Assembly: GCA_947044365.1 (NCBI GenBank)
Contig: OX345645.1
Span: forward strand, 6,019,741-6,083,740
DNA length: 64,000 bases
Source of the DNA: Petrosia ficiformis
Taxonomy: Eukaryota > Porifera > Demospongiae > Haplosclerida > Petrosiidae
Reading direction: 5' to 3'
The notes beneath the pieces are model-generated. The model made no database searches. It had not been told where the DNA came from and was given only the letters and a program-made list of their open reading frames with translations. The translations under genes were made by a program, and so were the position numbers. Positions 1 through 64,000 of the stretch are shown piece by piece (the first letter of the stretch is position 1; each line of letters opens with the position of its first letter).

Positions 1-195
1 AGCTAGAAGGTACTATCGAGTGTAGACTTGCTTATTTATCTATTAAATTATTTTGAAACTTTCCAATCAACTACAGAGTTACTCAAAGAGGAATCTATTT
101 TTCATTACCACTGAAAGCTTTGGCATACAGTTTGTTTCCAACATTAAAAGATCGATAAGTAGAAAAGTTTGCTACATTTCCTTGTTTCTTGATAA

Positions 196-570
196 ATGTT
201 TGTGTTGAGTCTGGGTGAATTAGATCAAAACGAGTATGCAATCCCACCAAGAGTTCTGCAGGGGACTGGTCCCATATCTCACAAGCTCAAGACACAGTCT
301 GGACATCTTATATGTCATCATTTAGATCACTTATGCATTTGTTACCCTCCAGATGATAATGTCACTACTGATCTTAGAACTTCTGACTAGTCATTATTTA
401 GTACTTACACTAGCCCCAGTATGGAGGGTCTTCCACCTTCTCCCTCATCTAGCTGGATTGATCCTCCAAAATTTATCCAAAACTAAGTTTGTCAGTCTAC
501 CTGAATTCGCAGGAAGGATTGTGGTAACTATCCAAACCCTTATTGAGGGGGACGTTGTTAATGTTTGATC
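196..570 (+). mobile_element. Ty3/gypsy-like retroelement remnant (integrase C-terminus and polypurine tract)
   Basis: A 64-residue reading frame at 196-390 contains GTGPISHKL followed by SGHLICHHLDHL. This resembles the integrase C-terminal pattern of Ty3/gypsy elements, in which a G-x-GP-x-SY-x-V segment is followed by a G-x-x-x-RRH-x-DQL segment. The frame then breaks. A purine run at 544-552 (gagggggac) followed by TG-starting sequence resembles a polypurine tract next to a 3' LTR. No reverse transcriptase or intact LTR pair is visible, so this is a worn 3' end. The family call is by remembered motif only. Confidence 0.4.
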
Positions 571-717
571 AGGGAAGTCGCCGATATTGTTGATCGAATC
601 AGACTCACAATGGGAGACCCTGAACATCAAATGATCTACTTGTTGTCAAACCAGTTGTTAAGCCATTTATTGTAGTCCTTCAATTATAAAACCACAGAAA
701 CATTTTTTTTACATTTA

Positions 718-801
718 GTGACAGTTAGTAAGTTTGCTTCCACTGGAGTTGTCTATAAACATATATACTGTTAAACTTACCAACTGAAATAGGGCGATCA
801 A
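718..801 (+). promoter_or_regulatory. Conserved 5' block ahead of the transporter copies
   Basis: A block starting TGACAGTTAGTAAGTTTG and ending within a few bases of the ATGAAGACAAG start recurs ahead of most array copies: 718-801, about 7763-7846, 10828-10941, 13645-13723, 17117-17195 and 19818-19904. Ahead of 10942 it is interrupted by a short insertion. Copy 2 (start 3806) keeps only the last bases before the ATG. Ahead of copies 4-7 a further shared segment includes gataaatacc and a stretch resembling ccacaaaaacat. It probably holds the transcription start and 5' UTR; no specific factor site is claimed. Confidence 0.5.
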
Positions 802-2289
802 ATGAAGACAAGAAGCAGAGAACAGTTTGATAATGTATCCAGTGATAGTGATAATACTTCTCTACTGACATTAGCCAGTGATATAACCAATAATGAAGAA
901 TCTTGCAAGTTGAAGTCTTTCTTCCCTTCATGTCTTTGTGATCCACATCGGATTCCATATCGCTACATTATATTAATACTTCTTTGCTACATACAAGGGA
1001 CAACATTGTATGCCGTAGAAAAACTTGGAGGAATAGAGAATACAATCATACAGGTTATGAGAATTGATGCTACACAATACAACTTGTTATTCTCTGCATT
1101 CACATGGCCCAATATAATCCTGTGTCTAATAGGGGGTATAGTGATTGATAGGTTCCTAGGGCTTAGTCAAGGATTTATATTATTAACTCTATTGTCTTTA
1201 CTTGGAGAAATAATATTTGTTGTTGGAGCATTTATTGATAATTTTGTGGTTATGTTGATAGGACGGTTTATTCTAGGTAGTGGAAATGGAATGTTGATTA
1301 ATGTGATACATGCATATGAAGCAACATGGTTTCTTGGCAAAGAAATCAGTTTTGCTATGTCACTAGGCACAAGTACCTGTAGACTGGGTGGAGCTATTGG
1401 ACTAATTGTTCCTCAAGTGATATATGATAGTTTTCACTTCATATCAAATCCTAATTATCGTCTTGGAGTAACTTTAATAGTTGGAGTCCTGGCTATGATA
1501 CTATCTCTTATTTGTTGTGTAATGATAGTACTATTAGATAAGAGAGGAGCAAAACTGTTAGAAAGAGAACAGTTACAAACAAAGAAGATTACTCTACGAG
1601 ATATAAAAGATTTCTCTATTTCATTTTGGCTAATAGCTATAGTTGCTTCCATATACTATCCAGTTATATTTTCATTCACTGGAATTGGTCAACTGTTCCT
1701 TGTCAACAAATACAGACTGAGTATAATAGAGGCCAGTGTTGCTAATTCTCTTATATTTGCTGCTGCTATATTTTTAATCCCTCTAATTGGAATTCTAGTG
1801 GATATATTTGGTTATAATCTAGCATGGGCTCAATTTGGTGTAGTAACAGGAATTGTGTGTCACTTAATGTATGCTACAAGTACTGGAGAATCATATATAC
1901 CTTATCTAATAGGAATATTATATTCTGTTTCGTATTCTTTCTTTGGAATATCTATGTGGCCAATTCCAGCTCTGATTGTTCAAGAACATCAATTGGTCAC
2001 AGCATATGGTTTTGCCAAATCCTCATACAGTATAGGCTATACTGTTATCAGTATTATTACTGGTATTATTATAGACTCTGCTGGATATTTCTTTATGTCT
2101 ATTTACTATCTTCTACTACTATACATAGTCTTTATTATACTCATTATATTGTGGGTAATGGAAGTCATGTCAAAGGAAAGCAAGATAAATATATCAGGAT
2201 GGAAAAGAAGGGATAGATTGAAAAAAGAAGCGAAGAAGAAATTTGTTAATGACAATTGCAACAAGAAAGAAACAATTTCAAACAAATGA
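802..2289 (+). CDS. MFSD1-like lysosomal transporter, array copy 1
   Basis: A 495-residue major facilitator protein, single exon. The core closely follows animal MFSD1: CDPHRIPYRY before helix 1, WPNIILCLIGG, IDRFLG, IGRFILGSG, WFLGKEI, SLICCVMI, IKDFSISFWLI, and EHQLVTAYGF before the last helices. About twelve hydrophobic segments are visible. The N-terminal tail has an acidic dileucine signal (DNTSLL, residues 17-22), as expected for lysosomal sorting. MFSD1 is known as a lysosomal membrane transporter, reported to move dipeptides with the partner GLMP. Here residue 163, which aligns with a proposed substrate-binding Glu of MFSD1, is Gly (GSGNGM); Arg is kept in TCRLGG. The start is chosen at MKTR, shared by all copies. 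The exact substrate is inferred from the family. Confidence 0.88.
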   Translation: MKTRSREQFDNVSSDSDNTSLLTLASDITNNEESCKLKSFFPSCLCDPHRIPYRYIILILLCYIQGTTLYAVEKLGGIENTIIQVMRIDATQYNLLFSAFTWPNIILCLIGGIVIDRFLGLSQGFILLTLLSLLGEIIFVVGAFIDNFVVMLIGRFILGSGNGMLINVIHAYEATWFLGKEISFAMSLGTSTCRLGGAIGLIVPQVIYDSFHFISNPNYRLGVTLIVGVLAMILSLICCVMIVLLDKRGAKLLEREQLQTKKITLRDIKDFSISFWLIAIVASIYYPVIFSFTGIGQLFLVNKYRLSIIEASVANSLIFAAAIFLIPLIGILVDIFGYNLAWAQFGVVTGIVCHLMYATSTGESYIPYLIGILYSVSYSFFGISMWPIPALIVQEHQLVTAYGFAKSSYSIGYTVISIITGIIIDSAGYFFMSIYYLLLLYIVFIILIILWVMEVMSKESKINISGWKRRDRLKKEAKKKFVNDNCNKKETISNK

Positions 2290-3805
2290 TTTATATTCAT
2301 ATATTAGTCAATGAGATTTATTGATTATGATTTCTGATATAATTTGTTGTTATAACTGCTTCAATTTACATAGTCCAGTACAGTGAGACATAGTTGGAAC
2401 TTTCATTTACGTAGTCATGAATGTAGAATTTTGATATTTAGGGCAACAACAACTATTGGACACTTCTTTATCTTACTGTAAAAAGAAATCCTTATTAAAT
2501 TTGGTAAAATAAGGATTGGAGTCACAAAAATAGTGAATTCGTGAAAAAAATTTGAGTCCACGGAATCCTAAGCGATTATCATTATAGGGGATGTGGGCAA
2601 TTATTTTATTATCCTTTTGATAAGTAACGATGTGCCAATTGAAATAGAAAGTCAAAAGAATGTAATTGATTGGCTGTTGTTAATTTCAGCAGTCAAAGAT
2701 TTGTGGATATGTTTGTGATAAGAGGGGCTCTCCAGCAGTGTTCTCGCTACGTTGTTTTAGAGGGGTACAGTACCCCCCTATAGTGTAAATGTACCCCTCT
2801 ATCAGTCATAAAAACACCCAATTGATTTTGAATATTAATACTATTTTAAAATGATAACACACAAAAATATAAATTCAAAGTATTTCCATACACACATTCA
2901 CCTATTACCCATTTCCTAAAAGCTGGGTAAGGTCACATTGTAACACGTGGACCTTCAACTGACATTCATACAAGATTAATTAATTAACTATGATGTAATA
3001 ATTACTTTGTTACTTTCGTATACCCCCCTATTGCAAAATCCTGGTGAGAACACTGCTCTCCAGTAAAAACAAAAGAGACAAAAAAAGAACAGCTACCACG
3101 CCTATTCCTTTTCAGTGTAGATTTCCCATTGAACTATTTTATATAAGTGAGAGGGGTTTAATATACTTTGTGAACACCTGAAATGATCAGATTTGATTGT
3201 ATGTACACATGTGTGTTTATTTAGTTCCACTTTTGTTTCGTGCTAGAATACTGGTGAGAGAGCTACTACCAACTATAATTTTGTATATCATGCACTGTCG
3301 GGACAGCTGTACATGCATACCACTGTAAATAGTTATGAAACAATTCGTTTAGTTATATGAGTTGTAAGTTTTCTGTTGACATTGTGTAATTACTAGATTG
3401 TTTTGGTAGTACGAATGTCTTATAGTACGTATTGTGAGTCACAGTACAGACATGTGAACTGATTTCTGTTTTACAGCATGTTTTGTAACTTTTAGGCATG
3501 AAGCCCAAACATTATGTTACTAATATGTAGTGCATTTGTACTTTCAATTAATCATGCTGCTAATGGAAAGTATAAATTGTATTTTCCATTAGAAACATTG
3601 TAAATTTGGCTTCTTTAGGATGCACTTGTTGTGTATTTGGACATAAAGTAAATGAAAGTCATATAGCCAATCAAATTGGTTTAAACAACCAATCAGGTTT
3701 CAGTTTACTATAGGCTCCTGTTTTCTTTAACAGTGTCTGTTCGTAGGTTTTTTTAAAACTGGGTTTGACTATACTATATAAATGTATAATCAATTTGGAG
3801 ATCAA
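2290..3805. other. Spacer between transporter copies 1 and 2
   Basis: No convincing gene. It contains the hAT-type MITE at 2736-3055. The stretch 3480-3720 resembles 21500-21720 downstream of copy 7: both have a variant of aaacattatgtt, a cattagaaacattgta-like segment and agccaatcaaattggttt. This marks an old duplicated flank. Confidence 0.6.
2736..3055. mobile_element. hAT-type MITE with 8-bp target duplication
   Basis: The 320-bp element starts CAGTGTTCTC and ends GAGAACACTG, a perfect 10-bp terminal inverted repeat. It is flanked on both sides by CTCTCCAG (2728-2735 and 3056-3063), an exact 8-bp target duplication as made by hAT transposases. Sub-terminal sequence is rich in short C and G runs (gtacccccct). 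There is no coding capacity. Confidence 0.88.
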
Positions 3806-5308
3806 ATGAAGACAAGAAACAAACAACAGTTTGATAATGTATCTAGTGATAGTGATAATACTTCACTACTGGCATTTAACAGTGATGTAACCAATAAAGA
3901 AGACTGTTGTCAGTTGAAGTCTTTCTTCCCTTCATGTCTCTGTGATCCACAGCGGATTCCATATCGCTACATTATATTAATACTTCTTTGCTACATACAA
4001 GGGACCACAATATATGCCATAGAAATGCTTGGAGGAATAGAGAATACAATCATACAGGTTATGAGAATTAATGCTACACAATACAACTTGTTGTTCTCTG
4101 CATTCACATGGCCCAATATAATCCTGTGTCTAATAGGTGGTATAGTGATTGATATGTTCCTAGGGCTTAGTCGAGGATTTATATTAGTAACTCTATTGTC
4201 TTTACTTGGAGAAATAATATTTGTAGTTGGAGCGTTTGTTGATAATTTCTTGGTTATGTTGACAGGACGGTTTATTTTAGGTAGCGGAATTGGGACATTG
4301 CTTAACGTGATAAATGCTTATCAAGCAACATGGTTTCTTGGCAAGGAAATCAGTTTTGCTATGTCACTAGGCACAAGTACCTGTAGACTGGCAGGAGCTA
4401 TTGGACTAATTGTTCCTCAAGTAATATATGATAGTTTTCACTTTATATCCAATCCTAATTATCGTCTTGGGGCATCTTTAATGGTTGGAGTCCTGGCTAT
4501 GATACTATCTCTCATTTGTTGTGTAATGATAATACTATTAGGTAAGAGAGGAGCAAAACTATTAGAAAGAGAACAATTACAAATAAAGAAGATTACCTTG
4601 CGAGATATAAAAGATTTCTCTATTTCATTTTGGCTAATAGCTTTAGCTATTACCATATACTATCCAGTTGTATTTTCATTCACTGGAATTGGTCAACTAT
4701 TTATCATCAATAAATACAGACTGAGTATAATAGAGGCTAGTGTTGCAAATTCTCTAATATTTGCTGCAGTTATATTTTTAACCCCTCTAATTGGAATTCT
4801 AGTGGATATATTTGGTTATAATCTAGCATGGGCTCAAATTGGTGCTGTAACAGGAATTGTGTGTCACTTAATGTATGCCACAAGTACTGGAGAATCATAT
4901 ATACCTTATCTAATAGGAATATTATATTCTGTTTCATTTTCTTTCTTTGGAATATCTATGTGGCCAGTTCCAGCTCTGATTGTTCAAGAGCATCAATTGG
5001 TCACTGCATATAGTTTTGCTAAATCCTCATACAGTATAGGCTATACTGTTATCAGTATTATTACTGGTATTATTATAGACTATGCTGGATATTTCTTTAT
5101 GCATATTTACTATCTTCTACTACTATACATTCTCTCTATTGTAATCATTATATTGTGGGTAATAGAAGCCATGTCAAAGGAAAGCAAGATAAATATATCA
5201 GGATGGAAAAGAAGGAATAGATTGAAAGAAGAATCAAAGAGGAAATTTGTAAAAGACGTTTGCAATAAAAATGAAACAAATGAATTATATTCATATGATC
5301 GTCAATGA
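3806..5308 (+). CDS. MFSD1-like transporter, array copy 2
   Basis: 500 residues from the array-wide MKTR start; an upstream in-frame ATG at 3782 would add eight residues with no match in the other copies. It has the same fold and dileucine motif (DNTSLL) as copy 1. Differences cluster in the GSG helix: GSGIGTLLNVINAY, so the position aligned with the family's acidic residue is Gly and the following residue is Thr. The next helix reads TCRLAG. The C-terminal tail ends LYSYDRQ, as in copies 3, 5 and 6. This is the only copy that lacks most of the conserved 5' block, so its promoter may differ. Confidence 0.87.
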   Translation: MKTRNKQQFDNVSSDSDNTSLLAFNSDVTNKEDCCQLKSFFPSCLCDPQRIPYRYIILILLCYIQGTTIYAIEMLGGIENTIIQVMRINATQYNLLFSAFTWPNIILCLIGGIVIDMFLGLSRGFILVTLLSLLGEIIFVVGAFVDNFLVMLTGRFILGSGIGTLLNVINAYQATWFLGKEISFAMSLGTSTCRLAGAIGLIVPQVIYDSFHFISNPNYRLGASLMVGVLAMILSLICCVMIILLGKRGAKLLEREQLQIKKITLRDIKDFSISFWLIALAITIYYPVVFSFTGIGQLFIINKYRLSIIEASVANSLIFAAVIFLTPLIGILVDIFGYNLAWAQIGAVTGIVCHLMYATSTGESYIPYLIGILYSVSFSFFGISMWPVPALIVQEHQLVTAYSFAKSSYSIGYTVISIITGIIIDYAGYFFMHIYYLLLLYILSIVIIILWVIEAMSKESKINISGWKRRNRLKEESKRKFVKDVCNKNETNELYSYDRQ

Positions 5309-7846
5309 GATTTATTGATTATAATTTTTGATATTATCTCATATTTCAATATGAAACTAAAGTGATTATCTCTGGCCATGAAGAGGTTTTAGAAACATAG
5401 AGAATTATTTTTGAAGTGGTAATTACATGTACTTCATGCATGTAGTAATAACCAAGTAACTAAATCCAAAAAAACATGTGCTTATCTCTAAACTCCAGTC
5501 ATATAATCAATCAATCACCTTGTCTAAGCAGGGGCAGGGTCCAGGAGCCTCCCTTTTAAACTATTTAGAAAACCATGTTGAATTTTTTTTTTAATTTTGC
5601 TGAGTATATAAAATGCAAACAAGATATATTGAGAAAAAAGTGTCCCTATAATTGCTATGCAATGACTTTGTATCAATCATTGCTGATGGCACTAGTGTCT
5701 AACTTTTTTTGTTCTCGTGCAGTCTAAGTGTACAGAAACTGAAGTACTCCTTCAAGGTTCTAAATGATGACTTTCTCATGTTTCAAACTCGACAACTTGT
5801 TATTTCTCTTGCATCATCTTTATACTGTTTCTCTGCTGTATACAACAGTTATTAGTATTAATTGCAGTTTTACATTCTTTCTGAATCTTCCTGCTGGTCT
5901 GTAGCTTGAGTGCACATACTTTTACGTACCACGCCCGTTAATTGACCGAGCTGCCAGGAATGATGCAACATTCTTAACTATGTATACAACACATGCCGAC
6001 TCATATTCCAGTCTCTAACTATATCACATATAAATTATACTGACCCATATGCACACTCTAACTGTCACATAAAATACTAACTCCTATCAACTCTATAACT
6101 ATCACATAAATACTAACTCTTATCCACTCTCTAACTGTCACAGTAAATGATACTGACTCATATTCCAGTCTCTAACTATATCACATATACATTATGCTGA
6201 TCCATATCAACTCTTTAACTGTCACATAAATACTAACTCCTATCCACAATTTAACTATCACATAAATATGGACTGATATCCGGTCTCTAACTAAACTCTG
6301 ACTTGTATCCAGTCTCTAACTATGACATAAATACTGACCCATATCTGGTCTCTAACTAAATACAGACTTGTATCCAGTCTCTAACTATGACATAAATACT
6401 GACTCATATCCGGTCTCTAACTAAATACTGACTTGTATCTAGTCTCTAACTATGACATAAATACTGACTCATATCTGGTTTCTAACTGAATACTGACTTG
6501 TAACTAGTCTCTAACTACGACATAATCATATCCGGTCTCTAACTATCATGTAAATACTGAATGATAGTTATCCAATCTTGAAGACTCATACTTATTCAGT
6601 CTTTAGCTATCATATAAAATACTGACTCGTATCCAGTCACATAAATGCTGAATCGTATATAGCTATCATGTAAATACAAACTAACTGTCACAATTACTGA
6701 CTCATATCCTCACATAAAGACTCCTGCTTGTAGATACTGACTTGTTAATTATGTAGTGGAATTTATGATTGACCAATACTTGGGGACACAGTAATTTGTT
6801 AGCGGACTTCTTATAACGTACCTTTCATCTTTGAGAGGAATATAAGATTGAAAAATAATTTTAAACTTTAAATGTATAATTTATGCAATACTTTTTGAAG
6901 TACATCATGTAATGTAGTTTAGATACTGTTATTAAAATATTATGCTACACTCGTTTTTTTTAAAATCGATCTTCAGTTGTTTTAAACACAGCCTACAAGG
7001 AACCAGTTTTCACAGTGGTCAGACCTTATGAACTGCATCCCATGAATTTGTGGTATCCTACATGAGCAGTAAATGCATACACTAACAGTGTTTTTCATCT
7101 TGTGAAGTTCTTCTTGAGCACAAGTCAATCCGGGTAAAGGTATCACCTATGGCATGCTTATGATCGTAGTATTCTTTCAGTTTTTTTTTTCTAGCTTTCT
7201 CTAATGCTTGCTTTAACTGCTAGCTCCATATCTATTCTTCTTTCTTTTTGGCCTCTATGTCTTCTTTCGTAACCTGTATATGCAATACAGATTATTACAA
7301 GATGTACAGATATACAAACATCACTTCTACCTCTAGAAATTCTTTCATATACTATCTAGGTTACAGTTGGTTACAGTGACATCTATTTGGAGATTTCATT
7401 TTCAACCAAACATGGCATCAAAGGAAGTATGTTTTATCTATAAAACTGTGTTATAACTCCTCCCAAGTACTCACCATACGTAAGTGTCTCGATGTTCACG
7501 TGCATATTTAAATATCACTTTCACAAGTGTTTGGTTATAATGTTCATCCAAACCGTTTTCCTAAAGTATGCACGTAATTGTATTGCATAATGCCAAATAC
7601 ATATCTTTCTATTTTATTTATAGACCTTACCACTATACTACCCATGTACCCATTGATGAGGTATTCGTTTCCTGTGTATATTTGTCTTTTTTCTGGTTAG
7701 ACAGCTGTTACTATAGCTCAGACAGCTACTACAATTGTAGTCATTGTTATGTTATTGATTAGTGACAGTTAGTAAGTTTGCTTCCACTGGATTGGACTAT
7801 AGAACACATACTCTTAACTTGCAAACTGAAATACTTTGGTGATCAG
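5309..7846. other. Spacer between transporter copies 2 and 3
   Basis: Contains a truncated copy of dispersed MITE family A (about 5636-5995) and then a long minisatellite (about 5997-6740). From 6740 to 7700 no gene was recognised. On the minus strand a splice-acceptor-like sequence near 7275 precedes a short lysine-rich frame (KKKLKEYYDHKH, about 7130-7200), but stops interrupt it and I assign nothing. Confidence 0.5.
5997..6740 (+). repeat. Minisatellite with alternating 36-bp and 29-bp units
   Basis: Repeats share the core gtctctaacta. In the best-preserved part (about 6290-6500) a unit of about 36 bp (with tatgacataaatactg) alternates with one of about 29 bp lacking the gacataa segment, giving a higher-order period near 65 bp. 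Outer units are more diverged. Related short runs occur in the other spacers, near 10120, 13380-13500, 16630-16880 and 19500-19565. Confidence 0.8.
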
Positions 7847-9343
7847 ATGAAGACAAGAAACAAAGAACAGTTTGATAATGTATCTAATGATAGTGATGAT
7901 ACTTCACTACTGGCATTTAACGGTGATATAACCAATAAAGAAGACTGTTGTGAATCTTTCATCCCTTCATGTCTTTGTGATCCACATCGGTTTCCATATC
8001 GCTACATTATATTAATATTTCTTTGCTACATGCAAGGATCAGCAATATATGCAACAGAAAAACTGGGTGGTATAGAGAATACTATCATACAGGTTATGAG
8101 AATTGATGCCACACAATACAACTTGTTATTCTCTGCATACACATGGCCCAATATAATCCTGTGTCTAATAGGTGGTATAGTGATTGATAGGTTTCTAGGG
8201 CTTAGTCGAGGATTGGTATTAGTAATTCTATTGTCTTTACTTGGAGAAATAATATTTGTTGTTGGAGCATTTATTGATAATTTTGTGGTTATGTTGATAG
8301 GACGATTTATTCTAGGTAGTGGAGTTGAATTATTGCTTCTTGTGATAAATGCATATCAAGCAGTTTGGTTTCTTGGCAAGGAAATCAGTTTTGCTATGTC
8401 ACTAGGTACAGGTACCTGTAGACTGGGTGGAGCTATTGGACTAATTGTTCCTCAACTGATATATGATAGTTTTCACTTCATATCAAATCCTAATTATCGT
8501 CTTGCGGCAACATTAATGGTTGGAGTCCTGGCTATGATACTATCTCTCATTTGTTGTGTAATGATAATACTATTAGATAAGAGAGGAGCAAAACTATTAG
8601 AAAGAGAAAAATTACAAATAAAAAAGATTACTTTACGAGATATCAAAGATTTCTCTATTTCATTTTGGCTAATAGCTATAGCTATTACCATATACTATCC
8701 AGTTGTATATTCATTCACTGGAATTGGTCAACTGTTCCTTGTCAATAAATACAGACTGAGTATAATAGAGGCCAGTGTTGCTAATTCTCTTGTATTTGCT
8801 GCAGTTGTATTTTTAATCCCTCTAATTGGAATTCTAGCGGATATATTTGGTTATAATGCAGCATGGGCTCAATTTGGTGTAGTAATAGGAATTGTGTGTC
8901 ACTTAATGTATGCCACAAGTACTGGAGAATCATATATACCTTATCTAATAGGAATATTATATTCTGTTTCATATTCGTTCTTCGGAATAGCAATTTACCC
9001 AGTTCCAGCTCTGATTGTTCAAGAACATCAATTGGCCACAGCATATGGTTTTGTCAAATCCTCATACAGCATAGGCTATACTGTTATCAGTATTATTACT
9101 GGTATTATTATAGACTATGCTGGATATTTCTTTATGTCTATTTACTATCTTCTACTACTATACATAGTCTTTATTGTACTCATTGTATTGTGGGTAATGG
9201 AAGTCATGTCAAAGGAAAGCAAGATAAATATATCAGGATGGAAAAGAAGGGATAGATTGAAAAAAGAAGCAGACAGGAAACTAGTCAAAGAAAATTACAA
9301 CAGAAAAGAAACAAATGATTTATATTCATATGATAGTCAATGA
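7847..9343 (+). CDS. MFSD1-like transporter, array copy 3
   Basis: 498 residues from the shared MKTR start; the frame stays open upstream to 7778, but that part reads through the conserved 5' block. The N-tail is two residues shorter (EDCCESFIPS). The GSG helix reads GSGVELLLLVINAY, so this copy keeps the Glu aligned with the proposed substrate-binding residue, and Arg in TCRLGG. The seventh-to-tenth helix region has AAWAQFG where the others have LAWAQ, and IAIYPVP where copies 1, 2 and 4 have ISMWP. The dileucine motif is DDTSLL. The frame is fully open, with no sign of decay. Confidence 0.87.
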   Translation: MKTRNKEQFDNVSNDSDDTSLLAFNGDITNKEDCCESFIPSCLCDPHRFPYRYIILIFLCYMQGSAIYATEKLGGIENTIIQVMRIDATQYNLLFSAYTWPNIILCLIGGIVIDRFLGLSRGLVLVILLSLLGEIIFVVGAFIDNFVVMLIGRFILGSGVELLLLVINAYQAVWFLGKEISFAMSLGTGTCRLGGAIGLIVPQLIYDSFHFISNPNYRLAATLMVGVLAMILSLICCVMIILLDKRGAKLLEREKLQIKKITLRDIKDFSISFWLIAIAITIYYPVVYSFTGIGQLFLVNKYRLSIIEASVANSLVFAAVVFLIPLIGILADIFGYNAAWAQFGVVIGIVCHLMYATSTGESYIPYLIGILYSVSYSFFGIAIYPVPALIVQEHQLATAYGFVKSSYSIGYTVISIITGIIIDYAGYFFMSIYYLLLLYIVFIVLIVLWVMEVMSKESKINISGWKRRDRLKKEADRKLVKENYNRKETNDLYSYDSQ

Positions 9344-10941
9344 AATTTATTGATTACGATTCTGATATTATTATGATTGCTTCCTTAAATTTAAATAGTC
9401 AAATACAGTTGCTAAAATTATAACTTTCCTACTGTGTGATGCATCTGCATGTAGGATACTATGATAGAGGCAACAAACATTAAAATACAAGTTTGTGTGT
9501 TAATATTAACAAAGATTCTTAATGAAATTCCACAGAAATAACAATATATTGAGAAAAATGTATCCCTATTATTGCTTTGCAATGACTCTGTATCAATGTT
9601 TGCTGGTGGCACTTAGTATTTCTACCTTTCTGTGTTCTCGAAAACTGGGCCCTGAAGAAGTAATTGTAAATGCAGTCTAGTTAAGTGCACAGAAACTGAA
9701 GTACTCCTTCAAGCTTCTAAGTGATGACTTCCTCGAGTCTGAAACTCAACAACTTATTATACTTACTTGGTGATTCTTGCGTCACCTTTATACTGTTTCT
9801 CTGCTATATGTAAACACTGCCATTTACATTCTTCTTGAATCTTCCTGCTGGTCTATAGCTCGAGTGCGCATTCTTTTACATGCCACGTCCATTGATTGAT
9901 CAGTGGAGCCTCTGGAATGATGCAACTTCCTTAACTACGTATACAACGCATACTTGCATAAGTGGCCACAAATATATTATATAATTATATATATAATTAT
10001 ATATACATTAATTTAAACCCCATGGAAAGCAATTATAGGGATGGCCCTATGAGCCGTAAAAGGGCTTTACCCTGCGGTAACAAACACTTGTTGCGAGGCC
10101 AGTTATCACATATATACTCATGTCCAGTCTCTAGCTTTGACATAATTGGTTATAATTATATTGTATATCTTTTAATTTGTACATGTTATGTCATGTATAC
10201 AACCTATATATGACAATGTAAATTGAAATGCTATTCTTACTTGGAAGTAGTTAGGTATTATCTTGTACACAAGTTTCAATGGTATTTATTTTAGAAAACA
10301 AAATGATCTTGCAAAACTCAGTTGTTTATATACTCATACATCACACATCTAAAGCTATGCACAAACTGTGGTTTCGGCGAAGGAATGGCTCTGTACACAG
10401 CAAACCCCAAAATGCTGTTTATTGTACTTTTAGTCTTTACAGTTGGTGACTATAGAGATGTTATGTTTCTAATTTCAAGACATTTTGCTCCTAATTGTAG
10501 CCTAGAAGCAAAACTAAAACTGCTTTACTGCAGTTAGAGAGGAATCTTCAGAGAGGGATCTCTGATCTTTCTGATGAATTCTGAAAATTGTCCTGACAGC
10601 ACTAGAGTCTTTGCCATTCTGTATACTGGGACGTTCAAATTCTTTACAACTGTATCAACACAATCAAACAATGAGTTATTCCAACAATTATGTGTTTGTT
10701 CTTTTCTATACAGTTACTGGTTAGACAGCTGTTACTAGCCTGTTATACAACTAATACCAGCTGTACAATGTAGTATTGTTGTCTTCTATGATAAATACCA
10801 CAAAAACATGTTATTTTTCATTAATTAGTGACAGTTACGTATGTAGTAAGTTTGTATTTGACTATATACATATAAAAATATAAATAAAATATAACATTTA
10901 CTCATAAGCTTGCAAACTGAAATGTTTTTAGAGCGGATAAA
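9344..10941. other. Spacer between transporter copies 3 and 4
   Basis: Dominated by MITE family A at about 9560-10043, with a single degraded minisatellite unit near 10115-10145. The remaining sequence, including a 71-codon frame at 10322-10537, shows no recognisable homology. Confidence 0.5.
9560..10043 (+). mobile_element. MITE family A, nearly full length
   Basis: It starts tatccctattattgcttt and ends aagcaattatagggat, matching the family's inverted termini with small changes. Internal landmarks shared with other copies are ttccttaactacgta and acaacgcatact near the right part, followed by AT-rich sequence. Confidence 0.7.
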
Positions 10942-12438
10942 ATGAAGACAAGAAACAAAGAACAGTTTGATAATGTATCTAATGATAGTGATGATACTTC
11001 ACTACTGGCATTTGACAGTGATATAACCAATAAAGAAGACTGTTGTCAGTTGAAGTCTTTCTTCCCTTCATGTCTTTGTGATCCACAGCGGATTCCATAT
11101 CGCTACATTATATTAGTACTTCTTTGCTACATACAAGGAACAGCAATGTATGCCATAGAAAAGCTTGGAGGAATAGAGAATACAATCATACAGGTAATGA
11201 GGATTGATGCTACACAATACAACTTGTTATTCTCTGCATTTATATGGCCCAATATAATCTTGTGTCTAATAGGTGGTATAGTTATTGATAGATTCCTAGG
11301 GCTTAGTCGAGGATTTATATTAGTAACTCTATTGTCTTTACTTGGAGAAATAATATTTGTTGTTGGAGCATTTGTTGATAATTTCTTGGTTATGTTGATA
11401 GGACGGTTTATTCTAGGTAGTGGAGTGGAACTAATGTTGATTGTAATACATGCGTATGAAACAGTATGGTTTCTTGGCAAAGAAATCAGTTTTGCTATGT
11501 CACTAGGCATAAGTACCTGTAGACTGGGTGGAGCTATTGCACTAATCATTCCTCAACTGGTATACGATAGTTTTAACTTCATATCAAATCCTAATTATCG
11601 TCTTGGAGTAACTTTAATGGTTGGAGTCCTGGCTATGATACTATCTCTCATTTGTTGTGTAATGATAATACTACTAGATAGGAGAGGAGCAAAACTATTA
11701 GAAAGAGAACCAAGGAAAATAAAGAAGATTAGTCTACGAGATATAAAAGATTTCTCTATTTCATTTTGGCTAATAGCTATAGCTGCTTCCATATACTATC
11801 CAGTTATGTATTCATTCACTGGAATTGGTCAACTATTTATTTTCAACAAATACAGACTAAGTATAATAGAGGCCAGTGTTGCTAATTCTCTTGTGTTTGC
11901 TGGTGTTGTTTTTTTAACCCCTCTAATTGGAATTCTAGTGGATATATTTGGTTACAACCTAGCATGGGCTCAATTTGGTGTAGTAATAGGAATTGTGTGT
12001 CACTTAATGTATGCCACAAGTACTGGAGAATCATATATACCTTATCTAATAGGAATATTATATTCTGTTTCATATTCTTTCTTTGGAATATCTATGTGGC
12101 CAGTTCCAGCTCTGATTGTTCAAGAACATCAATTGGCCACAGCATATGGATTTGTTAAGTCTTCATACAGTATAGGCTATACTGTTATCAGCATTATTAC
12201 TGGTATTATTATAGACTATGCTGGATATTTCTTTATGTCTATTTACTATGTTCTACTACTGCACGTAATTTTTATTGTACTCATTATATTGTGGGTAATG
12301 GAAGTCATGTCAAAAGAAAGCAAGATAAATATATCAGGATGGAAAAGAAGGGATATATGGAAAAAAGAAGCAGACAAAACATTAGTCGAAGACGATTGCA
12401 ACAATAAAGAAACAAATGATCATATTAATACCCAATGA
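10942..12438 (+). CDS. MFSD1-like transporter, array copy 4
   Basis: 498 residues. The variable helix is GSGVELMLIVIHAYETVWF: Glu163 is present and Arg194 lies in STCRLGG. The loop between the two six-helix halves differs from the others (EREPRKIKKISLRD, where most copies read EREQLQIKKITLRD). The C-terminal tail is also distinct (ETNDHINTQ). The N-terminal DDTSLL sorting signal is kept. An insertion splits the conserved 5' block upstream of this gene. It appears functional. Confidence 0.87.
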   Translation: MKTRNKEQFDNVSNDSDDTSLLAFDSDITNKEDCCQLKSFFPSCLCDPQRIPYRYIILVLLCYIQGTAMYAIEKLGGIENTIIQVMRIDATQYNLLFSAFIWPNIILCLIGGIVIDRFLGLSRGFILVTLLSLLGEIIFVVGAFVDNFLVMLIGRFILGSGVELMLIVIHAYETVWFLGKEISFAMSLGISTCRLGGAIALIIPQLVYDSFNFISNPNYRLGVTLMVGVLAMILSLICCVMIILLDRRGAKLLEREPRKIKKISLRDIKDFSISFWLIAIAASIYYPVMYSFTGIGQLFIFNKYRLSIIEASVANSLVFAGVVFLTPLIGILVDIFGYNLAWAQFGVVIGIVCHLMYATSTGESYIPYLIGILYSVSYSFFGISMWPVPALIVQEHQLATAYGFVKSSYSIGYTVISIITGIIIDYAGYFFMSIYYVLLLHVIFIVLIILWVMEVMSKESKINISGWKRRDIWKKEADKTLVEDDCNNKETNDHINTQ

Positions 12439-13723
12439 TATTTATTCATTATGATGTGTGATATTTTCTTGTATTTCATATCACAATTTAAAACTGAAGT
12501 GATTATATCTTCCCATTGAAAGAGTTTAGAATTATTCTCTTTGATGTGGTAGTAATTAATTATGTGTCTTGATAACTTGTTCTACATACATGTAGTATAA
12601 TCATTCTTTAAATGGGTGAAGTTTTGTGTATTAATTTACTTAATTGGCCTAATTAATTCCACTGATTTTAATCGATTATCAATCGATTTGAAGTTAGTGA
12701 TAAAATGATAATTGATTTCAGAATCTCAGCCGATTTGCAGCCCAACCTACCTTCACTTCATCATTCTACCATTTTGTACACCATGTAAATGAAATGTGAT
12801 ATCCAGAAAGAGCTATTTGAGCATCTTGTATATCTTTTGTAATAGCTTCAGTTAGATATTTATATCAAAATCAAAGCAAGAAATGATGAGAATGAATTTA
12901 TATACATATCATTTACTTGCAAATATTTGTGGTAACAGTGTGTCAGTTATGTCACTCCATCTCAGTGTAGTTCAGTAATGACATGAATTGACAATGCCAT
13001 CGGGGAAGGTCAGTTCATTACACAATGAACTGACTAAGTATCTTGTTTAGGTGCAGTTTTAAAGATCACTAAAATGATAGTTTTAACAACAATGCATCCA
13101 TCAAGCAGAAAAGCATGGTTCATTCTCTAATCTCCCTTCGTATTTGTGAACAGCTAAATAATCACCTATGTTTCATGAACATCAGTGATTATATTGGCAC
13201 AACTCACAGATAGTTTAAGCATCATAAATACTCTCATATGCAGAGTCTAACTATCAGAGAGTACGGTAGTACTCTATGTAGGGATGGCACCAAAAAAAAA
13301 TGGCCGCCCATACATTTCAATTGCAAGTGATGAGCTGAATTCTCTGGTAATATATACAGAAAGGTTTTAATACATATCACGTAAAGACTCATAACCAATC
13401 TATAACTACTGTGATACTAAATACTGACTTGTCCAGTCTCTAACTATCATATTAGGACTCGTATCCAGTCTCTAACTACCACATAAATACTAAACCAATA
13501 CAAAATGAGTTGTTTCAACAATTAGCAAATTAATGTATTTTCTTTAGCAATGTATAGTTGTTGTTAAGACAGCTGTAACAAGCTGCAAAAGTTGTGTAGT
13601 CATTGTTGTCCTCTATGATAAATACCACAAAAACATTTTTTTCAGTGACAGTTAGTAATTTTATTTCAACTGGATAAACATATATACTCTTAAGTTGCAA
13701 ACTGAAATATATTTGTAGATCAA
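12439..13723. other. Spacer between transporter copies 4 and 5
   Basis: Contains a partial hAT-type MITE (about 12605-12755, with aatcgattatcaatcgattt). The stretch 12900-13260 closely matches 16330-16680 in the spacer after copy 5 (shared gtcagttatgtcactccatc). Minisatellite units lie at 13380-13500. The duplication unit was therefore gene plus spacer. No gene was seen. Confidence 0.6.
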
Positions 13724-15196
13724 ATGAAGACAAGAAGCAGAGAAGAGTCTGACCATGTATCTAGTGATAGTGATGATACTTCTCTACTGGCATTTAACAG
13801 TGATATAACCAATAAAGAAGAATTGAAGTTTTTCTTTTGTTCATGTCTTTGTGATTCACATCGGATTCCATATCGCTACATTATATTAATACTTCTTTGC
13901 TACATACAAGGGACAACATTGTATGCCATAGAAAAGCTTGGAGGAATAGAGAATACAATCATACAGGTAATGAGAATTGATGCTACACAATACAACTTGT
14001 TGTTCTCTGCATACACATGGCCCAATATAATCCTATGCCTAATAGGTGGTATAGTAATTGATAGGTTCCTAGGGCTTAGTCGAGGATTGGTATTAGTAAA
14101 TCTATTGTCTTTACTTGGAGAAATAATATTTGTTGTTGGAGTATTTATTGATAATTTCGTGGTTATGTTGATAGGACGGTTTATTCTAGGTAGTGGAGTT
14201 CAACTAATCTTTAGTGTTATACATTCATATGAAGAAATCAATTTTGCTATGTCACTAGGTGCAAGTGTATGTAAACTGGGTGGAGCTATTGGACTAATCA
14301 TTCCTCAACTGATATATGATGGTTTTCAATTCATATCAAATCCTAATTATCGTCTTGGAGTAACTTTCATGGTTGGAGTCCTGGCTATGATACTATCCCT
14401 CATTTGTTGTGTAATGATATTACTATTAGATAAGAGAGGAGCAAAACTGTTAGAAAGAGAACAATTACAAACAAAGAAGATTACTCTACGAGATATAAAA
14501 GATTTCTCTATTTCATTTTGGCTAATAGCTATAGTTGCTTCCATATACTATCCAGTTGTATTTTCATTCACTGGAATTGGTCAACTGTTCCTTGTCAACA
14601 AATACAGACTGAGTATAATAGAGGCCAGTGTTGCTAATTCTCTTATATTTGCTGCTGTTATATTTTTAATCCCTCTAATTGGAATTCTAGTGGATATATT
14701 TGGTTATAATCTAGCATGGGCTCAATTTGGTGTGGTAACAGGAATTGTGTGTCACTTAATGTATGCCACAAGTACTGGAGAATCATATATACCTTATCTA
14801 ATAGGAATATTATATTCTGTTTCATATTCATTCTTCGGAATAGCAGTATGGCCAGTTCCAGCTCTGATTGTTCAATAACATCAATTGGCCACAGCATTTG
14901 GTTTTGTGTACTCATTATTGAGTGTAGGTTATACTGTTATCAGTATTATTGCTGGTATTATTATAGACTATGCTGGATATTTCTTTATGTCTATTTACTA
15001 TCTTCTACTACTATACATAGTCTTTATTATACTGATTATATTGTGGGTAATGGAAGCCATGTCAAAGGAAAGCAAGATAAATATATCAGGATGGAAAAGA
15101 AGGGATAGATTGAAAAAAGAAGCAGACAGGAAACTAGTCAAAGAAAATTACAACAGAAAAGAAACAAATGATTTATATTCATATGATAGTCAATGA
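13724..15196 (+). pseudogene. MFSD1-like transporter, array copy 5, broken
   Basis: In frame from the shared start to the shared end (491 codons including the stop), but interrupted by TAA at 14876-14878 where other copies have GAA in the VQEHQL segment: one G-to-T change. The open part is 384 residues and lacks the last two or so helices. It also lacks seven residues (21 bp) around WFLGK between the variable helix and the next one. Near the gap, the aligned acidic position is Gln (GSGVQL) and the conserved Arg is Lys (VCKLGG). Sequence after the stop remains well conserved, so the break is recent or read through; I favour a young pseudogene. Confidence 0.85.
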
Positions 15197-17195
15197 AATT
15201 TATTCGTTATAATGTCTGATATTGTCTCATATTTCATAACCGCAATTTAAAACTGAAATTGTTATATGTTGCTATTAAAAAGAATTATCCTCTTCGATGT
15301 GGTAGTAGTTAATTATGTGTTGTAATTGTTTGTGCTACGTACATGCATGAGATATGAATAATCATTTTACCATTGAATATCACATCCATCAGATAAGAAA
15401 TATCTATGTTCACAAGAAACGTATTCTTTAATGTGTTGTCACGTGATAGAAGATGGAGTCAATGACTGGAATATTGACCCTGAATTCTTTTGTGCTTTTT
15501 AGATAGCTGACAGATTTGCATAAAGGGACCTTTTCCCACCAAATAATTTTGTTCAAAGTTAACGCTTACCTTTAGGGTTGAGATGATTAACTGATTAACC
15601 GATTAATGAATCGATATTAAAATTCTTCTGATTATCGATTATAAGTCTGTGATATCGATTATGCTAATTATTCCAGAAGACATACTTTTCAAGCATGCGA
15701 CAGCAAATAATGTACAATATGGAAGTGACAGGAAGCCTTTTATTCTTCAAATGGGTGGAGTTTCCTGTATTAATTTGCCCTGATCAATTGATTTGAAGTT
15801 AGTGATAATTGATTTCAGAATCTCAGCCAATTCCCAGCCAATCTTACCTTTAATCACTCATCATTCTACCATTTTGTACACCAAGTAAATGAAATTATCC
15901 AGGAAGAGCTATTTGAGCATCTTGTATATGTTTTGTAGTAGCTTCAAAATCAAAGCAAGAGATGACGAGAATGAACTTATATACAGTTTGATAAGAGTCA
16001 AGAAATATGTCTGTATAAACAATATAGTATTACAATAATATAGCCTATTAACTAAACAATACACAATAGTGGAGATACATATATAGAGACTACATTACTG
16101 TTTATTACACCTGGCTGGCGAGCTATCTGTTTGTTTCATGTGAAAATTTCACTTTCTGCAGTTTGGGTCACATGGTATGTAGCTACAACATTTTTGAAAG
16201 CAAGGTTTTCCTTTTCTGTAGCTGCCAAATTTACAAACAAAAGTGATTATCTCTCACCACTCACAGGCATTGTAATCTCGTATAATTATAAAGTTACTCT
16301 TGTCTTTATTTTCATACCAAATGTTTGTGGTAACTGTGAGTCAGTTATGTCACTCCATCTCAGTGTAGCTCAGTAATCACATTACAACAGTGGCGGCATG
16401 AACTGACAATGCCATTGGGAAGGTCAGTTCATTATGCAACAAACTGACTCAAGTGTCTGTAGGTGCAGTTTCAAACATCACTAAAATGATAGTTTTAACA
16501 ACAATGCATTCATCAAGCAGAAAAACATGCTTCATTCTCTAATCTCCCTTCATATTTGTGAACTGAACAGCTACATAATCACCTTGGATTCGTGAACATC
16601 AGTGATTATATTGCTGCAACTCTCAGGTAGTTTAAGCCTCATAAATACTCATATGCAGTCTCTCACTATCATGTAAAGACTCATACCCAGTCTCTAACAA
16701 TGATCCAGGCTATAATTATTATGATATAAATACTCACTCATCAAATCTCAAACTATTGTACAAAGACAACATCCTGTCTCCCACTATAACCTAAATATAC
16801 CCAGTCTCTAACTACCATGTTAGGACTCATATCCAGACTCTAACTACCACATAAAGACTCATACCCAGTTTCTAACTCCCACATAAATACTAACCAATAC
16901 AAAATGAGTTGTTTCAACAATTAGTATTTTCTTTTGCTGCTTTTTATGCAGTTGCTGGCTATACAGTTGTTACTAGTATGGTAATTAACTTGAATCAGCT
17001 GTAGCTATTACAATAGCAGTCATTGTGTTGGCCTAGCTGTAACCAGCTGCAAAGGTTGTATAGTCATTGTTGTACTCGACAATAAATACCACAAAAACAT
17101 TTTTCTTGCATTGATTAGTGACAGTTAGTAAGCTTGGATTTGGCTATAAACAAATATACTCTTAACTTCCAAACTGACATATTTTTGGAGATGAA
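15197..17195. other. Spacer between transporter copies 5 and 6
   Basis: Contains a diverged hAT-type MITE (about 15575-15855) with aatcgatatt and gatatcgattat segments, a stretch (16330-16680) duplicated from the previous spacer, and minisatellite units at 16630-16880. An 81-codon frame at 16131-16376 lies in shared spacer sequence and is not supported as a gene. Confidence 0.55.
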
Positions 17196-18698
17196 ATGAA
17201 GACAAGAAACAAAGAACAGTTTGATAATGTATCTAATGATAGTGATGATACTTCACTACTGGCATTTGACAGGAATATAACCAATAAAGAAGACTGTTGT
17301 GAGTTGAAGTCTTTCTTCCCTTCATGTCTTTGTGATCCACATCGGATTCCATATCGCTACATTATATTAATACTTCTCTGCTACATACAAGGAACAACAA
17401 TGTATGCCGTAGAAAAGCTTGGAGGAATAGAGAATACAATCATACAGATTATGAAAATTGATGCTACACAATACAACTTGTTATTCTCTGCATTCACATG
17501 GCCCAATATAATCTTGTGTCTAATAGGTGGTATAGTGATTGATAGGTTTCTAGGGCTTAGTCGAGGATTTATATTATTAACTCTATTGTCTTTACTTGGA
17601 GAAATAATATTTGTTGTTGGAGCATTTGTTGATAATTTCTTGATTATGTTGACAGGACGGTTTATTTTAGGTAGTGGAGTGGAACTAGTGATTGTAGTGA
17701 TACATGCATATCAAGCAATTTGGTTTCTTGGCAAAGAAATAAGTTTTGCTATGTCACTAGCAATGTGTGCCAGTAGATTGTCAGGAGCAATTGGACTAAT
17801 TGTTCCTCAAGTGATATATGATAGTTTTCACTTCATATCCAATCCTAATTATCGTCTTGGGGCATCTTTAATGGTTGGAGTCCTGGCTATGATACTATCT
17901 CTCATTTGTTGTGTAATGATAATACTATTAGATAAGAGAGGAGCAAAACTATTAGAAAGAGAACAATTACAAATAAAGAAGATTACTTTACGAGATATAA
18001 AAGATTTCTCTATTTCATTTTGGCTAATAGCTATAGCTATTACCATATACTATCCAGTTGTGTTTTCATTCACTGGAATTGGTCAACTATTTATCATCAA
18101 TAAATACAGACTGAGTATAATAGAGGCTAGTGTTGCTAATTCTCTTGTATTTGGTGCAGTTATTTGTTTAACCCCTCTAATTGGAATTCTAGTAGATATA
18201 TTTGGTTATAATCTAGCATGGGCTCAATTTGGTGCAGTAACAGGAATTGTGTGTCACTTAATGTATGCCACAAGTACTGGAGAATCATATATACCTTATC
18301 TAATAGGAATATTATATTCTGTTTCATATTCTTTCTTTGGAATTGCAATATATCCAGTTCCAGCTCTGATTGTTCAAGAACATCAATTGGTCACAGCGTA
18401 TAGCTTGTCCAAATCTTCATACAATTTAGCCTATACTGTTATCAGTATTATTAGTGGTGTGATTATAGACTATGCTGGATATTTCTTTATGCATATTTAC
18501 TATCTTCTACTACTATACATAGTCTTTATTGTGCTCATTATATTGTGGGTAATGGAAGTCATGTCAAAGGAAAGCAAGATAAATGTATCAGGATGGAAAA
18601 GAAGGGATAGATTGAAAAAAGAAGTAGAACGAAAATTTGTTCAAGAGGATTACAGCGAAAAAAGATCAAATGATTTATATTCATATGATAATGAATGA
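17196..18698 (+). CDS. MFSD1-like transporter, array copy 6
   Basis: 500 residues, intact. It keeps Glu163 (GSGVELVIVVIHAY) but is the most divergent functional copy in the next helix: SLAMCASRLSGAIG instead of SLGTSTCRLGGAIG. The Arg is still present. The penultimate helix region also differs (LSKSSYNLAYTVISIISGVIIDYAG). The dileucine motif is DDTSLL. The tail ends RSNDLYSYDNE. These changes fall on helices expected to line the transport path, so this copy could differ in substrate preference; that is inference. Confidence 0.87.
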   Translation: MKTRNKEQFDNVSNDSDDTSLLAFDRNITNKEDCCELKSFFPSCLCDPHRIPYRYIILILLCYIQGTTMYAVEKLGGIENTIIQIMKIDATQYNLLFSAFTWPNIILCLIGGIVIDRFLGLSRGFILLTLLSLLGEIIFVVGAFVDNFLIMLTGRFILGSGVELVIVVIHAYQAIWFLGKEISFAMSLAMCASRLSGAIGLIVPQVIYDSFHFISNPNYRLGASLMVGVLAMILSLICCVMIILLDKRGAKLLEREQLQIKKITLRDIKDFSISFWLIAIAITIYYPVVFSFTGIGQLFIINKYRLSIIEASVANSLVFGAVICLTPLIGILVDIFGYNLAWAQFGAVTGIVCHLMYATSTGESYIPYLIGILYSVSYSFFGIAIYPVPALIVQEHQLVTAYSLSKSSYNLAYTVISIISGVIIDYAGYFFMHIYYLLLLYIVFIVLIILWVMEVMSKESKINVSGWKRRDRLKKEVERKFVQEDYSEKRSNDLYSYDNE

Positions 18699-19904
18699 GA
18701 TTAATTTGATTTCTGATATTGCCTTGTATTTTAGAACAGCAATTTAAAACTATATCTGGCCATCAAAAATATTTAGAAACCTAGAGAAATATTCTCTTTG
18801 ATGTGGTAGTAGTTAATTATGGCTTGTACTATATATATGTAATATCAATCAGTTTCTAAATAACTAACGCATTGAATATAACATCCATCAGATAAAAAAC
18901 TATGTAGACCTAAACCAATTTATTATATCATGTGTGTATTGTCACATGAATAAAATATATGACGAAGTCAATGACTAGAAAAATGACACTGGATCATTTG
19001 GTTCTTTTATATAGTTTGATGTGATAGTATGTGTTGTAATTACTTGTACTATATGTATATGTAGTAATAACTAATTATACTAAAGGTCATTCATGTTCAC
19101 CGTGACCTCAGAAAAATGTTTATATCTTTAGATTCGAATGTTATACAATCTTTTTATGTGTACCATTCTCATATAGTTATACTTCCCATTATTTTTTGTG
19201 TTTGTGAAAATTTAATCAATTGTTTCATTATTCAGTTACTGTATAATCATGTATATATCTATACACTATATTAACATATAAAATCATCATGTCCTAATTT
19301 TTTGAGGGCATTGTGAATTTGCACTGACTTTAAGTAACGAACTCCGCCCATGAATCATTGTCTAAGCCTGTTAGAGTTCTCCGTTCATATTTCTAAGCCA
19401 ATTACCATGGGCTTCACATGAGAGATTATAAATTATTTCTGGAACTCTCAGGGTTTTAAAACTGAAAAAACTTCAAAAATACTCACAAATTAGCCAGATT
19501 CTAACTGCCACGTTAAGTACCATGTCACATATATACTGACTCATATCCAGTCTCTAACTATATCATATATCCTAATTTGGTGAAACATCAAAGTAAACCA
19601 CAGGTTTATAAATCAGATATAGCACCCTGTGGTCAGATATAAAACCTGCCATCGACACAGGCTACAAGTACACAATCATTTTATTTCAAAAATAGATTAT
19701 TAGCAATTACATTTCTTTTGCTGTGTATAGTTGTTAATGCAGTTCCTGTTTAGTCATATGTTATTAGCCTGTTAGACAGATGTAACAATTGTACATAAAC
19801 ATTATTTTCGTTGATTAGTGACAGTTAGTAAGTTTGCTTCTACTGGATTTGACGATAAACGTATATACACTTAACTTGCAAACTGAAGCTACTTTGGAGA
19901 TCAA
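18699..19904. other. Spacer between transporter copies 6 and 7
   Basis: AT-rich, with short minisatellite remnants at about 19500-19565 and the conserved promoter-side block at the end. No gene recognised. Confidence 0.5.
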
Positions 19905-21383
19905 ATGAAGACAAGAAACAAAGAACAGTTTGATAATGTATCTAGTGATAGTGACAGTACTTCACTACTGGCATTTGACAGTGATATAGCCAATAAAGAA
20001 GACTGTTGCAAGAGGAAGTCTATCTTCCCTTCATGTCTTTGTGATCCACATCGGATACCATATCGCTACATTATATTAATACTTCTTTGCTACATACAAG
20101 GGACAACAATGTACGCCATAGAAAAGCTTGGAGGAATGGAGAATACAATCATACAGGTTATGAGAATTGATGCTACACAATACAACTTGTTATTCTCTGC
20201 ATTCACATGGCCCAATATAATCCTGTGTCTAATAGGTGGTATAGTGATTGATAGGTTCCTAGGGCTTAGTCGAGGATTTATATTATTAACTCTATTGTCT
20301 TTACTTGGAGAAATAATATTTGTAGTGGGAGCATTTGTTGATAGTTTTTTTGTTATGTTGATAGGACGATTTATTCTAGGTAGTGGAATTGAACTATTGC
20401 TTAATGTGATACATGCATATCAAGCGATATGGTTTCTTGGCAAAGAAATCAGTTTTGCTATGTCACTAGGCACAAGTACCTGTAGACTGGGAGGAGCTAT
20501 TGGACTAATTGTTCCTCAACTAATATATGATGGTTTTCACTTCATATCAAGTCCGAATTATCGTCTTGGAGTAACTTTAATGCTTGGAGTCCTGGCTATG
20601 ATACTATCTCTCATTTGTTGTGTAATGATAATACTATTAGATGAGAGAGGAGCAAAACTATTAGAAAGAGAACAATTACAAATAAAGAAGATTACCTTAC
20701 AAGATATAAAAGATTTCTCCATTTCATTTTGGCTAATAGCTGTAGTTTCTTCCATATACTATCCAGTTATATTTTCATTCACTGGAATTGGTCAACTGTT
20801 CTTTGTCAACAAATACAGACTGAGTATAATAGAGGCCAGTGTTGCTAATTCTCTTATATTTGCTGCTGTTATTTTTTTAATTCCTCTAATTGGAATTTTA
20901 GTGGATATATTTGGTTATAATCTAGCATGGGCTCAATTTGGTGTAGTAACAGGAATTGTGTGTCACTTAATGTATGCCACAAGTACTGGAGAATCATATA
21001 TACCTTATCTAATAGGAATATTATATTCTGTTTCATATTCTTTCTTCAGTATAGCAGTATGGCCAATTCCAGCTCTCATTGTTCAAGAACATCAATTGGT
21101 CACAGCATACAGTTTCGCCAAATCCTCATACAGCATAGGCTATACTGTTATCAGTATTATTACTGGTATTATTATAGACTATGCTGGATATTTCTTTATG
21201 TCTATTTACTATCTTCTACTACTATACATAGTCTTTATTATACTCATTATACTGTGGGTAATGGAAGTCATGTCAAAGGAAAGCAAGATAAATATATCAG
21301 GATGGAAAAGAAGGGATAGATTGAAAGAAGAAGCGAACAGAGAATTACTCAATGACGATTGCAGCAAAGAAAGAAACAAATGA
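19905..21383 (+). CDS. MFSD1-like transporter, array copy 7
   Basis: 492 residues, intact. Variable helix GSGIELLLNVIHAYQAIWF keeps the aligned Glu, with Arg in TCRLGG. The N-tail has DSTSLL (dileucine kept) and CCKRKSIFPS. The tail is short and ends KERNK, close to copy 1, which ends ETISNK. Downstream sequence resembles the region after copy 1 more than other spacers, so copies 1 and 7 may preserve the original outer borders of the array. Confidence 0.87.
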   Translation: MKTRNKEQFDNVSSDSDSTSLLAFDSDIANKEDCCKRKSIFPSCLCDPHRIPYRYIILILLCYIQGTTMYAIEKLGGMENTIIQVMRIDATQYNLLFSAFTWPNIILCLIGGIVIDRFLGLSRGFILLTLLSLLGEIIFVVGAFVDSFFVMLIGRFILGSGIELLLNVIHAYQAIWFLGKEISFAMSLGTSTCRLGGAIGLIVPQLIYDGFHFISSPNYRLGVTLMLGVLAMILSLICCVMIILLDERGAKLLEREQLQIKKITLQDIKDFSISFWLIAVVSSIYYPVIFSFTGIGQLFFVNKYRLSIIEASVANSLIFAAVIFLIPLIGILVDIFGYNLAWAQFGVVTGIVCHLMYATSTGESYIPYLIGILYSVSYSFFSIAVWPIPALIVQEHQLVTAYSFAKSSYSIGYTVISIITGIIIDYAGYFFMSIYYLLLLYIVFIILIILWVMEVMSKESKINISGWKRRDRLKEEANRELLNDDCSKERNK

Positions 21384-22189
21384 TTTACAATATGATAATC
21401 AGATATTATCTCATATTTCATAGCAACATTTAAAAACTGTATCTGGCCATCAAAGAGTTTAGAAAACTAAAGAATTATTCTCTTTGATGCTGTAGTAGGT
21501 TAATGCAGCTAGCAACAAACATTATGTTCCTAATGGGTGTGCTTTGTGCTTCAATTATGTACATAATAATCGTCCTTCTAATGAAATAAAATTGTATTTT
21601 TCATTAGAAACATTATACTGTTTGCTTGAATGGCTTCTTTAGTGTGATACATTGTACATGTGTATTAGCACAGAAGAGCTATAGCCAATCAAATTGGTTT
21701 AACAAAAATCATTTTAATAGTTTACTGTAGCCCTTCAGTGATTCAATAGTCTTCGGATTTTATTGTCGTCTGCTAAATCAGTGTACTCCTTCTGTCTGAC
21801 TTCCCTTCTGTTTTGAAACAATGGACTGTAAGTCATGAGACTGGCTGTAATTGTCTGTTCCTCTTGACAGGAGCAGCCATTAACACTTAAAATGATAGCA
21901 ATACTGAGTCTGTGGAAATACTGCCAGCGCACACTCTGTCAATTAATGTTCTGGATGAAGTGGAAACTGTAATAGTTATTGATCACTGTTGCAGCTGAAA
22001 TATATTGCAAAATGTACACAAGAACTATTAAAAATTAAGAATTTATAATACGTATGTAGAGTAGGTTGCAATCATCAGGTAATATATAGGCAGTAAATAA
22101 ACCATGCTTCTACCTTTTGACAGCATATTGGACAAATTGCGGGATGTTTGCAACCTGTTACTTTGTATAAACCACTAGGAAACTTTGGA
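21384..22189. other. Region between the transporter array and the 41-bp repeats
   Basis: 21500-21720 resembles 3480-3720. A 65-codon minus-strand frame at 21735-21932 includes QEEQTITASLMTYSPLFQN; I cannot identify it. No confident ORC3 upstream exon was found here. Confidence 0.4.
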
Positions 22190-22580
22190 ATAGGCAATCC
22201 TTTGCCTACTGCTATGATGCCCAGTGGATGATAGGCAATTTGTTGCCTACTGCAGTGATGCCTAGTAAATGATAGGCAATTTGTTGCCTACTGCAGTGAT
22301 GCCTAGTAAATGATAGGCAATTTGTTGCCTACTGCAGTGATGCCTAGTAAATGATAGGCAATTTGTTGCCTACTGCAGTGATGCCTAGTAAATGATAGGC
22401 AATTTGTTGCCTACTGCAGTGATGCCTAGTAAATGATAGGCAATTTGTTGCCTACTGCAGTGATGCCTAGTAAATGATAGGCAATTTGTTGCCTACTGCA
22501 GTGATGCCTAGTAAATGATAGGCAATTTGTTGCCTACTGCAGTGATGCCTAGTAAATGATAGGCAATTTGTTGCCTACTC
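22190..22580 (+). repeat. 41-bp tandem repeat, about nine units, each able to form a hairpin
   Basis: Eight essentially identical 41-bp units plus one diverged first unit (with ctgctatgatgcccagtgg). Each unit contains TAGGCAA, a tttg loop and TTGCCTA: a 7-bp inverted repeat with a 4-base loop. Near-identity indicates recent expansion or homogenisation. It lies just upstream of the first ORC3 exon seen. Confidence 0.95.
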
Positions 22581-22761
22581 CAAAGTTGTCTGACTGGTGG
22601 TAGACTTAAGAGGAGTCAATCCATTGTTTCTTTCCACCGTTATCCCTACACTCACTGATTGTTAATCCATGTTGTCCAATCAATACACATGGAATAAACT
22701 GTGAAATGAACTTCAACCATATAATATATTATATAACATTATTCTTATGATCTTTTTACAG

Positions 22762-23303
22762 ATAAGTTTTGATCCTAATTTTATTGTGAAATTCAGTCCA
22801 AGTTGCTGTCAGTTGCTGTTAGATAACTTCAGATATACTCATTCCTCTGTTAGTACATGTGAAAGAATGTTACAGGTATGGCATTACAATAGTTTAGTCT
22901 GGAATGATATCTATCAGCATAAGTAGGACAACCAGTATTCTATGTTCTTTTAGAGAGTGCAGTACCCCTTATATGTAGGTATAATGTACCTCACTCACCC
23001 ACCCCCCACCTCTTTAGTGCTGTGTAATAATTATATATATATAGTACAATGGTGACATCATCTCTTTGATGTGGTGAGTCCTACATATTGTATATAGACC
23101 TTCCATGTGCGCACTATGCATGAGATGTCACCATCTATATTGTATATAGTATGCTAATAGGTCCTATATACTGAATATAGGACCCTCGTTTTGTGTCCTT
23201 GGATGTGATATAGCCCTCGCAGGCTCAAGGTATATCACATCCTCGGACACAAACTCAGGTCCTATATTTTGTATATAGGACCTATTAGCACACTATATTA
23301 TAT

Positions 23304-23338
<35 letters not shown>

Positions 23339-26300
23339 TATGTTTCATGTAGTAAGGTGTATATTTATGCATCCAAATTATCATTATTTTCTTAGTTTAT
23401 GATGCTAGAGCACTTCTACTGGCAGCCTCTGAGTTTCCTGTGTAGAAAGTGGAGTATAGTTCAAGACTCAATTCAGAACTTAACTCGTAATCATTGTGAT
23501 ATGATAAGGGCTACTCCTTCATTCATGAGGTACTCATAACATCCATTCGTAACTTACATGTGTGTAAATTACGTTCAATTTTAGCCAGTTTCTACCACAG
23601 CTGTGATCACATTTTCCACCATTTGATATTTTGAATGTAACTTTTGCTACTGATATTAGGCACTTAAAACTCTCATCACTTATCTCAACCTCTATATAAC
23701 ATACATGCTAATGTTTATCAGCATTGTATTATTCTTTACAATTCTCATTATTTTTTTAGACATGTTGAACAGCAGAGCCCCAAAATTAAGTTAGATTTGC
23801 TACTTGACGATGAAGTTTTGAAAGTTAGTATGAGTAATGTTTGTAATGAACACACACGCACACACACGGCCAAACTATCCCTGTCAGGAGTCCATTAACT
23901 CCAAAGTATCAAAGCATATGTGATGAATATGTTATATATCTATAAATAAGAGCTGCATATACATATACATGTACATGCTACAACATTTGTGTGGTCAGAG
24001 GAGAGCAAGCCCAGAGGTACAGATTTACATGAACACATTAAATGACAGAATAGGTCATGCTTTTCAGATGATAGTACTGCTCTGTTCCCTCAAAGAGATG
24101 GCAAGTCCCCTGCCACCCAAAATACATATGTATTTTACATATGTTCGTACACACACACACACATTGCTTTGTCACTAGGCATATCAAAGCAGACACATTC
24201 ATTTAAATGAATGTTCCTTATTCTTCTCATGGTTTCATAATTGAGTTAACCTCCCTCCCAGTCTAGCACACTAGACTAAGCCCCCTTTCTAGATTCCAGA
24301 CCACATTTACTTCAACATACAACAAATATCTTAGCTAAAAGCCTCTGGGCCCCATTGTTGAGAGACCATATCCCTACATCTTCCCTCTTGTACACAAAAT
24401 CTTGTATGCAACCCGACATCAGTTTTATGTATTGAAATTTGGTATATACTACCTAAGAAGCATAGTGATTAATATTTGTGGATATCAAATTTGGGTCCAC
24501 TAGTAAGTGGCCTGGTGGTTAAATAGCTGGCCTGTCAATTAAAAGGTTGCAGGTTCAAGCCTCACTGGTTGGATGCATTTTATCTCCCAAGAGTATACTC
24601 GGCTCTATCGTCAAAATAAGGAGGTGTTTGTCACCGCATCCTTGAAGGGTTTGTAAAGCCGTCAGTCCCAGGGAGCTGGTTAATATTAGCTAGTCGCTTG
24701 CAGCCTCCTCATTAGCTATACTTGGTGTTATAAACTAAAATAATAAATATCAAATCAGTCGACTTTCATAAGTACATGATTATAGTGCATCTATAGCATG
24801 TATGTATTATTATAAGTATTAGTGTTATTATTGTTTTTATTAATATTTATAATTATATAGAAAGAAGCTTTGAGATTAATGAAAATCATTTCTGAGTACC
24901 ACAGAGATCTTGAAATTTTGATACTGTGTTTGTCGTATTTCAATGTTGATACAGAGGGAAATTCAGTCTTGAAAAAGGTTCTATTACTTTTTTTCAATTT
25001 ACATGTGTATTAAATATTTTTATAGCTACAGTTCATGGATGTTGTATTTAAAGCATCAAGTACTCAGTCAGTGAGAGTGATATTGGATTCAATGCTGCAG
25101 TGCTTCAAGTGAGAATCAACAGGTTTTTGGTGGGTGGGTGGAGGTAATGATGCAGCCATGCTAGGGAAATGTGAGTATAGGCTACATTTCATGGCCTAAA
25201 TTAGTTTTCGAGAGAAGATTAAAAATTTATGCGCTAACAGATAATATTATTGATCAAATCCAACATAACAAGGACATCATTATCTAACTCTAGGAAAAGT
25301 TTTGGCCTGATCAAAAGCAATCGTTTTTGCAGTAAAAAATGAGCACCAAGGCTATAGTTCATTGTCTTAATTAGAATTTCGAGAGGAGATTAAAATGGTC
25401 ACAGTTCTGTGAGATTATTTAGCTTTTGACTGGGGAGGTTTGGACTGGCTTCTTTCTTACCTCCCTCAATAACCTGTAATTCGATCACACATCATATGTA
25501 TATACATACATGAAATGTTCATTCTTTGGAGTTAAGTGTACTATCTTACTCTACATCACATGATAACTGTATTATCATACTCTACATCACATGATAAGTG
25601 TACTATCTTACTCTACATCACATGATAAGTGTACTGTCTTACTCTGATAAGTCTTACTCTACATCACATGATAAGTGTCCTATCTTACTCTACATCACAT
25701 GATAAGTGTCCTATCTTACTCTACATCACATGATAAGCGTACTATCTTAGTCTAGATCACATGATAAGTGTACTACCATACTCTACATCACATGATAAGT
25801 GTACTATCTTACTCTACATCACATGATAGGTGTCCTATCTCACTCTACATCACATGATAACTGTATTATCATACTCTACATCACATGATAAGTGTACTAT
25901 CTTACTCTACATCACATGATAGGTGTCCTATCTCACTCTACATCATATGATAAGTGTACATGATAAGTGTACTATCCTACTCTACATCACGTGATAAGTG
26001 TACTATCTTACTTTTCATTTTGATCTGAAAGGGTAGATTCCATATTTTAATTAACTTATATTGCTCAAGGTTTATGAGTCATATACAGTTCAGGGACACT
26101 ATTCAGAAATGTACCAGTTATCTCACAGGATTACAAAAAGCTAAAAGGTACTATATAATTTTACTAAGGTTGGGCAATAATTCAATATATCGCATATACA
26201 TGTATTGCAATACTGTTACTTCGCAATTATCATATCATATGATTTTAATCTCCCAATATTATCACAATGGTCTTACTGCAATTAAATAATAGCTTAATAT

Positions 26301-29300
26301 ATGCAGTTGAAAAATACATAACACTTACATCCATATGTAGTTTTGAGCTGTATGCTCTCAAAACAAGGATCGAAAGTGTCATCTTTTTAAAAAATGAGCC
26401 CATTTTTGTTATCATAGATAGTATCAAAGAGTAGTTGCAATATTGCAATAATCGCAAGCCATCTTTAGGCAATAATCGCAAAACTGAATTTTCAATATCG
26501 CCCAACTCTAAACTATACTAATGTTAGTATATTACTCCATATTTTTAGTTTTCATTTTACAATTGTTTCATTCCAAAATCTAATCAAATTTACATTTCAA
26601 GGGATTTTCCCTCGTGTGCTAATCATTTCCCTTGAGTGCCAATTAACTTGGGAATAGCCTGAAGTAGAGAATTGTCCTTCGCTAATGAAGTAGGGGATTT
26701 CACTTTACTAATGCATATACAGTTTCCCTTTTGTAGTTATCACAAATAATATGTCTTCATCTTGGCAAAAAACTGTCTGGTATCTTGGGCGAACATTCCT
26801 TTACAAGAAAACATTAATTTTAAATAATAAGATCTCTGTGTTCCTTGAGTCAAAAGATGACATCTAATGACACTTGATAGAAACACATTAGTAATTAATT
26901 ACAATATTACTTAATTACCATTACCTCTTGTTTTGTATACACAGGAAACATTATCCTAAGTGGTGTTCCAAGTTACTACAACAGTTAATGAAAGTGTTAA
27001 ATGAACTCGATGAGGCTTTAAAATCTGTAAGTAGTTATGTGACTATATAATCAATCACTATATACATATGTGACACCTCTGAGATAATTGTACTTCAATC
27101 ATAAAGTAGGCACTTTCGTGTATTAATTATGCATAAATTGAGTAGATGAACCTCGAAGTATAAACCATTGTTATAAATATTCTTGTACACCCAGTGGTGT
27201 GGAAACAGCCAATCATGTAGGACATTGTCCACTGTATCTAGTGAATATCCTGTTAATTAAACCTCAGTAGTACATGAGGACCAGGACAAGAGTGTTGAAA
27301 ACAAGCTAGAATGTTCGGCTCACTATTTCTACACCCATGTGTATACCACAAGCTGCTTTAACATGCTATCACTTTATTTCATTTCAGCTACCAGTGAATA
27401 CTGAAATGGAGAAGATAAAAAGTGATTTAATAAATTATCTCCTTGATTTCTTTCAGTAAGACATCTTTATGTCTGTATGTAAATATACTACAGGGCCTAC
27501 ATGGTACACTTGAGTGGCTCCTCTCAGTAGTGTTGCAACCTTTTCTTTGACATTATCAATAGTGAAATAGTGCCTCAATGGGAAGCTACATGTACTTTGT
27601 AGTTTACAAATTTGGTGACATGAACCTAACATTATTAAGTTTACATACTATCACTGTACTTCCATTGACTATAGTGTACTTTATGAGTGAAGTACACTGT
27701 ACTATGAATGTACTACACAGTATTACACATTAGTACTATGCTATCACATACAAATGTAAAGGGAATTCACACATTACTATGATTCACTTACTTAGAAGTC
27801 ACTTATTCACTCGTGATTGTCTCATACTTCATGAAATATTTTATTATGAAGATACGAAAATGCTATCCAAAGTGAGTACAGCAATCACATGTAAATTAAA
27901 CTAAAGTCTCTTCACATTCATGATGTGACAACTTTATATGTAATATAGTGTATAGTTTAATGTCATAACACTAATACATGATTGTACTGTAACTCAATAA
28001 TGGATTGAAATTTGACATACACAAAACAAACAGGAAGGGTTATTACTCTTGAAGGTAAAAAAATTGTTGGTCATTCCAAACTAATGTTAACATTTTTCTG
28101 ACATCAAGATGAACATGAATGACCTTTAGAAATTAGAAATCAACAGAGTTTACATGTCGGTCTCAATGCCATTCTACTCATGTAAGTCTCATTCATATAC
28201 CATGCTTTCAAAGTTCTTGATGGTCCAATTAGTGTTGTTTTAGATGACGATGACCACTTTTAGTAATAGTTATAGTTTCTCAAACTGTTAGTTTAGTCAT
28301 AGTTAAATTAATTTTCAATTTTCATTTTAGTTAGTTATATTTACTCCAGATAATTTATAGTGGAGGTGTAGTTTAATTAACTAAAAGTCACAATGTCTTA
28401 CTAAAATGGGTTTTAGTTTTAGTTATACATACATATAGTTAGCTAAATCAACACTCTAATGGCAGTATAAAAAGCTCAAGTCTGTTACCTTTCCACTTAA
28501 ATTGTGAAGTTTCTTCTCAAGTCATAATATATGTGTGTGTGTATTTCTCTCTGCTATCATGTTCAATATCACTCCTTTATGACAGCAAATATCTGTATCA
28601 CCTCAATTGACGATAACAAAAGCTCTAGGGAGTCCTCAATTCTATTTAAAGGTGTGTGTGTCACTGTGTGTGTGTATTAAGCATATACTGTTTAGAGTAA
28701 TACATATGATGTGTTTTTATGTTTTGTATTTTCTGCAGGCTCCAGTGGAGGATAGTCCAGTTACTATGCCATACACTACTGTTGCATATCAACATTATTT
28801 ATCATTTGGAAAAGTCATTGACTTGTATGAATGGATGCAGGTATGTAATCTTGAATTAGGATGGGCATTTTGACTTTATGATTTCTGAGTTTAAAGATAG
28901 GTATTTAACTGTAATTACTACTATGCGACTTCAGGTCACACACATGTACTGAGGTCATTTTCAAAAGGAACAATTTCCCGAAGTAAAAGCTTAGATTCAA
29001 TTGCTCACCATTACACCATTATGTACAGAAACTCAATCACATCCAGAAAGAGCAATTATTAACCTCTTTGGTACCAAATTTCATTGATATCCTATACAAA
29101 TGGGTGATTAAATGAAAGAGTTTTATCAAACTTATTTTGCATTGAAGAGTCCCTTTTCACACATTTCGACCTACATAAAACATAATGTTCAAAAAAGGAC
29201 TTTGTCTCGCAAACGAATTTTGACTAAAAACTTCACCAAGGTTAAATTAGTTGAAGGAAAATAAACAAAGCAACAAACCAACTCTACCAATCAAAAGAGA

Positions 29301-30110
29301 AGAATATGTAGCTGGTGTTGGTAGCATGACTGGTATTAGTGTTGACATAAAGTGTCATATGATATACCGGCAGTGCCATGACATGGAAATTTCCATATTG
29401 TAGACAGTCCAATTTAAACATTCCACTTCTCAAACTTGTGTATGTACCTGGTTGATGCACAGGCTGTGGTTATATCCTTTTATTGACTTTACACTTTATA
29501 TTATAGATATGTTGTGAATCCGAAAAAGACTTGGAAAGATTACCACTCTCTCACAGACAGTAAGTATCCTGTAGCTCTAGCTATACTGGAAGACATCACT
29601 TATCAGTCTTCATTAGGGCTGGAAATTAGCTGAGATTTCGAAATCGATTATCACTAACTTCAAATGGATTGATAATCGATTAAAATCAGTGGAAGTAATT
29701 AGGCCAATTAATGCAGGAAACTCCTCCCATTTTATGCTTCCTGTCACTTCCATATTGTAGAGTATGTCTTCTGGAATAATTAGCATAATCAATAATCAGA
29801 AGAATTTTCAATATCGATTGATTAATCCTTAATCCTCCCAGTCCTAGTCTTCATAAATTAAACATTTCGTTGGCTTGTGTACAAAGTGGGCATTTTAACA
29901 GAGAGGGAATACTTTATCAGAGTCCGTCACATTTTTCCGCTTTTAACAAACAAATCTAGACATTTTACATATTATTATTAATGATTTTATTAATTGTTTT
30001 ACAGAGCTGGATTCATGCAAGCTATATCCGAGATGAAGTTGATTGGATTTCATAAACCACTTTCTCAAAGATCTAACAGCGTTGCAAAGCTTTATTGGGG
30101 CTCAAAATAG
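22762..30110 (+). CDS. ORC3: Origin recognition complex subunit 3, C-terminal half (partial gene)
   Basis: Twelve exons with GT-AG borders and consistent phases: 22762-22875, 23396-23529, 23760-23823, 24861-24977, 25026-25108, 26945-27026, 27388-27455, 27796-27871, 28586-28651, 28739-28840, 29507-29559 and 30005-30110. Together they encode 354 residues and a stop. Landmarks shared with animal ORC3 are MLEHFYWQPLSFLC, RATPSFMRHVEQQ, LHEIFYYEDTKML, ITKALGSPQFYLK, IAYKLHLE-like VAYQHYLSFGKVIDL, and the C-terminus QAISEMKLIGFHKPL ending KLYWGSK. ORC3 is a core subunit of the complex that marks replication origins; this half corresponds to the insert and winged-helix part. The N-terminal AAA+-like half (about 300 residues in the human protein) was not found upstream. 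AATAAA lies at 30149-30154. Introns hold many transposons. Confidence 0.9.
23145..23297. mobile_element. Palindromic MITE family D, copy 1
   Basis: About 153 bp, nearly self-complementary over its ends: it starts tatagtatgctaataggtcc and ends ggacctattagcacactata. The core carries gtgtccttggatgtgatat and its inverted counterpart atatcacatcctcggacac. A second copy in reverse orientation lies at 31915-32067. Adjacent sequence (23045-23144) is shared with 32068-32185, so the full element may be about 260 bp. A TA run follows at 23300-23336. Confidence 0.75.
24491..24746 (+). mobile_element. tRNA-derived SINE with target duplication
   Basis: The head has a polymerase III A-box-like cctggtggttaaatagc and a B-box-like ggttcaagcc. 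The body runs to aactaaaataata. It is flanked by ATATCAAAT at 24482-24490 and 24747-24755, a 9-bp target duplication typical of retroposition. It sits in an ORC3 intron. Confidence 0.75.
25540..26012 (+). repeat. 31-bp minisatellite in an ORC3 intron
   Basis: About fifteen units of roughly 31 bp with the core ctacatcacatgataagtgt, with point changes and a few shortened units (for example near 25645 and 25955). Confidence 0.9.
26165..26510. mobile_element. hAT-like MITE in an ORC3 intron
   Basis: It starts TAAGGTTGGGCAATA and ends TATCGCCCAACTCTA, an imperfect 15-bp terminal inverted repeat. Flanking octamers aattttac and aactatac are similar but not identical. There is no transposase. Confidence 0.7.
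27630..27790 (+). mobile_element. MITE family C fragment abutting an ORC3 exon
   Basis: Matches the family members at about 46970-47200 and 50802-51055 over gtttacatactatcactgta through cacacattactatgatt. The right part is cut, and sequence from 27791 continues into the ORC3 splice acceptor at 27795. The element therefore ends within a few bases of a functional acceptor. Confidence 0.65.
29614..29846. mobile_element. hAT-type MITE with exact 8-bp target duplication
   Basis: The 233-bp element has ends TAGGGCTGG and CCAGTCCTA (a 9-bp inverted repeat with one mismatch). The octamer GTCTTCAT is duplicated exactly at 29606-29613 and 29847-29854. Related diverged copies occur near 12605-12755 and 15575-15855. 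Confidence 0.85.
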
Positions 30111-30148
30111 AGGGATGAATAATATTGTGCAACTTATAATCTGAGCTA

Positions 30149-30154
30149 AATAAA
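30149..30154 (+). terminator. Poly(A) signal of ORC3
   Basis: AATAAA lies 39 bases after the ORC3 stop codon, a normal spacing for a polyadenylation signal. Confidence 0.6.
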
Positions 30155-30159
30155 CCAAT

Positions 30160-30990
30160 ATCAATTTAACTACACACAATAACGGTTCAATCAATATACT
30201 GTGTACATTGATTATTATTATTACTATTATTATTATTATACTATAATATAACAAAATAGTATGTCTATACTCCTCTACCATAAACGAGCCCAGCTCAGAT
30301 CATAGGAGTACTGCTGGACTAGATATCACCTCAGATGATAGGAGTGCTGCTGGACTAGATATGAGAATGTCCTGGGTTCAATCCCTAGTCGGTTTCCTGA
30401 CATTTGCAGTTTTCCTTTGTTTCTAATTCACTCGGCCTGCTATCATTTATTTTCTCCTTATTTACTTCATTGGTGAATACTGGAGGATACTTTGTTGTCC
30501 GAAGATGGTTGTGCTTTTATACGTGTAATCTGTGACCATTATTAGTGAATACATCATTATTGTGTGGATCATCATACAGGCAGTGAGGTTTCCTTTTGAT
30601 ACAATGCATGCAAGAGCATAATCGTTTAAATAGCCTAGTAATGCATGGGAAAGTAATCATGTGCCACTGGCCCAGAGAGAACTGTGCTGTGCCAAATAAG
30701 AAGCTCTTTTGGCAAATATTAAAGGTATGCCATATAAGCTTATCAAAAACACTGATACATATATATTACTACCACATTATGATAAATGTAAATTTGTGTT
30801 GCTGTCATGATTGATTAATTTTGTTACTAACTACAATGTGCAATGAAATCTAAAATATCTAATACACACAAACAAACAATTCAAAAGTATTATACATGTA
30901 TACACTAATTAATTATTAATAATAGACTAAAAAACTGAATACATGTAAGACATCAACTGATGATGGATATTGAATATAATATCATGTCGT
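30160..30990. other. Convergent ORC3/OSTF1 intergenic region
   Basis: About 30280-30540 resembles a SINE-like element: two near-repeats of ataggagt-ctgctggactagat, then cctgggttcaatccc, which fits a polymerase III B box. A copy of the MITE family J right end lies at about 30655-30765. No protein gene was recognised. Confidence 0.4.
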
Positions 30991-33900
30991 TCAATCGGAG
31001 TCATTCTCATCGCCGTATTCATCACCAACATCTGGAATTAAAGATAAGTAATTCATTTGTTTACTAGTTCTTCAAAGTTATTATTAAAATTTTAATAGTA
31101 GTGTTGTATTTACAGTATATGTCAATAAAATGTCACCATACAGTAATAGTAATTATCTTAGTTCTACTGTCAGTATAGTATAGTAATTACTGTCTCACTA
31201 CTGTGGTGTTCAATTGACATGTACAGCAATTACTGTTAAAACTACTGTTGAACTACTGTAGTGAGGAAATGAAACTACTGAGTAATTACTGTACTGTATG
31301 GTGACTTTTTATTGACATATACTGTATAACATTCTCGTAGTATATGTATATGTATGTATGTATAGGCTAATAAACTAGTGTTGTACCTATACTGGTATAC
31401 ATGTAGGTAAATGTATAGGTCCCTATACCAAGATATAGGCAAGTAGTATAGGGCAGATACAGATACTTTACAGACCAAGTTTTGAAACTTTATAGTACTA
31501 TTTTACTGTAGGAAATGATTGATACAGCACATAGAATCATATGTTTTGAGCTATTTCCCTATTTTCGAGTAGTTTGTGAGTTTCATTTTCTAACAGAAAT
31601 GGCTAGAGTACTATAATCCTAAAATATACACAAGAACATATGCGGAGTGAACACAGGTATAGGCAGTGGTGTGGAAACAGCCAGTCATGCAGGACATTGT
31701 CTGATAAATATAGTGAATGTGTGGTAAATTGAAACTGAACTGTATACAAAGTATATGGGGAGCAGAACAAGAGTGATGAAAAGGTCAAAATGTCTGGTAG
31801 TTGGCTTAAAGTTTCCATACCCCCTGAGTATCGGTATAGACAATTTTAGTTGTCTATAGGAATATGTAAAGTACAGACAAACCCTAGTACAAGTACAACA
31901 ATATATGTAATATATATAGTATGCTAACAGGTCCTATATACGAAATAAAGGACCTGAGTTTGTGTCCGAGGATGTGACATAGCCTGAGCTTGCGAGGGCT
32001 ATATCACATCTGAGGACACAAAACGAGGGTCCTATATTTTGTATATAGGATCTGTTAGCATACTATATACAATATATTGTATAATGGTGACATCTCCTGC
32101 ATAGTGTGCACATGGAACGTCTATATTCAATATATAGAATTCACCACATCAAAGGGATGATGTCACCATCATGCTATATATTGTGTACATGTACATACCA
32201 GTGTGTGTCATTAATAATCGTCCCACTTCAGGATTTCTAACAGCAAGATCATAAGCCAGTTGGTTCTCTTTGTTACGAAGTGTTGTCACACATCCCTTGT
32301 TCAATAACATTGATACAATCTCTACATGTCCTTTCCATGAGGCATTATGAAGAGGCGTGTCACCAAGTTTATTCTGAAATAAGACAAATTATAAATAATA
32401 AGCGACCAAATTCACAAAAAAGGGACCTTGTCACAAAATAATTTTGATCACATATACCTACCTTCAATCAATCGTTATTAGCTATTCTGTAGAGGAAGCC
32501 AATAAAATTTGGTGTCTGTGAAGATTAATAATAGCTCTTCCTGGATACCAAATTTAATTAACTTCCTGTACAAAATGGCGGAATAGCCAGCAATTATACA
32601 TGTAAGTGTTTGAGATTGTCTTGTGGGAAAGGTCCCTTTATGCAAATTCGAACACATGTACATGTACATGTACATACATGTACTTCAGAGTTTTTGATAA
32701 GTTTTAAAGCATGGGCCAAATTGGCTCAACAATGGTTAGTGTGTGCGTCATTGAGAATACATTTTGAGTCAATTAACAAAGAGTTAATGCTATTAGTGAC
32801 CATATAATCATTAACCATCTAGCTCAAAGAGAGAACTGTACTGTGCCAAATAAGAAGCTCTTTGGTCCAATAATGTGCCATAGGAAAACTCAGACATATG
32901 AAGACCTTAAACCTACTTTTAATTGTGTACTAATTTTAGCAATTTAGCAAGTACACATGTACATGTAAGGAAGGTAATAATGGCTAAAATTAGTACATTG
33001 TAAAAAAAATATATTTAGTGATCTTTTTATTAGACATTACATGTAGGTGTGGCTCAGAAATTCGCTAAAATTAACATACATGTACATGTATGTTAAATCT
33101 GAGCTTTTAACAAGATATATAGAGAAACAAGATACATGTATATAGAGAAAAAAGTATGCCTATGATTGCTTGGTGTCCAGCATTCAGTAATCTCAGCTGA
33201 CTTTATCAAGCCTGAAACACAACAGCTTATTATAGTTATTATTTTGATTATCTACTCTCCCTACTTTTAAAGGATCTTGTCGAATTTCAGGAATATTACA
33301 GGTAGAATAAATTACAATTAGTTCCAGTTTCTACGTAGCAGCTTTCTTTCTTTTTTTTTCCTGCTATTGCAGCAGAGGTTGAGCCCGCGCGTTCTATTAC
33401 GTGCCACACCCATTAATTGACCGAGCTCCGGGGAATGATGCAACTTCCTTAACTACGTATACAACGCATACTTGCACAAGTGGACACAAGAATATATATA
33501 TAGTTCGAACCCGTGGAAAAACAATCATAGAGATGGCCCTACGGCCCATACAAATTAGTGGACACAATTAATAGTAGGCTTAAGTACAATATAAGCAAAG
33601 ATTTCACTTAATTATAATTATAAACTCACCTGAACATTGATTTCAACATTTGGAATAGCAAGAAGCTTTCTAGCACATTCTGTTAAGAGAACAATAATAA
33701 TTAATTAATAATTATATACATGTAATAATGTGAAGTAAACTTTGTGGTTTTCCTGCATAATAATTGATTACATTTAATCACTCGCTATTCCGCCATTGTG
33801 TACAGGAAGTCAATGAAGTTTGGTATCCAGGAAGAGCTGTTATTAAGCTGTGAAAGTGATATTAGTACAACAGCACTGACCAAGAAAATGGAAACTGAGA

Positions 33901-36900
33901 CTGTGCTGATATCTGACACACATTTCATCTATGGTGGGGTCACACACCTCTTTAAATGAGGCACTGTTCAGTAATTAAATGTAATTAATTAATTCAATTC
34001 ACTTTTATTAGTCATTATTGCTGATCATGTGACCTGTGGCCAATCAGAGTGCAGATATTGCGTCACGTGATTGACCATTAAATCACTTATTGCACACTTT
34101 TGCGTGCAATAAATAGTTATTGCACACTTTGCTCACCTCTACTAACGAAGCTGCTTCAACAACAGTGGTAGTTCACCAGATCGTCAATAAATCACTTAGA
34201 ACACACTTGACAGTGCATCGTGTGTTTCAATGTAGCACTTGGGCGGTCAATGAAGGTCTCGTTTACATAACGCACTCGCCTTCGGCTCGTGCATTATGTA
34301 AACTCAACCTTTATTGACCCGCCCTCGTGCTACATTAAAACACGTAATCACGGTAAAGTGTGTTCTAACTATTACATAATAATTTTAAGAGCATGTGTTA
34401 ACTGTAACCAATATACATGTAGTATATTTAATATTAGATTTGTGGCTTAGTGGTTAGAGCTTGAGCCTCTTGATCAAATGGTCAGTGGATTGAGTTCAGC
34501 TGCAGTCGTGTTGTCTCCTGGAAAGAATGTATCTGTTTTTTTGGGACCTCATTGCTAATGTTACACCGATAGGACAGTCTCTTCCTAATTGACTTCTCTT
34601 ATATTAAGCTCATATGGCACACCATTGGCCCAAAGAGCTTCTTATTTGGCACAGCATAGTTCTCTCTTTGGACCAGATGGTACTGTACAATTAATTATGA
34701 TTATACTGTCCTAACTGCATTGTTATGTAAACGAGACCTTTAATGATCACCCAAGTGCTGCATTGAAACACACAATGCACAGTCAAGTGTGTTCTAAGTG
34801 ATTTATTGATGATCTGGTGAACTACCACTGTTGTTGGAGCAGCTTCGTTAGTAGAGGTGAGCAAAGTGTACAATAACTAACTTATTGTATGCAAAAGTAT
34901 GCAATAAGTGATTTAATGTTCGATCATGTGACACATTACTGCATTCTGATTGGCCACAGATCACATGATCAGCAATAACTCTTTGTTAATTGGCTCAAAA
35001 TGTATTCCTAATGCAGCACACACACTAACTATTGTTGAGGCAATTTGGCTCATGCTTCAAAAGTTATCAAAAACTCTGAACTGGAACCATCCATTTTTAC
35101 TTACCAATATGGCCAGCACTGGCAGCCCAATGAAGCGCTGTTGAGCCTGATTTATCAAGACCATTAGCAGACACCCTATTCATGAGACACTCCTCCAAAA
35201 ATGGTAGATTACCTATAATGAACAGATAAATTATAAATAATTATAATTAATGAATCATGGTAGAAAACCCATCCCACGTTTAGAATATATACAATACCTG
35301 ACATTATTAAGTTTATATACATGTATATATGTTTGTATCACTTACGTGAGTATGCGTTACATAGTTAAGGAAGTTACGTCATTATTGGGGGGCTCGGTCA
35401 ATTAATGGGCATGGCGCGTAATAGAACGAGTGCTCAAGCTCTACAGACAAGCAGAAAGAAAGCTGTGTAGCTTATGAAGAAACTAGAACTACATGTAATA
35501 GCTAGCTATTCCTGAAATAAGTTCTACAAGATCCTTTAAAAGTAAGGAGAGTAGATAATCAAAATAATAACTATAATAGGCTGTTGTGTCTCAGGCTTGA
35601 TAATGTTATTACTTATGTTTGATGTTTATAATTATCAAAATGAAACTCATTTAAGGTGGCGGGTCCTCCAATTTCTCATTAAATACTCACATTTTTAAAA
35701 GTATTTTTTATTTATGAAGCCAAGAACAAGCTGTAAAATAAGACACCATTCTTACTGCTTGGCAGTAAGTGTCACTGTCAAACCAGCTAAGTCACTCTAT
35801 ATACTGTCAAACAAGACAACGTTCATACTGCTTGGCAGTAAGTGTCACTGTCAAACCAGCTAGTTATAGTAAGTGTTTGTCACATTATATAACATAACTC
35901 TATACTATAGAGGGCTCACATTATCCATACTGTAATACTTACACATGTATAGACATGTGACATTGTATATAACAAACCAACCGAGTTGAGTAAAACATAC
36001 ATGTGCAATGTAGTAATGTGTGAATCCTTTTATATTTGTATGTGATAGCATAGTACTAAGGTGTAATACTGTGTGATTACTGAATGCTGGACACCACAAA
36101 GCAGTCATAGGGATACTTGTTTCTCTTTATATATCTAGTTTTATTGCTAGTACATGTACATGTAGCTCATTTGAAGTACTAAAATTTCTAGTTTCCCAGT
36201 AAATGTGGTTCACTATCAAGACAAACACACAAAACCCTTGATTCTGTCTACATGGGGCACTGGTTAATACATAGTGTGATCCAAAAGGATTGCTTACCTC
36301 TCTTAGCAGCTTCATGTAACGGATTTTCAATAGTTTCTGTACTTCCATCAACTGAATTATTATAAGAAATATAATAATAATAATAAACTTAATATGTACA
36401 CAATACACTAATACTGTAATACATGTACATCAGTGTTTTTGATATGTTTTGAAGCATAGGCTCAACAATGGTTAGTGTGTGCACCATTGGAAATACATCT
36501 TGAGCCAGTTAACAAAGAGTTAATGCTGTTAGTGACAATTTAATCATAATTAACTGCACTATCTGGCCCAAAGACAGAAGTGTGCCGTGCCAAGTAAGAA
36601 GCTCTTTGGGCCAATAGCGTGCCATATGAGCTTATTAAAAACACTGATGTACATACACTATTACATGTACATAATACTGTAAATACATATACATGTACAT
36701 GTACATACACTATTACATGTACATAATACTGTAAATACAATGTACCATATACATGTACATGTACATACACTATTACATGTACATAATACTGTAAATACAT
36801 ATACATGTACATGTACATACACTATTACATGTACATAATACTGTAAATACAATGTACCATATACATGTACATGTACATACACTATTATATGTACATAATA

Positions 36901-39900
36901 CTGTCCATATACATGTACATGTACTGTAAATACCATATACATGTACTGTAAATACCTACTAATACATGTACATGTACATACACTATTACATGTACATGTA
37001 CATGTACATACACTATTACATGTACATAATACTGTAAATACCATATACATGTACATGTACATACATTATTACATGTACATAATCTGTCCATATACATGTA
37101 CATGTACATGTAGTGTAAATACCATATGCATATACATGTACATGTACATGTACATGTACAGTACATACACTATTACATATACACAGACACTATATAGTAT
37201 ACAATCTTCTATATACATGTATACATGTGATAATTAGTTCTTCTAACTATAAAATTATATAATTATTATGGCCTATATACGCAGGGCCATCCCTATGATT
37301 GCTTTCCACGGGGTTGAATCTATATGTATACATATATATTCTTGTGTCACTTGCACGACTATGCGTTGTATACGTAGTTAAGGAAGTTACATCATTCTTG
37401 GGGGGCTCGGTCAATTAATGGGCGCAGCACGTAATAGAATGCACGCTCGAGCTCTACAGAGTAGTACAGAGTAGTATAGACCAGAAGAAGGAAAGTTGCT
37501 TGTAGCTTACACAGAATTGAAACTAATAGCTAGCTATTCTACCTAAAATATATTCCTAAAGTTCTACAAGGTTCTTTAAAAGGTAAGGAGAGTAGATAAT
37601 CAAAATAATAACTATAATAGGCTGTTGTATTTCAGGCATGACATGATTACTGAATGCTGGACACCACAAAGCAGTCACAGATATACTTAAATTTGTAAAG
37701 CAATCATAGGGATGTTTTTTTTCTCTATATACACTTGTTATACATGTACATGTATAATTACTTACTATAATTGGATGGTATTAGACCAGATTTACTACCA
37801 CACTTAGCCTTCCACCATCCATCTTCATTCTATATATACAAAACACATATAAAGTATACATGTACATGTACATGTATACACACACTTCAAAAACAAGCAA
37901 TTTTAACTGAAGGATACTTCAATCAATCTTGTCATATATACACACATGTGAGTACATGGAATTAACCTCATACCCATTCAAATGCTTCTGGGCATGAGGC
38001 TAAGGCATTTCGGTGGAACTATCCTAATACCCATTCATAAGAACATGTACAGCAATGCTACATGACAAGTACATGTATGCAGTACATACATGTACATGTA
38101 CATTGTACTTGTACATATAGATACAATACACATGTACATGCACATGTACATGATATTATCAGGAAAGAACGAAAGAAAGAAAGAAAGACACCTGAGGCAA
38201 TGGAAAAATGAGAGTTGCCTCAGGTGGGATTCGAACCCACACACACTGTACTCCAGACAGATGCTCTACCAACTGAGCTACCAGGTTTAATGTACATGTA
38301 GTGATACATTTTAACAAAGGAGGATGTTACCTTTTCTAATATATAAAGTGTGTCACCTTCTTGAAAACTTAACTCATCATGCTGAAGATAAGAAAGATAC
38401 AATTTAATGATTTGATGTATAATACTACAATAATACATATCCAATGAAATGTAAAATAAGTATTGTACATGTACATGTACATGTACAACACTAATACATA
38501 GTACATGTACATGCATATCACAAATACATGTACATGTACAACACTAACACATACATGTACATGTACATGTACATGCAGTAAATCACAAATACATGTACAA
38601 CACATCTATCACAAATACATGTACATGTACAACACTAATACATACATGTACATGTATATCACAAATACATGTACAACACATCTATCAGAAATACATGTAC
38701 ATGTACATGTACAACACTAATACATACATGTACATGAACATGTATCTCACAAATACATGTACATGTACAACACTTATACATATGTACATGTACATGCAGT
38801 AAATCACAAATACAGGTACAACACATCTACATGTATCACAAATACATGTACATGTATAATAAATTACGTGTTGAGCTTGATATGCATAAATAGCCTTAAC
38901 AACTTGAACTTGTCCTGTTAAATATAAAATATCAAATATATACATGTATTACAAATATCTGTTTGTTATTTATAATGAATTAGAGTATCGTTTTAGTCAA
39001 CTGACATAAGTACATGTACGTACATATACATGTACATGTACTTGTATATACAATCCAGTTATGTTTACCCTTTTGAAAGTAAACACGTACATGTACACAT
39101 GATAACTTGAGATGGAAAGAAAGAAAGAAAGAAAGATGGAAAAAAAAAAGAAGACACCTGAGGCAGTGAAAAAATGAAAATGAGTTGCCTCAGGTGGGAT
39201 TTGAACCCACGACACTCTGCACTCCAGACAGATGCTCTTACCAACTGAGCTACATGTACATGTACCAAGGCAGCTCCCCAGTTGGCAGGGTCCAAATCTA
39301 ACATCACATACACCTGTGTGAACAGGCTAACTGAAACTCAATGTATATACAATCCAGTTATGTTTACCCTTTTGAAATTAAACATACACATGTACATGTA
39401 CATGTATCATCAATATATTATATACGTATATACAATGTATATATATATAATATGCATGATTAGGAGGTTGACATCCCATATAGAACACCTGGTATGGACT
39501 GTGGAGGAGGTTTATATACATGTACATGTAGATATAAACAGAGGGCCAGTATATCCATATGATCCTCTTCACAGATACTTTGCAAATGATGATGATGATG
39601 GCGATGAGGTCGAAATAGAAGATGTTCCGGGAGGCGTTCGCACTAACTTGGAAAAAACAGCTCGTAATGGGATTGCTCAAATTCTTAATCAAGTTCCGGT
39701 ACTTGCTGTTACTGATAAAATTGATAGTATTCGTAAAAGCTTTGATCAGAATACTGGAAGTGTAATGTATAGTAACATAACTTTAGATCGCAGGTCCCTG
39801 TCTGATAGTATTTGCTATTGCAAGACTGGAGATATTTGGTATGCCACAAGTAATGGTCCATGGATATCATTTATCTGATCAAGTGAAATCTTATGCAGAC

Positions 39901-41641
39901 AGTGTGCAAATTATTCAGGCAATGAAGGCAGCTCCTCTTAATGGTAATACCGTTCGATTCTATGTTATTGGTGGCGAAGTAGGCCACAATACACACCTTG
40001 ATAATAAAGATGTGTACAGTGCAACATCACTAGTAAGTACCCATGATTGTACGTACACTCGGATACTGCATACTAAAATCACATGACACAGCAACCAGTG
40101 TAACTACATGCAATATAAAACGTACCTGTTAACACGCACACTGTTAATACGTATTTTCTTATAAACCGCACTATTAATTACGACACCACGTGCAAATAAA
40201 TCGCTTATCACGTACTTCCGGTCACGTTTTTGAAGTGAAAAAAATGGCCAAATCGAAAAAGTCGATCTCTTTTGGCCAAAAGCTTGATATTATCACTGAT
40301 ATTGAAAAAGGAGAAACTCAAGCATCAGTTTGTCGAAGATTAGACCTATCAAAGACGACTGTAAGTACCATTTGGAGAAGTAGAGAGCTCCAATTCTATT
40401 ATTATCATTATTAAAACTATTAAATATGTGTAAATATTAAGGTTTGGTTACAAAGTACCACGGTTTATAAGTACTATTTTGCAGTGCCCTAGGGGGTACT
40501 TACTATCAGAGTTGCACTGTATATGGATTATTCTAACTACTATCCATTTTTCAAGGCCTGTGCTGATCAAGAAGTTGTTTTTGGTGGTCATAGGTTTCCG
40601 GCGAACCCAGACGGTACAACATCAGCAAGTGCGGCAATTACTACTAACCAATTTCAATATCCAGTGATGAATTTGTGGATTACCCAAAATGATTCTTCGG
40701 AATCGAAAGAGTCGAAAGAGGGTAAAAAATGATTACCTCATTAGTGTAGTTAGTAACTGTGTATAATCACATGTACATGTATATTATTAATTATTATTAT
40801 TATAAATGTGTACATGTATATATGATCGTTATGAAATATATCAATAAAACTTTACAAGTTATAATTGTCATGGTAATTATTGTTTCAAACAAGTGTATAT
40901 AGAGAAAGAAAAACATCCCTATGATTGCTTTATAAATTTAAGTATCCTTATGACTCCTTTGTGGTGTTGTCATTCAGTAATCATGACTGACTTTATCATG
41001 CCAGAAACACATCAGCCTATTATAGTTATTATTTTGATAATCTACATGTACTCTTTACCTTTTAAAGAACCTTGTAGAATATATTTCAGGTAGAATAGCT
41101 ACTAGTTAGCTATTAGTTCCAGTTTCTACACAGCTTTCTTACTGCTGGTCTGTAGAGCTTGAGCGCGTGCCGTGCGTTTCTTTACGTGCCACGCCCATTA
41201 ATTGACCGAGCTCGAGCCCCACGAGAATGATGTAACTTCCTTAACTACGTATACAACGCATACTCGTGTAAGTGACACAAACATAAATATATATATATAA
41301 TTATATACATTAAACCCTGTGGAAAGCAATCATAGGGATGGCCCTATGGGCCATAAAAATATTTACACTATGTATATATAATATATACATGTATACAGTA
41401 TATGTCAATATAAAGTCACCATACAGTACAGTAATTACTCAGTAGTTTCATTTCCACACTACAGTAGTTCAACAGTAGCTTTAACAGTAATTGCTGTACA
41501 TGTCAATTGAACACCACAGTAGTGAGACAGTAATTACTATACTATACTGACAGTAGAACTAAGATAATTACTGTTACTGTATAGTGACATTTTATTGACA
41601 TATGCTGTACATGTATGTGCGTATATATATACTTGTACATG

Positions 41642-41673
<32 letters not shown>

Positions 41674-44600
41674 CATGTATATATGTGTGTGTGTACATAA
41701 ATATTTGTAGAACACTGTCCTTACAGTGACATGCACTCAATAGTTCACACTTACAGTGACTAAGATAGCTGTAAGCAGGTAAGTACATGTAATTACTTCA
41801 TTAATTTCAATGAGGTTATATAAGTTAGTGATGTTCATAAATTCACATATTATTGCGACAAGAATTGTTAGCCTCCAGATAAAGATCCAGTACCAGTAAT
41901 ACATGTCATGGCTCAGTGGGAATATAACATTTTCGCAGAGCGATGGAATGGTCATGGTTATACTTACAATCCTGTGAACAAAGAAATGAGATTTGGTCCT
42001 TATGTGGTAGATATAGCTCTAGTTCCACAACTCATTCTCAATGACTTGGAACAAACAGCCCTAGCAGGCATTAATAAAATTCTTCATCATGTCCCTGAAC
42101 TTCAGCTCACTGTTCCAATTAATCCTATTAATAAAACCTTCGACCAGACTGATTTAAATGGGATGAATAGTAACGTAACTATAGATGGAAGTTTTGGTTC
42201 AGTCGGTGCAGTTTCTTGTTTGATAGCATTTGCTGTTGCAAAAATTAACCAGGCACAAGTAATGGCAAGTGGGTACCATTTAGATAATGAAGTGACATCC
42301 TATGCAGCAAGTGTAAATGTTATTCAGGCAATGACTGCACCTCCTCTTAATGGTAATACCGTTGATTTCTATGTTATGGGTGGCGAAGTAGGTCAAAATA
42401 CAAACCCTCAAAATGATGATCTGACGATGGATTATTCCAGCTACTATCCATTTTTCAGGGCGTGTGCTGATCAACAAGTTGTTTTTGGTGGTCATAAGTT
42501 TCCAGCGAACCCAAACGGTACAACAACAGCAAATGCTGCAATTACTACTGACCAACAACAAAATCCAGTGATTAATTTGTGGATTACCAATAACTATTAA
42601 CAGTTCTTCGGAATCAAAAGAGGCTAAAAAATGATTTACCATATAAACTCATTAGTGTAGTTTAATAACTGTGTATAATTACATGTATATTATTACTATC
42701 ATTATAAAATATATAAATAAACTTTACCAGTTAGAATCAAAAAGAAATTGTCATAGTAATTCTGATTTTTCAAATAATGTTTCTATTTGACTCGTGTTGC
42801 ATATTAGTATACATGTAAATATGAAATCCTGATACCTCTATAGTATGGACACTTAGAACTGATCATGATGTCCACATTATTGTTTGTAATATTCACATTG
42901 TGTATGTACATGTAGGATATCTCTCTCTCTCTCTATAATATATATACTGTATATGTACATGTACATGTATATATACATGTATATATACATGTACCTGTAT
43001 ATATGTGTGTGTGTGTACATGTATAGACCTCACCACATCAAAGGGATGTTGTGACCAACATACTACATGTATATATATATACATGTGTATATATATATAA
43101 TATATATACTGTATATATGTAATACATTTATATATACCATGGCTTCGAGGGCCAATATCAAGGTGCGAGGGTCTTTTGGCAAATTGTCATGTAAAAAAAC
43201 TAGTTTATTCACATTTTCTGGTAATAGTGAAGCTCTTTTAACAGAAACAATATTTCCTGCAGTACTGAAAACCTGTTCCAAGGGAACGGATGTGGCAACA
43301 TTGCACAAATACTTTCTTGCCAATTTAGAAATATTTGGGAAAACACAAAAATGAGCACACCACCATTCTAATGGATACTGATCAAGAGGAATGGTTGTTT
43401 CTGATTTATAACGGAGGACTTCAGCATGAATCACATCTTCGTGTGTGCTAGTACATGTAGCTGAGGCCTGAACAATAAATGAATCCCCCAGCATATCAAA
43501 AAGAGCATTTTTGGCCTTCTTCTTTCTGGATTCAGCAGTAGAACATTCATCATTAGATTCATCATTAGATTCATTATTGGGCTCCATTTCAGCATCTGAT
43601 TCATTGCCATAGTCACTATCATTTTCCAACTCAATGAGCTCTTGTAAGATGGCATCACTCACTTCAGATTGCTGAAAGTTAGATAAGTGAGTCAATGATT
43701 TCAATTTAGGATCCAAATATGACGCTTTGTTTAGCAACATTTGAATATCTGGACGTTGGTAGCAACTATTGATATCATCCCGAAGAGCTCTTTTGAATTC
43801 TCTTATAACAACTGCCACCTTTTTCTTGATCTCTCCTAGTAGAGGGCCTAGTGCTGAAATGGTAAGGTATTTCTCACCAGACAAGTGGAGAGTAGCAATC
43901 TTGAATGGACAAAGTAGCTGAACAATGTCCTCTAAAATTCTCCATTCATTTGGAGAAATTTCCAAATGTACCAAGTTTCGTCGTTGAAGTAACACTGCAA
44001 GCTGTTGTTCAAGAACCCTTTCTACTGTCAGTATAGTATAGTAATTACTGTCTCACTACTGTGGTGTTCAATTGACATGTACAGCAATTACTGTTAAAAC
44101 TACTGTTGAACTACTGTAGTGTGGAAATGAAACTACTGAGTAATTACTGTACTGTATGGTGACTTTATATTGACATATACTGTAGTATAGTAATTACTGT
44201 CTCACTACTGTGGTGTTCAATTGACATGTACAGCAATTACTGTTAAAACTACTGTTGAACTACTGTAGTGAGGAAATGAAACTACTGAGTAATTACTGTA
44301 CTGTATGGTGACTTTTTAATGACATATAAAAGATAGGAATTACACAAATGAAGTACTTTCCCTGTAATGCTAACACATACAGTTGTCTCATATCTCAGAT
44401 ATCTAGAGCGTCTTCCATTTTACATATAGTTTAGCTGAAAATAGGTAGTATACATGTAATCAATATGGGTAGTTTCAATCAAGCGATCTCTGTTCCATAC
44501 AGCACCTTGGATCTCCTGATCTCATTCCAAACTAGGAGGAGATCTTGGCCTTGTTAGTGTGTGTTACAAACTGACACACCCTTTAGTTATTTTTGCAAGT

Positions 44601-44693
44601 TAATTAGCACATGTGCAAACAGTCGAATCCAGGCTCTTTTCTCAACCATCTTAAAGAGCCAACTCTAGCTATGATTGCTTTCCCATAGGTTCG

Positions 44694-44741
<48 letters not shown>

Positions 44742-47700
44742 AGTTTATATATCTACTGTATATACATGTATATTCTTGTGTCACTTATGCGAGTATGCGT
44801 TGTACATGTAGTTAAGGAAGTCGTGTCATTCCCGGGGGGCTCGGTCAATTAATAGGCGTGGCACATAATAGAATGTGCGCTCGAGACCAGAAGAAAGCTA
44901 TTACAATAGACTTGTAATTTAGTTACAGTTTAAAAGTCACAATGCCTTACTAAAAGGGGTTTTAAGTTATAGTTAATTAAAACAACACACATGTATACAT
45001 TTACATGTATATAAATTATACACATGTATTACTCTATTATTATTGTTATTATTACTATTAAAACAGATTAATGAATGCTTTCCCATGGGACACATATGCA
45101 CATGTATATATAATCACATTAATAAAATATCATTTTTGTATCACATACAGAATGTATATATAGTCATGGAATTTTCATCATGGTAAATCAATGAGGCGTG
45201 GCATATACATGTACAATGAATGCATGCTGACATCAAGGAGCAATCACATATACATGTACATGTATGTGTATCTATTACTAAATACTATTGCTGTAGTACT
45301 CCATGTCTGCTTATAGTATAACATGGTACATTCATTACATTGTTACTTAACATCAATCCATATAAAGTTGTTTCAGGGGAAACCCAGAGTGTCTCTCAGT
45401 TACTAGTATGTACATGTACTATATATGTACATGTATAAATGTAAGACTACTTCAATTTGTTGCTTCAGGGGAAACCCAGAGTACCTTCCCTCTGTAAGAG
45501 ACTACCTTGTACATGTATAAATGTTAATTAACGAAGACTAATTCAATCTGTTGCTTCAGGGGAAACCCAGAGGGCCTCACCTCTGTAAATGACTAGCTAT
45601 TGTAAGACTTGGTAATTTAATAATCTCACATCATTCCCTTTTCCATTTCAATTCAATTATATACATATATAGACAAAAAATCTTCCAGTGTGTTGATTTA
45701 AAATGTTAATTATAAATAACTAAATATAAACAAACAACAAACTATATACGTAATAGTTATAACACACTTTACTGTGATTGTGTGTTTTAATGTAGCACTT
45801 GGGTGGTCAATAAAGGTTGTGTTTACATAATGCACGAGCCGAAGATAAAGATCATTTGCTTCCACTAAGAGCTCGTGAACATGTTTGAAATGACCAACAA
45901 TCTTTTTACCTGGACAATTTTCATATAATCATCCTTCCTGTTATTTTTGGTGTACAGTATATGTCAATATAATGTCACCATACAGTAACAGTAATTACCT
46001 TAGTTCTACTGTCAGTATAGTATAGTAATTACTGTCTCACTACTGTGGTGTTCAATTGACATGTACAGCAATTACTGTTAAAACTACTGTTGAACTACTG
46101 TAGTGTGGAAATGAAACTACTGAGTAATTACTGTACTGTATGGTGACTTTATATTGACATATACTGTAGTGTGGAAATGAAACTACTGAGTAATTACTGC
46201 ACTGTATGGTGACTTTATATTGACATATACTGTAGTATAGTAATTACTGTCTCACTACTGTGGTGTTCAATTGACATGTACAGCAATTACTGTTAAAACT
46301 ACTGTTGAACTACTGTAGTGTGGAAATGAAACTACATGTACTGAGTAATTACTGCACTGTATGGTGACTTTTTATTGATATATACTGTATGTCAAATATC
46401 AATCCATTGCTTCATTATTGAGTTACAGTATAATCATGTATTAATCTTATGACATTAAACTATACACTATATTACATATAAAGTCATCACATTACAATTT
46501 TAAGGTCATCTTGAATATTAACACACTTTAACAGTGTAAAACAACAGTCAGCCATTCCCACAAGATGTAATTACATGTACAAGTTTGTACATGTACGTAA
46601 TATGGCCAGCAAATGGCTTTGTACAGTGTAGCTGAACAAATTATTATTAATTATTACAAGAAGTGACCTTTTCTCTTCTTGTAATAATTATCATAATGTA
46701 CATGTACATGTACACGTATAATTACATGTACATGTATATTGCTCCAGTCTCATCCCCAGAACACCATGCCTTATGGGGCAAAAGTTTCTGTTCTGTTGAA
46801 TTCACATATTGCCTTTCTTTCTACAGCAAGAATTTGAAGCAACTTTTCTGGATCATCGTTTGGCTATAGGGCCTGGTGGTCAGAAGAGACTGCTATGGCT
46901 AACCAAAATTGCATATACACATGTACATACAAATGTACATAATAACCCTTCAGTATACAGTACATGTACTTGACATTATTAAGTTTACATACTATCACTG
47001 TACTTCCATTGACTATAGTGTACTTTATGAGTGAAGTACACTGTACTTTGAATGTACTACACAGTATTACACCTTAGTACTATGCTATCACATACAAATG
47101 TAAAGAGAATTCACACATTACTATGATTACAGTACAAAGTAGTACTATAGTACTACTTATAAGTACGGTTGACTATATCACCTTATTGGTCCTATCATAA
47201 TACATATGTACACTCAGGTATTGTAAGGATCAGAAAATCAGTTGTTTTGCAAATAATAATTTGGATCAAAAATTCAAAATGTTAATATTTAAACACTTGG
47301 TATATAATAACTAGGGCTGGAATGAATACCCAATTATCTGGATAAATATCCGTGAACTAAACATCCGGATCCATTTCTTTGTATTGAGATACTCGTTTAA
47401 TCTTTGCACATGCACAGAAACTAAACATGTGAAATTGAAATAAAATGGCGGTTGATAAGTGTCTTGTTCGTTTTACTAGATTTTTGGCTTGTAAAGTGCA
47501 AAACGATCTGTAAAAACACCAATGCTGCTTGTATGAACATCTATTGCAGTTGATTACAGCAAAAAGGTGATGTAATACTGTATATTGTAGTGCAAACAAG
47601 TCATGAATTTTTAACAGCGATTATCCAGGTACCCCTGACTGTTATTGTGAACAGATATCCGGATACTGGCGGATAGTAAAAGACAGGATCCGTTCTAGCC

Positions 47701-48042
47701 TTAATAATAATTAGCCATTTTGTAAAGACAGTACCTAAGTATTAGTCCACATAGATAACACATTTAGCTTATTGAAAAAGGAGTACAGTGAAACCCCTCT
47801 ATTGAGGACACCCCTGTATTAAGGACACTTACAGATGTCCCAAAATGTGCTTTATAATATAAATTCACCTCTGTAATCAGGACACTTATATTTGTCCCAA
47901 TGCTGTCCGCAATAGATGGGTTCCACTGTATTTCATCAAAATTACTGTTTCCCAAACGACTGACTATCTAATCCACATTCAGATACTCACCTGGTTTGGG
48001 TCTGGGGATGGGTTTAGGGGGTGGTGGTCGCCGATTAGACAT
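30991..48042 (-). CDS. OSTF1: Osteoclast-stimulating factor 1 homologue (SH3 plus ankyrin adaptor)
   Basis: Nine coding exons on the minus strand, in transcript order: 48042-47991, 38914-38868, 38381-38331, 37829-37766, 36351-36298, 35212-35105, 33679-33630, 32373-32199 and 31031-30991. All borders are GT-AG and phases agree, giving 213 residues (human OSTF1 has about 214). Order: proline-rich start [19 protein letters not shown]3 domain (about residues 19-75, with [34 protein letters not shown] and GLIPSNY); ankyrin repeats ([43 protein letters not shown]); acidic tail [15 protein letters not shown]1 is a cytoplasmic signalling adaptor; the SH3 domain binds proline-rich partners and the ankyrin repeats mediate other contacts. 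Introns, especially the 9-kb first intron, are filled with repeats and nested genes. Confidence 0.95.
31111..31326. mobile_element. MITE family B, full length (216 bp)
   Basis: It starts tacagtatatgtcaataaaa and ends tattgacatatactgta; the inverted repeats extend about 35 bp inward through gtcaccatacagta and tactgtatggtgac. Ends and flanks fit a TA target site. Other copies: 41394-41609, 45953-46167, and partial or fused copies at 44022-44335 and 46168-46390. Confidence 0.8.
31915..32067. mobile_element. Palindromic MITE family D, copy 2
   Basis: Reverse orientation relative to 23145-23297 and the same length. It begins tatagtatgctaacaggtcc and ends gatctgttagcatactata. It lies in the last OSTF1 intron, close to the exon at 32199. 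Confidence 0.75.
32680..32900. mobile_element. MITE family J copy
   Basis: Shares cagagtttttgataagtttt at the left and an inverted counterpart (ggaaaactcaga) at the right with 36422-36654. Internal ctcaacaatggttagtgtgt and aagaagctctttgg are common to the family. Further pieces lie at about 34610-34680 and 34972-35080. Confidence 0.6.
33151..33535 (+). mobile_element. MITE family A, diverged copy
   Basis: Left end agtatgcctatgattgctt; right part with acaacgcatactt, then aacaatcatagagat. It lies in an OSTF1 intron. Confidence 0.65.
34020..34980. repeat. Large inverted repeat with a palindromic core
   Basis: Arms at about 34020-34275 and 34727-34980 are inverted copies of each other; both strands therefore carry the same short reading frame with TSTNEAA and HLTVH. 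Within the left side, 34198-34366 is itself a near-palindrome centred at about 34282 (ctcgccttcggctcg). Between the arms is a tRNA-like SINE segment (about 34440-34600: ggcttagtggttagagc and gattgagttc). Another partial copy lies at 45760-45845. Confidence 0.7.
35290..36130 (-). mobile_element. MITE family A copy, reverse, interrupted
   Basis: 35318-35630 carries the family in reverse (cgagtatgcgtt-like, ttaaggaagttacgtcat). The other end reappears at 36075-36125 (caaagcagtcatagggata). Between them is unrelated sequence, including part of MITE family C (about 36000-36075) and a short duplicated motif (gcttggcagtaagtgtcact) at 35758 and 35839. Confidence 0.55.
36422..36654. mobile_element. MITE family J
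   Basis: Ends acatcagtgtttttgata and attaaaaacactgatgtac form an imperfect inverted repeat of about 18 bp. Internal sequence is shared with 32680-32900. It lies upstream of OSTF1 exon 5, outside the exon. Confidence 0.65.
36645..37190. repeat. TACATG-rich minisatellite in an OSTF1 intron
   Basis: Units of roughly 50-70 bp combine acatgtacatgtacatacac with tattacatgtacataatact and variable tails. Being built from a self-complementary hexamer, it produces long false reading frames on both strands (for example YMYMYM and HVHVHV runs), which I discard. Confidence 0.9.
37289..37713 (-). mobile_element. MITE family A, complete (425 bp)
   Basis: Both ends carry the 16-bp terminal repeat ATCCCTATGATTGCTT in perfect inverted orientation. 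Internal landmarks, in reverse: gcgttgtatacgtagttaag and gggggctcggtcaatta. It lies in the intron between OSTF1 exons 4 and 5. Confidence 0.85.
38163..38291 (-). mobile_element. tRNA-derived SINE, copy 1
   Basis: On the minus strand: a tRNA-like head with A box tagctcagttggtagagc and B box gggttcgaatccc; then ttgcctcaggtg-type inverted repeats framing a short loop; then a (tttc)n tail. The ends of the head do not pair as an acceptor stem, so it is not a working tRNA gene. Confidence 0.8.
38445..38865. repeat. Second TACATG-rich minisatellite in OSTF1
   Basis: Alternating blocks of acatgtacatgtacaacac, taatacatacatg and atcacaaatacatgtac between OSTF1 exons 2 and 3. Overlapping frames here are artefacts of the repeat. 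Confidence 0.9.
39108..39265 (-). mobile_element. tRNA-derived SINE, copy 2
   Basis: Same structure as 38163-38291 (gctcagttggtaagagc, gggttcaaatccc, cacctgaggca inverted pair), with a longer tail of about ten T and (tttc)n on the minus strand. It lies in OSTF1 intron 1. Confidence 0.8.
39540..40732 (+). pseudogene. Broken relative of the 41908-42600 gene
   Basis: Matching pieces in order: [18 protein letters not shown], then FDQ and SNITLD; a one-base frameshift near 39800; CLIVFAIA and [18 protein letters not shown], then [13 protein letters not shown]; after which a 503-bp transposon (40017-40519) interrupts the gene. Beyond it come [28 protein letters not shown] and a C-terminus ending ESKEGKK. 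An acidic stretch ([14 protein letters not shown]) near the start is absent from the intact copy. AATAAA at 40843-40848 remains. It lies antisense inside OSTF1 intron 1. Confidence 0.8.
40017..40519 (+). mobile_element. pogo/Tigger-like element, internally deleted, keeping a CENP-B-type HTH
   Basis: The 503-bp element has ends CAGTGCAACATC and GAGTTGCACTG, with agtaagtaccc conserved further in; it is flanked by TA at 40015-40016 and 40520-40521, as in Tc1/mariner-pogo elements. Inside, 40244-40414 encodes a 56-residue peptide with [18 protein letters not shown], then [18 protein letters not shown]: a CENP-B/Tigger N-terminal helix-turn-helix. The DDE catalytic part is missing, so it cannot move on its own. 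It interrupts the pseudogene at 39540-40732. Confidence 0.88.
40915..41339 (+). mobile_element. MITE family A, complete (425 bp)
   Basis: Both ends carry the 16-bp terminal repeat: atccctatgattgctt at the left and aagcaatcatagggat at the right. It is the same length as 37289-37713, in opposite orientation. Confidence 0.88.
41394..41609. mobile_element. MITE family B, full length
   Basis: 216 bp, from tacagtatatgtcaata to tattgacatatgctgta, reverse orientation relative to 31111-31326. AT-rich (TA)n and (TG)n sequence follows to 41700. Confidence 0.8.
41908..42600 (+). CDS. Unrecognised 230-residue protein nested in OSTF1 intron 1
   Basis: An intact single-exon frame on the strand opposite OSTF1. 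I do not recognise the family. No membrane segment or signal peptide is obvious. Visible features: [20 protein letters not shown]; a glycine/alanine segment ([18 protein letters not shown]) in the middle; [46 protein letters not shown] and [14 protein letters not shown]; and an Asn/Thr-rich C-terminus ending WITNNY. Conservation with the broken copy at 39540-40732 across the whole length shows it is a real gene family. A poly(A) signal (AATAAA, 42716-42721) follows. It could have an upstream exon: the ATG is the first of the frame but homology to the relative is weak before residue 40. Confidence 0.7.
   Translation: MAQWEYNIFAERWNGHGYTYNPVNKEMRFGPYVVDIALVPQLILNDLEQTALAGINKILHHVPELQLTVPINPINKTFDQTDLNGMNSNVTIDGSFGSVGAVSCLIAFAVAKINQAQVMASGYHLDNEVTSYAASVNVIQAMTAPPLNGNTVDFYVMGGEVGQNTNPQNDDLTMDYSSYYPFFRACADQQVVFGGHKFPANPNGTTTANAAITTDQQQNPVINLWITNNY
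43140..44022 (-). pseudogene. hAT transposase C-terminal fragment
   Basis: Minus-strand frame of about 290 residues (stop-free upstream to about 44022) ending in the hAT dimerisation region: [20 protein letters not shown], then [15 protein letters not shown] and [15 protein letters not shown]. An acidic repeat ([15 protein letters not shown]) lies in the middle. The N-terminal part with the BED finger and first catalytic residues is missing; the frame stops where MITE family B sequence begins at 44022. After the hATC domain the frame runs into AT repeats. It resembles ZBED-type hAT proteins and is dead. Confidence 0.85.
44022..44335. mobile_element. Fused partial copies of MITE family B
   Basis: Two head-to-tail partial copies joined at tgacatatactgtag (about 44180), the first lacking its left end. 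The left junction cuts the hAT transposase frame. Confidence 0.75.
44660..44905 (-). mobile_element. MITE family A, truncated copy, with TA microsatellite
   Basis: Begins ctatgattgctttcccatag, then a (TA)n run (44696-44732), then gcgagtatgcgttgtacatg and ggggggctcggtcaatta; it stops near 44905. Confidence 0.65.
45355..45600 (+). repeat. Three roughly 95-bp direct repeats
   Basis: Each has a variant of ttgyttcaggggaaacccag followed by a short pyrimidine-rich segment, actagyta-like sequence and TACATG-rich filler. They are the only such repeats in the window. Confidence 0.7.
45953..46390. mobile_element. MITE family B, full copy plus fused partial copies
   Basis: A 215-bp full copy (45953-46167) runs directly into a short right-end piece (to about 46230) and then another near-complete body to 46390, each joined at the terminal atactgta sequence. 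Confidence 0.75.
46970..47200 (+). mobile_element. MITE family C copy
   Basis: Left end cttgacattattaagtttac; right part with agtactatagtactactt. Very similar to 27630-27790 and, inverted, to 50802-51055. Confidence 0.65.
47312..47703. mobile_element. hAT-like MITE in OSTF1 intron 1
   Basis: Ends TAGGGCTGGAATGAAT and GATCCGTTCTAGCCTTA form an imperfect inverted repeat, flanked by ataataac and ataataat (7 of 8 identical). It carries pairs of atccgg/ccggat-type segments. Confidence 0.7.
47786..47928. mobile_element. pogo-type MITE, 143 bp
   Basis: Starts CAGTGAAACCCCTCTATTG and ends CAATAGATGGGTTCCACTG (near-perfect 19-bp inverted repeat with single-base shifts), with TA on both sides. It lies about 60 bp from OSTF1 exon 1, on the intron side. 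Confidence 0.85.
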
Positions 48043-48339
48043 ATTCTGTACATTACAAAAAAAAAAACATTTGATATTACGAATGAATAAATGAATTTAG
48101 TTCAGGTACATGTTGCAGCATGTTCTCAAGGCCACAGTCCTGTAATACCACCTGTATAGCTTACATGAACAGCTGGCAAACATTCTCATGCAAAGATGCT
48201 AATATGTTTTAGATCTAGGTTACAAGATATCAATGCACTTGGCACAAGATTTGCTACATCTTGGTACCAATCTTGAAGCCATCATGTCTCTGTTTGGAGG
48301 TCCTAATACTGTAGAATCATTCCCAGAATGTCTAAATGC

Positions 48340-48420
48340 AAATCCTCAACCCTAAACCCTAGACCCCAAACTCTAGACCCTAGACCCTAACCCCTAGATC
48401 CTAGACATTTTGGGATTAGA
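48340..48420. repeat. Telomere-like CCCTAA/CCCTAG tract
   Basis: A short degenerate run of ccctaaacc and ccctagacc variants (about ten units) between OSTF1 exon 1 and the GC-rich region. Interstitial, imperfect. Confidence 0.7.
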
Positions 48421-48954
48421 CATTCTGAGAAGCACCCCTACTGTATATAATGACCCTAAAAGGTAACAGATTAGCCCTACACTACTCCTTGTCGTAAAGG
48501 GGAGTACAGGGCTGGTAGCTGAGTATAACAACTCTTAAAGGGGAGAGGAGACGACTAACAGCTACAGCTAAGTACATAATTGGCTTGTCACATTTAACAT
48601 AAAGACAATAAAATGAGCAAGAAAACGTAAACACGTCATACTTCGCTTCTCCATAGGTGGATTTAGAAAAGAGCCTACACCTATATCTACCTTATGAACT
48701 GGCAACAATAAACACTGTCCCAAAAAGCTCTACAAACTATAGATTATCTGGGTATATATATATATATAACTTAAACTTCCAGGAAATGTGGTGTTATACA
48801 CGTTATTACATTATAAATTATACAACATAACTATTATATATACATTATATATACATTCTGAAGAAGAATGACAACTCACTTAAATCCAAGCTCTTGTGTT
48901 CATTCAAAGTTTGTTTTCATAATCACGAGCTCACGTGACACTTCTCCACCCCTA

Positions 48955-49035
48955 ATTATCTCGACTCCGCCTTCCCTGACCCTGCCCCAGCCCCGACCCC
49001 GGCCCCGACCCCGGCCCCGCTAGCGTGGTGATTCG
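48955..49035. promoter_or_regulatory. GC-rich candidate promoter between divergent OSTF1 and NLR 1
   Basis: The only strongly GC-rich stretch in the window, with ccccgaccccgg repeats and several CpGs. It sits between the starts of the minus-strand OSTF1 and the plus-strand NLR. A donor-like sequence (tgtttg|gtatgt, about 49090) and an acceptor before the NLR start codon (cag at 49891-49893) suggest an untranslated leader exon from this point. Inferred. Confidence 0.4.
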
Positions 49036-49906
49036 GCGAGGCTACGACACTGCAAAAAGAAGGCTCACATAAAACTTGGTCACTTGTTTGGTATGTTTTC
49101 TACTTTTATTATTTATACAAGTAGATATATCATATATGTGATTATACAACTAATAATGTATTATAGGAACCATGCAACAGCTGAAATATACATGCATCGT
49201 TGTATGCAATGATGAGCTGTATAAATATTTTTGTTTAGTGTATATATATTTTACATTTGTGTTAGAATAGCTACTAATATAATTATACTAATTGTGTGTG
49301 TGTGTGTGTGTCAGTGAGATTCTTTACTCAACATGTAACGTTTTAACATACTTAGGATTCTATCTTACTCTCCTAGAGAAGCACCATTATATAGAGACAT
49401 AAATGATCTTTGCATAAAAATATGTACATGTTTTAAAGTTCAATATTCTGTAGGTCACCATAGTTAAACTTGATCACATGATCCAAGGAATTTTATTGGA
49501 CTATAATGAGAGCCAAACATAGGCACCTAATAAGATAATTTAAATTGTACCACTTCAGGATTGAGAAATACATTTGGTAAAAAGTTTCAATTTAGTCTAC
49601 CTCTTTTATGTGTGGTGTACAAAGATACCATTATTCATAGGATGTTGTTTTTACTGCCAAGCACAACAGAACTCATACATGTTGTATTGTAATTTGTACT
49701 GATAATTAAAGTGAGCCAAAGATGACATGACAACCTCACTTTACACCCTTTGTATCATATACACCCATTTTTAGAGAGATGTGTGATATAATATTTTAGT
49801 GTATAATAATTATTATACCACTGGTAAGATGAGTATATAATAATAAATTGCGATTCAGATACTGTAATCATAGGACTTTTTATTTCGATACAGATATATA
49901 TTCATA

Positions 49907-52900
49907 ATGATTGATCTCATACAATGGAGAGTTTGTATTGGAATGTGGTGTGGTCATATGAAGTCTGTCAAGAGGAAATGTAGACTCAATAATAACATGC
50001 AAAGTCATCCAGGTGTACAGTGGATCAAAGATTATCACTGGGAGAATGAAACTCTTGGAATGTGTACATACATGTATATTCTTACTAGTGTGTGGTTGTA
50101 TACACTAACTGTGTGTATATTTCTACTACTGATACTCTCTGGTGATGTGGAATCCAATCCTGGACCTGTGGGTTAGTTATTAATATGTACAATACTACAC
50201 ACACATGTATATAACCTACTATACAACTTCATGTACTTGCAGTATAATCACTTGCTCTATCATATCTGCTATAACCAATAATAGAACTTACTTCCGGCAA
50301 AGCAGTAATTCTGCTCAATGAGTGTGGTTTCAACTTTAACAGCAATTGGAGTTGGTTAACAAGTATCTTGAATGTTCCAATAGAGATAAAAGAAAAGATG
50401 AGAGCCATAATAAAGGAAGATGGAGCATATGAATATGCAATCGAAATAGCATTGGATTGGTGGATTAAGAACACATCAGAAGCATCATGGAAAGTGTTAA
50501 TATCATCAGTAGACAGGTGTGGAGGGAAAGATACTGCAGATGCAATGAAGAAAAAACTAAGCGAAGAAGGTAATTTTAAAATGAACTAATTGGTTAGCAC
50601 AGTTCCAAGGAATAGTAGAAATTGGTTGTTATGACTGCAATCCAATAATGCAATTTCAATTATCCTTATACTGTCCAATAGATGTACAAAGAACCAGAAT
50701 AAATTAATTATAGGTTTTGAAACCTTTTTTGTGCATCTAATATGAGATTAAGACATGATAATTGATTACAATTGGTACAATTATGTTATCATGCAGTATA
50801 GTACCTGACATCATTAAGTTTACATACTATAATGGGAGCTACACTTTAATAAGGTGATAGTTAACTGTCCTTCTAAGTAGTACTATAGTATTGTAATCAT
50901 AGTAATGTGTGAATTCCCTTTACATTTGTATGTGATAGCACAGTACTAAGGTGTAATACTGTGTAGTACATTCAAAGTACAGTGTACTTCACTCACAAAG
51001 TACACTATAGTCAATGGAAATATAGTGATAGATTGTAAACATGTAATGTCAGGTATTGTACATGTAATAACAGCCTGTGTGACTAATAATTAAATTATAA
51101 TTTGCATCCTTGCAACTGTACTAACCAATGCATTTATTATTACACTGTAAACACTAATGGCTATTTTAACCCATCTTTGGTTACAACAGTTTCAATATTA
51201 ATAATATGCTCCTGAGACTACATTTATATCTATATTAACTAGTATGTAAATTACATTACGTAATACAGAAAGCCGCAGTAATTTATACAAAGGATATTAT
51301 TTGTTATTATAAGTACAAATTTGTTTACATGTAGTAATTATTCTGAAAGTAACCAACATTAATTTTGTTGTTTCACAGGTGTCAGAATAGGTACAATTAT
51401 AATACACGACAGTTACGATTATAATACTATGCTGTATACATTGTATTGAAGTTTTTGTTATATAATATGCTTCATTATGACATGTACCTTATATAATAGT
51501 CTTAAAACAAATACTTGTAAACATTGCATAGCAGAAAGAACAAACCAGCATTGAGCAAAATATATTATAATTATACTGAAATTCCTGTAACCAACTGAAG
51601 ATAAAAATTTTTACTCCTTATAAATATTGTATGGCAATTCAAATACATTTGTTGCACTCTCTATAGATGACTCATGTACACTGGTATCATATGAATCACA
51701 TCGGTTAACTCCTTTAACCATATTGAAGAAACATTTGTCTGAAATACTTGATGTTGTGGGTGACCCAAATAGACTTGCTAATGATTTGTGGAGTGTTGAT
51801 CTAATATCTAATATTGTTAAAGATAATATCATATCTACTCCTAATGTTCCTCGTTATGAGAAGGCCAGTAAATTACTAAATGAAGTTTACAGATCTCTTA
51901 TGGTCAACAAAAATCCAGAGACACTCATTTCTTTGTGTAAAGTGTTAATAAATCAGAGCAATTTAGTGATGTCAACAATATGTAAAACTATGTTGAAAGA
52001 GTTAGGTAAGCCAATAATTATTTTTCCTGTTACGATAACAATTCAAAACTTTATACTAAATTCTAATACATTAATTCACACAGGTGTTGATGATGTCTAA
52101 TCATCTGAAGTCGTTTCTGATACCGACAGATTTATTAGAGAATTACGTGATCGATACCTTCAGGAACCGGTAGTACATAATGACTTGTTAGACCGACGTA
52201 TTGGTGGAGACAAGTTTGGACAATTAGGACTCATTAAGGGACATGGAGGATGTCTTTCTGCATCAGAAGGGAAATTAGATAATATAATGAATGTATCTAA
52301 AAAAATAGACGTAGAAGATGTACTGAAACATAATGATGATAATAGTCCAATCAAAGTAGTAGTTGATGGTCCTCCAGGTGTAGGAAAAACTACACTTTGT
52401 AAAAAGCTGTGTAACATGTGGGCTAAGAATGAACTGAAGAAATGTTGTTTTGATCATGTCTTCCTTCTTCCTCTCAGAGATGACAGAGTAACTTCAGCTG
52501 AAGGTATATATGATCTTGTTTCTTTATTTCATAGTGATAAAGTGATTTGTGAAGCTGTTAGTCAACAGATCAAGAAGACAAATGGTAAATGTTTGTTACT
52601 AATATTTGATGGATGGGATGAGTTTGAGGAAAGAAACAAAGACAGATCTTTTATACTGGATATTATTAGAGGAAAACACCCACTAAGGTGTAACATAATG
52701 GTAACTTCACGTACATATGCTTCAGCAAATCTTCTTGAAATACAAACTGTTGATCGTCATATTGAAGTATTAGGTTTTGAGAAGAGTGAGATTATCTCGT
52801 ATATCAAGAAAGAGCTGACCGAAGAGAAATCTGAACAATTGGTAATGGAATTGGTGATAAGGGAAGATGTCCTATCAATATGTTATATACCATTTCTTTG

Positions 52901-55145
52901 TTCCATGTTAGTGAGAGTTTATCACATGTTTGACTATACTCTACCAAACACTCTGACTGAATTGTATCAAAAGTTCATTATTTATGCTATGAAAAGATCA
53001 ACAAACAGACCAGGATTTAATCCAAGAAGAATAGAATCACTTGACAATTTACAGGAAGATCAGAAGGCATTTGATGAACTTTGTTATTGTGCTTATGTGA
53101 ACCTTCAGAAAACAAGTACTAATTTCACTGAAGATCAGATACAGTCCTACAAGTGTAAACACTTTGGATTAATGAACTTCTACACAATAGCAGACACTAC
53201 TCAATATCAGTTTATTCATCTAACCATTCAGGAGTTCCTAGCAGCATGGTGGATATCTCAACAAAATGACCAGAAAAAGCTGTTTGGAGAACATTTCCAG
53301 GATATTCAATTTCGTATGACACTAAAATTTGTGGCAGGTCTGACTGGACTTAAAGATGACAGCTATCAAGAGTATTTCAGTAAAGAGGTGGACTTACAGT
53401 GTGTAAGGAAACCATTGTTTGGTTTTGAATCTCATCAGTGTTCTCTGTTTCATCAGAGTCCACAGATGCTTCAGAAATGTATTTCTGAAGGAGAACTGAA
53501 TGAAGAATATCCTCTTCATGAACGGTATGATACAGATACTATACAACTGTTTCATCTAATTTATGAATCACAAAACAAAAAATTGTGTCAGATATTTGCT
53601 TCATCCATCAAAAACCCCTCTCTCTGTGTAGATAGAGTGATATCATCACAATTTGATTTACTATGCTTGTCCTTTTTTCTGAAGAACTCGAAAAAAACAT
53701 GGAATTATCTCCACCTTGGAAATATTGACAAGCATATGATATTTGACAATAACAATGATTGTTACATAATGAAAGCTGGCTATTGGAGTATCACATCCGT
53801 AATCAAAATTCACCAATCATCATTATGTAAGTACCTTCAAGAGAGTTATATTAGTATTTTTAACCCGTCTGATGTCACACATCTTCTCTCGATGTTCACA
53901 GACCTGTTTAAATTGCCTCATCTAAATATTCTGCATGTTGCATTTAGTCTGTTTAGCAATAAATCAGAAAATTATGATGGTAAGGAAATACTGGAGAAGG
54001 TAATTTCTACAAATCATAATATTAAGGAATTGTTCATTTCTTTTTACAATATACCTCAATGTAGCACATTAATAAACAGTATTTTTGCCGGAGTAAAAAG
54101 AAATAATACAATCCATTTTTTTTCACTATCATACAATCCAAGTGTAAATATTAATAGTACTATCTCGTCGTTACAAGTTGAGGAACTATTGAAAAACAAC
54201 CAAACCTTACAAGCTGTTAAACTGAATATACCTATTAAAGGAATACTCCCATCTCTATGTATTGCATCAGGTAATGAATCTCTTACAGCACTGAATATCA
54301 GTAGAGATACAGTACATGATATGATGACATATCCAGCAGAGAACACAGAAACTTTGTCATCTGGATTAGAAAATGTTGGAAGAAATATTTCTAACTTGAA
54401 AAGTCTATCCCTATATAAACCATTGATGCCATTCATTATCTATTTAGATTCTAATCCTTTTCTACAACAACTGGATATAGTACTAGAGAGAGAAGAAAGT
54501 CTTGGTGAACTATTTAACATTCTTTCCAGCAACACAACTATCATAGCTCTTAGAATAAAATACTATGGCTTGTTTCATGATGAAGTGGGAAAATCTTTTG
54601 AAATGATGCTATCATCAAATCAAACTCTACAATGTCTGGAGATCCAACAGCTTGTGTTGCCTGTTAAATATCTGACTGTGGGACTGAGAGAGAACAGCAC
54701 ATTACAAGAACTAGATATATACTTTACACTCTCGGAAAATGTTAAAGAATTCTTTGAAGCTAGTAATAATCTAAAATCATTGGCAGTGTCATTTATCAAA
54801 TCTGAATTATGGAAGCATTCAGATGAGACATTTATGTCATGGTATGATGAAGAGATAATTCCACAAGTTACAAATATGTTGAAAAGAAATGAAGATGTGA
54901 TGTTTCTGAAAGTTGACTTCTTTTACCGTCTAAGCAATAGAGTTACAGTTAAAGATGACTGGATACCAATGGTACATCAATTCTGGGAAGCTGTGTTACT
55001 CCATCCATCATTATGTTATATATATGTTCATATTTCAAACCAACTTATGAGAGACGTACTTAATGGTAAGAAAAAGACACTGATTACTCAACGTGAAGAA
55101 AAGAATCTTGGTCCACCTCCACTAGTAGAAACAATGAACATATAA
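49907..55145 (+). CDS. NLR immune receptor 1: 2A-like leader, Death, death-fold, NACHT, LRR-like
   Basis: Exons 49907-50171, 50285-50569, 51667-52005 and 52084-55145, all joined in phase 1. Exon 1: 88 residues with a basic patch (KSVKRK), a hydrophobic segment (about 62-78) and DVESNPGP (80-87). Exon 2: Death domain (ALDWWIKNTSEASWKVLISS). Exon 3: helical domain (LSEILDVVGDPNRLAND, then YEKASKLLNEV) resembling CARD-type death folds. Exon 4, numbered from its first ATG (52185): Walker A GPPGVGKTT (62-70), Walker B LLLIFDGWDEF (137-147), sensor MVTSRTYA, winged-helix FIHLTIQEFLAA (343-354), then leucine-rich repeats to residue 986. Family role: cytosolic sensing of microbial or danger signals. 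Odd: in-frame TAA at 52098-52100 just inside exon 4; using AG at 52109-52110 would skip it in frame. Ten residues before the P-loop are missing relative to NLR 2. It is either broken or spliced differently. Confidence 0.85.
50802..51055. mobile_element. MITE family C, full length, in an NLR 1 intron
   Basis: 254 bp; tacctgacatcattaagttt at the left and tgtaatgtcaggta at the right form the inverted ends. It is the best complete copy of this family here. Confidence 0.75.
51379..51390 (+). other. Possible 12-base micro-exon in NLR 1
   Basis: Between a good acceptor (tgtttcacag) and donor (gtacaa) lie 12 bases that would add four residues in the same phase 1 as all other exons. It occupies the place where NLR 2 has two linker exons. 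Speculative. Confidence 0.25.
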
Positions 55146-56168
55146 TAATTTTACTGATCTTTCACAGAGCTAAGCAATAGTTATAATTGTAACTGTATGA
55201 CAACTTCATACATAATTATAACTTAGTTTACGCTTAATTCCGTTACATTATGAAAGAATGCCTTAATCATAAAACTACTGTTAGTTATAGGTATATATTA
55301 CATGTATATAGTAATTTGTAGTAATACTACATTATTAATTCACATTGTTAAAGAAAAAAAACACTGATTGGCTATACATAAGCACAGTTTGTAGTTCTTA
55401 GCTATATATGCTAGTATAAAAAGGTTGGAGAACATGTGCTATGCATTCTATCAGTGATTAGATGCTCTTCAATTTACAAATTCTTTCTTGAGCCTCTGGT
55501 TCACCTGTTTATACATCATTAGACTAGTACATGAATTATCATGAATATCAGAAATCAGTCTAGCCACAAAAAACGTTCTCAACCAACTTTCAACTTTTTA
55601 TAAACAAGAAATTCAAGTTACTTTCTCTTTTGCATCTCATTTATTTAATTGTTGCAATTGCAACCTATCCTTAAGCTACAGCGGCGAGGCCATGCACCAA
55701 AGGTGCTTCATTCAGTTCCTCATCTTGTTCATGATATCATCACTCTTTCAGTATCTCATTTTGAGATATTGAGTTCCATATTCCTTCACATATTGCAAAT
55801 AGAATAAGAAATGATGTGCTTCTTTGATTGATTAATGAACTCTATGGTGTATGCCCGTAGATTTAAAACATAACCCCATCATGTATGACTCATAAAGGGT
55901 GGATATTTGTACAACAGGAAGTGTATACTTTGGTTGTGTATTACAAATATAAAACTGCCTCACACCTATCATGACATCTTGAAGTGCAGGACAATAACAC
56001 ATGGCTCATGGCTGTTATACGAATATTTACTCTGTTCATTAAAAAATTGTGAAGTTAATGTAATATTATATATAATATGTAGAAAGCAATTTAACATTTT
56101 AAAAATGTGACTTACTACTATAATATATGCTACTAGTGGTAACAAGACATATATACAGATAAAAAAGT

Positions 56169-56661
56169 ATCCCTATGTATCATTGCTTGGTGTCCGTAAT
56201 CTCGGCTGACTTTATCAAGCCTATTATAGTTATTATTTGGATTACCTACTATCCTTACCTTTCAAAGGATCTGGTAGAACTTTAGAAATATATTTCAGGT
56301 CGAATAGATTGCTATTAGTTCCAGTTTCTACGTATCAGCTTTCTTTTCTTTCTTCCTGCTGCAAGCGCGCGTTCTATTCGAGCCGCGCCGTCATTAATGA
56401 CCGAGCCCCCGGGGATGACGCGACTTCCCCAACTACGTATACAACGCTTACTCGCGCAAGTGGACACTATAGTATGTTCAGGTTGAGTTGACCCCAAATA
56501 GCATATACAGATTGCAAAAACTACAGTAGCTAAAAAGTTTCTGTTTTTTGCATATATATCAGCTTTCTGGAGCGGATCATTGCTTAAAAAATCATGTCTC
56601 AAGCTAGTAAAGTTTAGATAGTAAAGTATGTTCAAACCCGTGAGAAAGCAATCATAGGGAT
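56169..56661 (+). mobile_element. MITE family A copy
   Basis: Left end atccctatgtatcattgctt (with a small insertion) and right end aagcaatcatagggat. The internal ttgaccgag equivalent is changed to aatgaccgagcccccgggg. It carries an extra segment near 56470-56630 compared with the 425-bp copies. Confidence 0.75.
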
Positions 56662-57087
56662 GACCCTACGGGCCATAAAAAGAAATTTACAATAGGGCTT
56701 TTGTATAGTAAAACAATTATTGCTTGCTGTAATGGATTAAGAACTATATTATTAGGTAAATCGTCTTATTGTGTCTCATGTGTTGGTCTTATTTATTAAT
56801 GGTGATTTATTTTAGTGTAATTATGATTTCTCACTTAGTCACTTTACCTTTGTGTTACCATATTTAGTTTCTGTTAATTTTGTGTATCTACACTATGCCA
56901 GGTGTAACTATATTTTGCTGTATATTTAGTTTGTGTTAATCAGTAAGAATGTAATCTTAGTTGCGAATATATATAAGTGTGTGTGAGTAAAAGATTATTA
57001 GAGTCAAAAGAAAAAGTTATTCAAGTGGAGACGTATACCCAGTAGATCCATCACACTTGCATATACTATTATTACAAGAAATAAGGA

Positions 57088-57730
57088 TCATGGCCGGAGG
57101 CACTGGTACGGCTGGTACGACCATGGCCGTACCACCTTTCTTACTTGCTAATCACCTTTGACCTATAACAACTAGCTATAAATCCTATAATGTACAAATT
57201 CCTTTGTGGTCAATTACTACAAGTGTAAATCATTTGCTTGTACATGTATATATATAATATACAGCTGCTTGTATATATATAATATATATACAAGCATGCC
57301 ATGTGTGCCAGTTTGGTGAGCAGAATATAGAGTATCTATATAAAGCTAGCTACTGATTGTGATATTGATTGTGAAAGAACAGCATACCGGTATTCAAATG
57401 TATGGATTCTTCTTACGTTACTATATATTGGTGATGCCTGCTACCAATGCCACTTCTGAGCATTCATTTTCAGCTCTACGCAGGATAAAAACCTACCTCA
57501 GAACCACAATGACTCAAATGAGATTAAACAGTTTAATGGTATTGCACATTCACTCACATAAAACTAAATCTTTATTCTATTGCGGATCAATTTGTTGGAA
57601 ACAGAGAAGGCAGACTTAGAGCCTGTATTTGGAAAATTTGTATAATTATTATTGTACAATTCTGTGTTTTGTGAAATTAGGGTGGGGGTGGCTGTACCGC
57701 TAATAATGAGCTGGCTCCGGCTCTGAGGAT
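57088..57730 (+). mobile_element. hAT element remnant of the ZMYM/TTF type
   Basis: Frame 57359-57619 encodes the hAT C-terminal dimerisation signature: LVMPATNATSEHSFSALRRI, then YLRTTMTQMRLNSLMVLHIH. Flanks show degenerate inverted ends: ggccggaggcactggtacgg at the left and gagctggctccggctct at the right, with gtaccacc and ggtggctgtacc inside. Everything upstream of the dimerisation domain is deleted. Confidence 0.75.
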
Positions 57731-58788
57731 AGTATGACAATGAATACAATGTATTCAGTATGGAATAAGACCATATTGATATTTATTTTGTAAATTGACC
57801 AATGACAAATGAGTTTACAAACCCCATCATTATTACATGGAGCAATAATAATTAATTATTCACGTTCCAACAACTGCATGGTTTGTTGAGAATAATTATA
57901 ACTAGTTTGTACATTTTAGAAATTGAGTTTCTACATCAAAATGATCCACAACAGAACAATATAAACAGTGATACAAGGTGTGATGAATTAGAGGAATAAC
58001 TGAGTTTATAAACCTGACAAAATGAAGGTGCCGTAAAGAGTGGCAAATGAGGCAAAGCCCCAAATATTGGCCGGGTTCATTAACACTATTCTGTAGACTA
58101 ATAACTGCTAAATAGTAAAATAGACAATGAACAGTATACAGCAACACCAAAAAGATTCTTTGGGTCAACTGGCATCTCATTAAAATTCATAGACACACCT
58201 CTCGTGGTCCTCGATCCTAGAGTCTCTTATCGTTAGGGTTTTAATCTGTGTCAAATTAAACCATTGTCACGACTACTTCCGGTGCCGTATATTCCAGTTT
58301 ATCGGACTTTATCCTCTTCTTTTATGCGGACTCCACGATCAACACTGGCAAGTGGCTCTCTTCTCAGACAGTAGTGAGTACTTACTCTGCCTATTTAATA
58401 GACTGGTGAATGCATTCTGAGAAATGCCCTAACCTATTTGATTAGTCATCACATTACAAAGAACATATCTTATATTGTGCTGCGGTACTGGGATAATTTG
58501 GTAAGTTATTTGTGTTTGTATTAAATATAATTATTATAGATAATTATATATACCAATATTTTAATAAATGTTTGCTTCTATGATTATAACATCAATAAGA
58601 CCTTTTTAGTACTTATAAAGTAAATGTTATATTAGATTAGTATCAGTTATTGGTAGATACCATCGATTTATCTAAAACACACTGAGACAGACAAACAATT
58701 ACAGTAACTCTCCTATGCTGATCAAGGTTAATATACTGATTCAGATACTGTAATGATAGCAGTATTTATTTCCATACAGATATTCATA

Positions 58789-61700
58789 ATGATTGATCTC
58801 ATACAATGGAGAGTTTGTATTGGAATGTGGTGTGGTGGTATAAAGTCTGTCAAGAGGAAAACCAGATTCGTTAATAATATACAAAGTCATCCAGGTATAC
58901 AATGGATGGATGATTATCACTGGGAGAGTGATAATCTTGGAATGTCTACAAATGTTCTTAGAACATTACTCAGTAGTGTGTGGTTGTATACACTAACTGT
59001 GTGTATATTTCTACTACTGATACTCTCTGGTGATGTGGAATCAAATCCTGGACCTGTTGGTTAGTTATTAATTATAATACTAAATACATGTAAAAAAAAC
59101 TCTGTAAATGTTATTTAGCGGTTTATTTACTTTTAACAGAGCTTACTCCTGGTAAAGCAGTAATTCTGCTCAGTGATTGTGGATTTAACTTTAAGAGCAA
59201 TTGGAATCAATTAACAAGTATCTTGAATGTTCCAGTAGAGCTAAAGGTAAAGATGAGAGCTATAATAAAGGAAGACGAAGTATATGATTATGCAATAGAA
59301 ATAGCATTGGATTGGTGGATTAAGAACACATCAGAAGCATCATGGAAAGACTTAATATCATCAGTAGACAGGTGTGGAGAGAAAGACACTGCAGATGCAA
59401 TGAGAAAAAAAGTTACTGAAGAAGGTAATTATTAATTACTTATAAACATAGTATGGCTGCTCAAACACTTTTATGGAGTGAAGAAGGTACGTTGAAAGAT
59501 AGAAAGCTTGTTTTGTCAACCATCATCACATTTCCACACTGGACGTGATCAGAGACTATTAATTTTAATGTAGGAATGTATGAGCTTTTCTTTCTTCAAC
59601 TGGAATTCTCTATATCCAAGCATTTGCTCATTTAGACAGAGCTAATGATGTTTTCATCTAAAGTTAATGATAATTATTATAATTATTATGTGCATTTAAT
59701 TTATATATATAATAATTATATACATATATTAGGTGAAGTTGGAAGGAAGAGATGTGCCGGAAATGAAACACTAGGAGCAAATCCTTCTATTTTGGATGTA
59801 GAAGATTATACTCCAAGTAAAAAAGGTATAAATTACTATAATTAGACAGATGATAATCATTGGTCAGACAAGCCTGAGGAAGGAAGAATTGCATCGAATA
59901 AATAACTGAGTAACAAAGTAAAATCACATTACATTCATAGACCTGGGGCTTTATCAGGCTCACCCTAATTATTAGTGGCCTGTGGTTTGCTACAGTGCTA
60001 AATAGGTTACTATGGAAACATGCAGTCTAAACTATTGCAAGCTTTATGGAAAGCATTTCAGCTCATTCCTAATGAGTATTTTCAATTTTTGTGGCATGTT
60101 GAAACACATTTGGAATCTTATTAAATAAGTCTTGCTAATGTTCCAACAACTGAGCATGCTCAGAGTAATCACATTAGTATTAATACTGTTTAGTGATGGG
60201 GGATATTGGTACCCAAGTACTCGATACTTCGGTTTCAGCACACACATTGTTGGTACCGATTACTGGAAACAGAACCAACCACACCCACTTAACCTTAATA
60301 TTTGTTAATAATAATAACGATGTGACTCGTTCATTTTTTAATTTGAATAATAATTATTATTATCACCTGTGCTGCAACAATAATTTTTAAAATAATTATA
60401 GTTCCGCCTGTACTCGGTATAGTACTCGGTACCTTCGGTTCCAAGCTTTAAAGTACTTGGTATCGTACCGAACTGGGAAAAAAAGGTATCGCCCATCACT
60501 AGTACTGGTTAGTAGTCAATATTACAGAAGTAATGAGTATACTTAAAAAGTTTGATAGTATTGCATCATTATTGATGTGTACAACTTGAAACAAAGGTTA
60601 GGGATATTAGTACTACTGTTTTATCTTATATTCTTGTACATTTAAAAATCTATTACATATATACAGTACATCATGATGTTATAATATCCGAATCTACAAC
60701 TAAGAGGAAGAGATATGATGAAGAAGAAAGATATTCAGGTGCAACTCAATCTGATATTTTTATTGTGGCATCAAAGGATGAATCCCAACATCTCAAGAGG
60801 AGTAAACAAGGTTAGATTAAGTATGTTAATACCTTTGTATCAAGCTATAAACTTGTTTGTGAATACTATAGTCAGATATTACACGTGTATACATGATACA
60901 CGAATATTTACACGATATCATTGTAAAAAGTAAATAGATGTACATACACGAACCATCAAAAAAGGATCAATTATACTTCGTGTATTTTCGTTTACTGTCC
61001 ACCACTTTCCAGACACACCTATTTTTAATTAGTTACTATAAATTATATCACACAAAATAGTGTAATTTTAATAAGTTCACATTGTGAAAATGGCGGCGAG
61101 TTCTTCTAAGAGTGTTTCTTTCGTGTATGAGGAATGTTTTGTGTTTCCCAGCCAGACAGTGTCACTTAGCACAAAACACTGCAAAGCAAAGTGCCTAACA
61201 AAATATAAGTATACCTTATTATTTACAAAAGGAAACTTGCTATAGCACCTGCAAACTTTGCATAGCAAAGCTCTGTGCGAACACAAAGAGGAGAGACTTC
61301 GTTTACTAAAGTCAAATCAAAGCTCTCTCACTACCACTGGTTCTCTAATGAAGGGTCAGAGTTCATAAATCAAGATTATATACTTACCTCAATTGTTCGA
61401 AATTTATGTAGAGCTGGTGGACTGGCTATTGGAGTAGTTGTTTTTTTTTAAGTAATAATTTATTTACATGTGTAATGTGCATGTTCATAATAATTTTTTT
61501 GAGTCAATCATTTCAAGTAATGAAGTAGATGAAAATACAAGAAAGTAGATGAGTAGTTCAAAAGTAAATACAAGTAAATACACGAGAAATTAATTTAAGT
61601 AGATGTAGATAGAGAGTAAAGGAAAAATAAGTAGATGTGCAATGTCTGACTATAGTGTAATTTCGTAGATTATTAGTTAATGAATCAACTATAAATATTA

Positions 61701-64000
61701 TAGATATGTACATTCCTTGTGCACCAACAGAATCATTAACTTGTGGACATTATTTTGACCACATGTTCACCTGAGTGTTAATAGACTTTCTATACACATT
61801 CATGATAATCTTTGCTTGATTTCATGTTTGCTTGTAAAATGGCACCTTCTATATGGAAACTAATATTATATTCATAACTGTAACTGATTTTATGCTACAT
61901 CATCATGATTACTATTGATTAGAAATATTTCTTTAATCACATTACAGCTTCAATATCCCATTTATTACATTCTATAGATGACTCATGTACACAGGTGTCT
62001 TGTGTATCAGATCAGTTAACACCAGTCATAATACTGAAGAGACATTTCTCTGAAATACTTGATGTGGTCTCTGATCCAATTAGACTTGCTAATGATTTGT
62101 GGGGTGTTGATCTAATATCTAATGTTGTTAAAGATAATATCATATCTACTCCAAGTGTTCCTCGTTATGAGAAGGCCAGTAAATTACTGAATGAAGTACA
62201 GAGATCTCTTAAAAATCCAGAGACACTCATTTTGTTATCAAAAGTACTAACAAATCAGAAAAACTCCATGATATCTATGATATGTAAAGCCATGATGATC
62301 GAGTTAGGTAAGCTAATAATAATTATTATTTTCAATTTTACACTAACATTCAAAACTAATAAAACTACATCATATTCTAATATATTCACACAGGTGTGTC
62401 TTTAGATGTTTTATCATCTGAAGTCATTTCTGTTACTGGGAGATTTATTAGAGAATTACGTAATCAATATCTTCAGGAACCTGTAGTATATAATGACTTG
62501 TTAGACCAACGTATTGGTGGAGACAAGTTTAGACAACTAGGACTCATTAAGGGACATGGAGGATGTCTTTCTGAATCAGATGGAATGCAGAAGTCATGGA
62601 ATATGTTACGAGGGAAATTAGATTGTATAATGAATGTATCAGAGAAAATAGATATACAAGATGTACTGAAACATAATGATGATAATAGTCCAATCAAAGT
62701 AGTAGTTGATGGACCTCCAGGTGTAGGGAAAACTACACTTTGTCAAAAGCTGAGTAACATGTGGGCTAAGAATGAACTGAAAAAATGTTCTTTTGATCAT
62801 GTCTTCCTTCTTCCTCTAAATGATGAGAGAGTAACTTCAGCTGAAGGTATATATGATTTTGTTTCTTTATTTCATAGTAGTAAAACACTTTGTGAAGCTG
62901 TTAGTGATCACATCATGGAAACACGTGGTAAAGATACTTTACTAATATTTGATGGATGGGATGAGTTTGAGGGAAGAAACAAAGACAGATCATTTATACT
63001 GGATATTATTAGAGGAAAACACCCACTAAGGTGTAATATAATGGTCACTTCACGTACATATGCTTCAGCAAATCTTCTTGAAATACAAACTGTTGATCGT
63101 CATATTGAAGTATTAGGTTTTGAGAAGAGTGAGATTTTCTCATATATCAAGAAAGAGCTGGCCGAAGATAAATCTGAACAATTAATAATGAAATTGGAGA
63201 CAAGGGAAGATGTCCTATCAATATGTTATATACCTCTTTTTTGTTCCATGTTAGTGAAAGTTTATCACATGTTTGACTATACTCTACCAAACACTCTGAC
63301 TGAGTTGTATCAAAAGTTCATTATTTATGCTATGAAAAGATCAATGAACAGATCAGGATTTAACCCAAGAAGAATAGAATCGCTTAATAAGTTACAAGAA
63401 GATCAGAAGGCATTTGATGAACTTTGTTATTGTGCGTATGAGAATCTTCAGAAAGGAAGTACTAATTTCGCTGAAGATCAGATACAGTCCTCCAAGTGTA
63501 AACAATTTGGATTAATGAACTTCTACACAATAGCAGACACTACTAAATATCAGTTTATTCATTTAACCATTCAGGAGTTCCTGGCAGCACGGTGGATATC
63601 TCAACACAATGATCAGAAAAGGCTGTTTAAAGAACATTTCCAGGATATTCAATTTCGTATGACATTAAGATTTGTGGCAGGTCTGACTGAACTTAAAGAT
63701 GACAGCTATCAAGAGTATTTCAGTAAAGAGGTAGACTTACAGTGTGTAAGGAAACCATTGTTTGGTTTTAAATCTCATCAGCGTTCCGTGTTTCCTCAGA
63801 ATCCACAGATGCTTCATGAATGCATTTTTGAACAACAGTCATATCAATATCCTCTTCATGAACGTTTAGATACAGATACTATACAATTACTTCATCTAAC
63901 GTTTGAATCACAAAACAAAATATTTTGTCAGTTATTTGCTTCATCCATTAAAAACTCCTCTATCTGTGTAGATAGAGTGATATCATCACAATTTGATTTA
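58789..64000 (+). CDS. NLR immune receptor 2: 2A-like leader, Death, linkers, death-fold, NACHT (continues past window)
   Basis: Exons 58789-59059, 59140-59424, 59733-59825, 60667-60810, 61978-62307 and 62394 to beyond 64000; every junction is phase 1. The start is the ATG of MIDLIQW, shared with NLR 1, preceded by an acceptor (tccatacag, ending 58779). The leader is 90 residues with the hydrophobic segment and DVESNPGP at residues 82-89. The Death-domain exon has the same length as in NLR 1 (285 bases). Two extra linker exons follow: GEVGRKRCAGNETL and an exon with basic clusters (KRKRYDEEE, HLKRSKQ). The second death-fold exon has ILDVVSDPIRLANDLWGVDL. The NACHT exon is open to the end of the window with GPPGVGKTT, LLIFDGWDEFEG, MVTSRTYA and FIHLTIQEFLAARW. 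No stop interrupts it, so this copy looks functional. LRR-like repeats are expected beyond the edge. Confidence 0.88.
60191..60501. mobile_element. hAT-like MITE in an NLR 2 intron
   Basis: Ends TAGTGATGGGGGATA and TATCGCCCATCACTA (15-bp inverted repeat, one mismatch), flanked by similar octamers atactgtt and gtactggt. The interior has repeated tactcggtac-type motifs. Confidence 0.8.

Follow-up and report, generated by a model that had tools for sequence, protein, structure and literature searches.

Does the first exon of an NLR-type gene in this sponge genome encode a leader from which the ribosome separates the receptor by a 2A/StopGo element, and would this decide where the receptor resides? 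The gene, NLR 1, lies in a window of 64,000 nucleotides, which is the whole stretch of DNA that was analysed; all coordinates are positions in this window, and the genome counts refer to assembly G000 (191 Mb, 29 contigs). The octapeptide DVESNPGP (50144-50167) was read in frame with the ATG at 49907, directly after a hydrophobic run. This is the D(V/I)ExNPGP core of 2A/StopGo elements, and the first-pass annotation of a 2A motif at the end of exon 1 is thereby confirmed. The Leu/Gly context that had been claimed upstream of it was found as an L-rich LLILSG, which matches the description of the L-rich class in the available part of PMC12846837. From the start to Gly the leader measures 86 residues (Gly86/Pro87), exactly the length that had been predicted. 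The hydrophobic segment corresponds to residues 60-77, with a Kyte-Doolittle value of 2.36 for the best 19 residues, and the charge of -2 over the 15 residues preceding it gives no clear membrane orientation. The exon ends four bases past the 2A motif and is separate from the Death exon (Table 1).

Table 1. Positions of the leader, receptor exons and premature stop of NLR 1 and of the neighbouring NLR 2 in the window.
Feature	Position	Strand	Basis or remark
NLR 1 exon 1 (leader), ATG to phase-1 donor G/GTTAGT	49907..50171	+	among the 110 leader-exon matches in the genome, E<=0.0015
N-terminal box MIDLIQWRVCIGMW of NLR 1 leader	49907..49948	+	aligned leaders
Hydrophobic segment TSVWLYTLTVCIFLLLIL of NLR 1 leader	50084..50137	+	Kyte-Doolittle
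2A/StopGo core SGDVESNPGP of NLR 1	50138..50167	+	expected break: Gly 50162-50164 / Pro 50165-50167
NLR 1 intron 1, 113 nt (putative)	50172..50284	+	inferred from splice signals; donor and acceptor conserved in other copies
NLR 1 exon 2 (Death domain)	50285..50569	+	domain match
NLR 1 exon 3, without Pfam domain	51667..52005	+	counterpart exon in L047
NLR 1 exon 4 (NACHT and C-terminal region)	52084..55145	+	NACHT E 3.6e-23 (Pfam)
In-frame TAA before NACHT in NLR 1	52098..52100	+	TTA in related copy L047
NLR 2 exon 1 (leader)	58789..59059	+	same arrangement as NLR 1
NLR 2 2A core DVESNPGP	59032..59055	+	motif search
NLR 2 exon 2 (Death domain)	59140..59424	+	domain match
NLR 2 exon 3	61978..62307	+	gene model
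NLR 2 exon 4 (NACHT), continues beyond window	62394..64000	+	domain match

The leader proved to be a family-wide trait. A search of the genome returned 148 leader matches, from which 38 weaker than E 0.0015 were dropped, leaving 110. The exact core was found in 106 of them by two motif searches and in one more (L047) by reading, that is, in at least 107; among the other three, two were unread and one matches leader residues 1-74 only. In the 31 leaders that were read, the 2A context is LLILSG-DVESNPGP in 17 and a close variant in the others. At least 92 of the 110 leaders are followed by a NACHT domain within 10 kb, at least 12 are preceded by one, and at least one has it on the other strand. 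The corresponding figures are at least 86, 7 and 0 at 6 kb and at least 100, 33 and 3 at 20 kb, and a smaller NACHT set placed one downstream of at least 74 leaders within 15 kb, upstream of 12 and on the other strand of 3; all these counts are lower bounds from the NACHT candidates scored (103 of 249 and 150 of 174). Seen from the receptors, a leader is present within 10 kb upstream at 97 of 155 NACHT places among the candidates scored. The perfect DNA motif occurs at 206 places in the genome, retrotransposon-type sites included, and the residue classes at these places rest on the 25 that were typed. A reversed control pattern gave 0 places against these 206, and a chance origin of the motif was rejected.

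Downstream of the leader, NLR 1 encodes both a Death-fold effector domain and a NACHT domain, and no Pfam LRR was among the families listed for exon 4. A CARD was suspected for exon 3, for which a Pfam scan returned nothing; the counterpart exon in L047 is homologous to a segment lying between leader and NACHT in L051, a divergent copy on contig C3. The TAA is in frame after the acceptor seen in other copies and stands at the start of the NACHT exon, and the gene model gives a spliced product of 301 residues without NACHT. Judged from its sequence, NLR 1 is probably truncated. It has likely lost its function, though not certainly, because weak alternative acceptors from 52111 onward would bypass the stop. 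Hence the receptor that had been predicted to start at Pro is upheld in that Death and NACHT are both encoded, but with a TAA preceding NACHT it would be a truncated Death domain plus a helical piece, unless one of these acceptors is used. Such breakage is common among the copies. Automatic gene models were obtained for 9 of 20 ten-kb loci, of which four are open to the natural length of 1339-1353 residues and five, NLR 1 included, end early (301, 1190, 1088, 666 and 669 residues). The reading frame of NLR 2 is open to the end of the window, and its model in the genome stops at 1190 residues.

We consider it likely that exon 1 encodes a leader protein ended by a working 2A/StopGo element, so that the receptor would be cytosolic when skipping occurs and an ER-directed fusion otherwise. 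The observed support consists of the motif, its context, the hydrophobicity, the gene architecture and the conservation of the splice sites and of the leader across the family; from this we infer the skipping, where each form of the receptor goes and what becomes of the leader. Most rounds of translation would pass without a Gly86-Pro87 bond and the 86-residue leader would be released, after which the Death-NACHT receptor would be made separately from Pro and remain cytosolic. The bond would form in the other, less frequent rounds, and the hydrophobic segment would serve as a signal or signal-anchor that brings the fused receptor to the ER. While the 2A reaction takes place, the peptidyl-transfer centre would be some 9-26 residues away from this segment. 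Roughly 30-40 residues fit into the ribosome tunnel; the segment would still be within it, so that skipping would be decided before SRP could bind. The efficiency of the 2A element would thus set the cytosolic/membrane split, and the released leader would resemble a tail-anchored protein in that its hydrophobic segment is C-terminal. There is a precedent in the available part of PMC4981915: in sea urchin, an NLR leader whose core is of the same kind shows skipping of about 80%, and when skipping is abolished it behaves as a signal sequence. By analogy, the mode of action of the sponge leader is most likely that of the leaders assayed in sea urchin, and each leader-bearing NLR gene probably makes two proteins. 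A wider reading is tentative and, in our judgement, somewhat unlikely: most of the NLR loci found would be two-protein genes, in which the tail-anchored leader has a role of its own (for example as the receptor's membrane partner or sensor) and a family-wide skipping efficiency sets cytosolic versus membrane-bound or secreted receptor.

Other explanations have to be weighed against a leader ended by working 2A. Exon 1 might be a small gene in its own right, or an alternative first exon that is rarely spliced to the Death exon, and a Death match within 2 kb is indeed missing for 20 of the 110 leaders, of which 16 lie on contig C3. However, L051 is one of these C3 leaders, and there leader and NACHT are in a single open frame, with an exon-3-like domain and then NACHT straight after the leader. 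A Death exon follows on the same strand within 2 kb of 90 leaders and within 150 nt of 83, whereas it is upstream of none and on the other strand of one (within 2 kb). Moreover, 19 of 20 loci keep the donor and acceptor of the leader/Death junction, with a single phase. The splice sites and the proximity of the Death exon agree with the joining that the first-pass annotation had assumed, and the splice phases, the four open models and L051 indicate a leader in frame in the N-terminal region of the NLR. We therefore give very little credence to a separate gene. The simple notion that exon 1 is unrelated to the NLR was rejected on its position, its splice phase and the one-frame copy L051. It also seems quite improbable that the leader is a signal-anchor exon only, with an inactive relic of 2A and all of the receptor made as a membrane-directed fusion. 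The hydrophobic segment is strong, and dN/dS among 29 distinct near copies (L004, with an in-frame stop, left out) lends the 2A block no support: the values are 4.1 for the N-terminal box, 0.63 for the middle, 0.66 for the hydrophobic segment, 0.94 for the 2A block and 0.72 for the whole, and in these copies neither the 2A block nor the box shows signs of purifying selection. The reason is that silent change is nearly absent from these two parts as well (pS 0.009 in the box and 0.025 in the 2A block, compared with 0.205 in the middle). Part of the conservation among near copies may stem from gene conversion, recent duplication or constraint at the DNA level. Against an inactive relic, nearly all leaders keep the core, and between the window leader and L051, which belong to two families, the hydrophobic and 2A block has 14 identical residues, nine of them kept through silent codon changes. 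The amino acids are therefore conserved there, not merely the DNA, and this one between-family comparison indicates protein-level constraint on LLLILSGD(V/I)ExNPGP. In addition, the context matches an active class and the sea urchin counterpart is active, as far as the available parts of PMC12846837 and PMC4981915 go.

The exon might serve mainly to make the leader as a second functional protein, with receptor targeting affected only incidentally. Seven residues within the first 14 (D, Q, W, R, I, G and W of the N-terminal box) are invariant in 17 aligned leaders, even in L051, which is 41% identical, and 86 residues are more than the 25-30 or so that a 2A element needs (available parts of PMC11512398 and PMC12846837). 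On the other hand, the conservation of the box is mostly at codon level too: leaving Met and Trp aside, the window leader and L051 share seven residues in it, one of them kept through a silent change, and DNA-level causes may be involved because the other six have the same codon. The predicted structure of the NLR 1 leader is of low confidence (pLDDT 61.5) and uninformative. We regard this purpose as a minority possibility. As for origin, capture of the leader exon from a non-LTR retrotransposon with a 2A, its present function then being secondary, is rather unlikely. At least 8 of the 87 motif places compared lie 2.1-3.3 kb upstream of a reverse transcriptase on the same strand and none on the other side (lower bounds, with 150 of 1383 reverse transcriptase candidates scored). 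APE-type non-LTR retrotransposons bearing 2A were reportedly described by Odon et al. in 2013; in them 2A is upstream of the reverse transcriptase, as at these motif places, but they are mobile elements, whereas the leader here is on a receptor gene. Beyond the NLR-type leaders, the weak matches in long frames extend mostly over the final 25 or so leader residues, which speaks against capture. Exchange between retrotransposons and receptors is possible. Capture in any case bears on origin and is compatible with a leader that is now ended by a working 2A.

No report of 2A on sponge NLRs was found in the literature searched; the survey of eukaryotic and viral 2A that Rao et al. are said to have made may list such genes. 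Other sponge NLRs, for example those of Dysidea avara, also form expanded Death-NACHT-LRR families (PMC12909245, part available), and the main text of that paper, like PMC2885027, contains none of the terms 2A-like, signal peptide and ribosome skipping. The sea urchin parallel drawn in the first-pass annotation holds, since the available part of PMC4981915 places 2A at the N-terminus of Death-NACHT NLRs. As described there, the two systems have in common the D(V/I)ExNPGP motif, its N-terminal region, a large Death-NACHT family, a signal-like hydrophobic tract and a retrotransposon 2A in the same genome. The sea urchin leader has 26 residues at the N-terminus, in contrast to 76-91 residues to Gly in the 30 leaders measured here, and the frequency in sea urchin is about 35% (85/241), or 14 of 87 entries, compared to 97 of 155 NACHT places scored. 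Unlike the sea urchin leader in that source, the sponge leader occupies a separate exon and carries a conserved N-terminal box. The longer leader with this box, its own exon and its presence at these 97 places are what is new here. The viral L-rich StopGo class (motifs 2 and 6) has G at p11, D at p12 and S at p15, and one motif-6 example was active in vitro (PMC12846837, part available). The leader shares with it an L-rich hexapeptide ending in SG, D at p12 and S at p15. However, the viral elements stand between parts of a polyprotein, whereas the leader 2A is N-terminal in a host receptor gene, a use of 2A in host genes that the same source describes as rare.

In an animal that is very distant from sea urchin, the genes of a large family of immune receptors thus usually begin with a 2A leader. 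Because of this distance, the leader would represent either a very old control of receptor location or a repeated invention, perhaps from motif-bearing retrotransposons. Two questions become testable: whether each NLR gene yields two proteins, and whether receptor placement is set by ribosome skipping.

Some further motifs and features were observed. Twelve additional motifs read DVELNPGP, at C11:4.20-5.32 Mb (7), C2:12.11-12.20 Mb (3), C12:2444519 and C1:19145274; this class has weak leader similarity where it is among the listed matches, and no adjoining NACHT among the NACHT candidates scored. Outside the 110 leaders there are seven DVESNPGP copies with AAC CCC/CCT codons, six at C3:2.01-2.30 Mb and one at C4:1367440. 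At C2:14088904, where the motif is DVETNPGP, and at C5:6996350, the leader end weakly matches (E 0.07 and 0.3) frames that are open for 2246 and 2352 residues. In the window, remnants of the hAT transposase C-terminus are present at 43063-44052 (-) and 57350-57619 (+), one of them between NLR 1 and NLR 2. Seven similar-looking long ORFs stand in series at 793-21383, and a scan of one of them (17199-18695) identified a Major Facilitator transporter. They are followed at 22190-22579 by a tandem repeat with a 41-bp unit, 9.5 copies and 97% matches.
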